From Lawsonibacter sp. (GTDB lineage Bacteria > Bacillota > Clostridia > Oscillospirales > Oscillospiraceae): a DNA stretch of 44,151 bases. The notes below the pieces were generated by a model, which was not told the origin of the DNA, made no database searches, and saw only the letters and a program-made list of their open reading frames with translations. Below, piece after piece: positions 1 to 44,151 of the stretch. A program made the position numbers and the translations under genes. The DNA lies in contig JAAWAD010000012.1 of NCBI GenBank assembly GCA_022791995.1, forward strand, positions 1-44,151. Direction: 5' to 3'. How positions within the stretch are numbered: position 1 is the first letter of the stretch; each line of letters starts with the position of its first letter.

Positions 1-689
1 CCCTTCACAATCCGCTGGGCCAGCCCCTCGGCGATGGCGGTCTTGCCCACCCCCGGCTCCCCGATGAGAACCGGGTTGTTTTTCCCCTTCCGGCTCAGGA
101 TCCGAATCACATTGCGGATCTCATCATCCCGGCCAATCACCGGGTCCAGCTTGTTCTGCCGGGCCCGCTCCACCAAGTCGGCGCCGTACTTCTTCAAGGC
201 GTCGTAGGTCTCCTCCGGGTTGTCGCTGGTGACTCGCTGGCTCCCCCGGACCTGGGCCAGAGCCTGCATCACCTTCTCCTTGTCCAAACGGTAGGTGCGG
301 AACAGCTCCTTCAAAACGGCATTGGCGCAGTCCAGCAGTCCCAGCAAAAGGTGTTCTACTGAGATATACTCGTCCCGCATGGACTGGGCGGCCTGCTCCG
401 CCCCCTTCATGGCCCGGTCAAAGTCCTGGGTCACATAGATCTTGTCCGCCTCCCGGCCGGAGCCCGACACCTTGGGCAGCTTCTCCACCTCAGCCCGGAC
501 CGCCGCCGCAAAGCTGGGCACGGTGAGCCCGGCTGCGGTGAGCAGTTGGGGGATGAAGCCTTCCTCGTCGCTCACAAGTGCCAGGAGAAGGTGGACCTGC
601 TCCATCTGCTGCTGGCCATACTCCAGGGAGATATCCCGCGCCCCCTGGATGGCGGCCAGGGATTTCTGGGTAAATTGATTCATGTTCAT
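1..689 (-). CDS. clpB: ATP-dependent disaggregase ClpB, N-terminal part (gene runs off the window)
   Basis: The hexameric AAA+ chaperone ClpB rescues aggregated proteins together with DnaK. Only about the first 229 residues are present; the rest lies beyond base 1. The translation starts [15 protein letters not shown], shows the double Clp-N repeat (about residues 1-150), then [18 protein letters not shown] and the first Walker [16 protein letters not shown]. That order is typical of ClpB rather than ClpC or ClpA. The start at 689 is chosen because AAAGGAG lies 7 bases upstream; a second ATG two codons later is possible. A CIRCE-like operator lies about 90 bases upstream, so HrcA control is likely. 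Confidence 0.93.
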
Positions 690-775
690 GGTAACGCTCC
701 TTTCTTGGAACAGCCTCCGGTATGTCTGTAGTATAGAACGGTTCCAGCAAAAAAGCATGAACAGAATGTGAATTT

Positions 776-802
776 TTAGCACTCAATATATTTAAGTGCT
801 AA
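776..802. promoter_or_regulatory. CIRCE-like HrcA operator upstream of clpB
   Basis: TTAGCACTC, nine spacer bases, then AAGTGCTAA. This matches the CIRCE consensus (TTAGCACTC-N9-GAGTGCTAA) except for one base in the right arm. It lies between the hsp20 terminator and clpB. A TATACT -10 candidate for clpB is at 730-735 on the minus strand, without a convincing -35. HrcA binding is inferred from the motif. Confidence 0.85.
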
Positions 803-811
803 TTTCGGCCA

Positions 812-845
812 CAGCAAAAGACGGGCGGGCCGAAAGGCCCGCCCG
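812..845 (-). terminator. Rho-independent terminator of hsp20
   Basis: Read on the minus strand, CGGGCGGGCC and GGCCCGCCCG form a 10-bp stem closed by a four-base loop (832-835), followed by TCTTTTGC. It starts 11 bases after the hsp20 stop and separates hsp20 from clpB. Confidence 0.85.
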
Positions 846-856
846 CTGCGTTTTCG

Positions 857-1282
857 CTATTGAATGGTGATCTTCCGGCTCTGGGGCAAAACCTCCTGCC
901 GCTTGGGCAGCTTCAGCTCCAGCACGCCGTTGTTGTAAGCGGCGGTGATGCCCTCCTCCTGGATTCCCTCTAGGCTGAAGGAGCGGGAAAACATCCCGGA
1001 ACGCCGCTCCCGGCACAGATAGCTGCCCTGCTTCTCCTCGCTGTCGGTCTGGTGACTGGCGGAGATGGTGAGCACGCCGTCCTTCACGTCCAGGTCGATG
1101 TCCTCCTTCTGAAAGCCGGGCAGCTCGGCCTCCAGCAGGTAGTGGTCGCCCTCGTCCCGGATATCAGTGGAGAAGGCGGGAGTCCGGCGGCCATTCGCGC
1201 CGAAGACACTGCGCTCAAACTCATCAAACAAATCCATCAGGCTGGAGCTGCTGCGGGCGGTGTTATAAGGGATCATATACAT
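857..1282 (-). CDS. Small heat-shock protein, Hsp20/alpha-crystallin family
   Basis: A 141-residue ATP-independent holdase chaperone. The alpha-crystallin domain occupies about residues 35-141 and carries the typical AELPGFQKEDIDLDVKDG and GVLELKLPK segments. The end, RKITIQ, resembles the usual C-terminal IxI/V anchor. Start at 1282: AAAGGAG sits 9 bases upstream. The leader contains an unusual set of inverted repeats (1283-1333) that could hide the ribosome site, and a perfect CIRCE element lies about 110 bases upstream. Heat control at transcription, and perhaps at translation, is inferred. Confidence 0.95.
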   Translation of the reverse strand: MYMIPYNTARSSSSLMDLFDEFERSVFGANGRRTPAFSTDIRDEGDHYLLEAELPGFQKEDIDLDVKDGVLTISASHQTDSEEKQGSYLCRERRSGMFSRSFSLEGIQEEGITAAYNNGVLELKLPKRQEVLPQSRKITIQ

Positions 1283-1333
1283 AAGTCAAAACTCCTTTCG
1301 GACCCCTCAGGAGGTCCTCCTTAAATTTGACTT
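1283..1333 (-). promoter_or_regulatory. Folded leader of hsp20, candidate RNA thermometer
   Basis: On the minus strand AAGTCAAA (1326-1333) can pair with TTTTGACTT (1283-1291), which directly abuts the ATG. Inside, the palindrome AGGAGGACCTCCT (1309-1321) supplies CTCCT, which can pair either with its own AGGAG or with the true ribosome site AGGAG (1292-1296). The start and its Shine-Dalgarno could thus be closed at low temperature, as in known small-Hsp thermometers. A TATACT -10 candidate at 1335-1340 would start transcription near 1328 and remove part of the outer stem, so the idea depends on the true 5' end. Confidence 0.4.
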
Positions 1334-1390
1334 TAGTATACGCCTCACTTGTGAACAAATCTTGCATTCTTTATGTCCAAAGTGTAAATG

Positions 1391-1417
1391 TTAGCACTCA
1401 TAGTAAAAGAGTGCTAA
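1391..1417. promoter_or_regulatory. Perfect CIRCE operator between hsp20 and a dehydrogenase gene
   Basis: TTAGCACTC, nine bases, GAGTGCTAA: an exact match to the HrcA operator. It lies in the divergent region between hsp20 (minus) and the D-2-hydroxyacid dehydrogenase (plus), ending 11 bases before the plus-strand -35 at 1429. It could control either or both genes. Confidence 0.93.
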
Positions 1418-1428
1418 CATCTTTTGCC

Positions 1429-1457
1429 TTGCTCCTTTGGCACACCTCTGTTATAAT
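1429..1457 (+). promoter_or_regulatory. Sigma-A promoter of the dehydrogenase gene
   Basis: TTGCTC (1429-1434), 17-base spacer, TATAAT (1452-1457) with an upstream TG at 1449-1450 giving an extended -10. Transcription would start near 1464, about 28 bases before the ATG. Confidence 0.75.
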
Positions 1458-1491
1458 AGAGAACACCTGCACCACAACAGGAGGTTTTCTT

Positions 1492-2481
1492 ATGAAAGTA
1501 TTGATTTTTGGCCCCAAGGCCCGCTACGACGCCTATCTCCCCTCCTTTGTCCAGACGCTGCCCCTGGAGCCGGTCTTCTGCCAGCTGGACCAGTCTCCCC
1601 TCCAGGCGGCGGAGGAGAACCCGGACGCGGAAATCCTCTTTGCCGACCCCATTGTGGAGGTGACGGAGGATCTGCTGGACAAGCTGCCCCGGCTGCGGCT
1701 GATTCAGTCCGAAGGAGTCGCCTACAACCGCTTTGATCTGGAGGCCGCCCGGGCCCGGGGAATTCCGGTGTGCAACAACAAGGGGTGCAATGCCGCCTCG
1801 GTGGCAGAGCATACCGTCATGCTGATGCTCATGGCCTTGCGCCACGGGATCACCGGCCATCAGGCCGTGCGGGAGGGACGCCAGATTCAGATGAAGGAGG
1901 CGGTTATGGCCTCCCGGGCCCCGGAGCTGGGAGAGCAATCGGTGGGCCTCATCGGTCTGGGGGACATCGGGCAGGCCACCGCCTGGCTGCTTCAGCCCTT
2001 CGGCTGTACGCTCCACTACTACAGCGCCCACCGCCGCCCCCCGGAGACGGAGGCTGCGCTGGGGGTCTCCTACCAACCGCTGGAGGAGCTGGCCGCCACC
2101 AACACTATCCTCTCCCTTCACTGCGCCGTCACCCCGGAGACCACCCACATCATCCACGCAGGGCTTCTGTCCTGCGTTCAGCCGGGTACCCTCCTGGTGA
2201 ACACCGCCCGGGGGCAGCTGGTGGACAACCAGGCCGTCCGGCAGGCCCTGCTGGACGGCCGCCTGGGAGGCATCGCCTTCGACACCTTTGACCCGGAGCC
2301 CACTTCGGCGGACCACCCCCTGGTGGACCTGCCGCCAGAAATCCAGGACCGGGCGGTGTACAGCCCCCACCTTGGAGGCAATACCGGAGGCTCCTTCCAG
2401 CGGGCCCACACCAATATGTGGCGCAACGCCCAGCACATCCTGGCGGGGGAGCGCCCCCTTCACATTGTCAACAACCTATAA
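1492..2481 (+). CDS. D-isomer-specific 2-hydroxyacid dehydrogenase
   Basis: A 329-residue NAD(P)-dependent oxidoreductase of the formate/glycerate dehydrogenase fold. It would interconvert a 2-keto acid and a D-2-hydroxyacid; the substrate is not readable from sequence. The nucleotide-binding motif GLGDIGQATA lies near residues 154-163. The family catalytic residues appear as Arg in NTARGQLVD, Glu in FDPEP and His in SPHLGGN. ATG 1492 is preceded by CAGGAGG with 7 bases spacing and lies downstream of a clear promoter; the frame is open further upstream, but that stretch holds the promoter and CIRCE. Its divergent position behind a CIRCE element suggests heat-shock linkage, which is inference. 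Confidence 0.9.
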   Translation: MKVLIFGPKARYDAYLPSFVQTLPLEPVFCQLDQSPLQAAEENPDAEILFADPIVEVTEDLLDKLPRLRLIQSEGVAYNRFDLEAARARGIPVCNNKGCNAASVAEHTVMLMLMALRHGITGHQAVREGRQIQMKEAVMASRAPELGEQSVGLIGLGDIGQATAWLLQPFGCTLHYYSAHRRPPETEAALGVSYQPLEELAATNTILSLHCAVTPETTHIIHAGLLSCVQPGTLLVNTARGQLVDNQAVRQALLDGRLGGIAFDTFDPEPTSADHPLVDLPPEIQDRAVYSPHLGGNTGGSFQRAHTNMWRNAQHILAGERPLHIVNNL

Positions 2482-2485
2482 AGCA

Positions 2486-2513
2486 AGGAGACCGCCTGGT
2501 TGGGCGGTCTCCT
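2486..2513. terminator. Bidirectional terminator between convergent genes
   Basis: An 11-bp stem (AGGAGACCGCC with GGCGGTCTCCT) with loop TGGTTG (2497-2502). Modest T-rich flanks occur on both sides, so it can serve the dehydrogenase gene (plus) and the ABC transporter operon (minus). Confidence 0.75.
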
Positions 2514-2519
2514 CTGTTC

Positions 2520-3299
2520 TTAGCCGTATCGGGACAGGAAGTGGCGGGTCCGCTCCTCCCTGGGGTGCTCAATCACCTGGCGGGCCGGCCCCTGCTCCAC
2601 GATGACGCCGCCGTCCATAAAGATGATCTGGTCGGCCACATCCCGGGCAAAGGCCATCTCATGGGTGACGATGACCATGGTGGTCTTCTGCTCGGCCAGG
2701 GAGCGGATGACCTTTAGCACCTCGCCGGTGAGCTCCGGGTCCAGGGCGGAGGTGGGCTCATCAAAGCAGAGGATATCCGGCCTCAGCGCCAGGGCACGGG
2801 CGATGGCTACCCGCTGCTGCTGACCGCCGGACAGCTGGTGGGGGTAGTGTCCCGCCCGCTCCGCCAGGCCAATCTGACGCAGCAGTTCCTGTCCATAGCT
2901 CTCGATCTCGTCGAAAATCGCCTTCTTGTTGGCCTTGAAATCGGGGCGCTCCTGGGCCAGCAGCCGCCCCGCCAGGGTCACGTTTTCCAGGGCGGTATAC
3001 TGGGGAAACAGGTTAAAGGACTGGAACACCATCCCGAAGTGGAGGCGCTTTCTGCGCACCTCTCTCTCCCGCTGGGTGGCGGGGTCGGCGGCGTCGAAGA
3101 GAGTCTCCCCATTGACCAGGATGCGCCCCTGGTCCGGGGTCTCCAGAAAGTTGAGACACCGCAGCAGCGTGGTCTTTCCGCTGCCCGAGGAACCGATGAT
3201 GGCCAGGGCCTGCCCCTTTTCAAGGGAAAAGCTAATGTCCTCCAGCACCCGGGTGGACCCGAAGTGCTTTTCGATGTTAAGTACTTCCAAAACAGGCAT
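2520..3299 (-). CDS. Polar amino-acid ABC transporter, ATP-binding protein
   Basis: A 259-residue cytoplasmic ATPase subunit of the GlnQ/HisP type that powers uptake of a polar amino acid. Visible motifs in order: Walker A GSSGSGKTT, Q-loop VFQSFNLFP, signature LSGGQQQR, Walker B ILCFDEPTSALDPE, H-loop VTHEMAFA. The ATG at 3299 follows GGAGGGG. It is the last gene of a three-gene operon (binding protein, permease, ATPase), only 15 bases after the permease. The exact substrate cannot be told. Confidence 0.93.
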   Translation of the reverse strand: MPVLEVLNIEKHFGSTRVLEDISFSLEKGQALAIIGSSGSGKTTLLRCLNFLETPDQGRILVNGETLFDAADPATQREREVRRKRLHFGMVFQSFNLFPQYTALENVTLAGRLLAQERPDFKANKKAIFDEIESYGQELLRQIGLAERAGHYPHQLSGGQQQRVAIARALALRPDILCFDEPTSALDPELTGEVLKVIRSLAEQKTTMVIVTHEMAFARDVADQIIFMDGGVIVEQGPARQVIEHPREERTRHFLSRYG

Positions 3300-3314
3300 T
3301 GTATCCCCTCCTTC

Positions 3315-4070
3315 TCAGCGGAAAAATTCCAGTTTCTTTTCCAGGCGGCCCAGCAAAACCGTGACCACGCCGCTGAAAATCAGATAGTAGACCGCCGTAA
3401 AAAACAGCGGCCACACCAAGCCGGCGTATCCCTGGTTGCCCTTCATAAAGGTTTCTCCCATCCAAATGACCTCCTGAAGGGCGATGACCCGGGCCAGAGA
3501 GGTATCCTTGACCAAAGTGATGATTTCGTTGGACATGGGCGGAACAATACGTTTGACCATCTGGAGCAGCGTGACCCGGAAGAAGATCTGGGCCTTGGTC
3601 ATCCCCAGGACCAGTCCCGCCTCCTGCTGGCCCGCCGGAACGCTCTGAATGCCGCCCCGGTAGATCTCGGAGAAGTAACAGGCATAATTGATGATGAACG
3701 CCACGGCCACCGCAGCGAAGCGCCCCGACATCCCGCCTCCCCAAATGGGGAACCCCCGCAGGGGCGGCACAAAGAACAACGCGATGATTTGAAGCACCAG
3801 CGGCGTCCCTCGAATCAGCCAGACCATCAGCCGGCACAGCAGACTGACGGGCCGCAACGCGCCCAGCCAACGCACGGGCCGCGGCAGCCCCTCCAGCTTG
3901 AGCAGGAACTGGAATGGGGCCCAGGTGCTGATGGAGCCCATACAGATCACAAGTCCCAGAGGAATCGCCCCCACCAATGTGACAAAAAACAGCTGGAGTG
4001 TCTTGACAAAGCCGGTGTTCAGGGCGGCAAAGACAGTCAAAAATTCATCGGACGCAAAGAAGGTGAACAT
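3315..4070 (-). CDS. Polar amino-acid ABC transporter, permease protein
   Basis: A 251-residue HisM/GlnP-type membrane protein. The early hydrophobic segment FVKTLQLFFVTLVGAIPLG and the EAGLVLGMTKAQIFFRVTLLQ stretch (the EAA loop that contacts the ATPase) identify the family. A region rich in Pro/Gly around residues 75-110 lies between the first membrane spans. One permease is present, so a homodimer is expected. It follows the binding-protein gene after a 97-base gap that contains a strong stem-loop. Confidence 0.9.
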   Translation of the reverse strand: MFTFFASDEFLTVFAALNTGFVKTLQLFFVTLVGAIPLGLVICMGSISTWAPFQFLLKLEGLPRPVRWLGALRPVSLLCRLMVWLIRGTPLVLQIIALFFVPPLRGFPIWGGGMSGRFAAVAVAFIINYACYFSEIYRGGIQSVPAGQQEAGLVLGMTKAQIFFRVTLLQMVKRIVPPMSNEIITLVKDTSLARVIALQEVIWMGETFMKGNQGYAGLVWPLFFTAVYYLIFSGVVTVLLGRLEKKLEFFR

Positions 4071-4116
4071 GGGATCGTCCTCTCTCAGTTAAAATATGCC
4101 TGGACAGGAACTGCCC

Positions 4117-4145
4117 AAAGGCAGAGAGACCGGCTCTCTGCCTTT
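4117..4145 (-). other. Intercistronic stem-loop between binding-protein and permease genes
   Basis: A perfect 12-bp inverted repeat (4117-4128 with 4134-4145) around a five-base loop, with no T-run after it on the minus strand. Inside an operon just after a binding-protein gene, such hairpins commonly stabilise the upstream message or attenuate readthrough, giving more binding protein than permease. That role is inference; the repeat is seen directly. Confidence 0.7.
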
Positions 4146-4167
4146 GAGCTGTCGTCTGTGACAGGGG

Positions 4168-5064
4168 TCAGTCCAGAAGCAGCGACTCCTGCACGCCATA
4201 GGTGGTGCCAGTGGCCAGGGCGGTGCCGTCCGCCACGCTGTCAGCCCAGAACTGGTTGTAAGCGGCCACCAGATCAGAGCCCTGGCGGAAACCCACACCG
4301 TACTCTTCCGACTCCAGGCCCTGAATATCGTTCAGGTTCAGGGTGTGGGTCAGGTTTTCATAGCTGGTGCCCTCGCCGATCATGGCCCCCGCCATCAGCA
4401 GGTCGATGACCGCAGCGTCAGAGGTGCCAGCGGACACTTCCAACAGGGTATCCGCCTGCTTGGCAACCGGGACGACATTGGCGCCCAACGCCTCGGCAGC
4501 GTCCTCGCCCGCAGAGCCGGATTCCACTGCCACGCTCAGCCCCTCCAGACTGGTCAGCGCCTGGAAGTCCGCAGCCTTATCGGCGGGAACCACCAGCACC
4601 TGCGCATTCAGGGAGTAGGGGACGGAGGTGTCCATGGCGGCCATGACCTCATCGTTCAAGGTCATACCGTTCCAAACACAGTCGATGTTCTTGGCGTTCA
4701 GCTCCATAACTTTGTAATCCCAAGTAATTTCCACAAACTCAGCCTCTACACCAAGAGAGGTAGCAAAGGCCTTGGCCATATCGGCGTCAAAGCCGATCCA
4801 TTCGCCGTTTGCGTCACGGTAATCCATGGGGTCAAAGTCCGTGATGCCCACCACCAGGGTTCCCTTGCCCTTCACATACTCCAAGTCACTCTCCGCAGCC
4901 GGCTGGCTGGTGCTGCCGGAGCCCGTCTGACCGCCAGCACCTCCAGACGAACTGCCACCGGCAGAGCCAGACGAGCCGGACGTCTGGGAGGTATTTCCGC
5001 CGCCGCAGGCGGCCAGGGACAGGCACATAACAAGCGCCATAGCAAAAGACAGCATCTTTTTCAT
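4168..5064 (-). CDS. Polar amino-acid ABC transporter, substrate-binding lipoprotein
   Basis: A 298-residue SBP family 3 protein. The signal peptide ends in the lipobox SLAAC, with Cys20 as lipid anchor, followed by a Gly/Ser-rich linker (about residues 21-55). The ligand-binding fold starts near GTLVVGITDFDPMDYRD and includes WIGFDADMAKAFA. Start 5064 gives a proper signal peptide and has GGAGG 10 bases upstream; the open frame upstream of it contains the promoter. It is the first gene of the importer operon. Substrate prediction (glutamine, glutamate, cystine or similar) is not possible by eye. Confidence 0.93.
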   Translation of the reverse strand: MKKMLSFAMALVMCLSLAACGGGNTSQTSGSSGSAGGSSSGGAGGQTGSGSTSQPAAESDLEYVKGKGTLVVGITDFDPMDYRDANGEWIGFDADMAKAFATSLGVEAEFVEITWDYKVMELNAKNIDCVWNGMTLNDEVMAAMDTSVPYSLNAQVLVVPADKAADFQALTSLEGLSVAVESGSAGEDAAEALGANVVPVAKQADTLLEVSAGTSDAAVIDLLMAGAMIGEGTSYENLTHTLNLNDIQGLESEEYGVGFRQGSDLVAAYNQFWADSVADGTALATGTTYGVQESLLLD

Positions 5065-5101
5065 AATGAGGTATCCTCCATTTTTCAAGTCTCTTTTTCG
5101 C

Positions 5102-5122
5102 AAAGTGTCCTCGTGACACTTT
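5102..5122 (-). promoter_or_regulatory. Dyad at the transcription start of the importer operon
   Basis: AAAGTGTC (5102-5109), five bases, GACACTTT (5115-5122): an 8-bp perfect inverted repeat that begins three bases beyond the -10 box on the minus strand, over the expected start of transcription. It may be a repressor operator or a 5' stabilising hairpin. Confidence 0.5.
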
Positions 5123-5125
5123 CGC

Positions 5126-5154
5126 ATTTTAGTACGCTAATGAAGTGTTGTAAA
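5126..5154 (-). promoter_or_regulatory. Sigma-A promoter of the amino-acid importer operon
   Basis: Minus strand: -35 TTTACA (5149-5154), spacer 17, -10 TAAAAT (5126-5131). The predicted start is near 5119, about 55 bases before the binding-protein ATG. Confidence 0.75.
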
Positions 5155-5229
5155 GATGTAAAGTTGTTTTTCTCTCTTTTGCCTAAATTGCTCCTCGTTT
5201 TCTCTCATATTTTTGTCGTTTTCTGATGC

Positions 5230-5332
5230 AAAAAAGGAGGGCCGGACGCCGCCCTCAGGGAAAGCTGTCCTGGAAGCCGGATACTCCGGTCTTCTCCGAC
5301 AGCGCTCCCTGGTGGACTGCGCGTCCGGCCCC
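5230..5332 (-). ncRNA. Long rod-like RNA structure with a T6 end, downstream of the SASP gene
   Basis: About 100 bases fold almost completely. An 11-bp perfect stem (5239-5249 with 5321-5331) encloses an internal loop, then a 13-bp stem with two mismatches (5257-5269 with 5298-5310), then an apical CCGGA/TCCGG hairpin (5277-5289). On the minus strand it ends in CCTCCTTTTTT, so it terminates transcription in that direction. It is either an unusually elaborate terminator of the SASP message or a small RNA. It does not match 6S, SRP or RNase P RNA as far as can be seen. Confidence 0.5.
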
Positions 5333-5378
5333 TTCTAGGTCCGCTTCGTCAGGCCGCTGTTCCTCTTTGAGGGACAGC

Positions 5379-5582
5379 TTACTTCATGCCGTTCTCGTAG
5401 GACTCAATCATCTTCTTGACCATCTGGCCCCCCACAGAGCCAGCCTGCTTGCTGGTCAGATCGCCGTTGTAGCCCTGCTTCAGGTTGACGCCCACCTCGT
5501 TGGCGGCCTCCATCTTGAACTTATTCATGGCCTCGCGGGCATTGGGAACCATAATCTTATTGCCGTTATTGCTGCTGGACAT
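5379..5582 (-). CDS. Alpha/beta-type small acid-soluble spore protein
   Basis: A 67-residue DNA-binding protein that coats the chromosome in dormant spores and protects it from UV and heat. The family core is plain: NEVGVNLKQGYNGDLTSKQ and GSVGGQMVKKMI. The N-terminal segment MVPNAREAMNKFKMEAANE covers the region where germination protease cuts (family site around T-E-F/I-A; here only E-A is kept). AAGGAG precedes the ATG at 5582. The gene is monocistronic and is followed by a hairpin (5357-5377) and the large rod structure. Forespore sigma-G control is expected, but no clear promoter was found. Confidence 0.95.
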   Translation of the reverse strand: MSSSNNGNKIMVPNAREAMNKFKMEAANEVGVNLKQGYNGDLTSKQAGSVGGQMVKKMIESYENGMK

Positions 5583-5745
5583 AATCTATCTCTCCTTTTC
5601 CGAACAAATCAGATGTTTTTTATTTCTCTTGGATGGAACATCCACGCATAGCTTTACCCCGAACGATGGAGATATACCCGTTTTCTCGCCTGCCTATTTT
5701 TGTTAAGTTTGGAACGCAGCAACACCGCACGCACTGTACAGCATC

Positions 5746-6957
5746 TCAGGATGGCGGCGCTTCGGATCCAAGTATCTCTTTGCCGATCTCCTCCTGGCAC
5801 TCGGCCTGAAGGGTAACGCAGAGCATTCCCTCCTCCACTTTAGCGGAGAATTGGACCGTCTCCACCTCCCCATCCTCACCCAAAAGGCTGTCCAGATACC
5901 GGCGCAGCTCCTCCTCCAAAAGAGACTGCGCCGCCTCCATGTCCAAGGAAGCGGTCTGAAGCTGATAGGCCCGTAAGGTTTCCTGGTTCAAGGTCAACGG
6001 AAGAATGACCTCTCCGGGCAGCACCGCCTGCCGGGTCCAGGCGGTACGGTCAAAGCGCTCCCAGTCTCCCTCCTCTCCCCACAAGCGGAGGCGGCGACCC
6101 ATGGCGCACAGGGACCAGATGCTCCGCTCCTCTCCGGTGTAGACCTTAACCTGGGCCTCCAAAGGGATAGCGGCGGTGAGGGTGCGCCAGGTCCGGGCCC
6201 ACACCCGCCCTCTTGCGTGGGTTTGGAAATAGCGGGTGGGCAGGTCGGTATACTGAGGCGGCGGCAGGGAGACAAGGCCGGAGATCAGCACCTCTCCCGC
6301 CAGCACCGTGTCCCCCTCCTGGACCAGGGCCTCCCCCAGCTCCGCCTCCACATGGGTGATGATGCCGTCGGCCTCGGCCACAATGTCATAGCATTCTGTC
6401 TCGTCCACCCGCTTTGGGGTCTCCACCACCTCCCGGACAATCACCTCCAGCCGGGTGCCGGACAGGTTGATCCCCATCCAGGCCAAATCCTCCAGCCCAA
6501 GCAGGGCCTCCTGGGCCAGCTGCTTCCGGTCCAGACCGGGGCCATATACCCCGGGGTACACCCCCAGCTGCCGCAGCTGGCTCAAAATGACAGCGGTAGG
6601 CACCCGCTGGTTCCCCGTCACCTGGATGGTGAGGACAAAGCGGGACAGGAAGGCCACAGCGCACAGGGACAGGGCCAGCCCCACCAAAAACGCATATCGG
6701 GTCCGAAATCGAAGGAGAAAATCAGGCAGGCCGTGGCTGCCCTCCACCTCCGCCTGACAGCCCGCCCGCCGGGTCAGGCGGTACACCAGGGACAGGCTGC
6801 GCCGCCGGGCGGTAAAGCGGATGGTGGTCTCGTCCAGCCACTCCACTCCCCAGAACTCCACCCCCTCCTGGGCGCACAGATTGATCAACCGCTCGGGGTA
6901 AGGGCCCTCCGCTCGGAGCGTCACCATCCCCCGCAGAAAATTCATCAGCCGTTTCAT
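5746..6957 (-). CDS. yqfD: Sporulation protein YqfD
   Basis: A 403-residue mother-cell membrane protein of the YqfD family, conserved in endospore formers and needed for spore cortex/engulfment-stage progress. One membrane span (about residues 90-112, RYAFLVGLALSLCAVAFLS) separates a cytoplasmic N-terminal part from a large outer domain starting near FVLTIQVTGNQRVPTAVIL, which resembles a POTRA-like fold. It sits 19 bases after yqfC, as in most spore formers. In Bacillus subtilis the pair is followed by phoH; here phoH is about 30 kb away in this window. Confidence 0.92.
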   Translation of the reverse strand: MKRLMNFLRGMVTLRAEGPYPERLINLCAQEGVEFWGVEWLDETTIRFTARRRSLSLVYRLTRRAGCQAEVEGSHGLPDFLLRFRTRYAFLVGLALSLCAVAFLSRFVLTIQVTGNQRVPTAVILSQLRQLGVYPGVYGPGLDRKQLAQEALLGLEDLAWMGINLSGTRLEVIVREVVETPKRVDETECYDIVAEADGIITHVEAELGEALVQEGDTVLAGEVLISGLVSLPPPQYTDLPTRYFQTHARGRVWARTWRTLTAAIPLEAQVKVYTGEERSIWSLCAMGRRLRLWGEEGDWERFDRTAWTRQAVLPGEVILPLTLNQETLRAYQLQTASLDMEAAQSLLEEELRRYLDSLLGEDGEVETVQFSAKVEEGMLCVTLQAECQEEIGKEILGSEAPPS

Positions 6958-6976
6958 GGGCCATCCCCTCCCGCCT

Positions 6977-7261
6977 TTATGTCAGCTGAATCTGCTCAAT
7001 CTGCCCGGTAATCAGCAGCTCCAGCCCGGTCATGGCCCGCAGCTCCAGCCCCCGACCGGTGATCTTGACAATGCAGATGCCCCCACTGACGTGGATCTCC
7101 TCGCTGCCATAGGCCAGGATCCCCTTGTGGTTCTCCATGCGCAGCTCCTTGTCCCCGATCAGCTCCAGCCGGGGCAGGCCCGCCAGGACGTCGGCAGGCA
7201 GGTCCAGCAACTCCACCGTCCGCTCCAGAAGGCCGGGCCGGCGCGGTTTCTTTTCAGCCAT
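6977..7261 (-). CDS. yqfC: Sporulation protein YqfC (YabP/YqfC family)
   Basis: A 94-residue protein of the YabP/YqfC family. Recognisable segments are RLELIGDKELRMENHKGIL and ITGRGLELRAMTGLELLITG. It is partner gene of yqfD and made in the mother cell under sigma-E in B. subtilis. The start at 7261 is preceded by AGAGGTGA, but this ribosome site is the 3' arm of an 11-bp hairpin (7272-7301), whose loop region also holds a sigma-E-like CATAGAAAT. Confidence 0.92.
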   Translation of the reverse strand: MAEKKPRRPGLLERTVELLDLPADVLAGLPRLELIGDKELRMENHKGILAYGSEEIHVSGGICIVKITGRGLELRAMTGLELLITGQIEQIQLT

Positions 7262-7271
7262 GAAAAAATCA

Positions 7272-7301
7272 CCTCTCCCCTATTTCTATGTAGGGGAGAG
7301 G
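7272..7301 (-). promoter_or_regulatory. Hairpin overlapping the yqfC ribosome site; terminator plus candidate sigma-E -10
   Basis: Minus strand: CCTCTCCCCTA, eight-base loop, TAGGGGAGAGG. The 3' arm contains the yqfC Shine-Dalgarno AGAGG, and T6 runs lie on both sides. It can end the upstream operon. The loop and arm contain CATAGAAAT, matching the sigma-E -10 form CATAnnnT and the CATAGAAT found before spoIIIAA; an ATAATT stretch about 16 bases upstream could be the -35. The sigma-E reading is inference. Confidence 0.5.
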
Positions 7302-7308
7302 GAAAAAA

Positions 7309-8097
7309 TTATTGTTTCGGGCGGACGCGCACACGGCAGTCGCCGGTTGTCTGGCTTTGAATCTGGAAGCAGTCCAGGGACTCCATTAACTTGGAAAATT
7401 TGGAAAAGCCGTACTTCTTGGGCCGGAAATCGGAGCGTTTCTCCCGTATGAGGGCGCCCACCTGGCTCATCAGGGCATAGCCATCCGCTTCCCGTTTCTC
7501 CTCCACGCACTGCATCAGGCTCTCCACAACATCCCTGGGCACCTGGCTTGAGGAGACCGGAGCAGCCTTCGGGGCAGGAGCGGGGGCAGAGACCTTTTCC
7601 GGCTCCTTTTTTGTCTTCGAAACCGACTCCCCCTTCAGCTGGGCGGCGGCACGGAGGACCTCGATGTAGAGAAAACGGTCGCAGGCCACAATAAAGGGCT
7701 TGGGAGTCTTCTTTTCCCCCATACCGTACACCTTCATCCCCGCCTCCCGCAGGCGGATGGCCAGGCGGGTGAAGTCGGAGTCGCTGGACACCAGCACAAA
7801 GCCGCCGCAGCTGCCGGAGTAGAGGATATCCATAGCGTCAATAATCATAGCCGAGTCGGTAGAATTTTTTCCGGTGGTGTAGCTGTACTGCTGGATGGGC
7901 GTGATAGCATTCTCCAGCAGGACAGGCTTCCAGGAGCACATGTTGGGAGAGGTCCAATCCCCATAGCTGCGTTTGATGGTGGGCACGCCGTAGGCGGCGA
8001 CCTCTGTCAGCACGTCGGCCATGGCGGTATGGGACACGTTTTCCGCGTCAATCAGGACAGCCAGCCGCAGCTGACTCCGGGCGCTCTGTTCCGTCAT
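7309..8097 (-). CDS. NYN-domain protein with C-terminal OST-HTH/LOTUS domain
   Basis: A 262-residue protein. The N-terminal NYN (PIN-like) domain shows the acidic metal-site residues in AVLIDAENVS (Asp17), DSAMIIDAMDIL and LVSSDSDF, expected for an RNA-directed endonuclease. After a Pro/Ala-rich linker, the C-terminal about 75 residues (from VESLMQCVEEK to SLDCFQIQ) look like an OST-HTH (LOTUS) RNA-binding domain. The start 8097 overlaps the upstream stop as ATGA, so translation is coupled. The target RNA is unknown. Confidence 0.85.
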   Translation of the reverse strand: MTEQSARSQLRLAVLIDAENVSHTAMADVLTEVAAYGVPTIKRSYGDWTSPNMCSWKPVLLENAITPIQQYSYTTGKNSTDSAMIIDAMDILYSGSCGGFVLVSSDSDFTRLAIRLREAGMKVYGMGEKKTPKPFIVACDRFLYIEVLRAAAQLKGESVSKTKKEPEKVSAPAPAPKAAPVSSSQVPRDVVESLMQCVEEKREADGYALMSQVGALIREKRSDFRPKKYGFSKFSKLMESLDCFQIQSQTTGDCRVRVRPKQ

Positions 8098-8837
8098 GGC
8101 CGCCCCTCCTGAAGCAGGGCCTCCACCTGGGCCAGCTGCTCCGGGGTGTTGACCCCCAGCATTTCCTGGAGGGCGCAGGTATCGCACAGCCCTACCCGTC
8201 CTCCCTCCGCCCGAATCAAGGCGGGGGTGTCGGTGATATACAGCTCTCCCTGGGCGTTGTTCCGGCTTAGCCGGCCCAGCACGGACAGGAGGTCGGGGGT
8301 ACGGAATACATAGGTCCCGGTGTTGACCTCCGAAACAGCGGCCTGCTCCGGGGTGCAGTCCCGGGCCTCCACAATGCGCTGGAAGGCGCCGTCCTCCCCC
8401 CGGAGAATCCGGCCATAGTTCCCCCCCTCCTCCAGATGGGCGGACAGCAGGGTACAGGCGTTCCCCTTCTGCACATGGGTATCCGCCAGGGTCTGAAAGG
8501 TCTCACGGGTCATCAGAGGCGTGTCTCCGTAGCACACCAGCAAATCTCCCCGGAAACCCTCCAGCAGGGGGGCGGCGTACTGGACCGCTCCGCCGGTGCC
8601 ATTCAGCTCCTCCTGGACGGCGTAGGGGTACTGGGGAAAGGCCGCCAGCACCGCCTCCTTTTTCCAGCCCACCACCAGAATGATATCCTCCGGGGCCAGA
8701 AAGCTCAAATTGGACAGAACGTGGGCCAGCAGCGGCCGGCCAGCGGCCAGCCGCATCACCTTGGGCAGGTCCGTCTCCTCTGTCTGGAGGCGAGTGCCCT
8801 TCCCGGCGGCCAGCACCAGGGCTTTTAAATGGTTCAT
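8094..8837 (-). CDS. Sugar-phosphate nucleotidyltransferase (GlmU N-terminal-like)
   Basis: A 247-residue enzyme of the NTP-transferase fold. LVLAAGKGTRLQTEETDLPK is the nucleotide-binding signature, NGTGGAVQYAAPLL and CYGDTPLM match the pyrophosphorylase core of GlmU, and EVNTGTYVF holds the sugar-site residues. The left-handed beta-helix acetyltransferase half of GlmU is absent, so it is a stand-alone uridylyltransferase-like protein. AAAGGAG precedes the ATG. It lies between thiN and the NYN gene. Confidence 0.85.
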   Translation of the reverse strand: MNHLKALVLAAGKGTRLQTEETDLPKVMRLAAGRPLLAHVLSNLSFLAPEDIILVVGWKKEAVLAAFPQYPYAVQEELNGTGGAVQYAAPLLEGFRGDLLVCYGDTPLMTRETFQTLADTHVQKGNACTLLSAHLEEGGNYGRILRGEDGAFQRIVEARDCTPEQAAVSEVNTGTYVFRTPDLLSVLGRLSRNNAQGELYITDTPALIRAEGGRVGLCDTCALQEMLGVNTPEQLAQVEALLQEGRP

Positions 8838-8861
8838 GGTATAAAACTCCTTTTGTTTGTG

Positions 8862-9542
8862 TCACGCTTCTCCGGCGCCCCGGGAAATCCAGAGCTGGGG
8901 CAGCAGGGAATAGAGATCTCCCTTCTCCTCCCACAGCAGCAGCAGGCAGCCCTCCTTCACAGTCACCGCGGCGGTTGTCCCAAGAAACTGGTTGCTCACG
9001 CCAATGGGGAAGCTTCCGGTCAAAGTATAGTCCTCCAAGGGGTATTTCAGACCGGACAGGCAGACCCCCCGGGCAAGGCCGCTGTTGCAGAAGACGGACA
9101 GCCCTCCGGTCATCTCGGCAGGAAAGACAAGTCTGCCGTTCCGCAGGGCAGTGGCGGCGGTTTTCTCCCCCGCCAGCACCCCCTGGGCCCCCTGGGTGGT
9201 CAGCCAGTCCAGCAGCTGGAGGTTGGCCAGGGTGTGCTCCAGGCGCCCTCCCACGCCCCCCAGCAGCACAAACCGGCGGTAACCCAGCTCCAGCCCCCGG
9301 CGCAGGGCGAAGAGCATATCCGTGTCGTCCTTCTCCACAGGCAGCGAAATCACGTTAGGGTGGTTGGGGGTGTAACCCAGGGAGTCAAAGTCGCCCACCG
9401 CCAGGTCGGGGGTTACGCCATAGGCCATAAGCGCGTCATATCCCCGGTCAGCAGCGATCACATAGTCGCCGGCGGCGGGGCAGGGCCGGAGAGAGGGGGA
9501 CAGGGACAGCGCCCCTACTACATAACAAACACGCTTCTCCAT
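8862..9542 (-). CDS. thiN: Thiamine diphosphokinase
   Basis: A 226-residue cytoplasmic enzyme that transfers pyrophosphate from ATP to thiamine, giving thiamine diphosphate. Motifs: YVIAADRGYDAL, DLAVGDFDSLG, EKDDTDMLFALR (metal/ATP site) and GGVGGRLEHTLANL. Start 9542 has GGAGG 9 bases upstream and lies just behind a clear promoter; an upstream in-frame ATG at 9599 lies within the promoter. First gene of an operon with the nucleotidyltransferase and the NYN protein. Confidence 0.92.
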   Translation of the reverse strand: MEKRVCYVVGALSLSPSLRPCPAAGDYVIAADRGYDALMAYGVTPDLAVGDFDSLGYTPNHPNVISLPVEKDDTDMLFALRRGLELGYRRFVLLGGVGGRLEHTLANLQLLDWLTTQGAQGVLAGEKTAATALRNGRLVFPAEMTGGLSVFCNSGLARGVCLSGLKYPLEDYTLTGSFPIGVSNQFLGTTAAVTVKEGCLLLLWEEKGDLYSLLPQLWISRGAGEA

Positions 9543-9575
9543 CGGAAACGACCTCCTGGAAACTTCATATTTGGA

Positions 9576-9604
9576 ATTGTACCATAGAACGCCGGTCAAT
9601 GCAA
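9576..9604 (-). promoter_or_regulatory. Sigma-A promoter of the thiN operon
   Basis: Minus strand: -35 TTGCAT (9599-9604), spacer 17, -10 TACAAT (9576-9581). The predicted start is about 27 bases before the thiN ATG. It is back to back with the spoIIIAA promoter region. Confidence 0.8.
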
Positions 9605-9628
9605 GGCGGAGAGATTTTCAAATTCCGG

Positions 9629-9657
9629 TTCTATTCCCGGGCCTGTCCCCATAGAAT
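9629..9657 (+). promoter_or_regulatory. Candidate sigma-E promoter of the spoIIIA operon
   Basis: -10 CATAGAAT (9650-9657) fits the sigma-E form CATAnnnT; 14 bases upstream is TTCTATT (9629-9635), a partial match to the -35 form. spoIIIA is a sigma-E operon in B. subtilis. The predicted start falls at the ribosome site AAAGGAGG (9664-9671), giving a very short leader. Confidence 0.55.
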
Positions 9658-9680
9658 TGGGGCAAAGGAGGTGGACAGGC

Positions 9681-10586
9681 ATGGAACAGGGAGCCCGGGC
9701 ATACCAGCAGGCGGTGCAGGTGCTGCCCCAGCGGCTGCGTCGGGAGGCCCTCTGTCTGTCGCCGGCGGAGCAGGCCAGGGCGGAAGAGCTGCGCCTCCGG
9801 GCGGGCTGGCCCATGACAGTGGTGTTCCCAGAGGGGGAACGCCCCCTGGGAGAGCGCCCGGTGGAGCCGGGAGAGCTGGAGCAGCTGGTGGAAATCGCCA
9901 GCCACGCCTCTCTTCACGCGGTGCTGGACCAGCTTCGCCGGGGCTATCTCACCTGCCCTGGCGGGCATCGTCTGGGCCTGTGCGGCACTGCCCATTTACA
10001 GGAGGGGGCGATTGCCAACCTGCGCCCCCTCTCCTCCGCCAGCCTCCGGGTGGCCCGGCAGGTGCAAGGAGCCGCCCGGTCGGTGCTGGACCAGCTGTGC
10101 CCCGGTGGCCGACTGGAAAGCACCCTGATTCTGGCCCCCCCGGGGCTGGGTAAGACCACCCTTCTCCGGGACCTGGTTCGTCTGGTCTCCGAGGGGGAAG
10201 GCTGCACCCCCCTTCGGGTCTCCGTCGCCGACGAGCGTGGGGAAATCGCCGCCCTCTGCAACGGAGCGCCTCAGCTGGAGGTGGGCCGCCGCACCGACGT
10301 GGTGGAGGGCTGCCCCAAAGCCCAGGGCCTTCTCCTCCTCCTCCGGGCCATGAACCCCCAGGTGCTGGCAGCGGACGAGATCACCGCCCCGGAGGACGTG
10401 GCCGCTTTTCGGATGGCGGCGGGGTGCGGCGCGGTTCTTCTGGCCACCGCCCACGGAGCGGCGCAGGAGGACCTCCGGCGGCGGCCTCTGTACCGCGCCT
10501 TATTGGAAGAGCATATCTTCCGCTGGCTTGTTCGCATCCGCCGCACAGGGGGCGGACGGCAGTATCTGATCGAGGAGCTGAGGTAA
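9681..10586 (+). CDS. spoIIIAA: Stage III sporulation protein AA (ATPase)
   Basis: A 301-residue secretion-type ATPase, the motor of the SpoIIIA-SpoIIQ feeding channel between mother cell and forespore. Walker A APPGLGKTTLL, VSVADERGEIAA and the Walker B region QVLAADEITAPED are visible, with TAHGA near the sensor position. ATG 9681 follows GGAGG with 9 bases spacing; an upstream in-frame start at 9657 lacks one. It ends exactly one base before spoIIIAB. Confidence 0.96.
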   Translation: MEQGARAYQQAVQVLPQRLRREALCLSPAEQARAEELRLRAGWPMTVVFPEGERPLGERPVEPGELEQLVEIASHASLHAVLDQLRRGYLTCPGGHRLGLCGTAHLQEGAIANLRPLSSASLRVARQVQGAARSVLDQLCPGGRLESTLILAPPGLGKTTLLRDLVRLVSEGEGCTPLRVSVADERGEIAALCNGAPQLEVGRRTDVVEGCPKAQGLLLLLRAMNPQVLAADEITAPEDVAAFRMAAGCGAVLLATAHGAAQEDLRRRPLYRALLEEHIFRWLVRIRRTGGGRQYLIEELR

Positions 10587-11096
10587 ATGCTGCGGCTGTT
10601 AGGCGCGGTTTTTGTATCAGCTGCCGCGGCCTGGACAGGCTTTCAGGCCGCGGCGGCTCTGAGGGAGCGGGCCCGGGCTCTGGAGGATATGTCCGCCGGC
10701 CTGGCCCTCCTGGAGCAGGAGCTGGAGCTGGGTGGGCTGCCTCTGCCCCAGCTGATGGCCTCCTTGGAGGGGCGGTGTGCCGGCCCTGCCCGGGCTCTGT
10801 TTCAGGGCTGCGTTCAGGGGTTGGAGGCCCTGGATCAGGAGAGCTTTTCCCAGCTTTGGCGGCGGCTGACCGCCAGTCAGACAGAGCTGGGCCGGGAGGG
10901 CCAGGACTGCCTGGCTCCCCTTGGCGAGGTGCTGGGCCGCTGCGGCGGCTCCCGCCAGTGCCAGACCCTGCGGGCTGTCCGGGCCCGCCTGGACGCCTGC
11001 GCCGCCCGGAACCGGGAGGAATTTCGCCGGCAGGGGCGGGTCTATCGGGCCCTTGGCCTGTCTGGCGGGGTCTTTCTGGTCCTCCTGCTGCTGTAG
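10587..11096 (+). CDS. spoIIIAB: Stage III sporulation protein AB
   Basis: A 169-residue membrane protein with hydrophobic segments at both ends (LLGAVFVSAAAAWTGFQAA and GVFLVLLLL) and a helical middle with LEEQELELGG-like and LTASQTELGREGQDCLAPLGE segments. It is related to type II secretion GspF-like platform proteins and part of the SpoIIIA channel. Its ATG directly follows the spoIIIAA stop, indicating coupled translation. Confidence 0.93.
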   Translation: MLRLLGAVFVSAAAAWTGFQAAAALRERARALEDMSAGLALLEQELELGGLPLPQLMASLEGRCAGPARALFQGCVQGLEALDQESFSQLWRRLTASQTELGREGQDCLAPLGEVLGRCGGSRQCQTLRAVRARLDACAARNREEFRRQGRVYRALGLSGGVFLVLLLL

Positions 11097-11138
11097 CTTC
11101 CGCCCTTGGAATCCACAAAAGAAGGTAGGGAATTCGAT

Positions 11139-11333
11139 ATGGATGTGGACCTCATTTTCAAAATCGCGGCCATCGGCATCGTGGTGGCGGTGCTCAACCA
11201 AGTGCTCAGCCGGGCAGGCCGGGACGAGCAGGCTATGATGACCACGCTGGCCGCCCTGGTGGTGGTGCTGATGATGGTGGTGCAGGAAATCGCCGACCTC
11301 TTCGAGCTGGTCAAGACCCTGTTTCACCTGTGA
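11139..11333 (+). CDS. spoIIIAC: Stage III sporulation protein AC
   Basis: A 64-residue, two-span membrane protein of the SpoIIIA complex: IFKIAAIGIVVAVLNQVLS and TLAALVVVLMMVVQEIADLFE are the family segments. Start 11139 is chosen by family length and by the upstream AAGGTAGGG. A 42-base gap after spoIIIAB is the largest in the operon; its stop overlaps the spoIIIAD start (TGATG). Confidence 0.94.
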   Translation: MDVDLIFKIAAIGIVVAVLNQVLSRAGRDEQAMMTTLAALVVVLMMVVQEIADLFELVKTLFHL

Positions 11334-11722
11334 TGGCGGCCATGGTACAGGTGGCCGCTGTGGGGGTGGCGGCGGCCGTTTTGGGAACGGTACTGAAAAA
11401 AAACACCCCGGAGCTGGCCCTTCTTCTGGTGTTGTGCGCAGGGCTTTGGATTCTGGCGGCGGCGGCGGAGACCCTGCGGGCGGCAGCGGCGCTGATGGAG
11501 GAGCTGGCCTCCGCGGCCGGTCTGTCCGACGTCCTGCTGGAGCCGGTGGCCAAAACGGTTGCCCTTTCTGTCCTCACCCGGCTGACGGCAGAAATCTGCC
11601 GGTCGGCGGGGGAGGGGGGACTGGCCGCCTTCGTGGAGACAGCTGGGACGATCCTGGCCCTGGGGGCGGCCCTCCCCCTGGTGCGGGCGGTTATGGGCCT
11701 GATGGCGGAGATGCTGGGATGA
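11333..11722 (+). CDS. spoIIIAD: Stage III sporulation protein AD
   Basis: A 129-residue multi-span membrane protein (hydrophobic segments around residues 5-22, 27-48, 70-85 and 100-120) paralogous in style to SpoIIIAC. NTPELALLLVLCAGLWIL is the family core. Start overlaps the spoIIIAC stop by one base; a GTG one codon earlier is also possible. Its stop overlaps spoIIIAE as ATGA. Confidence 0.94.
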   Translation: MAAMVQVAAVGVAAAVLGTVLKKNTPELALLLVLCAGLWILAAAAETLRAAAALMEELASAAGLSDVLLEPVAKTVALSVLTRLTAEICRSAGEGGLAAFVETAGTILALGAALPLVRAVMGLMAEMLG

Positions 11723-12780
11723 GACGTGTGCTGTTGTACCTTCTTTTGCTGATTCTGTGTGCCTCTCCCTGCCGGGGAGCTCAGACCCTGGAGCCCCCCG
11801 GGCTGGACGAGCTGTGGGACCAGGCGGCCCAGTACGGCGTGGAGGAGGAGACCGACCTGGAAAACGGGCTGTCCACCCTCTTCTCCCAGGCGCTGGCCCA
11901 GGTGGGGGACCTTCTCCGACGCAGCGCAGCCACTGGGGCAAAGCTGATGGCTGTCGTGCTGCTGTGCGCCCTGGCCCAGGAGCTCCGGGGGAAGGAGGAG
12001 GGGGTTCAGGCGGTGGAGCTGGCTGGGGCTATGTCCATCACCGCCCTGACCATGACGGATATGGCCGCCATGATCGGCCTGGGGCGGGAGACCCTGGAAA
12101 AAATGGACCTCTTCTCCCAGGCGCTGCTGCCGGTGATGACCCTGCTCACCGCCGCCACTGGCAGGGTGACCTCCGCCGCCCTGCGCCAGGGGGCCACAGT
12201 CTTTTTCTCTCAGCTGCTTCTGCTGGTGATGGACCGGCTGCTGGTCCCCCTGGTGTACGCCTACGCGGCGGTCAGCTGCGCCCAGGCGGCGGTGGACAAC
12301 CCCGGTCTGGGCAAGCTGGCTGGTCTGCTGAAAAGCACCGTCACCTTCCTCCTCACCGCCCTTCTGCTGGCCTTCGTGGGCTATCTCACCGCCAGCGGGG
12401 CCATCGCGGGCAGCGTGGACGCTTCCGCGGTGAAGGCGGCCAAGCTAGCCATCTCCCGAGCCATCCCTGTGGTGGGGAGCATTCTGGCCGACGCTTCCGA
12501 GACTGTGCTGGCCGGGGCGGGCGTTCTCCGGGGCACGGTGGGGGCGGCGGGAATGGTCGCCGTGCTAGCCATCTGCCTCACCCCGTTTCTCCGCCTGGCC
12601 CTTCAGTACCTAGTGTACAAGGGCACCGCCGCCCTGTGCGCCATGGTCGCCCAACCCCGGCTGAGCCGGCTGATTGACGCCATTGGCAGCGCCTTCGGCT
12701 TGGTCCTGGGCATGACGGGGGCGTCCGCCCTGATTCTGCTGGTCAGTCTGGCGTCCGCCCTGACGGCGGTGGTCCCGTGA
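11719..12780 (+). CDS. spoIIIAE: Stage III sporulation protein AE
   Basis: A 353-residue polytopic membrane protein of the channel. It begins with a signal-like MRRVLLYLLLLILCASPCRG and has several hydrophobic segments between residues about 75 and 350, including VGYLTASGAIAGSVDASAVK and RAIPVVGSILADASETVLAG, which are hallmark stretches of the family. Start 11719 overlaps the spoIIIAD stop (ATGA); the stop overlaps spoIIIAF (TGATG). Confidence 0.95.
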   Translation: MRRVLLYLLLLILCASPCRGAQTLEPPGLDELWDQAAQYGVEEETDLENGLSTLFSQALAQVGDLLRRSAATGAKLMAVVLLCALAQELRGKEEGVQAVELAGAMSITALTMTDMAAMIGLGRETLEKMDLFSQALLPVMTLLTAATGRVTSAALRQGATVFFSQLLLLVMDRLLVPLVYAYAAVSCAQAAVDNPGLGKLAGLLKSTVTFLLTALLLAFVGYLTASGAIAGSVDASAVKAAKLAISRAIPVVGSILADASETVLAGAGVLRGTVGAAGMVAVLAICLTPFLRLALQYLVYKGTAALCAMVAQPRLSRLIDAIGSAFGLVLGMTGASALILLVSLASALTAVVP

Positions 12781-13280
12781 TGGCCGGGGCCCAGCAGTGG
12801 CTGCTGTCCGTCCTCACCGTCTGCATCCTGTGCGCCCTGGCCCAGGCCGTGATGCCCCCGGGGCCGGTGAAGGGAGTTGGGCGGTTGGTGTGCGGTCTGG
12901 TGCTGCTGTGTACCGTTCTCTCCCCCCTTCCCGGCCTGGATTTGGAGGGAAACACCCGGTGGCTGGAGGGCTGGCTGAAGGGGCTGGAGGACCAGAAGCG
13001 CATCCTGGAGCAGCAGGTGGGGGAAGAGATGAAAGTCATCATAGAAGAATCCTATGCCGCATATATTGTGGACAAGGCGGAGGAGCTTGGTCTGACCTGT
13101 ACCGCTCAGGTGTTCTGCCGGGAGGAGGAGACCGGTCTGTATCTGCCCCACTGGACCGAGGTCTCCAGCCCGGACAGCCAGGAGGCCCAGCAGGTTCTGT
13201 CCCAATTCATCCGGCAGGACCTGGGAGTCCCTCTGGCGCGGCAGAGCTACATCAACCAAGGAGAGGAGCGATCCGCATGA
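12780..13280 (+). CDS. spoIIIAF: Stage III sporulation protein AF
   Basis: A 166-residue protein with two N-terminal membrane segments (about residues 8-26 and 33-50) followed by a soluble domain facing the intermembrane space; the YIVDKAEELGLTCTAQVFC region begins its conserved fold. Start overlaps the spoIIIAE stop; GTG three bases earlier is an alternative. The stop overlaps the spoIIIAG start. Confidence 0.9.
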   Translation: MAGAQQWLLSVLTVCILCALAQAVMPPGPVKGVGRLVCGLVLLCTVLSPLPGLDLEGNTRWLEGWLKGLEDQKRILEQQVGEEMKVIIEESYAAYIVDKAEELGLTCTAQVFCREEETGLYLPHWTEVSSPDSQEAQQVLSQFIRQDLGVPLARQSYINQGEERSA

Positions 13281-13792
13281 GGGAGCGATGGCCCGAGCTG
13301 ATCCAACGATGGAAGGGGGTTTGGGGAAAATACCGATACGCCCTGCTGGTGCTGGCGGCGGGCGTGGTGCTGATGCTTCTGCCCGGCTCTGGCGGCAAAG
13401 TACCCGACCCCAGTCCAGACCTGGCGGCCCAGACCGAGGACTTCGATCTGGACGCCTTCGAGAAAAAGCTGGCCCAGGCCCTGTCCCAGGTGGAGGGGGC
13501 AGGGCAGGTCCAGGTGGTGCTCACCCTGGACAGCGGAAGCCGACAGGTGCTGGCCCAGGACCGGAAGCAGGAGGGGGCAGGGGCAGGTTCCTCTACCGTG
13601 GTCACAGTGGGGCGGGGCTCCGGCACCCAGGAGGTGGTCCCCCTCCAGACCCTGGCCCCCAGCTTTCGGGGCGCGCTGGTGGTGTGCCCCGGGGGCGGGG
13701 CAGCCCCAGTCCGGCTCCGGCTGACGGAGGCGGTGTCCGCCCTCACCGGGCTGACCTCGGATAAAATATCCATTTGCCAAGGAAATCCTTAA
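13277..13792 (+). CDS. spoIIIAG: Stage III sporulation protein AG
   Basis: A 171-residue protein with one membrane span (YALLVLAAGVVLMLLPG) and an outer ring-building domain that forms a large oligomeric ring in B. subtilis. The stretch AFEKKLAQALSQVEGAGQVQVVLTL followed by a flexible Gly-rich part is typical. ATG 13277 overlaps the spoIIIAF stop (ATGA). Open frame upstream of it is only a shadow of spoIIIAF. Confidence 0.93.
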   Translation: MRERWPELIQRWKGVWGKYRYALLVLAAGVVLMLLPGSGGKVPDPSPDLAAQTEDFDLDAFEKKLAQALSQVEGAGQVQVVLTLDSGSRQVLAQDRKQEGAGAGSSTVVTVGRGSGTQEVVPLQTLAPSFRGALVVCPGGGAAPVRLRLTEAVSALTGLTSDKISICQGNP

Positions 13793-13818
13793 ATTTTTTA
13801 AAATGGGAGGAATTATTC

Positions 13819-14448
13819 ATGAAGACAGGCAAAAGAGGGGCCGGCTGGTCCCAGCTGTGGAAGCGCAACGCGGTGGTGGCCGCCATCGCCCTGTTTGTGT
13901 GCGCCGCGGTGTACCTGAACTGGAACTACGAGCAGGAGTCCCAGGCGGGCAAGACCCTGGGCCAGTCCACCATGGTGGGCAGCGAGAACAAGGACCCCCT
14001 CCTGGGGGACAACAGCGCCGTCCAGCCAGAGGGCCAGAGCGGCGGGAGCGCCAGCACAGCCGGAGCCGGCACAGACACCGCCGGCGGGACCGCCGCCAAC
14101 TACTTTGCCACCGCCCGCCTCAACCGGCAGCAGGCCCGGGACAGCGCCCTGTCTCTGCTTCAGGACGCCGCCGCCCGGGAGGACGCGGACGAGACCGTGA
14201 AGGAGCAGGTAAACACCACCATCCAGACGATGGCTGACTACACTGTCACCGAGGCCCAGATTGAAAATTTGGTGGTGGCTAAGGGATACACCGACTGCGT
14301 GGCCTTCATCGGAGAGGAATCCCTCAGCTTGGCCGTCTCCGCGCCCGAGGGGGGGCTGACCGAGGCGGACACCGCCAAAATTGTGGATGTGGTCAACCAG
14401 ACCGCCGGTTTCACCGCTGATCAGGTAAAAATTATTGAGGTGGAGTAA
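13819..14448 (+). CDS. spoIIIAH: Stage III sporulation protein AH
   Basis: A 209-residue bitopic protein whose outer domain binds forespore SpoIIQ across the intermembrane space. Membrane span VVAAIALFVCAAVYLNWNY; then a long Gly/Ser/Ala-rich linker; then the YscJ/FliF-like domain from ARLNRQQARDSALSLL to the end (TADQVKIIEVE). GGGAGG precedes the ATG by 9 bases. Last gene of the operon, followed by a strong terminator. An open stretch upstream of 13819 lacks a ribosome site. Confidence 0.95.
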   Translation: MKTGKRGAGWSQLWKRNAVVAAIALFVCAAVYLNWNYEQESQAGKTLGQSTMVGSENKDPLLGDNSAVQPEGQSGGSASTAGAGTDTAGGTAANYFATARLNRQQARDSALSLLQDAAAREDADETVKEQVNTTIQTMADYTVTEAQIENLVVAKGYTDCVAFIGEESLSLAVSAPEGGLTEADTAKIVDVVNQTAGFTADQVKIIEVE

Positions 14449-14485
14449 AAAACAGGAGCGGAACCCTTCAGGTTCCGCTCCTGTT
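14445..14485. terminator. Bidirectional terminator between spoIIIAH and the flavodiiron gene
   Basis: A perfect 15-bp stem (14451-14465 with 14471-14485) around loop CTTCA. On the minus strand it is followed by six Ts, a strong terminator for the flavodiiron gene; on the plus strand the T-tract is weak (CTGTTCGTGT). Confidence 0.9.
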
Positions 14486-14501
14486 CGTGTAGGGTACAGC
14501 C

Positions 14502-15854
14502 TCACTGCACCGGCTCAAAGTCGCTGGCGGGCCGGCGGCAGATGGGGCACACATAGTCGTCGGGCAGGGTGTCCGACTCGTAAATGAAGCCGCAGATTTT
14601 GCAGACAAACCCCCGTGGCTTCTCCTGACTCTCCTGGGCGGCAGGGGCGGGCTCCTCCCCCTTGACCGAGGCGGCCAGCACCCCGGCCAGGGCGTCCAGC
14701 TCCGTCTCCTGGCCCTGGGCCAGGGCGGACTTCAGGGTGACGGGGGCCTCCAGCAGTGTCATCCCCTTCATCTCATCCAGCAGCTGGGCCATCAGCTTGC
14801 CGCTGGCAGGGGCCCAGGAGCCGTTTTGAATGAGGGCCACCTTCCGGTTTTGCAGGTTGTGGTGGGCCAGATCCCGGAGCAGATTCTCCATGGCAGTGAA
14901 AATGCCGTTGTTGTAGGTCACGGAGGCGAAGACAAGGTGGCTGTACTGGAAGGCGGCGGCCACTACATAGGAGGGGTCCGTCACCGTCAGATCATACATC
15001 TCCACCGGAATTCCCCGCTCCGCCAGCCGGCAGGCCAGGATGTTGGCGGCGGCCTCCGTGCCCCCATAGATCGAGGCAAAGGCGATGGCAACTCCCTCCT
15101 TCTCCGGCTGATAGGCGGCCCACTTGGCGTACTTCTCAATCAAAACACCCAGGTCCTTCCGCCACACGGGACCGTGGAGGGGGCAGATCATCTGGATATC
15201 CAGCTTGGACGCCTTGGCCAGCAGAGCGCTCACCTGGGGGCCGTATTTGCCCACAATGTTGGTGTAGTACCGCCGGGCGTCGTCCATCCAGTCCCGCTGG
15301 AAGTCCACCTCGTCGGCAAAGAGCACCCCGTTCAGCGCCCCGAAGGAGCCAAAGGCATCGGCAGAAAACAGAATCTTGTCGGTAGAGTCATAGCTGACCA
15401 TCACCTCAGGCCAGTGGACCATGGGGGCGTTGACAAAGGTGAAGGTGTGCCGCCCGGTGGAGAGGGTATCCCCCTCCTTCATCAGGATGGCGTTCTGGGG
15501 GTCGGTCCAGTGGAACTGGCGGATCATGTTCACCGTCTTTCCGTTGCACACAATGCGGGCCTCAGGGTGACGGAGCATCAGGTCCCCCAGGGTAGCCGCA
15601 TGGTCGGGCTCCATGTGGTGAACCACAATATAGTCCAGTTTCCTCCCGTTCAAAGCGTACTCCAGATTCTCAAAAAATTGGGTCTGCACCGAGCGGTCCA
15701 CTGTGTCGAAGACCACCGTCTTCTCGTCCAGAAGCAGGTAGGAGTTGAAAGACATCCCCCGGGGCACGGGATAGGCCGCCTCGAAAATCGGGTGCTGCCG
15801 GTTGTTGGCTCCAATCCATACCAGGTCCTCTGTCACCTTTCGGATACAATACAT
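14502..15854 (-). CDS. Flavodiiron protein (A-type flavoprotein) with C-terminal rubredoxin
   Basis: A 450-residue soluble enzyme that reduces oxygen to water and/or nitric oxide to nitrous oxide, protecting an anaerobe. The metallo-beta-lactamase-like domain has iron ligands H80, E82, D84, H85 (HMEPDH), H146, D165 and H226. A flavodoxin domain follows (about 255-395, SIYGGTEAAANIL). After a Pro/Ala linker the C-terminal rubredoxin has CKICG and CPICRRP, so electrons reach the FMN through a built-in rubredoxin. GGGAGG precedes the ATG. Monocistronic. Confidence 0.95.
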   Translation of the reverse strand: MYCIRKVTEDLVWIGANNRQHPIFEAAYPVPRGMSFNSYLLLDEKTVVFDTVDRSVQTQFFENLEYALNGRKLDYIVVHHMEPDHAATLGDLMLRHPEARIVCNGKTVNMIRQFHWTDPQNAILMKEGDTLSTGRHTFTFVNAPMVHWPEVMVSYDSTDKILFSADAFGSFGALNGVLFADEVDFQRDWMDDARRYYTNIVGKYGPQVSALLAKASKLDIQMICPLHGPVWRKDLGVLIEKYAKWAAYQPEKEGVAIAFASIYGGTEAAANILACRLAERGIPVEMYDLTVTDPSYVVAAAFQYSHLVFASVTYNNGIFTAMENLLRDLAHHNLQNRKVALIQNGSWAPASGKLMAQLLDEMKGMTLLEAPVTLKSALAQGQETELDALAGVLAASVKGEEPAPAAQESQEKPRGFVCKICGFIYESDTLPDDYVCPICRRPASDFEPVQ

Positions 15855-15896
15855 AGCGTGTTCCTCCCTTTTAAAGCAATCATTTTTTACGGGGGA

Positions 15897-15902
15897 ATCA
15901 TA
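15897..15902 (-). promoter_or_regulatory. Extended -10 promoter of the flavodiiron gene
   Basis: Minus strand TATGAT preceded by TG and one base (TGGTATGAT), an extended -10. The -35 region is poor. Leader of about 35 bases before the ATG at 15854. Confidence 0.55.
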
Positions 15903-15960
15903 CCACAGCTTTTCCCAAAAATCCAGCCCCTGCGGAAAAAATTCACACTTTCTTTTCCAG

Positions 15961-15988
15961 AAAAAGGGCGACCCCGCAGGGCCGCCCT
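15961..15988 (-). terminator. Terminator of the LCP-family gene
   Basis: Minus strand: a 10-bp stem (15965-15974 with 15979-15988, one G-T pair) around a four-base loop, followed by TTTTT. It lies 16 bases after the stop of the LCP gene and before the flavodiiron promoter. Confidence 0.85.
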
Positions 15989-16004
15989 CTGACGCCGAGC
16001 TTGA

Positions 16005-17165
16005 TTACCCCTGGGTGTAGCTCTCCGCCTGGAGCAGGTCCATATCCTCCAGAGTCAGGGCCTGATCGAAGGGGTTAATCAGGCGGTTCACCGTATCCAG
16101 GGTCATCGCCTGGTCCAGCACATAACACCAGGTGTTCCCCCGATAGACGCCGTCCCCCCTGCCCTCCAGCGTGGCGGTCTCCACGCCGGTGGAGATATCC
16201 ATATAGACCGCCTGGGAGGCAAAATACATCATATCATTCAGGGCCAGATCGGTGTCCACATACTGGTTGAAGATCTCCACAAAGCCATTGATTTTGGTCA
16301 GGCTTCCCCAGTCCAGCACCTTCTTGGCCAGGGCCACCAGCAGCTTCTGCTGGGTCTGTGTACGGCCCACGTCGGAGTAGCCGCTTAAATCGTTGTTCTT
16401 TCGGAAGCGGGCCACCTCCATGGCCTGCTGGCCGTTCAGGTGGTACTGCCCCTGCTTGTAGTGTATGTGCAGGTCCTGGAAGGGGTCGTCATAGTCCATG
16501 TCGTCGGGGACATAGAAGTCCACCCCGTCCAGGTAGTCCACCAGGGCAATGAAGCCCTGGATATTCACCTTGATGTAGTAGTCGATGGGGACCCCCAGCA
16601 TGTTGGAGATATCCTCCACCCGCTGCTCCACCCCGCCGGGGCCATAGACCAGCTTGGGGTTCTTTCCCGCCTCCCTCCGGGTGAGGGTATCCCGGGGGAC
16701 GGACACCACCCCCACCTTCTGGTTTGGAATGTCATAGCACATCACCATCATGGTATCGGTGCGGAACCCCTCCTTGTCGGTGGCGGCCAGGAGAATGTTG
16801 TACACGCCGTCCCGCCGGGTGAGGCCAGCCGGTACCACAGCGCCCCCAGAGGGGTCCGCCACCGGGTCCGTCCCCTTGGTCCCCACCTGGGCCGGGACCT
16901 TCACCGGGGTCTGGGCCGGAGGCTTGATCAAAAACTGAAAGGCAGCAAACCCAACCACAATGACCACCGAGACCACCACCAGCAGCTTATATAGCCCCAG
17001 AAACAGCGCCCGCACAGGGGAGCGCCGCCGGGCTCTGGCCCGGGGCCGACCGGAGGGCCGGCTCTGGGTACGGCCCCGGCCGGATGTGCGGGGAGCCACA
17101 CGGGCCCCGCCCCGGTGGGCCACACTGACATATTTCTCTTGCAGAACAGGTCCCTCCCTCGTCAA
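16005..17165 (-). CDS. LytR-CpsA-Psr family cell-wall glycopolymer ligase
   Basis: A membrane-anchored phosphotransferase that attaches teichoic acid or capsule-type polymers to peptidoglycan. An Arg/Pro-rich cytoplasmic tail precedes one span (LYKLLVVVSVVIVVGFAAF); the outer LCP domain shows YNILLAATDKEGFRTDTMMV, VSVPRDT and the Arg/Asp-rich RKNNDLSGYSDVGRTQTQQ segment. The start is uncertain: TTG 17165, TTG 17216 and GTG 17123 share the frame and none has an ideal ribosome site. The promoter at 17231-17259 and GGAG upstream of 17165 favour the choice given. Confidence 0.88.
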   Translation of the reverse strand: MTREGPVLQEKYVSVAHRGGARVAPRTSGRGRTQSRPSGRPRARARRRSPVRALFLGLYKLLVVVSVVIVVGFAAFQFLIKPPAQTPVKVPAQVGTKGTDPVADPSGGAVVPAGLTRRDGVYNILLAATDKEGFRTDTMMVMCYDIPNQKVGVVSVPRDTLTRREAGKNPKLVYGPGGVEQRVEDISNMLGVPIDYYIKVNIQGFIALVDYLDGVDFYVPDDMDYDDPFQDLHIHYKQGQYHLNGQQAMEVARFRKNNDLSGYSDVGRTQTQQKLLVALAKKVLDWGSLTKINGFVEIFNQYVDTDLALNDMMYFASQAVYMDISTGVETATLEGRGDGVYRGNTWCYVLDQAMTLDTVNRLINPFDQALTLEDMDLLQAESYTQG

Positions 17166-17230
17166 TACCGGTAGGATCTCCGCCCCCGAGAGGGCGGGAA
17201 TCAAAACTTCTGTCAACCAACCGCCGTTTT

Positions 17231-17259
17231 AGTATAGCGGTTCCGACGGCATACGGCAA
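17231..17259 (-). promoter_or_regulatory. Sigma-A promoter of the LCP gene
   Basis: Minus strand: -35 TTGCCG (17254-17259), spacer 17, -10 TATACT (17231-17236). Confidence 0.7.
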
Positions 17260-17299
17260 GGGGGAAATTTGACAATTCATGAAAAATTAAGATTTTATA

Positions 17300-17318
17300 T
17301 GGAAGAAGATGTCTTCCA
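17300..17318 (-). terminator. Weak terminator after the sigma/anti-sigma operon
   Basis: Minus strand TGGAAGA, five-base loop, TCTTCCA, followed by an AT-rich tract with TTTTT about 17 bases on. Short stem, so tentative. Confidence 0.4.
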
Positions 17319-17350
17319 GATTTGCCCAGCTCCGCCAGTGTCCCCGCCTT

Positions 17351-18715
17351 TCACAGCGTCTCCTCCACCAGGGCCCAGACTTGTTGGGCGGTGAGGCCGC
17401 TGCATTGGTAAGACACCACGGTGCCGTCGGGGTGGAGCACCTCAAAGCTGAAGCGCAGGCCGCCGGTGTCGTGCTCCCGGCCCCGGGCCTCCACGATCTC
17501 CAGCGACATGTCCTCCGCCCGGAACGTGGGATCGCTCACTGTCTCCCGGTATACCTCGGGCACGCTGTCGCACCAGGGGATGGGATACCGCCGCAGGTCG
17601 TAGGTCTCTGGCTGGTCCGGGTCCACCAAATGACAGGACTTGCCCAGCCCTCCCAGATAGATGCACACCTCCACATCGTCATAGCCCCGGCTCCACCGGA
17701 CAAAGAGGGTGTTTTCCCACCCCTCCTGATAGCTGAGAGACCCATAAAACTCGCCATAGCCTTCCAGCTCCGCCGCAGGCAGATAGGGGGCAAAATCCGC
17801 CTCCTGCCGGGCCTGGGCCAGGGTATCAAAGCTTGCGTTCCGCCAGGCGGGGATGTTCTCCGGGGCAACCGTCAGGCAGTCCAGGTCCACACCTCCATCC
17901 GCAATCATGTAACGGACAAAACGGGACGCGATGGTCTCTGCCAGCTCGCCCTCCCCTTCCCGTCCATAGACGGTCAGACGGCAGCCCACACCGTGGGCCA
18001 GAAACTCCACCTCCCGGCTCTCCGGCAGCCAGACCTCCCGATTGGCACCCTCGCCGTAGGTTCCACCGCGGCGGCCTACCACCTCCACTCCCCAGCACAG
18101 GGTAACTCCGTCGGCAGGGGACACCGCGCAGGGCAGAGGCAGCGTGTCGGGCGCCAGGGTCAGCACAGCGTAGAAATCCTCCGCACCACCAGCTATGTGC
18201 CGCCCGGTCAGCGTCACCTCCCAGGACTTCCCTTCGGGGGTAAAGATGCAGTAGCCGGAGACCGCTGCGTCCCCCCAACCCAGTCGGGTGCACAGGATGT
18301 CCTCCCCTCCCAGCAGGGCAGAGAGGTCCCCCTCCGTCAAGTCCCGGATGAAGCTGCCCTCCGGCAGGGCGATGCTGGCGGCGTCGCTGCTCATGCCGTC
18401 TTGGCTGCCATAGTTCAGCCGCGGCAACGCAGACTCCGCCTCTCCCCCTTGTATCGGGTCGGGCTCTGCCGCCCCGCTCTGGAGTGACCCACTGACTTGG
18501 GACGAATCGGCCACGCTCTGACCGGGGACTGCGGCCCAGGCTGGAACAACCTTCCAGGCCCCCACAAGCAGGGCGGCACAGGCGGCCACGACCCCGTACC
18601 GCGCCCAGGGATTCCTCTTTCTTGTTCGGGAACTTTTCCCTTTCAGTTTCAGCAGCCTTTCGTGGCCCTCAAGGGAAATTCCCTGGCGCGTCATATACTC
18701 TTCGTATTTTTTCAT
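17351..18715 (-). CDS. Membrane protein paired with an ECF sigma factor, likely anti-sigma factor
   Basis: A 454-residue protein, not recognised by domain. It has a short basic N-terminal region (MKKYEEYMTRQGISLEGHER...), one membrane span (about residues 38-60, YGVVAACAALLVGAWKVVPAW) and a large outer part of about 390 residues rich in beta-like, acidic sequence without obvious motifs. It starts 17 bases after the sigma-factor stop with AAAGGAG before the ATG. Its topology (short cytoplasmic tail, one span, big sensor domain) and operon position make it the probable regulator of the sigma factor; this is inference. Confidence 0.7.
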   Translation of the reverse strand: MKKYEEYMTRQGISLEGHERLLKLKGKSSRTRKRNPWARYGVVAACAALLVGAWKVVPAWAAVPGQSVADSSQVSGSLQSGAAEPDPIQGGEAESALPRLNYGSQDGMSSDAASIALPEGSFIRDLTEGDLSALLGGEDILCTRLGWGDAAVSGYCIFTPEGKSWEVTLTGRHIAGGAEDFYAVLTLAPDTLPLPCAVSPADGVTLCWGVEVVGRRGGTYGEGANREVWLPESREVEFLAHGVGCRLTVYGREGEGELAETIASRFVRYMIADGGVDLDCLTVAPENIPAWRNASFDTLAQARQEADFAPYLPAAELEGYGEFYGSLSYQEGWENTLFVRWSRGYDDVEVCIYLGGLGKSCHLVDPDQPETYDLRRYPIPWCDSVPEVYRETVSDPTFRAEDMSLEIVEARGREHDTGGLRFSFEVLHPDGTVVSYQCSGLTAQQVWALVEETL

Positions 18716-18732
18716 TGTCGCACTCCTTTCTG

Positions 18733-19197
18733 TCACTCCTCCAGCAGCTTTTTCAAACGCTGCCGGGCCCGGCTCAGCCTGGAGCGCACCGTCCCCGGGC
18801 GCTGGCCGGTCATGCGTGCAATCTCCTGGGTGGAGTACCCCTCGTAATAAAACAAGTGGATCACCGCCCGGTCCTCTGGCGGCAGGGCGAACAGCTCCTC
18901 CAGCTCCTCCCGCTCCTCGGGACCTGGAGTGGGCAGGTTCTCCGGCAAGGGGCCCACCTGCCGCCACCGCAGACGCAGACGGCTCTTGCAGCCGTTCACC
19001 AGCACCCGCACCAGCCACGCTCCAGGATTCTCCAGCTCTCGCGGGGCCTTCTCAATCAATGCAACGAATGCGTCCTGTACCGCGTCCTCCGCCTCCCGGG
19101 GGTCCCCCAGAATGGCCAGCGCCGCCCGGTACAGGCGGTTCTCGTTGTCTGCAACAAGCTGTTCCCAATCCACCGGCCGGTTGGATATCCGGGGCAT
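18733..19197 (-). CDS. ECF-type RNA polymerase sigma factor
   Basis: A 154-residue group 4 sigma-70 factor. Region 2 covers about residues 8-75 (NENRLYRAALAILGDPREAEDAVQDAFVAL, quoted here only as landmark positions 15-44) and region 4 covers about 100-150, with YYEGYSTQEIARMTGQ and GTVRSRLSRARQRL as the -35-binding helix-turn-helix. Start 19197 is set by GGAGG 7 bases upstream. A CGTCTA element upstream suggests it transcribes its own operon. Confidence 0.92.
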   Translation of the reverse strand: MPRISNRPVDWEQLVADNENRLYRAALAILGDPREAEDAVQDAFVALIEKAPRELENPGAWLVRVLVNGCKSRLRLRWRQVGPLPENLPTPGPEEREELEELFALPPEDRAVIHLFYYEGYSTQEIARMTGQRPGTVRSRLSRARQRLKKLLEE

Positions 19198-19221
19198 AGA
19201 ACCGCCTCCTTTCTTTATATA

Positions 19222-19250
19222 TAGACGCATGACCGCCCGCTTTTGCTGCA
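19222..19250 (-). promoter_or_regulatory. Candidate ECF-type autoregulatory promoter of the sigma gene
   Basis: Minus strand: CGTCTA (19222-19227) resembles the CGTC/CGTATA -10 of ECF promoters; TGCAGC (19245-19250) lies 17 bases upstream and is followed by AAAA, as in many ECF -35 elements. No good sigma-A promoter is seen in the same gap. Confidence 0.45.
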
Positions 19251-19270
19251 ACAAATTGAATGATATTGTA

Positions 19271-19302
19271 AAAAAATCAGGGCGGCCCCATTCAGCCGCC
19301 CT
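19271..19302 (-). terminator. Terminator overlapping the stop of the RHH gene
   Basis: Minus strand AGGGCGGC, eight bases, GCCGCCCT, then GATTTTTTT. The first arm encodes the last residues (Gln-Gly-Gly) and the stop codon of the ribbon-helix-helix gene lies in the loop. Confidence 0.85.
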
Positions 19303-19513
19303 GCCAGGTTGGTTTCTCCTCCTCTTCCTCAATCACGCACCGGTCCAGCGCATACTCCAAAAAAGTTCCAATCAGCTCGTTCCTGCTCCGTCCGGTCCTC
19401 GCCGCAATATCGTCCATCCGTACAACAAGCTCGTTTTTGATACGAACCGAAAAAACCTTGTAACCGTCCTCCCCCTTGAGCTTTGGCCGGATAATCAGTG
19501 TCTCATTTCCCAT
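19292..19513 (-). CDS. Small ribbon-helix-helix DNA-binding protein
   Basis: A 73-residue protein. The strand KVFSVRIKNELVVRMDDIA followed by ARTGRSRNELIGTFLEYAL fits the Arc/CopG ribbon-helix-helix fold, which binds DNA as a dimer. The tail is very acidic (IEEEEEK). ATG 19513 has GGAGG 7 bases upstream. It is divergent from the 88-residue gene at 19630, with a short dyad (19531-19543) and a promoter between them, so autoregulation is plausible. No toxin partner is adjacent on the same strand. Confidence 0.8.
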   Translation of the reverse strand: MGNETLIIRPKLKGEDGYKVFSVRIKNELVVRMDDIAARTGRSRNELIGTFLEYALDRCVIEEEEEKPTWQGG

Positions 19514-19530
19514 GCAGGCACCTCCTACTC

Positions 19531-19543
19531 GCATAGTTTATGC
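19531..19543. promoter_or_regulatory. Dyad between RHH gene and divergent small gene
   Basis: GCATA-GTT-TATGC, a 13-base inverted repeat 17 bases upstream of the RHH ATG and abutting the -35 of the divergent promoter. Possible RHH operator. Confidence 0.4.
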
Positions 19544-19572
19544 TTGCGGAGCGGTGCTATATATATTATAAT
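19544..19572 (+). promoter_or_regulatory. Sigma-A promoter of the 88-residue gene
   Basis: TTGCGG (19544-19549), spacer 17, TATAAT (19567-19572), in an AT-rich patch. Start of transcription near 19579. Confidence 0.75.
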
Positions 19573-19629
19573 TTATGTTATGAAATATGTTCTTCCGTCC
19601 CCAGACAGAACAAGGTGGAGGTGCAGGCA

Positions 19630-19896
19630 ATGGATGTTTATGATCCAACACACACAACCCATACAGAGCTCAGCCCAAGCAACCAAGTCGGAGAGGCGCT
19701 GATGCTGGGGGTCCTGGTATCGGCGGCCAGCCAGGCAGGCCACGGCATACGACCCCCGGCGCTGTACCAGACCCTGTGCCGGTGCGCGGCACAGACGGAA
19801 TATGGCACACCATGCAGTTTCCTGTTCCAGGCCATGGTGGACCGGCTTTTGGAGGAGCATCGGACACTGCATCCCTCAGAGGGCGCAAAAGAATAA
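19630..19896 (+). CDS. Hypothetical protein, 88 residues
   Basis: Not recognised. The ATG has GGAGG 8 bases upstream and a good promoter 60 bases away, so it is a real gene. The middle is helical and mildly hydrophobic (VGEALMLGVLVSAASQAGHG), with two Cys in LCRCAAQTEYG and an amphipathic end (FLFQAMVDRLLEEH). No membrane span is certain. Divergent from the RHH regulator, 102 bases before the ABC-F gene. Confidence 0.7.
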   Translation: MDVYDPTHTTHTELSPSNQVGEALMLGVLVSAASQAGHGIRPPALYQTLCRCAAQTEYGTPCSFLFQAMVDRLLEEHRTLHPSEGAKE

Positions 19897-19948
19897 AATT
19901 CAAGCAGCGGATTTTCAAAAATTGCTGTCCTTTTTTTCTGAGATGTGG

Positions 19949-19954
19949 TACAAT
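19949..19954 (+). promoter_or_regulatory. Extended -10 promoter of the ABC-F gene
   Basis: TACAAT preceded by TGG (TGGTACAAT) gives an extended -10; the -35 region at 19926-19931 (TGTCCT) is poor. The ATG is 45 bases downstream. Confidence 0.5.
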
Positions 19955-19998
19955 GGCAGGCGACTTTATGAACCACGAAAAAAGGAGCACATCACGCC

Positions 19999-21597
19999 AT
20001 GATTACTGTCACAAACCTGTCGTTGAACTACAGCGGCACCCCGCTGTTTTCCCATGTGGACCTGCAATTTCTCCAGGGCAACTGCTATGGCATCATCGGA
20101 GCCAACGGCGCCGGAAAGTCCACCTTTCTGAAAATTCTCTCCGGGGAACTGGACTCCACCACCGGCGAGGTAAACATTCTGCCCAACGTGCGTATGTCGG
20201 TGCTGAAGCAGAATCAGAACGCCTATGACGCCTACAACGTGATGGACACGGTCATCATGGGCAACCAGCGTCTGTACGACATCGGGAAGGAGAAGGAGGC
20301 CCTGTACGCCAAGGAGGAGATGACCGACGAGGACGGCCTTCTGGCCTGTCAGCTGGAGGAGGAATTCGCCGAGCTGGGAGGCTGGGAGGCAGAGAGCGAC
20401 GCCAGCCGCATCCTCCAGGGCCTGGGCGTTGGCACCGACCTCCACCAGAGCGACATGGCCACCCTGGACCCCCGGCTGAAGGTGAAGGTTCTGCTGGCCC
20501 AGGCTCTGTTCGGCAGCCCCGATTTGCTGATGATGGACGAGCCCACCAACAACCTGGACATTGACGCCGTGAACTGGCTGGAGGATTTTCTGCTGGACTT
20601 TGCCGGCACGGTCATCGTGGTCTCTCACGACCGCCACTTCCTGAACACTGTGTGTACCCATATTGTGGACATCGACTATGGCAAGATCAAGATGTACGTG
20701 GGCAACTATGACTTCTGGTATGAATCCTCTCAGCTGGTCCAGCAGCTCATCAAGAACCAGAACAAGCGAAACGAGGAGAAAATCAAGGAGCTCCAGGACT
20801 TTATCTCCCGCTTCTCCGCCAACAAATCCAAGAGCAAGCAGGCCACTGCCCGCCGGAAACTGCTGGACAAGCTCACCGTGGAGGAGATGCCCGCCTCCTC
20901 CCGGCGCTACCCCTGGGTGGGATTCTCCCCCGACCGGGAGGTAGGCAAGGACATCCTCTTTGTCACCGACGTGTCCAAGACTATCGACGGGGTGAAGGTA
21001 CTGGACAAGGTCTCCTTTATCCTGGGTCACGGGGACAAGGTAGCCTTTGTAGGAGACAATGAAAATGCTCACACCGCGCTGTTTCGTATTCTAGCCGGAG
21101 AGCTGGAGCCCGACGAGGGCACAGTAAAGTGGGGCCAGACCGCCACCTTCTCCTATTTCCCCACGGACAATACTCCCTATTTCCAGGACTGTGAGGACAA
21201 CCTGGTCCAGTGGCTGCGCCAGTTCTCCCCCGACCCCCAGGAGCAGTACCTCCGGGGCTTTTTGGGGCGGATGCTCTTCTCCGGGGACGAGGTGTATAAG
21301 CCGGTGAAGGTCCTCTCCGGCGGAGAGAAGGTCCGGTGTATGCTCTCCCGGATGATGCTGTCCGGGGCCAACGTTCTGATGCTGGACCAGCCCACCAACC
21401 ACCTGGATCTGGAGTCCATCGCTGCGCTGAACAAGGGGCTGGAGGCCGTCAAGTGCAATGTGCTGGTGGCTTCCCATGACCACCAGCTGATCCAGACCGT
21501 CTGCAACCGGGTTTTCGACTTCACCGCCGACGGAAAGCTGATCGACCGAAAGACCTCCTATGACGAATATCTAGAGAGCCAGAGGGAGTCCGTATGA
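19999..21597 (+). CDS. ABC-F family ribosome-associated ATPase with degenerate motifs
   Basis: A 532-residue soluble protein with two ABC domains and no membrane part, of the YbiT/YkpA branch of ABC-F (translation factors acting at the ribosomal E site). Domain 1: Walker A GANGAGKST, Walker B LLMMDEPTNNLDID, but the signature is TLDPRLKVK in place of LSGGE. The linker (about 245-300) is Lys/Glu-rich. Domain 2: signature LSGGEKVR and LMLDQPTNHLD are present, but the P-loop reads GDNENAHTAL, with His where Lys should be. AAGGAG is 11 bases before the ATG. The stop overlaps the HAD gene. Confidence 0.9.
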   Translation: MITVTNLSLNYSGTPLFSHVDLQFLQGNCYGIIGANGAGKSTFLKILSGELDSTTGEVNILPNVRMSVLKQNQNAYDAYNVMDTVIMGNQRLYDIGKEKEALYAKEEMTDEDGLLACQLEEEFAELGGWEAESDASRILQGLGVGTDLHQSDMATLDPRLKVKVLLAQALFGSPDLLMMDEPTNNLDIDAVNWLEDFLLDFAGTVIVVSHDRHFLNTVCTHIVDIDYGKIKMYVGNYDFWYESSQLVQQLIKNQNKRNEEKIKELQDFISRFSANKSKSKQATARRKLLDKLTVEEMPASSRRYPWVGFSPDREVGKDILFVTDVSKTIDGVKVLDKVSFILGHGDKVAFVGDNENAHTALFRILAGELEPDEGTVKWGQTATFSYFPTDNTPYFQDCEDNLVQWLRQFSPDPQEQYLRGFLGRMLFSGDEVYKPVKVLSGGEKVRCMLSRMMLSGANVLMLDQPTNHLDLESIAALNKGLEAVKCNVLVASHDHQLIQTVCNRVFDFTADGKLIDRKTSYDEYLESQRESV

Positions 21598-22298
21598 TTC
21601 AGGCCATTTTATGGGACATCGACGGCACTTTGCTGGACTTCGCCCCAGCGGAGCGGGCCGCCCTGCGCGCTTGCTTTCAGCAGTTCGGCCTAGGACCCTG
21701 CCCGGACGAGCAGATCGCCCGCTATGCGGAGATCAATCGGACCTACTGGCGGCGGCTGGAGCGGGGTGAGCTGACCAAGCCACAGATCCTTGTGGGACGG
21801 TTCCAGGACTTTTTTGCCGCCGAGGGCATTGCCTGCCCGGACATTGAGGCCTTCAACCTCCTCTTCCAGCGCCACCTGGGGGAGACAGTCGTCTTCCGAG
21901 ATCACGGTGATCAGCTGATCTGTAGCCTGAAGGGAACCGTCCTCCAGTACGCTGTCACCAACGGCACATGCGTGGCTCAGCGGCGGAAGCTGGAAAAATC
22001 CGGGCTGAGCCGGCTGCTGGACCGGGTCTTTATCTCTGAGGAGGTGGGGGCAGAGAAGCCTGACCCCCGCTTCTTCGACGCCGTCTTCTCCGTCCTGGGA
22101 GAGGTCCCCCGGGACCAGGTGCTGATTGTAGGGGATTCCCTCACCAGCGATATGCAGGGGGGCCGCAACGCCAGCATCCGTTGCTGCTGGTACAACCCCC
22201 AGGGTGAAACCGCCCCGCCGGACCTTTCGCCGGACTTTATCATCCAGAACCTGGAACAGGTGCGGGATATCCTGGCCCAGGAAAACGGTACAGGCTAG
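21594..22298 (+). CDS. HAD-superfamily phosphatase (YjjG/nucleotidase-like)
   Basis: A 234-residue HAD hydrolase. Motif I is DIDGTLLDF (nucleophile Asp and acid/base Asp), motif II lies at YAVTNGT, motif III Lys in GAEKPDPRFFD and motif IV in VLIVGDSLTSDMQGG. The cap is helical (about residues 18-90), as in YjjG-type pyrimidine 5'-nucleotidases; the substrate is not certain. Its ATG overlaps the ABC-F stop (ATGA), so both are made together. Confidence 0.88.
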   Translation: MIQAILWDIDGTLLDFAPAERAALRACFQQFGLGPCPDEQIARYAEINRTYWRRLERGELTKPQILVGRFQDFFAAEGIACPDIEAFNLLFQRHLGETVVFRDHGDQLICSLKGTVLQYAVTNGTCVAQRRKLEKSGLSRLLDRVFISEEVGAEKPDPRFFDAVFSVLGEVPRDQVLIVGDSLTSDMQGGRNASIRCCWYNPQGETAPPDLSPDFIIQNLEQVRDILAQENGTG

Positions 22299-22315
22299 AA
22301 CCGCTTTCCTCCCAT

Positions 22316-22672
22316 TCAGCTTTTCGGTTTGGCCTTACACAGCAGGGCCACCAGAAAACCAAAGAAGACGGCGGCTGTAATCCCCCCGGCGGCGGCCGTT
22401 GCCCCTCCGGTGAACGCCCCCAGCAGCCCCTGTTCCGCCACCGCCTTTTTCACACCCTTGGCCAGCAGATGGCCAAAGCCGGTGAGAGGGACAGTGGCTC
22501 CAGCCCCCGCCCACTCCGCCAGAGGCTGATACAGCCCCACGGCGCTGAGAATTACCCCGGCAGTGACATAGCTGACCAGGATTTTGGCGGGGGTGAGCGG
22601 GGTTTTGTCAATCAAAATCTGTCCAATGATGCAGAAAATACCCCCGCAGAGAAACGCTTTTATATAGTCCAT
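22316..22672 (-). CDS. spoVAE: Stage V sporulation protein AE
   Basis: A 118-residue membrane protein of the SpoVA channel that loads dipicolinic acid into the forespore and releases it on germination. Family stretches: FLCGGIFCIIGQILIDKT, LTPAKILVSYVTAGVILSA and GFGHLLAKGVKKAV. It begins 8 bases after the spoVAD stop with only a weak ribosome site (GTGAGG), so coupling is likely. Convergent with the HAD gene, with an 17-base gap and no visible terminator. Confidence 0.93.
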   Translation of the reverse strand: MDYIKAFLCGGIFCIIGQILIDKTPLTPAKILVSYVTAGVILSAVGLYQPLAEWAGAGATVPLTGFGHLLAKGVKKAVAEQGLLGAFTGGATAAAGGITAAVFFGFLVALLCKAKPKS

Positions 22673-22680
22673 TCCGGGCC

Positions 22681-23700
22681 TCACTTTCCCTTTTTGGTTG
22701 AGATGGCAATGGCATGACAGATGCCGGGGATGGACTCCCCCTGGAAGGACGCGGTGGGGGAGTGGAGGGCTCCGGTGGGGCAGAACAGGATATTCTGCCA
22801 CCGCCCAGCCCGCATCCCGTTGAGGAAATGCCCCGTGAGCACCGAGGCGGAGCAGCCGCACCCCGAGCCGCCACAGTGGACGTCCTGGGTCTGGGGGTCG
22901 AAAATCAGCATTCCGCAGTCGGCGTGGTTGGACATCTGAATGCCGTCCCGCCGCAGCAGCTCCAGCAGCAGCTCGCTGCCCAGAGAGCCCAGGTCCCCTG
23001 TAACAATCAGGTCGTAGTCCTTGGGTGTGCGTCCGGTGTCCTGAAAATGGGCCTCCAGCGTATCGCAGGCCGCAGGAGCCATCGCCGCCCCCATGTTGTT
23101 GGCATCCTTGATCCCTTTGTCCACAATCTTCCCCACCGTAACGTGGGTGATATAGGGGCCCGGGCCCTCCCGGGCCAAAACGACCGCACCGGAGCCGGTG
23201 ACTGTCCACTGGGCCGTCGGTGTGCGCTGGCCGCCGTATTCCAGGGGATTGCGGTACTGACGCTCAGCGGAGCAGAAGTGGGAGGACACCACCACCCCGG
23301 CCCACTCTCCAAAGCCGCCGTCCAGGGTCATAGAGGCCAGGGCCAGACCCTCTCCCATAGTGGAACAGGCCCCATACAGGCCAAAGAATGGGATCCCCTG
23401 CCCTCGGGCGGCGTAAGAGGAGCCGATGCACTGGTTCAGCAGATCCCCGGCAAAGAGCCAGTCCAGGTTGGACGCGGGCTGTCCCGCCTTGTCCAGCGCC
23501 AGCGACAGGGCCTGTTTCTGCATGGCGCTCTCTGACTTCTCCCAGGTGGACTCCCCAAAGGTGTCGTCCTCGGCAATATAGTCAAAGGTCTCCGCCAGCG
23601 GGCCCTCCCCCTCCTTTTTGCCCACCACGTTTGCGTGGCCGGCGAAAGAGGGGGGATTTGCCAATACGGCTGTCTGTGTCCCCACCTTTTTCGTGCTCAT
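22681..23700 (-). CDS. spoVAD: Stage V sporulation protein AD
   Basis: A 339-residue thiolase-fold protein of the SpoVA complex that binds dipicolinic acid. Typical segments: GDLLNQCIGSSYAARG, FFGLYGACSTMGEGLALAS, SHFCSAERQYRNPLEYG and VTGDLGSLGSELL. GGGGGAGG lies 8 bases before ATG 23700. spoVAC, which usually precedes it, is not here; a terminator and the sortase gene lie directly upstream. A sigma-G-like promoter is at 23732-23760. Confidence 0.94.
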   Translation of the reverse strand: MSTKKVGTQTAVLANPPSFAGHANVVGKKEGEGPLAETFDYIAEDDTFGESTWEKSESAMQKQALSLALDKAGQPASNLDWLFAGDLLNQCIGSSYAARGQGIPFFGLYGACSTMGEGLALASMTLDGGFGEWAGVVVSSHFCSAERQYRNPLEYGGQRTPTAQWTVTGSGAVVLAREGPGPYITHVTVGKIVDKGIKDANNMGAAMAPAACDTLEAHFQDTGRTPKDYDLIVTGDLGSLGSELLLELLRRDGIQMSNHADCGMLIFDPQTQDVHCGGSGCGCSASVLTGHFLNGMRAGRWQNILFCPTGALHSPTASFQGESIPGICHAIAISTKKGK

Positions 23701-23731
23701 AAAATGCGCCTCCCCCACGGAAATTTGTCTG

Positions 23732-23760
23732 TAGTTTTCCGCATTCGGGCAGAGCTATGC
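23732..23760 (-). promoter_or_regulatory. Candidate sigma-G promoter of spoVAD-spoVAE
   Basis: Minus strand: GCATA (23756-23760), spacer 17, AAAACTA (23732-23738). This partly matches the forespore sigma-G form (GHATR, CATWHTA). SpoVA genes are sigma-G dependent in B. subtilis. Confidence 0.45.
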
Positions 23761-23793
23761 AGCAGCCCGTCTTCCATTTTCTTCTTTGTATGC

Positions 23794-23833
23794 AAAAACG
23801 CGGCCCGGACAGCTGTCCAGGCCGCGTTTTTTT
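23794..23833. terminator. Strong bidirectional terminator at the end of the pilus operon
   Basis: A long near-perfect palindrome: AAAAACGCGGCC and GGCCGCGTTTTT enclose another palindrome, GGACAGCTGTCC. T-runs on both strands. It ends the sortase gene immediately after its stop. Confidence 0.92.
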
Positions 23834-23834
23834 C

Positions 23835-24455
23835 TTATGAAAGGGACTCTTCCTCCAGCACACAGCGGACCGTCACCCGGTACTGCGCCCCGGCGGTGCA
23901 GGTAAACAGGGTCAGATCCCAGTCACCAGTAATCATCGCCTCCACCTCGTTGGGAGCCAGCTGCTCCAGCTCCGCCACGGTATAGCGGAACTCGTTCCCC
24001 TCCACATCAGTGAACCGGACCGTATCCCCTACCTCCAGCGTCTTCAGGCTTCCGAAATGGCGCTTGTAGTTATGGGCAGCGATGACCATATTGTTTTGAT
24101 ACAGCGAGCCGGAGTAACGGCAGGGAGCCACCTTCATATTGGGGTAGCTCCACTGGCTCAGGACAGGCAGGCTCAACTCCAGAACCGGAATGTCCAGCCG
24201 CCCGATATACTCCAGGCCGTCGATAGTGATGGTTGGCATCTCCATCTCCGGGGCGAGGACATAGTCAGGAAGCATCCCGACCGGCAGCTCTCCCCGGACG
24301 GTCTCCGTCATGGCGGTATTCAGCCGCTTCACGTTGGTCTCTGCCGCGATGGCGGCCCGGTTGTCGTCCCAGATGTTGTAGATGCTCAGACAGAGCGCCG
24401 CCGCCAGCAGCAGCAGGCCGCCTGCCATAAAGCCCAAGCCGTGTCTATTCCGCAT
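23835..24455 (-). CDS. Sortase, second enzyme of the pilus locus
   Basis: A 206-residue membrane-anchored transpeptidase. N-terminal span (GGLLLLAAALCLSIYNIW), then the sortase barrel with catalytic His128 (AAHNYKRHFG), Cys186 (LTLFTCTAGA) and Arg193. It lacks the C-terminal span of pilin-polymerising class C enzymes, so it is more likely the housekeeping-type or class B/D enzyme that anchors the finished fibre. GGGAGG precedes ATG 24455; the start overlaps the upstream gene by 11 bases. Confidence 0.9.
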   Translation of the reverse strand: MRNRHGLGFMAGGLLLLAAALCLSIYNIWDDNRAAIAAETNVKRLNTAMTETVRGELPVGMLPDYVLAPEMEMPTITIDGLEYIGRLDIPVLELSLPVLSQWSYPNMKVAPCRYSGSLYQNNMVIAAHNYKRHFGSLKTLEVGDTVRFTDVEGNEFRYTVAELEQLAPNEVEAMITGDWDLTLFTCTAGAQYRVTVRCVLEEESLS

Positions 24456-25605
24456 CCTGGACCTCCCACCTCCGGTTTTGGGCCCAGCCGATCAGAAACA
24501 GCAAAATACCGCCGGCAGCCAGCATGGGCACCGGCCACCAGAGCTGCCCCGTGCGGGGCAAGTCCTCCAGGGGCACATCCGGGTCCGGGATATCAAATTC
24601 CTCCGGCAGATCGCTCAGGGGAATATCCGGGTCATCCAAGGGAATCTCCGGTGGAGGAGTCAGGGGCACCTCCGGGTCCTCCAGGGGGATTTCCGGGTCG
24701 GTGGGATCGCTCGGACGCCGGGGTGGGCGGTCCGGGGGGGCGTCGGGATCGCTGGGGTTATAGGGCTCGTCATAGGTGTTGGTGATGATAAACTGATAGC
24801 CGCCATCGAACCGGTTGGAGGTCACATAGGAGTCGTACCGGCTGCCCACGTTGACCTCCCGCACAGTCCAGCGGTAGCCCGGATCTAGGTCATACCAGTC
24901 ATAGCTCCAGCTGTTGGCGGTCAGCGTCACGACCTGACCATACCGCACGCCGTCACGCAACAGTTCCACCGTCACCGAGCTGGGGCGCTCCCCTCTGTGG
25001 CCGGTGTCCCGCCAAACCTTTCGGACATGAATCTCAATGGGCTCGTCACGCATCATGGAAAACTTCGGCGTGGCGTTCACCTGATAGGTCCAGGTCTTCC
25101 CATCGGTGGAGTTCGGAAGGGCCACAAGGAAGGCGGAGGGGGTGTACACATAGTCATCCCGCCGGAAGCTGTCTCCCACCACCAGATAAAGGCCCACCGG
25201 CAGGCCCGCGCCGTTGGCGCCGGTAAACCGGGCCCGGCCATTGGCGTCGGTCCAGGCTGTGTCTGTGGCTGCGATGCTCTGGCGCTGGGCGTAATTGGTC
25301 AGCCGCCACGCCAGATTATCCCAACCGCTGGCACTCATGCCGCCGGTGATGGCAAAATCCTGGACCCCAAAGGGCACGCCAAAGCGGATATTCCCGTTCT
25401 CCGACCACATATTCGCCACCCGGTAGGCCCGGAAGGCCACGCCCGCCGCCGCCCGCCCCTTAGGGGCGAAGCTGACGGTAAGGGTACAGTCCCGGCTGGT
25501 ATTGATCTCGTCATAGGCGAAGGCGGTCCCCGGCAGACACGACCCGCACAGCAGCAGGCTCAGTGCCAGCGCCGCCAAGCGCCGGAACCAGTATTGTTTT
25601 TTCAT
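24445..25605 (-). CDS. LPXTG surface protein with CnaB domain, minor pilin/anchor candidate
   Basis: A 386-residue secreted protein. Signal peptide ends near AFA (residue 30). The middle contains a CnaB-type beta-sandwich (about 200-300: EIHVRKVWRDTGHRGERP to FIITNTYDEP). Then comes a Pro/Asp/Glu-rich wall-spanning stretch with repeats of the type PEIPLEDP (about 310-345). It ends with LPRTG (349-353), a hydrophobic span and a positively charged tail. The start overlaps the class C sortase stop (ATGA). Likely the base or minor subunit of the pilus. Confidence 0.88.
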   Translation of the reverse strand: MKKQYWFRRLAALALSLLLCGSCLPGTAFAYDEINTSRDCTLTVSFAPKGRAAAGVAFRAYRVANMWSENGNIRFGVPFGVQDFAITGGMSASGWDNLAWRLTNYAQRQSIAATDTAWTDANGRARFTGANGAGLPVGLYLVVGDSFRRDDYVYTPSAFLVALPNSTDGKTWTYQVNATPKFSMMRDEPIEIHVRKVWRDTGHRGERPSSVTVELLRDGVRYGQVVTLTANSWSYDWYDLDPGYRWTVREVNVGSRYDSYVTSNRFDGGYQFIITNTYDEPYNPSDPDAPPDRPPRRPSDPTDPEIPLEDPEVPLTPPPEIPLDDPDIPLSDLPEEFDIPDPDVPLEDLPRTGQLWWPVPMLAAGGILLFLIGWAQNRRWEVQDAE

Positions 25606-26477
25606 TGCTGGGAATCCTGCCTTTCTGTCGCGCGGACGTTTGACCGTTTCCGCTTCTTCCTCTTCTTGCCGCTCCCGCTGAACATCATCCAAATGCTGGC
25701 CAGCAGAAGCATGGGAACCGCCGCCGCCGGCGCCACAAGAATCGGGTCCACACGCATGGCGTCCGCCGAAACACGGACCGCCGCCGCCGACTCCTGATTC
25801 TCAACCCTGTGGCCCCGCACCAGCAGCCGGTGGGTGTTGATGCCATAGGGGGTGCAGGTAACAAGGGTGCAGTAATCCCGTCCCTCTTCAATGGCCAGAT
25901 CGTCCATCTCCTGGGGGAGCACGATGTGGATCTGGTCCACCTGATAGGACAGCGTCTCGTTCAAAACCTGGAGCATGAAGATATCCCCCACCTCCATCCG
26001 ATCCAGGTCGCTGAACAGCTTTGCACTGGGCAACCCCCGGTGGCCGGACAGCACACAGTGGCTGGATGCCCCGCCTACCGGCAGAGTGCTGCCCTCAATG
26101 TGCCCCACCGCAATTTGCAGCACACTCTCGTCCGTGCCGTGGTAAATAGGCAGCACACACTCAATCTTGGGTATCTCAATATACCCCATGATGCCGTTTC
26201 CAGAGATGTTCAGCCGCTGAATATACTCTGCCCACTCCTCCTCCGACACCAGAAATGGCTCCGGCTTGGCCCGCAGCGCCTCGTTGTACACCACAGCCTC
26301 CAGCCAAAACCGCTCATAGTCTACCGAGCTCAGCGTCGCTACACTCTCTGAGTAGCCCGCTATCGCCCGGGATTGGTGAAAGGAATTCCAGTAGTCACTG
26401 GCCGTGGGATACAACAACAGCGCAACCCCCGCCACCAGCACCAAAAGCAGAAATATGGTGGACAGATTCTTTTTCAT
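25602..26477 (-). CDS. Class C sortase, pilin polymerase
   Basis: A 291-residue enzyme with membrane spans at both ends (residues 8-23 and about 243-266), the layout of pilus-building class C sortases. Catalytic His146 (LSGHRGLP), Cys208 (TLVTCTPYGINTHR) and Arg217 are present. The segment before the barrel (about 50-95) should be the regulatory lid, but the usual DPF/DPW anchor motif is not seen; the nearest is KPEPF. It lies between the major and minor pilin genes. Confidence 0.94.
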   Translation of the reverse strand: MKKNLSTIFLLLVLVAGVALLLYPTASDYWNSFHQSRAIAGYSESVATLSSVDYERFWLEAVVYNEALRAKPEPFLVSEEEWAEYIQRLNISGNGIMGYIEIPKIECVLPIYHGTDESVLQIAVGHIEGSTLPVGGASSHCVLSGHRGLPSAKLFSDLDRMEVGDIFMLQVLNETLSYQVDQIHIVLPQEMDDLAIEEGRDYCTLVTCTPYGINTHRLLVRGHRVENQESAAAVRVSADAMRVDPILVAPAAAVPMLLLASIWMMFSGSGKKRKKRKRSNVRATERQDSQQ

Positions 26478-26499
26478 ACCCTACGTTCACGATTCCTCA

Positions 26500-26533
26500 C
26501 CGCCGCGCCACAGGTCTCCCCATGACGCGGCGG
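26500..26533 (-). other. Stem-loop between major pilin and sortase genes
   Basis: CCGCCGCG (26500-26507) and CGCGGCGG (26526-26533), with an 18-base loop and no T-run downstream on the minus strand. It may dampen readthrough or protect the pilin message so that pilin exceeds sortase. Confidence 0.5.
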
Positions 26534-26567
26534 GCTGTTTGGTTTTTTACTTGTTTCGCTTCTTCGC

Positions 26568-28202
26568 TCAGTCTTCCTGGCCCATGCGGCGCTTCGTCAC
26601 CAGCAGAATCACTGCGCCAACCGCCAGAATGCCGCCGGCAATGTAGAAAATTGTGGTGCCGATACCGCCGGTGCTGGGAAGGACAACACCAGTGAAGTTG
26701 TAGATGTCCGCCGCCAGATGTCCGACTGTCAGCTTGCCGGCCTCGGCGCTCTGCTTAATCTGACTGGAAGCAACCTGTGTCCAGGTTGTCACGTTTGTAT
26801 CTGTTGCTACATCTGCGGTATACTCGGTCACAGTCAGTGCGGTCAAATTGCCAGCAGCGTCGTATACAGGGGTCAGCTGGAAATAGATGTTGGAGATTTT
26901 CGTATAGCCACCTGTAGGAACCCTTGTCTCTTCCAGCCTGTAGTAGCCTTCCGCCAAATCCTTGAATTCAAACTTGCTGAGCTGCTCATCGACACCAAGG
27001 ACTCTGACATCGGTCCACTGGTTATTTGTGCTCAGTCTGCTCAGTGTAAACTCTGCACCGGACAGCAGTTCCCTTGTCTCTTCAGTCGTTCCGGTATCGC
27101 CATTATACTTGAAGATATCCAACTCGAAGGTATAGACGGTAACTTCCTTTTTGGTGTCATCGCCTTCCAGCCAAGCAGTGTTCTTGTTTCCGCCGGTACC
27201 AATCACCGCATTCTCCAGCAATTTGGCCTTGTACTGCACAATAATCTGTGTATCGGCAGTAAGTGTGATGCCTTTCCGTGCAGCCAGAGCTCTCAGGTCG
27301 GTAATGGAAACATGGAAGTCGCATGTTCCGTTCGTGCCTTCTTCATTATTGGGTCCAAAAGTAAGTGTGTAGTCAGTACCAGTAGTGAGTGTAACACCGC
27401 CAAATGTTACTGTGACAGTTGTAGGGCGTTCCCAAACACCTTCTGCCAAATCATCGTGGAAGGTCATAGGGAACTCGCCTGTTCCATTGAGATCAAAGTT
27501 GCTGGGCAGAGATGCAACCAGTCTGAAATCCACTTCCTGTCCGGCCTTCGGCACGGGGTAGGTTGCAGCCACGCCCCAGTCGGCGGGATTATCAGGATTG
27601 CCCTCGTATTTCAGAACCTGCTTCTCCAGCGGGGGAACATCCTCAGTTTTCAGATTGATTGTGTTGCTTTCACCAAGCACAGGGCAAGCCATATATTTGG
27701 TTGTATTGTTGAAGTTGTCGGCAATCAGATAGTATCCGTCCACAAGATCATTGTGTGTAAATACAATATCCGCAGCACTTTCTGAAGCTTTTCCATAAAT
27801 CGGCGTTCCGATCGCCGTCGAGCCGTGATTTGCGCCAGCGGCATTTGCAACCGCCTGCGCAACCGCCTGGGTGTTGCCAGCCGCCTGAATCGCGGCGGCA
27901 ACATCATTGGCACTGCTCGTAGCAGCATTCAAAGCCATGATTTCACGAACCTCTTTAAGTGTCGCATCCTTTTGAAGTGCCAATATGAATTGCTGCCGTG
28001 TTTCTTCTGGCATGGCGGAGCCCCACTCCACATCTTTCAGCCGGTCTCCATCTGCGGTTCCAGTGAAAATCTGGTAGATGTTAAAGCTGTGTCCGGTGGT
28101 CTTACCTGCAATCGTCAGGCTCTGTGCAAACGCTGGAATCATCATGGCCGCGACCATGAGCAGGGCCAGCGCGGTGCTGGCAAGTTTTTTCAGGTGCTTC
28201 AT
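26568..28202 (-). CDS. Major pilin subunit, isopeptide-forming, LPXTG-anchored
   Basis: A 544-residue secreted shaft subunit. Signal peptide ends at AFA26. D1 holds NDLVDGYYLIAD (about 151-162); EKQVLKYEG opens the next domain. YPVPKAG (K219) fits a pilin-motif lysine used by sortase C. The last domain has the E-box LAEGYYRLEETRVP. The protein ends with LPSTG (508-512), membrane span and KRRMGQED. AAGGAG is 10 bases before the ATG. The coding sequence is visibly more AT-rich and less codon-biased than its neighbours, which suggests exchange of pilin alleles. Confidence 0.94.
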   Translation of the reverse strand: MKHLKKLASTALALLMVAAMMIPAFAQSLTIAGKTTGHSFNIYQIFTGTADGDRLKDVEWGSAMPEETRQQFILALQKDATLKEVREIMALNAATSSANDVAAAIQAAGNTQAVAQAVANAAGANHGSTAIGTPIYGKASESAADIVFTHNDLVDGYYLIADNFNNTTKYMACPVLGESNTINLKTEDVPPLEKQVLKYEGNPDNPADWGVAATYPVPKAGQEVDFRLVASLPSNFDLNGTGEFPMTFHDDLAEGVWERPTTVTVTFGGVTLTTGTDYTLTFGPNNEEGTNGTCDFHVSITDLRALAARKGITLTADTQIIVQYKAKLLENAVIGTGGNKNTAWLEGDDTKKEVTVYTFELDIFKYNGDTGTTEETRELLSGAEFTLSRLSTNNQWTDVRVLGVDEQLSKFEFKDLAEGYYRLEETRVPTGGYTKISNIYFQLTPVYDAAGNLTALTVTEYTADVATDTNVTTWTQVASSQIKQSAEAGKLTVGHLAADIYNFTGVVLPSTGGIGTTIFYIAGGILAVGAVILLVTKRRMGQED

Positions 28203-28263
28203 CTTTCCATTTCTCCTTTCAGTTTCCACATTGTTCGTTCTTTTGCGCGGGAGGGAAGCATAC

Positions 28264-31200
28264 TTAATCAGCCGCCTCCTCTCCCCAGGAATATTTTTTA
28301 TACCATAGAGCGCCGACTGCCAGCAACAGCAAACCGCCCAAAGTATACCAGAGGGTACCGATTCCGCCCGTGGCGGGGAGCGCATAGTAGTAAGCGTTGG
28401 TGTAGACGACCTGAACGGGGACCTCGGGGTTGCTGATGGCGCCGCCGGCGGTACCGTCCGTGCTTTGCAGCACGCCGTCCACGGTGACAGAGGCGTTGTA
28501 GTTGGCGCCGGCCTCCTCGCGGACGCTGTAACCGATGCCGCTGGTCAAACCCATCACCTTGAGGGATTCGCCGTGCTTCAGCTTGAATTCATTCGCCGCC
28601 CCGGGCGCCAGGGAGATCTGCCCGATCTCCTTGCCGGAAGCATCGTAGCGGTTTGCCTGCCAAGTGCTGGTTGTATTGCTCAGGGTGAGGTAGAAGGTGT
28701 ACTCGGTCTCGCCCATGTTTCCCGCCTCCAGGCCGGTCTCCAGCTTCTGGATGACCAGGGGGGACTCCTCGGGGTTGGGCTGCACCGGGGGGGTGACCTG
28801 GGTGATCTTGGGCAGGGTGTACTGCATCCAGCAGGTGGAGCCGGAAGCGCCGCGCTCGGTGTAGAAGAAGTGCAGGGTGTACTCCTTGTAGCCGTCCGGG
28901 CGGCCCTCCATGGGGATATAGTCCCACAGGTTGACGTACTCGCCCACGGAGGAGTGGACGCCGCCGATGTCGCAGACCATTTGGATTCCGTCGGGGCCGT
29001 CCAGGAAGACCCACATGTCGTCGTCGCCGTAGAAGTAGTACTCCAGGGGACCGACGTACTCCTTGGCCAGCTGGAACTTGACAGAGAAGTTCATGCCGAA
29101 GTAGGCGTTGTGGTTGCCGCCGTCGTCGCTCTCAGGAAGAGCACCCTTTGTCGTGGCGGGCGTATTGCCTTTTGCGCCAAAGTTGGGGTCCGCCCTCTTT
29201 CCGGTGACATCATCCATGGGCCAGAAGTTGTTGGTCCAGATGTACTTATAGCTCTGGGGATGGCGGAAGGTATCCAGGTTTCCCCTGGTGTGCCCATCCA
29301 CTGTCACACTCTGGAGGGTGAAGGTGTCGCCCTGCTGGGCAAAGTTCAGGGAGCCGCCGTAAGATGTCTTGCCGTCGGCCCCCCCCAGGAACAGGTTGGG
29401 GGCGTCGAGCTCGCTGTCAAACACCGGCTTTCCGTCGGCGTAGCCGGTGACCAGCTTGAAGGTACAGCCCTGATAGCCCCGGTCCTTTGTGGCATCAAAC
29501 GTACCTTCGTCACCCATGGGGTTCCAAGTGGGGTTATTGCGCTTGTTGGGGTAGTTGCTGCCCCACTTAATGGTGCCATAGTCTGTGCCTGCGTTCTGGT
29601 TGCCAAAGGCAAGCCGTGTGCCGTCGTTGCCAGTGGTGTTGCTGTTGATGCCCTGGCTTTCCGCGTTGTACTTGCCGTTGGCATCCTTCACACCGTTGGT
29701 GATGTCGTAGTCATAGAAGGCAGCGGCGTTTGTATGGCCCTTTGTGGCCGGGTCGTAGACCATGCGGAACACGGTGCCCTCAGTGATGCAGATGGTGCTC
29801 TCGTCGGCGGCGTCGGGGTTGTTAGTGAAGGATACCGTGGGGGGATTGTACACCGTCCAGTTGTCCGGGTTTTCCTTGTACTCGTCGGTAATCTCCACGC
29901 CCTCGGGCTGATTCAGGACCCACAGCTCTTTCAGGGCGTAGTTGTCGTTGTTCGCCTGCTTCAGGCTGTCCATGTCGTCGATGGTCAGGCCCTTTTGGGG
30001 ATTGAAGAAGTGGGTGTTCTCCTCCAGATAGACCCGTGTCAGCTTGTTCTCGGTCTCCAGCCTGTTGTTCACAATGTTGAAGTAGGTAAGATTCACTTTG
30101 TCCCGGCCATTGTTGTCAGGCAGCTTGGCACTTCCGCCGTTTTTCTCGGCGCTGGTGTCGATGAAGTAGATGGGGCCGTCGTTTGTTTTTTCATAGCTCT
30201 TCGCAACGGCATCTGAAGCGTATTGATGGACGGGCCGGTCCAGGTTGGCGTAAAACTCCACGGAGTAGCTGGGGTACACGTTGGACAGCAGGCCGGTGAC
30301 GCCGAAGCTCCGGCTGGCCATCGTCCGCACGGTGATGGTGTTGCTCTCGGCGGTGCTCTCCGCGTCCAGCACGCTGTTGCTCAGCACGCTCTCGGTGTCC
30401 AGCGCAACCACGGCAACTGCGGGCTCCTCGGGCAGCTCGCTGTTCTCCAGATCCTCCGGGTCAATGGCGTACATGGCTGCGGTCTCCTGCATGGAGGCCA
30501 GCAGCTCCGCCTTGGGGGTGATCTCCACCATGAGCTCGCATTCAGACAGGTCCAGCTCCTCCCCGTTCAGGGAGGCGGTGACCGTCAGGACCTCCAGGGG
30601 GATGAACTCCTCCTCCTCGTCGCAGTCCAGCCGCCTGGCCACCTCCTGGTAGGCCTCGTCGGCGTCGGTCAGGGGGACCATCTCGAACTGGATGTCGTCC
30701 TGGGTGACGGCGGGGGTATTGGACTCGTCCAGGGTGAAACCGGGGTCCAGATCCTGCTCCGGGGAGAGGGGGGCTGTGCTGTCCTGGACCAGGTCCTGCG
30801 GGAGATCCTGGGGCAGGTTCTCGCTGTGTGCGGCGGCGCCGGTTTCGGCGGCGGGCAGCTCCACCCGGCCGGAGACGGTGAATTTCAGGTCAAAGGCCTG
30901 GAGCTCGCCGTCAAACTCCTTGTTGTCCAGCCAGAGCTCCACCGGCTTCTGCTCCGGCTGCTCCAGACACGCCTCGGTATGGGTGTGCTCCTCCAGCCCG
31001 CACACCAGCTCGCCGTACTCGTTGCAGCAGGCCTCGGTGTGTGTATGGGCGGCAAAGCCGCAGAAGCAGTCCTCGTCTGCAATCGGCGCTTCGGGATCTT
31101 GCAGGCACGCCTCGGTATGGGTGTGCTCAACCAGGCCGCAGATCCGCTCAAGAAACTCGTTGCTGCACGCGTCGGTGTGGGTATGGGCGACAAGGCCGCA

Positions 31201-32619
31201 GAAGCAGTCCTCGTCCGCAATCGGGGCCTCTGTCTTCTCCAGACAATCCTCCGTGTGGATGTGCTCGGCCAGAGTACACAGCAGTTGGCCGTCGGCGAAG
31301 TAGCAGCCCTCGCCGTGGGTATGCGCTGAGAAGCCGCACAGGTACTTCTGGCCCAGCTCGGGGAACACCTCCAGATAGCACCCATCGGTGTGGGAGTGTT
31401 CCTCAAGTCCGCACAGCAATGTGCGGACTTCCTCGTTCTCTACATCCTGGGTGTAGACGCAATCGGCGGTGTGGTTGTGTACAACGGCCTCGGGCAGGCC
31501 GCAGGTCAGGGCGCCGGCCTCGTCGTAGCAGCTGTCGCTGTGGGTGTGGGGGCGGAGCTCCTGCTTCCCGCAGGACATCTCCCAATCGATCTGGTAGCAG
31601 GCGTCGGTATGGACATGGCCCTCGGGGCGCTCCGTCTCGTGGCAGGTAAGCTCCTGGCTCCAGTCATAGCAGCTGTCGGAGTGAACATGGCCGGCGGGCT
31701 GCTCGGTCTGGGTGCAGGTGAGCTCCTCCTCCTGGGCGTAGCAGCTGCTGTCATGGGTGTGGCCGCTTTCCTCAGGCTCAGAGCAGGTCAGGGTTCTGAT
31801 CTCCTCCACGGTGTAGCACGCGCCGCTGTGGCTGTGTCCCGGTTCCTCGGCCTCACCGCAGACCAGATCGCCAGGAATCGTGGTGTAGCAGCTGCTGTCG
31901 TGGCTGTGTTCTTCCCCCTCCTCCAGGGAGCAGGTCAGTTCCTCCCGGTCCGGGGCATAGCAGCTGCTGCTGTGGGTGTGGCCGTCGCCCTCCGGGATGG
32001 AGCAGGTGAGGGTCTCGATGGTCTCCACCGTGTAACAGCTGTCATCGTGGGTATGACCGCCCCCCTCCGCCTGTGTACAGGTCAGACCGCTGGTGACGGT
32101 GGTATAGCAGGCACTGGTGTGGGTGTGCGACGCCTCCTGACTCTCTGTCTCTGTACAGATCAGCTCTCCCCGGTGGAGAGTATAACAGGCGTCGGTATGG
32201 GTATGGCCGGGCTCCTGAAGCTCTTCGCAGACCAAGGTACGGCTCTCCCGCCAGCAGCTGTCGGTGTGGGTGTGGGTGTCAACCTCGGCAAGGGTGCAAA
32301 TCAGATTGCCCTCGTTGTCATAACAAACGTGATTGTGGCTATGGAGAAGGGCGCCGCCGGCAGGGACCTGCGGACTGCAAATCAGCTCCACCCGGGGGGC
32401 GGGGACCTGCATGGCATAGCAGGCCTCGGCGTGGGTGTGCTCCTCCAGCCCGCAGGTCAGCGTATTGGACAGGGTGATCGCCGGAAGGATGAGGGCATAG
32501 GTTGTGCAAAATACAACCACGGAGGCCAGCACAGTAAACACCTTGTGGCCCAGGCGCCGGCGCCTGCGGGAGGCATGGTATTGGCTGGCCTGGGTCATAA
32601 AGCTGTGCTCCATTTCCAT
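28264..32619 (-). CDS. Giant LPXTG adhesin with 21 Cys/His repeats and fibro-slime domain
   Basis: A 1451-residue surface protein, probably the pilus tip or a separate fibre. An Arg-rich start and hydrophobic export segment (about 26-50) end in YALILPAITLS. Residues 56-551 hold 21 units of C-x(4-13)-H-x-H-x(3-4)-C. A Glu/Asp/Gln-rich linker (about 560-760) follows. A fibro-slime/PA14-like domain (about 790-1290) includes GMNFSVKFQLAKEYV, YFYGDDDMWVFLDG and LHFFYTERGASGSTC. One more CnaB-like domain (about 1300-1410) precedes LPATG (1414-1418), span and tail. AAAGGA lies upstream of ATG 32619. Second gene group member after signal peptidase. Confidence 0.93.
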   Translation of the reverse strand: MEMEHSFMTQASQYHASRRRRRLGHKVFTVLASVVVFCTTYALILPAITLSNTLTCGLEEHTHAEACYAMQVPAPRVELICSPQVPAGGALLHSHNHVCYDNEGNLICTLAEVDTHTHTDSCWRESRTLVCEELQEPGHTHTDACYTLHRGELICTETESQEASHTHTSACYTTVTSGLTCTQAEGGGHTHDDSCYTVETIETLTCSIPEGDGHTHSSSCYAPDREELTCSLEEGEEHSHDSSCYTTIPGDLVCGEAEEPGHSHSGACYTVEEIRTLTCSEPEESGHTHDSSCYAQEEELTCTQTEQPAGHVHSDSCYDWSQELTCHETERPEGHVHTDACYQIDWEMSCGKQELRPHTHSDSCYDEAGALTCGLPEAVVHNHTADCVYTQDVENEEVRTLLCGLEEHSHTDGCYLEVFPELGQKYLCGFSAHTHGEGCYFADGQLLCTLAEHIHTEDCLEKTEAPIADEDCFCGLVAHTHTDACSNEFLERICGLVEHTHTEACLQDPEAPIADEDCFCGFAAHTHTEACCNEYGELVCGLEEHTHTEACLEQPEQKPVELWLDNKEFDGELQAFDLKFTVSGRVELPAAETGAAAHSENLPQDLPQDLVQDSTAPLSPEQDLDPGFTLDESNTPAVTQDDIQFEMVPLTDADEAYQEVARRLDCDEEEEFIPLEVLTVTASLNGEELDLSECELMVEITPKAELLASMQETAAMYAIDPEDLENSELPEEPAVAVVALDTESVLSNSVLDAESTAESNTITVRTMASRSFGVTGLLSNVYPSYSVEFYANLDRPVHQYASDAVAKSYEKTNDGPIYFIDTSAEKNGGSAKLPDNNGRDKVNLTYFNIVNNRLETENKLTRVYLEENTHFFNPQKGLTIDDMDSLKQANNDNYALKELWVLNQPEGVEITDEYKENPDNWTVYNPPTVSFTNNPDAADESTICITEGTVFRMVYDPATKGHTNAAAFYDYDITNGVKDANGKYNAESQGINSNTTGNDGTRLAFGNQNAGTDYGTIKWGSNYPNKRNNPTWNPMGDEGTFDATKDRGYQGCTFKLVTGYADGKPVFDSELDAPNLFLGGADGKTSYGGSLNFAQQGDTFTLQSVTVDGHTRGNLDTFRHPQSYKYIWTNNFWPMDDVTGKRADPNFGAKGNTPATTKGALPESDDGGNHNAYFGMNFSVKFQLAKEYVGPLEYYFYGDDDMWVFLDGPDGIQMVCDIGGVHSSVGEYVNLWDYIPMEGRPDGYKEYTLHFFYTERGASGSTCWMQYTLPKITQVTPPVQPNPEESPLVIQKLETGLEAGNMGETEYTFYLTLSNTTSTWQANRYDASGKEIGQISLAPGAANEFKLKHGESLKVMGLTSGIGYSVREEAGANYNASVTVDGVLQSTDGTAGGAISNPEVPVQVVYTNAYYYALPATGGIGTLWYTLGGLLLLAVGALWYKKYSWGEEAAD
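30967..32454 (-). repeat. Tandem Cys/His-coding repeat array in the adhesin gene
   Basis: Twenty-one units of about 20-27 codons. Each has a Cys, then a His-x-His pair (mostly HTH, HSH, HVH), then a Cys three or four residues on, usually followed by Tyr. Early units are diverse; the last four fall into a higher-order duplication of about 47 codons (30967-31250) with shared EAPIADEDCFCG, near identical in DNA. Two Cys and two His per unit fit zinc/iron binding or disulfide loops. Confidence 0.9.
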
Positions 32620-32659
32620 TGATCACACCGTCCTTTCCTTTATAACTTCCGAAGGGGCG

Positions 32660-33244
32660 TCAAATCGGCCCGAAGGTCTCCATCGGCCAGATCCGAAGGA
32701 GAAGCCGTCCCACAACCTGCTCGTCTGACACGCAGCCCACCGCCGTATTCCGGGAGTCCAGGGAGACGCTGCGGTGGTCCCCCATCACAAAGACTCTGGA
32801 TTCAGGCACCTGGTAGGGCAGCTCAATGTTGCAGTCGCCCAGGGCCTTCTCCATCAGGTAGGGCTCATCCAGCTTCTGTTCGTTGACGTAAACCGTGCCC
32901 CGCTCGTCAATGTCCACCCAATCCCCGGGGCCGGCAATCACTCGTTTAATCAGGACCTTATTGTCGTAGTAGAAGGCGATCACATCGCCGGTGCGAAAGC
33001 CCAGCCCCTTCAGGGAGATCACCACCTCCCCTTCGGAAAGGGTGGGCGTCATAGAGTTTCCGCTGATCTGGAGGACCGGCATCCAGAGGGTTGCCACCAG
33101 CACGGCGGCGGCGGCCACTGTAATCAGAGCGTATACCGTGCTGCGCAGCACCCGGTTGTACCGCCTGCGGTATTTCGTCCGCCCCAGTTCAGCCTCCAGC
33201 AGCTCCACGGAGGGAATCTCGCTTACAGCTCTCTTTTTGCGCAT
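32660..33244 (-). CDS. lepB: Signal peptidase I of the pilus locus
   Basis: A 194-residue membrane serine protease with one N-terminal span (VYALITVAAAAVLVATLWMP). Catalytic Ser64 is in SGNSMTPTL and Lys100 in LIKRVIAGPGDW; the GDHR-x-x-S-x-DSR box is present. ATG 33244 has GGGAGG 8 bases upstream; a GTG three codons earlier overlaps the preceding stop. Sitting directly before the adhesin gene, it is likely a dedicated processor of the pilus proteins, as in Gram-positive pilus islands. Confidence 0.92.
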   Translation of the reverse strand: MRKKRAVSEIPSVELLEAELGRTKYRRRYNRVLRSTVYALITVAAAAVLVATLWMPVLQISGNSMTPTLSEGEVVISLKGLGFRTGDVIAFYYDNKVLIKRVIAGPGDWVDIDERGTVYVNEQKLDEPYLMEKALGDCNIELPYQVPESRVFVMGDHRSVSLDSRNTAVGCVSDEQVVGRLLLRIWPMETFGPI

Positions 33245-33249
33245 CCCGG

Positions 33250-33720
33250 TCACCTCCCCGGCGGCTTCGGTATCTGGTAGGAGAGCAGCTCTGCCATTCC
33301 CGCGTGGTCCGCCAGGTACTTGTCAAGCTTCTGCGAGACCTCGGTCCAGTAGGACTCCGCCTTCTGCCGGGCCTCCTCCTCCATGGCCTTACATCGGGCC
33401 GTGGTCTCGGACAGCAGCTCCTCGGCGGTCTGGCGGCTCTCTGTCTCCAGCCGCTGGGAAATCTCCTGCTGACGGGCGCTCAGGGACTGAATGTTTTCCA
33501 GATACTGCTGGGCGGCGGCCTGGGCCGCTTCGTACACTCCGTTCAGACGAAAGGCCGCTTCTGCGATGGAGCCTGCCTCCTCCAGGGCGATGCCCCGGCT
33601 CTCCAGCTGCGCCTGGGCCTGCGCCAGCTGCTGCTCCAGCTCCTCAGCGCGCTTGCTCTGTACAATCAACATCTCCAAAAGCTCCTCGCGCCGAAGCTTT
33701 TTCAGCTCCTTTTCCGTCAT
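33250..33720 (-). CDS. Coiled-coil protein of the pilus locus (DivIVA-like)
   Basis: A 156-residue acidic, Gln/Glu-rich protein with an almost continuous coiled coil: KELKKLRREELLEMLIVQSK, then EELEQQLAQAQAQLESRGI, then a second helix with AAQAAAQQYLENIQSLSARQ and many Glu/Arg heptads. No signal peptide. DivIVA-like scaffolds could place the secretion/pilus machinery; that is inference. Start 33720 follows GGAGAGG. The frame stays open upstream to TTG 33903, which has AAAGG 6 bases before it, so a 61-residue longer form is possible. Confidence 0.78.
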   Translation of the reverse strand: MTEKELKKLRREELLEMLIVQSKRAEELEQQLAQAQAQLESRGIALEEAGSIAEAAFRLNGVYEAAQAAAQQYLENIQSLSARQQEISQRLETESRQTAEELLSETTARCKAMEEEARQKAESYWTEVSQKLDKYLADHAGMAELLSYQIPKPPGR

Positions 33721-33945
33721 CGCTTCCTCTCCAAGCCCTTCCTTTCGCTGGGCGATACCCCGCCGCATTTGTTCTCTGCTGCGATTCAAATTCAGCATAT
33801 GCCGGGCCGCGCCCGGATGTTCTTCCAAAAATTCCAAATAAGTCACACAATGCAGGGCCGCTTTTTTGCTTTTTCCTGGTATAATGTATCTCTTTCCTCT
33901 CAAGTTTTACCTTTAAGAGGCAGTATTCCTCTTCCAGCCACTATG

Positions 33946-33973
33946 ATTATACTACAAGATTGGAAAAAAGCAA
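33946..33973 (-). promoter_or_regulatory. Promoter of the pilus operon
   Basis: Minus strand: TTGCTT (33968-33973), spacer 16, TATAAT (33946-33951). It is the best promoter upstream of the coiled-coil/signal peptidase/adhesin genes. Transcription would start near 33939. Confidence 0.7.
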
Positions 33974-34110
33974 GTATTTTTTTCAAAATTTCTTTCATTT
34001 TTCGCTTTTCGTGAAACCTACCAACGCATTTCCCACCCAAACTCTTCTCTCCCATTTAGAACCCCAATTTCTGTCCAAACCCACCTATTTACGCCCGTTT
34101 TTCCAATAAA

Positions 34111-34148
34111 AAACGCAAAAGAAGCCCGCCCGCTCTGGTTGGGGCGGG
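34111..34148 (-). terminator. Terminator of the BTAD regulator gene
   Basis: Minus strand: CCCGCCC (34142-34148), ten-base loop, GGGCGGG (34125-34131), then CTTCTTTTGCGTTTTTT. Confidence 0.8.
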
Positions 34149-34227
34149 TGGACATAGCCCGAAACGGTCGTTTTCTAGCCTAAAAAGATCTGCATCGAAA
34201 CGAGTGGCGCCGCCGGAGAATGCGCCG

Positions 34228-35433
34228 CTATAGCGGTCCCTCCTGGTGCAGGGGCTGATCTTCCGGCAGGGAGTCCAGCTCCAGAGGGCGCACAGAGACC
34301 CGAAAGCGCGCCGGCGAGTGGGGATACTGCCGGACAAAGGCCCGCAGCGTCCGGTCGCAGACCATACACGCGCTCTCGTAATTGGCTTGGGGCAGCAGCA
34401 GAATGAACTGCGAGGCGCTGCACAGCGCGGCGATATCGCCCCGGCGCAGACCCTCCCGCACGACCTCCTTCAGGTGGCGCATCACCCGGCTCAGGCTCCG
34501 CTGGGCCAGGGGGCCTCCGTTGCCGTCTGTTACCGAGAGGAGGGCCAGGTGGGCAGCCTCCCCCGTGCGGGCCGCCTGCCGGGCGGAGGCCTGGCAGATG
34601 GCCTTGAAAAAATCGTAATCGCAGAAGTAAGCGCCGCCAGGGCCGGGCCCCTCCCGCAGCTGCTCCAAAATCACATCGGAGGAGAGGGCGCGACTCTCCA
34701 GCGAGGCCAGTACCCTCCGGTACAGGCCCCGCAGCTCCTCCGAGGGCAAAATCCCATAGTCGGCCAAAAAGCGCTCCTGCATATCCTCAAAGACGGTGGC
34801 GGCGCCCCGCCGGTTCCCCTGCTCCAGCAGGGCGTTCATCCACTGGAAATAGAACTGCTCCTCCGAGGGCTCCTGAGCCACGCTGCACATGCACAGCTCG
34901 GCCATCTCCTGCCAGCGGCCCTCCTCCTTCAGCTGGGGCAGCGCCTCCAGGGCGGTCTGGACATACCGCTCCTTCAGCTGGCCGGCCATCTCCGCCGTCC
35001 AGGTCCCTCCGCTCAGCCTGGACAAAAAGCCCCCCCGGTACAGCGCCAGCGCCTGGAGCCTGTCCTCCTGCTGGCCGGAGCAAAGCCGGGAAAACTCCTC
35101 TGTATCCAGCCAGAGCGGATAGGCGGGGTTCCAGGCATACCCCTCCTCCTGGCGGAGCAGCAGATCCCGCCCCGCGCCGTCCCACAGCTGGTTCAGGCTG
35201 GCCCGGGCCCGGTGGAGAATCGTCTTCAGCGCGTTTGGCAGCTTGGAGTCCTGGGGCACCCGCTCCCAGAGCAGGGCGGACAGCTCCTCCACAGCGGCGG
35301 TATGGCCCCTCCGGCAGATCAAATAGGCCAGCAGCAGCCAGACCTTATGGGAGCGGTCGTCTCCAATTCGCTTGTCCTGATACTGAATGGAAAATCCGCC
35401 CAGCATCCGAACCCGCAATCTATCTTCCTTCAC
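34228..35433 (-). CDS. BTAD-domain (SARP/AfsR-like) transcriptional regulator
   Basis: A 401-residue protein. N-terminal winged helix like OmpR/SARP (about 5-95: RVRMLGGFSIQYQDKR, HKVWLLLAYLICRRG). The bacterial transcriptional activation domain follows (about 105-250, TPR-like helices). The last about 140 residues resemble a degenerate GGDEF/nucleotide-cyclase fold (YFCDYDFFKAICQ, RRGDIAALCSASQFILLLP) without the catalytic signature. Start is GTG 35433 with GGAGG 8 bases upstream. It lies just upstream of the pilus operon on the same strand and is its likely activator. Confidence 0.85.
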   Translation of the reverse strand: MKEDRLRVRMLGGFSIQYQDKRIGDDRSHKVWLLLAYLICRRGHTAAVEELSALLWERVPQDSKLPNALKTILHRARASLNQLWDGAGRDLLLRQEEGYAWNPAYPLWLDTEEFSRLCSGQQEDRLQALALYRGGFLSRLSGGTWTAEMAGQLKERYVQTALEALPQLKEEGRWQEMAELCMCSVAQEPSEEQFYFQWMNALLEQGNRRGAATVFEDMQERFLADYGILPSEELRGLYRRVLASLESRALSSDVILEQLREGPGPGGAYFCDYDFFKAICQASARQAARTGEAAHLALLSVTDGNGGPLAQRSLSRVMRHLKEVVREGLRRGDIAALCSASQFILLLPQANYESACMVCDRTLRAFVRQYPHSPARFRVSVRPLELDSLPEDQPLHQEGPL

Positions 35434-35566
35434 CTGTGTCGCCTCCGCTCTGCTTCCGCAGAGAAACTTCTGTATGTGCCTTACATTTTACTACAGGGAG
35501 CCGCAATTTGCAATAGCTTCAGGATACATATTTTTTTAAAAGCGAAAAATTTTTCTGGAAAAGTAC

Positions 35567-35595
35567 TCCACATTTTCTTTTTTATATGGTATACT
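35567..35595 (+). promoter_or_regulatory. Promoter of the 148-residue gene
   Basis: TCCACA (35567-35572), spacer 17, TATACT (35590-35595) with TG upstream (TGGTATACT). The region 35434-35648 between it and the BTAD gene holds no other gene. Confidence 0.65.
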
Positions 35596-35648
35596 GTTCT
35601 CAGCCTGTCCCGCCCTCCCGGCGGGCAAGAACCAGGAGGTAGCTTGCT

Positions 35649-36095
35649 ATGCGGGCCTATGCTCACCAATACCGCACCACTCTGCTGTGCATTGACTCCT
35701 ACGAAAACGGCGTGCTGACGGGGCGGATGTACAACCCCGCCCTGGAGGAGGGCGCCGCCTTTCAAAGCTTGACCCAGCTGCTCCGGCAGATGGAGGGGCT
35801 TCTGGATACCCTGGAGTTCCCCCAACCCTTCACCGCCCCGCGCCGGTTTGCCGCTCCGCCGCCCCTGCCGGGGGACGCGCCCGCCGCCAGCGCGGAGCGC
35901 AGCGGGCGGCTGGCCACCTTTGCCGTCCAGATTTTCTTCCGGCGCAACGCCTCCTGGCAGGGCTCGGTCTCCTGGCTGGAAGGCCGGCAGGACTCCCCCT
36001 TCCGCAGCGCCATGGAGCTGGTCCTGCTGATGGACAGCGCCCTGCTGGGGCAGACGCCGCGGGAAAAGGAGCCCCCAGCAGAGGACGAGGCGTGA
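35649..36095 (+). CDS. Hypothetical protein divergent from the BTAD regulator
   Basis: A 148-residue protein, not recognised. AGGAGG lies 8 bases before the ATG, with a good promoter and terminator, so it is a genuine single-gene unit. Visible: TTLLCIDSYENGVLTGRMYNP, a helical LTQLLRQMEGLLDTLEF, a Pro/Ala-rich middle (FAAPPPLPGDAPAAS) and a strand-rich end FAVQIFFRRNASWQGSVSWL. No signal peptide or span. Its position beside the regulator suggests a role in control of the pilus locus, which is inference only. Confidence 0.75.
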   Translation: MRAYAHQYRTTLLCIDSYENGVLTGRMYNPALEEGAAFQSLTQLLRQMEGLLDTLEFPQPFTAPRRFAAPPPLPGDAPAASAERSGRLATFAVQIFFRRNASWQGSVSWLEGRQDSPFRSAMELVLLMDSALLGQTPREKEPPAEDEA

Positions 36096-36099
36096 TATC

Positions 36100-36138
36100 A
36101 GAAGGGACCCGGACGCTTTGCGTCTCCGGGTCCCTTCT
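36100..36138 (+). terminator. Terminator after the 148-residue gene
   Basis: A 13-bp stem (36100-36112 with 36126-36138) with an inner ACGC/GCGT hairpin, followed by ATATTCTTAATTCT. Starts 4 bases after the stop. Confidence 0.85.
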
Positions 36139-36173
36139 ATATTCTTAATTCTGAAAAGTTCACAAATGCTCTC

Positions 36174-36202
36174 TTGAAAAAGACTGTGAAAAAGCATATA
36201 CT
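36174..36202 (+). promoter_or_regulatory. Sigma-A promoter of phoH and downstream genes
   Basis: TTGAAA (36174-36179), spacer 17, TATACT (36197-36202). Its -35 contains a TTG that is in frame with phoH but cannot be the start. Confidence 0.8.
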
Positions 36203-36236
36203 ATGGAAAATCCACAAGAGAAAGGGTGGCGGCGGC

Positions 36237-37259
36237 TTGGCGTCGGAGAAGCTTGAGCTGGACGTTCTGACCATGCAGGATCTGTTCGGCGTAACGGACA
36301 CAAATTTACGCATTCTGGAGCACGAGCTGGGGGTATCCCTGGTGACTCGTGACGGGGATGTAGAGGTTACAGGCCCCACGGAGGAGCGGGTGCATCTTGG
36401 GGTGCAGACCCTGAAAATGCTGGACCAGCTCCGGGGACTGGGGGAGAAAATCGACGAGTTTGCCGTCTCCCGGGCGCTGGAAAGCGTGCGGGAGGGCCGG
36501 GCGGAGGAGACCGTCTCCGCCATGAAGGGGGTAGTGGCCTACACCTACAGCGGCGCGCCGGTGAAGTGCCGCACCCTGGGGCAGCGGCAGTATATCCAGG
36601 CCATTGAGGAGAACACCGTCACCATCTCCATCGGCCCGGCAGGCACCGGAAAGACCTATCTGGCCGTGGCCGCCGCCGTCCGGGCCTTGAAGGAGAAAAA
36701 GGTAAGCAAGATTGTCATGTGCCGTCCGGCGGTGGAGGCGGGGGAGAAACTGGGCTTCCTCCCCGGGGACTTGCAGAATAAGGTGGACCCCTATCTGCGT
36801 CCCCTCTACGACGCCTTGGACGAGATGCTGGGGCCGGAGACCGTCCAGGGCTACCTGGAAAAGCGGGTCATCGAGATCGCCCCCCTGGCCTACATGCGGG
36901 GCCGGACCCTGAAGTCCATGTTTCTGCTGTGCGACGAGTGCCAGAACATGTCCATTTCCCAGCATCTGATGATCCTCACCCGCCTGGGCGAGGGCTCCAA
37001 GATGGTGCTCACCGGCGACGTGACCCAGATCGACCTGCCCTCCCCGGAGGACTCCGGCCTGGAGCGCTGCGCCCAGATTCTGGAGGGCATCGACGATATC
37101 CAGATCATCCGCCTCACCGGGGCCGACGTGGTGCGTCACAAGCTGGTGGGCAAGATCATCTCCGCCTTCGAGAGGAACAAGGCCAGCCCCGCCGCCCCGA
37201 CCCCCAAGGAGAAAAAACAGCTGCCCCTCCGCCGGGACAGCAAGGGGCGGCGGAAGTAA
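36237..37259 (+). CDS. phoH: PhoH family protein (PhoH-like ATPase)
   Basis: A 340-residue cytoplasmic P-loop NTPase, usually linked to RNA metabolism/ribosome maturation with YbeY. Walker A GPAGTGKTYLA, the PhoH core VMCRPAVEAGEKLGFLPGDL, Walker B SMFLLCDECQNMS and LTGDVTQIDLP are all present. An N-terminal KH-like part (about residues 8-70) precedes it. TTG 36237 is chosen as the start: AAAGGGTGG lies 7 bases upstream and the predicted transcript begins near 36209. In many Firmicutes phoH follows yqfC-yqfD; here it does not. Confidence 0.94.
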   Translation: MASEKLELDVLTMQDLFGVTDTNLRILEHELGVSLVTRDGDVEVTGPTEERVHLGVQTLKMLDQLRGLGEKIDEFAVSRALESVREGRAEETVSAMKGVVAYTYSGAPVKCRTLGQRQYIQAIEENTVTISIGPAGTGKTYLAVAAAVRALKEKKVSKIVMCRPAVEAGEKLGFLPGDLQNKVDPYLRPLYDALDEMLGPETVQGYLEKRVIEIAPLAYMRGRTLKSMFLLCDECQNMSISQHLMILTRLGEGSKMVLTGDVTQIDLPSPEDSGLERCAQILEGIDDIQIIRLTGADVVRHKLVGKIISAFERNKASPAAPTPKEKKQLPLRRDSKGRRK

Positions 37260-37279
37260 AAGAGAATAGGAGAGGACCC

Positions 37280-38536
37280 ATGCGCCTGTTCCAGCCCAAA
37301 ATCGAGATCCTGGCCCGGCATACATCCGAAACCGGTCTGTTTCCCGCACAGCACCTCCTCCTCCAGGTGAAGAACGGCCTGGGCCGCCTGGGCTGGGAGC
37401 GCTGGGTGGGGGAGGATTTCCACGGCATCACCACCCGCTCCGCCCTGATGCTGGGGGAGGTCCCCCTGGCCCTGCTCCAGGACAGCGGCTGTCCCACCTG
37501 CGCCAGCCTGCTGGCGGCGGGGTACGGCCGTCCGGCGGATGACCCCGCCCTCCGGGCGCTGGCCCGCCGGATGAACGCCCCTTACCGGGGGCTGGAGGAC
37601 GCCCTGGCGCGGCTGTCCCCCCTCACCCGGCTGCTGAAAAGCGGCATGTACTTCCTGGCCCACGGGCAGGCCGTCCCCACTGACGGGGAAGGGCGCTTCT
37701 TCTGGAGCGTCCCCCCGGGGCCGGAGCCCTATCGGGCCACAGCCCAGTACTACGACCACACCAACTTCCGGGTGCTGGAAAGCGTGGGGTGGTTTCTCTA
37801 CCCCTCCCAGCCGGCGGACCGGCTGGACGGGGCCAGGGTGGAATATTACCGCAAAAAATTACAAACCGGAGAGGCCCTGCCACCCGTCCTGGCCTTCCAG
37901 GCCAGCAATGCCATGTGCGTCCTGCTGGACGGGCACCACCGCTGCGCCGCCTGCGCCCTGGAGGGGCAGACGGTCCCCGCCCTGGTCCTGTGCTCCTCCT
38001 GGATCTGCCGCTGGCAGGACGGGCGGGAGTGGATCGCCTGGCCCGCCGGAGACGGGGACCCCATTCCGGTCCTGCCCGGCTGGAAGGGGGTGCCCTGGGA
38101 GCGGAAGGACGCCCCGTTCCCCTTCCGGTTCTCCGCGGAGACGGCGCCCTCCTGGCCGGAGGCGTACCTCCGGGGGGCAGAAAAATACCCCACCGCCGTG
38201 GAGGCCGCCTACCTGTCCCTGTACCCGGAGGCGGAGCTGACGGCGGAGGGCCTGCGGGCCCTGGCCTGTACCGCCGCCGGGGAGGACGGCGAGGACGAGG
38301 TCGAGACCGCCTGCTTCCTGATGGACTACGCCTCCCGCCAGCCGGGGACCAACGCCAAGGCACTGGCCTTCGCCTTCACCGGGGAGGACGAGCGGCCCGA
38401 TCTGCGGGAGACGGCCTGCCGTATTTTGTGCCGCCTCAAGGGGGACCCAGAGATCGAGGACTTCTTCGTCCGCCTCCTGGTCTATGAGGAGGAGAACGCG
38501 GTGCTGCGGGCCATTGCGGACCGCTACTGGGAGTGA
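37280..38536 (+). CDS. Uncharacterised protein with ParB-like DGHHR motif
   Basis: A 418-residue protein of unknown role. The segment PPVLAFQASNAMCVLLDGHHRCAACALEG (positions about 206-234) resembles the ParB/sulfiredoxin-type nucleotide site (D-G-H-H/N-R). Before it are Cys in DSGCPTCAS; after it a Trp-rich stretch (CRWQDGREWIAWPAG), then a helical, repeat-like C-terminal part resembling HEAT-type helices (YASRQPGTNAKALAFAFTG, LLVYEEENAVLRAIADRYW). AGGAGAGG precedes the ATG, 20 bases after phoH. Confidence 0.78.
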   Translation: MRLFQPKIEILARHTSETGLFPAQHLLLQVKNGLGRLGWERWVGEDFHGITTRSALMLGEVPLALLQDSGCPTCASLLAAGYGRPADDPALRALARRMNAPYRGLEDALARLSPLTRLLKSGMYFLAHGQAVPTDGEGRFFWSVPPGPEPYRATAQYYDHTNFRVLESVGWFLYPSQPADRLDGARVEYYRKKLQTGEALPPVLAFQASNAMCVLLDGHHRCAACALEGQTVPALVLCSSWICRWQDGREWIAWPAGDGDPIPVLPGWKGVPWERKDAPFPFRFSAETAPSWPEAYLRGAEKYPTAVEAAYLSLYPEAELTAEGLRALACTAAGEDGEDEVETACFLMDYASRQPGTNAKALAFAFTGEDERPDLRETACRILCRLKGDPEIEDFFVRLLVYEEENAVLRAIADRYWE

Positions 38537-38542
38537 ACAAAA

Positions 38543-39001
38543 GTGAACAAAATGGAGCTGTTTGGTTATACTGTGGAGGTGGACGATGCCGCCACGCAGG
38601 ACTGGTACGCCCAGTCCGAGGGCTGGGACTGCCCCTGCGGCCACTGCCGGAATTTTCTCCAGCTGGCCCGGGAGCGGAAGCTGCCCGCCTTTCTGTTGGA
38701 GGCGTTGGACCGGCTGGGCATCCCCCCGGAGAAGGCCACCTATGTGTGCGAGTTCCACGAAAAGGACGGCCTGCTCCTCTACCAGGCCAGCTGGCGGGCC
38801 GCGGGACGCATCCTCCGGGAACCCGCCCAGGAGGTTTTCTCCTCCGAACAGGACTGTGGGACCTGCGGCCATGAGGTGTACCCCCACGGGGCCCCCGGCT
38901 TCCCGGAACCCCACTTCGACTTGATGTTTTTCCTGCGCCTGCCCTGGGTGCTGGACGAGCCGATTGACGGGCCTCTCCCAAAAAACACGGACATAGAATG
39001 A
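38543..39001 (+). CDS. Uncharacterised Cys-rich protein, 152 residues
   Basis: Not recognised. CPCGHC (about residues 30-35) and CGTCGHEVYPHG (about 105-116) could bind a metal, though the spacing is not that of a standard zinc ribbon. The end is rich in aromatic and acidic residues (FDLMFFLRLPWVLDEP). GTG 38543 is chosen as the start because GGGAG lies 9 bases upstream; ATG 38552 is possible. Six bases after the ParB-like gene, so co-transcribed. Confidence 0.72.
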   Translation: MNKMELFGYTVEVDDAATQDWYAQSEGWDCPCGHCRNFLQLARERKLPAFLLEALDRLGIPPEKATYVCEFHEKDGLLLYQASWRAAGRILREPAQEVFSSEQDCGTCGHEVYPHGAPGFPEPHFDLMFFLRLPWVLDEPIDGPLPKNTDIE

Positions 39002-39014
39002 AGGAGGCCAACAC

Positions 39015-39625
39015 ATGGTACAGGACGCCAAGCGTTTCCTATCCTATATCTGCCCCCACTGCCGGAAGACGGTGATTGTGGAGCGGGACCTGTTTTCTCT
39101 GGCAGCCTCCACGGCCCACATCCCCTGCCCCTGCGGCAAGTCGGAGCTGACGGTGGAGTTTCGCCCCACCCGGGTGCAGCTGACGGTGCCCTGTCTGTTC
39201 TGCGGACGGGACCACGCGGTCTCCTGCTCCTCTCAGGCCTTTGTCCGGGAGCGGGCCCTGGCCTTCTCCTGCGCGGCCTCCGGCCTGGACTGCTGCTACG
39301 TGGGGGAGGAGGGCCCGGTCTATGCCGCCGCCGCCCGGCTGGAGCAGGCGGTGGACAAGCTGGAGTCGGACTCCGCCGCCCAGGGGGCCTTTCTGGACGA
39401 GCTGGTGATGCACGAGGTGCTGGAGGAAATCCGGGACATCGCCCAGCGGGGCGGCATCACCTGCACCTGCGGGGGGCGGAACTGCTCCATCCAGGTGAAC
39501 TACAGCTCGGTGGACCTGCAATGCGGCCAGTGCGGGGCCCAGATGCGCATTCCCGCCGCCACTGCCGACGACATCGACGACATCTGCTGCAAAAATACCA
39601 TTTTGATCCGAGGGAAAGAACCACT

Positions 39626-39629
<4 letters not shown>
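39015..39629 (+). CDS. Uncharacterised zinc-ribbon-like protein
   Basis: A 204-residue soluble protein with four Cys pairs: CPHC (about 13-16), CPC (about 38-40), CLFC (about 60-63) and, near the end, CTCGG-x-x-C plus CGQCG. A helical middle (about 105-150, ARLEQAVDKLESD...) separates two putative zinc ribbons. GAAGGAGG precedes the ATG. Its stop overlaps the thioesterase start (ATGA). The role is unknown; nucleic-acid or protein binding is possible. Confidence 0.78.
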
Positions 39630-41901
<2,272 letters not shown>

Positions 41902-41916
41902 TTGCCGCCCTCTCTC

Positions 41917-41952
41917 CGAGTCCATGGCAGTACCTGTCATGGACTCGTTTTT
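41917..41952 (+). terminator. Terminator of guaB
   Basis: CGAGTCCATG (41917-41926), eleven-base loop, CATGGACTCG (41938-41947), TTTTT. Confidence 0.92.
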
Positions 41953-41956
41953 CGGC

Positions 41957-41985
41957 TTGCAATCCGGCCAGACCTATTGTAAAAT
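41957..41985 (+). promoter_or_regulatory. Sigma-A promoter of the DUF512 gene
   Basis: TTGCAA (41957-41962), spacer 17, TAAAAT (41980-41985). The predicted start near 41992 lies only 10 bases before the ATG at 42002 and downstream of the AGGAG at 41986-41990. Confidence 0.7.
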
Positions 41986-42001
41986 AGGAGCAGAATGGGG
42001 G

Positions 42002-43387
42002 ATGATAGCCATAAGCATGACAGCAATCCGGGGGGTAGACCCCAAAAGCCCGGCCAGACGGGCAGGAATCCGGCCCGGCGAACGCCTGACGGCAATCAAC
42101 GGCCACCCCATCGAAGACGTGCTGGACTACAAATTCTACAGCTACGACCCCCAGCTGGAGCTGACTCTGGAGAGCCCCGAGGGCGCTCGCCGGACGGTCC
42201 GCATCCGCAAGGGAGAGGGGGAGGACCTGGGGCTGGACTTCGAGACCTATCTGATGGACGCCGCCCGCTCCTGCGCCAACCGGTGCGTCTTCTGCTTTGT
42301 GGACCAGATGCCTCCGGGAATGCGGAAGAGCCTGTACTTCAAGGACGACGACGCCCGGCTGTCCTTCCTTCAGGGCAACTACCTCACCCTGACCAACCTG
42401 TCCCCCCGGGAGGTCCAGCGCATCTGCGATTTGCGGATTTCTCCCATCAACATCTCCGTCCACACCACCGACCGGGAGCTGCGCTGCAAGATGCTGAACA
42501 ATCCCCGGGCAGGGGAGGGCATCGACATTATGAAGCGGTTTCACGCCCATACTATCACCATGAACTGCCAGATTGTCGCCTGCCCCGGGCTGAACGACGG
42601 CCCTGTCCTGGACAAAACCCTGTCCGACTTGGCCGATATGTTTCCGGCGGTGAACAGCATCTCCGTGGTGCCGGTGGGGGTGACCAAATACCGCCAGGGA
42701 CTGTATCCCCTGCGGACCTACGACCGGGACAGCGCCGCCGCCCTCATCGGCCAGGTGGAGACCTTCGCCGCCCGCCACCTGGAGGAGCAGGGGACCCGGC
42801 TGGCCTGGTGCTCTGACGAGTTCTACCTGCTGGCCGGGCGGGACCTGCCCCCGGAGGAGTACTTTGAGGACTTCACCCAGCTAGACAACGGAGTGGGAAT
42901 GCTCACCCTCCTGTCCGGGGAGTTCCGCCGGGCCCTGGATTTGATGGAGCCGGAGGAGCTGGCCGGGGCCACCTCCTTCTCCATCGCCACCGGAGTCTCC
43001 GCCGCCCCCTGCCTGGAGCGGCTGGTGGGCATGGCCCGGAAAAAATGTGGCACAATACAGGGCAGCGTGTACCCCATTCGCAACCGCTTTTTCGGAGAGA
43101 CCATCACTGTGGCCGGCCTGGTCACCGGCGGGGACCTTATCGGCCAGCTTCAGGGGCAAAGCCTGGGACAGCGGCTCCTGATCCCCGCCAGTATGCTCCG
43201 CGCCGGAGAAAACGTGTTTCTGGACGATGTTACCACCGACGACGTGGAGCAGGCCCTGGGCGTCCCCGTCATCCCCGTCCCCCAGGACGGATACGAGCTG
43301 CTGGACGCCATCTGCGGCGTCCCCCTCACTCCTGAGGCCCGGCGGTCCGCCTGGGAAAACGAGGAATTTTACCGGTACAACCCGTAG
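42002..43387 (+). CDS. DUF512 family protein: PDZ plus radical-SAM-like protein
   Basis: A 461-residue protein. N-terminal PDZ-like domain (about 8-70: VDPKSPARRAGIRPGERLTAINGHPIED), then a radical SAM-type cluster motif CANRCVFC (Cx3Cx2C), FKDDDARLSFLQGNYLTLTN and the DUF512 region to the end (PCLERLVGMARKK, DDVTTDDVEQALGVPV). The reaction is not known; the family neighbours der in many Clostridia, as here. Two starts are possible, ATG 42002 and ATG 42017; the first is given for its AGGAG, the second fits the promoter better. Confidence 0.9.
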   Translation: MIAISMTAIRGVDPKSPARRAGIRPGERLTAINGHPIEDVLDYKFYSYDPQLELTLESPEGARRTVRIRKGEGEDLGLDFETYLMDAARSCANRCVFCFVDQMPPGMRKSLYFKDDDARLSFLQGNYLTLTNLSPREVQRICDLRISPINISVHTTDRELRCKMLNNPRAGEGIDIMKRFHAHTITMNCQIVACPGLNDGPVLDKTLSDLADMFPAVNSISVVPVGVTKYRQGLYPLRTYDRDSAAALIGQVETFAARHLEEQGTRLAWCSDEFYLLAGRDLPPEEYFEDFTQLDNGVGMLTLLSGEFRRALDLMEPEELAGATSFSIATGVSAAPCLERLVGMARKKCGTIQGSVYPIRNRFFGETITVAGLVTGGDLIGQLQGQSLGQRLLIPASMLRAGENVFLDDVTTDDVEQALGVPVIPVPQDGYELLDAICGVPLTPEARRSAWENEEFYRYNP

Positions 43388-43407
43388 GGCCTCTGCGGAG
43401 CCGCCCG

Positions 43408-43470
43408 TTGGGCTTTGCCCAAACTCGCCAGGGCTTTGCCCTGGACCCACCGCCCTTTGGAAAAGGGCGG
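43408..43470. repeat. Three consecutive palindromes before der
   Basis: TTGGGC-TTT-GCCCAA (43408-43422), CCAGGGC-TTT-GCCCTGG (43428-43444) and CCGCCCTTT-GGA-AAAGGGCGG (43450-43470) in a row, after a weaker GC-rich dyad at about 43388-43402. This layout is like the interspersed palindromic units seen in many GC-rich Clostridia. It may also end the DUF512 transcript, though no long T-run follows. Confidence 0.7.
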
Positions 43471-43504
43471 CCCGAAACTTCACTGCTGAAAGGGAGGGAT
43501 ACCT

Positions 43505-44151
43505 ATGAAACCTCTTGTTGCCATTGTGGGCCGGCCCAACGTGGGCAAGTCCATGCTGTTTAATAAGCTGTGCGGCCAGCGGCTTTCCATTGTGGAGGAC
43601 ACCCCCGGCGTGACCCGGGACCGGCTGTACGCCCCCTGCGAGTGGCGCAGCCGCGTCTTTGATCTGGTGGACACTGGAGGCATTGAGCCGGGGACGGACG
43701 ACCAGATTCTGTCCTTCATGCGGGAACAGGCAGAGATCGCCATCCAGGCGGCCACGGTCATCGTGCTGGTGTGCGATGTAAAAACCGGGCTGACCGCCGC
43801 CGACCAGGAGGTGGCCAATCTGCTCCTCCGCTCCCGGAAGCCGGTGGTGCTGGCGGTGAACAAGGCCGACCAGGTGGGCCGGGAAAACCCGGACATCTAC
43901 GAGTTTTACAACCTGGGCCTGGGGGACCCCATCGCCGTCTCCGCCATCCACGGCCACGGCACCGGGGACCTGCTGGACGCCTACTTCCTGTACTTCCCCC
44001 CGGAGAGTGCCGAGGAGGAAGAGGAGGACGTCATTCAGGTTGCCATCATCGGCAAACCCAACGTGGGCAAGTCCTCCCTGGTGAACCGCATCCTGGGGGA
44101 GGAGCGGGTCATCGTCTCCGACGTGGCAGGCACCACCCGGGACGCGGTGGA
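43505..44151 (+). CDS. der: Ribosome-assembly GTPase Der/EngA, N-terminal part (runs off the window)
   Basis: A double-Era-like GTPase needed for 50S subunit assembly; 215 residues are visible. First G domain: G1 [10 protein letters not shown]2/G3 [10 protein letters not shown] and DTGG, G4 NKAD, G5 SAIHG. An acidic linker ([10 protein letters not shown]) leads to the second G domain with G1 GKPNVGKSS and the start of G2 (AGTTRDAV). The usual Thr after GKS in the first P-loop is Met here. GGGAGGG precedes the ATG. Confidence 0.96.

Follow-up and report, generated by a model that had tools for sequence, protein, structure and literature searches.

Repeated Cys/His units, candidate metal knuckles, at the N-terminus of a pilus-type LPXTG adhesin of Lawsonibacter sp. 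and related surface proteins of Clostridia

The adhesin gene and its pilus-type locus

The window, i.e., the whole stretch of 44,151 nucleotides analysed from Lawsonibacter sp., encodes an array-bearing LPXTG adhesin of 1451 amino acids together with sortase and pilin-like genes. The following features were identified from ORFs, profile matches, and the sequence itself.

23835..24455, minus strand: second sortase (profile match)
24445..25692, minus strand: Cna_B-domain pilin-like protein (profile match)
25602..26477, minus strand: class C (pilus) sortase (NF033745, 266.8 bits, cut-off 160)
26568..28385, minus strand: LPXTG protein with GramPos_pilinBB and SpaA domains, resembling SpaH/EbpB backbone pilins (NF033902 under its cut-off); the ORF is taken from its first start codon and the true start is probably internal
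28264..32619, minus strand: the adhesin (signal, 21-unit array, linker region, fibro-slime domain, DUF7601, LPXTG anchor; ORF and profile matches)
28294..28380, minus strand: LPXTG wall anchor (LPATGG), residues 1414-1442 (profile match)
28396..28722, minus strand: DUF7601 domain, residues 1300-1408 (profile match)
28819..29094, minus strand: fibro-slime domain TIGR02148, residues 1176-1267 (E 5.6e-15, 55.6 bits, cut-off 45)
30961..31266, minus strand: two-unit stretch of 138 bp (46 aa) duplicated in tandem where the array ends C-terminally (79-84% matches)
30967..32454, minus strand: array of 21 units C-x(4-11)-H-x-H-x3-C (pattern match and shuffle test)
32476..32562, minus strand: N-terminal export signal, limits approximate, residues 20-48 (sequence; hydrophobic segment in relatives)
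32660..33253, minus strand: signal peptidase I gene just upstream of the adhesin (profile matches)

The neighbours of the adhesin gene, namely signal peptidase I, two pilin-like genes, and two sortases, lie on the same strand, which makes this a sortase-dependent pilus locus by content. The adhesin itself has the attributes of a sortase-anchored protein, i.e., an export signal, a C-terminal LPXTG motif, and linked class C sortase and pilin genes.

The array was recovered exactly where the initial annotation had placed it, with 21 units counted by pattern from 32454 down to 30967, and the order export signal, array, fibro-slime domain, LPXTG motif was borne out by the sequence and the profile matches. 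There are exactly 21 HxHx3C matches in the 1451-aa ORF, each of them preceded by a Cys (the four positions are called C1, H1, H2, and C2 below), and the first C1 is residue 56. Shuffling of residues 48-560 gave a mean of 0.14 units (maximum 3 in 5000 shuffles) and shuffling of the whole protein a mean of 0.02 (maximum 2), while HxHx3C occurs 0-2 times in each of the remaining five frames of the window. The gap between C1 and H1 is 4 in unit 1 and in units 15-21, and 7-11 in units 2-14. C2 is followed by Tyr in 14 of the 21 units and by Trp in one, in agreement with the earlier remark that Tyr mostly follows. The HxH core also stands, whereas the proposed H2-C2 spacing of 3-4 is 3 in 21/21 units, and the proposed C1-H1 range of 4-13 becomes 4-11, a gap of 13 requiring that the other His of HSHNHVC in unit 2 be taken as the first. 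The mention of free Cys is right in part, as the array contains three extra Cys (472, 518, and one of the 531/532 doublet), which make its total odd (45); Cys 472 and 518 are carried by the tandem duplication.

Three further loci of the window deserve mention. Adjacent to the pilus locus (34228-35433, minus strand) is a BTAD/SARP-type regulator whose tail weakly resembles GGDEF (Pfam E 0.0073, under cut-off); it is matched in 10/80 related loci and may therefore regulate the locus. Between it and the signal peptidase gene (33250-33903, minus strand) lies a coiled-coil-like protein with a weak DivIVA-like match (E 0.0016) and without a confident family, which has matches in 38/80 related loci. 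An amino-acid-type ABC transporter ATPase and substrate-binding protein are encoded at 2520-5127 (minus strand), with cystine (TcyN) and lysine/arginine/cystine binding as the best NCBIfam matches, all under cut-off.

Distribution and host proteins of the array

In its own genome, which is about 80% complete, the window array was the one match found. Used as a query, it had matches in 13 of 60 near relatives, and a three-unit profile matched 39 of 394 genomes drawn from the order (30/168 genera) and 4 of 348 drawn from the phylum, the own genome being counted in each case. Among named genome contigs, 157 stretches were confirmed, and the best 80, corresponding to 79 loci, were kept. The record titles of the kept loci include Lachnospiraceae, Oscillospiraceae, Blautia, Dorea, Pseudoflavonifractor, Lawsonibacter, Colidextribacter, Tyzzerella, and Mordavella, among others. 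Array records are mostly from Clostridia and often from animal gut samples; one Coriobacteriaceae bin and one Atopobiaceae bin (L091, L119) are also among them. Altogether, 132 loci gave 119 distinct array ORFs with 2 to 26 HxHx3C cores each, and 110 arrays were retained after those with fewer than four canonical units or a truncated start had been dropped. The occurrence of such repeats on surface proteins of other gut Clostridia, which the initial annotation had mentioned, is supported by the 119 ORFs.

The plasmid search for the array gave no match, and the phage search gave one record, MT835974.1 (L132), a 14-kb unannotated "Bacteriophage sp." faecal scaffold. Its array ORF has an LPXTG motif and the scaffold also matches the class C sortase, the pilin, and the signal peptidase I of the window; probably, it is a mislabelled bacterial contig. 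Carriage of the array as mobile-element cargo was therefore rejected, as plasmids were without match and the sole phage record is probably bacterial.

The C-terminal parts were compared in 31 proteins, i.e., the window protein and 30 chosen ones, mostly with an LPXTG-like end. They contained fibro-slime (n = 14), SpaA (n = 13), DUF7601 (n = 13), Cna_B (n = 6), CHAP (n = 4), and VWA (n = 3) domains. As these bodies vary widely, the array behaves as an N-terminal module placed before different bodies. By its C-terminal part, the window protein belongs with the fibro-slime LPXTG adhesins and pilus ancillary proteins, whereas the array lies outside TIGR02148 and also occurs on proteins without a fibro-slime domain.

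A hydrophobic 16-mer was found no more than 60 residues before the first C1 in 106/107 arrays, its end lying 6-31 residues (median 14.5) away. The preceding signal has an LPAIT-like end in 37/107 arrays (window example VVFCTTYALILPAITL), and many other array signals end in GIA, GQA, or GVA before MT. At the other end, an LPXTG-like motif lies within the last 60 residues in 44 of the 61 ORFs taken as complete, a loose criterion by which some of the 61 are cut or frameshifted. The C-terminus of an LPXTG protein sits on the wall. As the array comes right after the signal while the C-terminus is wall-anchored, it should be the outermost part, i.e., the distal end of wall-anchored proteins. A rigid stalk had been among the roles suggested for the array; given its position after the signal in 106/107 arrays, it is expected to be distal and not between the wall and the adhesin, and a stalk below the adhesin was rejected on this ground.

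Matches to the class C sortase of the window were found at 43 of 80 loci, to its pilin at 48, and to its signal peptidase I at 51, with searched flanks of up to about 9 kb, many of them shorter; some of the pilin matches may be the array protein's own domains. The array signal and signal peptidase I (51/80 loci) possibly form a dedicated processing pair.

Ligand conservation and the choice between metal and disulfide

Of 1124 canonical units, 553 have a C1-H1 gap of 7 and 348 a gap of 4, so that these two lengths account for 901/1124. The gap was limited to 20, and 28/1124 are at least 11; longer C1-H1 inserts occur, e.g., in L016, L069, L132, and L048. Between C2 and the next C1, the gap is 8 in 536/1005 cases, and even gaps of 4, 6, 8, and 10 (n = 713) are set against 108 gaps of 5, 7, and 9. 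Distances of at least 13 make up 169/1005, some of which span units missed by the pattern. There are 64 distinct two-unit modules with a 4-residue gap. The unit consensus is L-x-C-G-x-x-E-(xxG)-H-T-H-T-D-x-C-Y, with Tyr after C2 in 827/1124 units, E at C1+4 in 79% of the units, and D or E at H2+2 in 76%; the conserved acidic residues would suit second-shell partners of metal-bound His. The linker and loop lengths do not cleanly decide the phase of the unit. A Cys within 30 residues after the last HxHx3C half is present in 4/107 arrays; since the arrays thus end at C2, C1..HxHx3C2 suits as the unit. It has the four conserved Cys/His positions of a Cys2His2 knuckle, with a less rigid C1-H1 gap. 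Two irregularities were also observed. An extra Cys at C1+5 (CGxEEC) recurs in L101, L110, L115, L092, L131, and L020, and by eye, a CHAP amidase-like stretch is apparently inserted between units of the array in L085.

The second half of the unit is close to invariant. Of 1155 HxHx3-6C halves in the 110 arrays, 1132 have a spacing of 3, 13 a spacing of 4, and 10 a spacing of 5, and an HxH without a following C2 occurs in one case. By reading, about ten units have lost His and keep Cys (e.g., L037, L122, L038). The near-invariant His leans towards metal, as it is not expected of a purely disulfide-bonded module.

Each array was also written as a string of halves, in which A is a Cys without HxH and B is HxHx3-6C; a second Cys directly after C2 and the Cys of the CGxEEC type were excluded from A. 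Pure (AB)n strings make up 76/110 arrays. A minus B is zero in 92 arrays, positive in 18, and negative in none, where any other Cys counts as A, so that an excess of A arises easily, and where the unit-finding patterns themselves contain C1. A B lacking its own A is present in 21 arrays, every one of which also contains an orphan A at another place (in equal number in 16); orphan A occur in 13/89 of the remaining arrays (Fisher 5e-14). By similarity clusters at a threshold of 0.4, the same comparison gives 15/15 versus 9/50 (p 6e-9). At 0.3, there are 11 clusters (4/4 versus 0/7) and at 0.2 a single one, a collapse which makes the independence of the events only rough. The clearest case is L046, in which three A-less B at 17-residue spacing are accompanied by three orphan A at 16. 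If a His-less half is counted as B, L053, L127, and L129 contain an unmatched B. The balance indicates that every HxHC half has a Cys half as its partner, in keeping with a site of four ligands; even Cys pairing alone would also allow two unmatched B. The balance is weakened by the fact that a single event, a block inserted into the C1-H1 loop, produces both an orphan A and an A-less B. An order fitting a whole-unit block inserted there is seen in 14 of the 21 irregular arrays, and the reverse order in 7 (L046, L087, L090, L123, L006, L027, L085).

That the array is a functionless repeat expansion is very improbable. Core numbers ranging from 2 to 26 and the 138-bp duplication are what such an expansion would leave, whereas the ligands stay near-invariant while the rest diverges, and the half-site balance likewise speaks against it. 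In the window, the ligand codons are mixed synonymously (34 TGC and 8 TGT, 29 CAC and 13 CAT), which points to selection on the residues, and third codon positions are the most divergent in the B octets (0.44 per site versus 0.25 and 0.34).

The main rival to metal binding is a disulfide-locked bead, with a C1-C2 bond formed outside the cell and the His kept for packing, turn geometry, or pH sensing; we judge it unlikely, though a serious competitor. The array protein is extracellular, the Cys count is even in 90/107 arrays, and Cys has been lost even less often than His, as in the roughly ten units that retain only their Cys. Pilins of some Gram-positive genera also carry disulfides. The surroundings of gut anaerobes, however, are reducing, a near-invariant HxHx3C is not required for a disulfide, and 17/107 arrays, the window's included, have an odd number of Cys.

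The enzymes point in the same direction. The thiol-oxidase search covered DSBA and VKOR among extracellular oxidases and was positive in 8 and 3 of 14 control genomes, respectively. Over cut-off, VKOR was found in 0/394 genomes of the order and DSBA in 12/394. Of the 39 array-bearing genomes, 37 lacked DSBA, two had it (G065, G360), and none had VKOR; the own genome, about 80% complete, had neither over cut-off, so that the DsbA- or VKOR-type oxidase expected in a cell with disulfide modules was not seen. DSBA is no rarer with the array (2/39) than in array-free genomes (10/355), which makes its scarcity a lineage trait, not one tied to the array.

The choice between metal and disulfide, which the initial annotation had left undecided, is thereby narrowed towards metal by the His, the rigid H-x3-C, the half balance, the rarity of DsbA, and the absence of VKOR over cut-off. 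A metal of some kind appears fairly likely. Cys2His2 sites usually bind Zn(II), which by sequence pattern is the most likely metal here, with Fe, Cu, Ni, and Co also conceivable. Heme or a c-type cytochrome was rejected, as by motif inspection the units are not CxxCH. Of the roles suggested by the initial annotation, heme storage and a redox-sensitive spring found no support in this analysis.

Predicted fold, known systems, and possible roles

Two segments of the array were modelled with AlphaFold2.

31231..31353, minus strand: two-unit gap-4 module, 41 aa (pLDDT 90.9, pTM 0.51)
31450..31794, minus strand: five-unit stretch, 115 aa (pLDDT 73.8, pTM 0.29)

All five models of the two-unit module (63-row alignment) have a pLDDT of at least 86 and a helical turn ending on each C2. 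The five-unit stretch is of the longer-gap type, and its other four models range from pLDDT 58 to 41 (lowest 40.8). With a confident two-unit and a poor five-unit prediction, the mini-fold can be trusted far more than the way in which the units are arranged overall. The ligand site within the unit is predicted from the sequence pattern. Foldseek found no similar PDB structure for these models (best E 3.1 and E 10) and there is thus no zinc-site precedent by fold.

A named domain covering the units, which had been envisaged as an objection, was looked for in Pfam, NCBIfam, and PDB and not encountered. No Pfam-A or NCBIfam model covers the window array at E up to 1, and a PDB sequence search had no match at E up to 10; a further PDB comparison gave one match, a TPR protein, at E 0.26. 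Among known zinc-finger families, no Pfam finger model scored over cut-off and no solved fold was matched, and a relation to solved zinc-site folds was accordingly rejected by both sequence and Foldseek. The PCYCGC-motif lipoproteins (PF13798) are likewise Cys-rich surface proteins of Firmicutes. PF13798 weakly matched 23/74 five-unit fragments (best E 2.4e-5) and 0/10 full arrays at E 0.05, and this relationship was set aside as chance or at most a lead. A literature search at title and abstract level, covering few subscription journals, did not find the repeat named, and its literal repeat strings were unmatched. Intracellular zinc knuckles and Cys2His2 fingers resemble the units in having four Cys/His in 12-19 residues and, in the model, a helical turn at the second ligand pair, whereas the array is extracellular and has the spacing C-x4/7-H-x-H-x3-C. 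A small Cys/His metal-site repeat is known in principle; in the form seen here, as a half-site-balanced array outside the cell at the N-terminus of mature pilus-type adhesins, it matched nothing described in the libraries searched.

With moderate confidence, and from the sequence pattern, we read the array as a string of minimal Cys2His2 metal knuckles, most likely binding Zn(II), at the distal end of the adhesin. C1 and the H-x-H-x3-C2 half would provide four ligands per unit, the helical turn would be formed by the residues before C2, and the units would be joined by a linker, most often of 8 residues (CY-DExGEL-xC in the short type). Zn(II) would be loaded after export. With its 12-19 residues, a bead has no room for a hydrophobic core, and its folding would be brought about by the bound metal, in cells mostly without DsbA and VKOR. 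The beads would make up the N-terminal, distal part of the adhesin, which is wall-anchored and probably associated with a pilus, and serve there as an outer segment that is folded by metal and variable in length; they may also present a multivalent, metal-dependent binding face. The existence and spread of the array, the conservation of its ligands, the balance of halves, the place behind the signal, and the pilus-type neighbours were observed, and from these we infer metal occupancy, zinc as the metal, a location at the pilus tip, and function. The sites would chiefly be structural, folding short beads without disulfides; given how many repeats it has and that it should be distal, the array would also be suited to a multivalent tip, adhesive or cohesive. 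Tentatively, and with less confidence, A and B halves may pair one to one, usually as neighbours and sometimes across sub-arrays or inserted domains like nested brackets; a programmable metal-folded scaffold of this kind could read the gut metal supply into fibre-tip structure or adhesion.

Two other roles would also involve metal. The first, by analogy with the streptococcal Pht proteins, is a zinc reservoir or scavenger in which exposed sites gather metal for uptake and copy number sets capacity. The up to 26 HxHx3C cores per protein and the exposed position after the signal segment are compatible with it, and in both systems the surface of a Gram-positive cell carries repeated, His-rich modules that bind metal, if metal is indeed bound by the array. 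To our knowledge, Pht modules lack paired Cys. Their motif HxxHxH is absent from the window array, which contains no set of His at i, i+3, and i+5. Cys2His2 sites usually bind Zn tightly, which suits structure over exchange. Profile searches of the window ORFs scanned revealed no zinc-uptake or Zn transporter gene; the neighbours are sortases, pilin-like genes, and signal peptidase, and these make a zinc store less likely. A role in zinc homeostasis, with transfer of zinc to AdcAII, has been proposed for Pht proteins, and phtD is in one operon with adcAII, a zinc-transport gene (PMC3842936), whereas the array gene is found in a sortase/pilin locus. On balance, we consider a reservoir quite unlikely.

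The second role is adhesion that depends on zinc, either homophilic or by bridging, on the model of staphylococcal Aap: the distal arrays of neighbouring cells or pili would lock through metal. Although compatible with the knuckle reading, it is unlikely as the explanation of the array. The array should be distal and is variable in length, and the half balance in irregular arrays would let non-neighbouring A and B pair. Local A-B order is by far the commonest (76/110 pure (AB)n), however, such that the sites can be satisfied within one chain. The Aap B-repeat region is wall-proximal, in contrast to the N-terminal array. Aap B-repeats mediate zinc-dependent homophilic interactions (PMC9802226), and like the array (for which zinc is presumed), the B-repeat (G5) region consists of repeated segments of an LPXTG surface protein linked to zinc. 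The array units are much shorter and have a local Cys2His2 pattern, and no match to the G5 domain of Aap/SasG was found in the window protein at E up to 1.

Minimal metal knuckles at the distal adhesin end thus remain the favoured reading. The repeat is common in the order of the window (39/394 genomes), yet matched no family of the libraries searched, and may be a so far overlooked means by which anaerobes construct the outermost part of a surface fibre. The half-site balance is a directly testable folding rule. If metal does fold the array, the repeat is an example of how long extracellular segments are stabilised in bacteria that have no obvious disulfide system; it also supplies 12-residue metal beads whose number can be freely chosen, and ties adhesion to the metal supply, as set by zinc in the diet and calprotectin.
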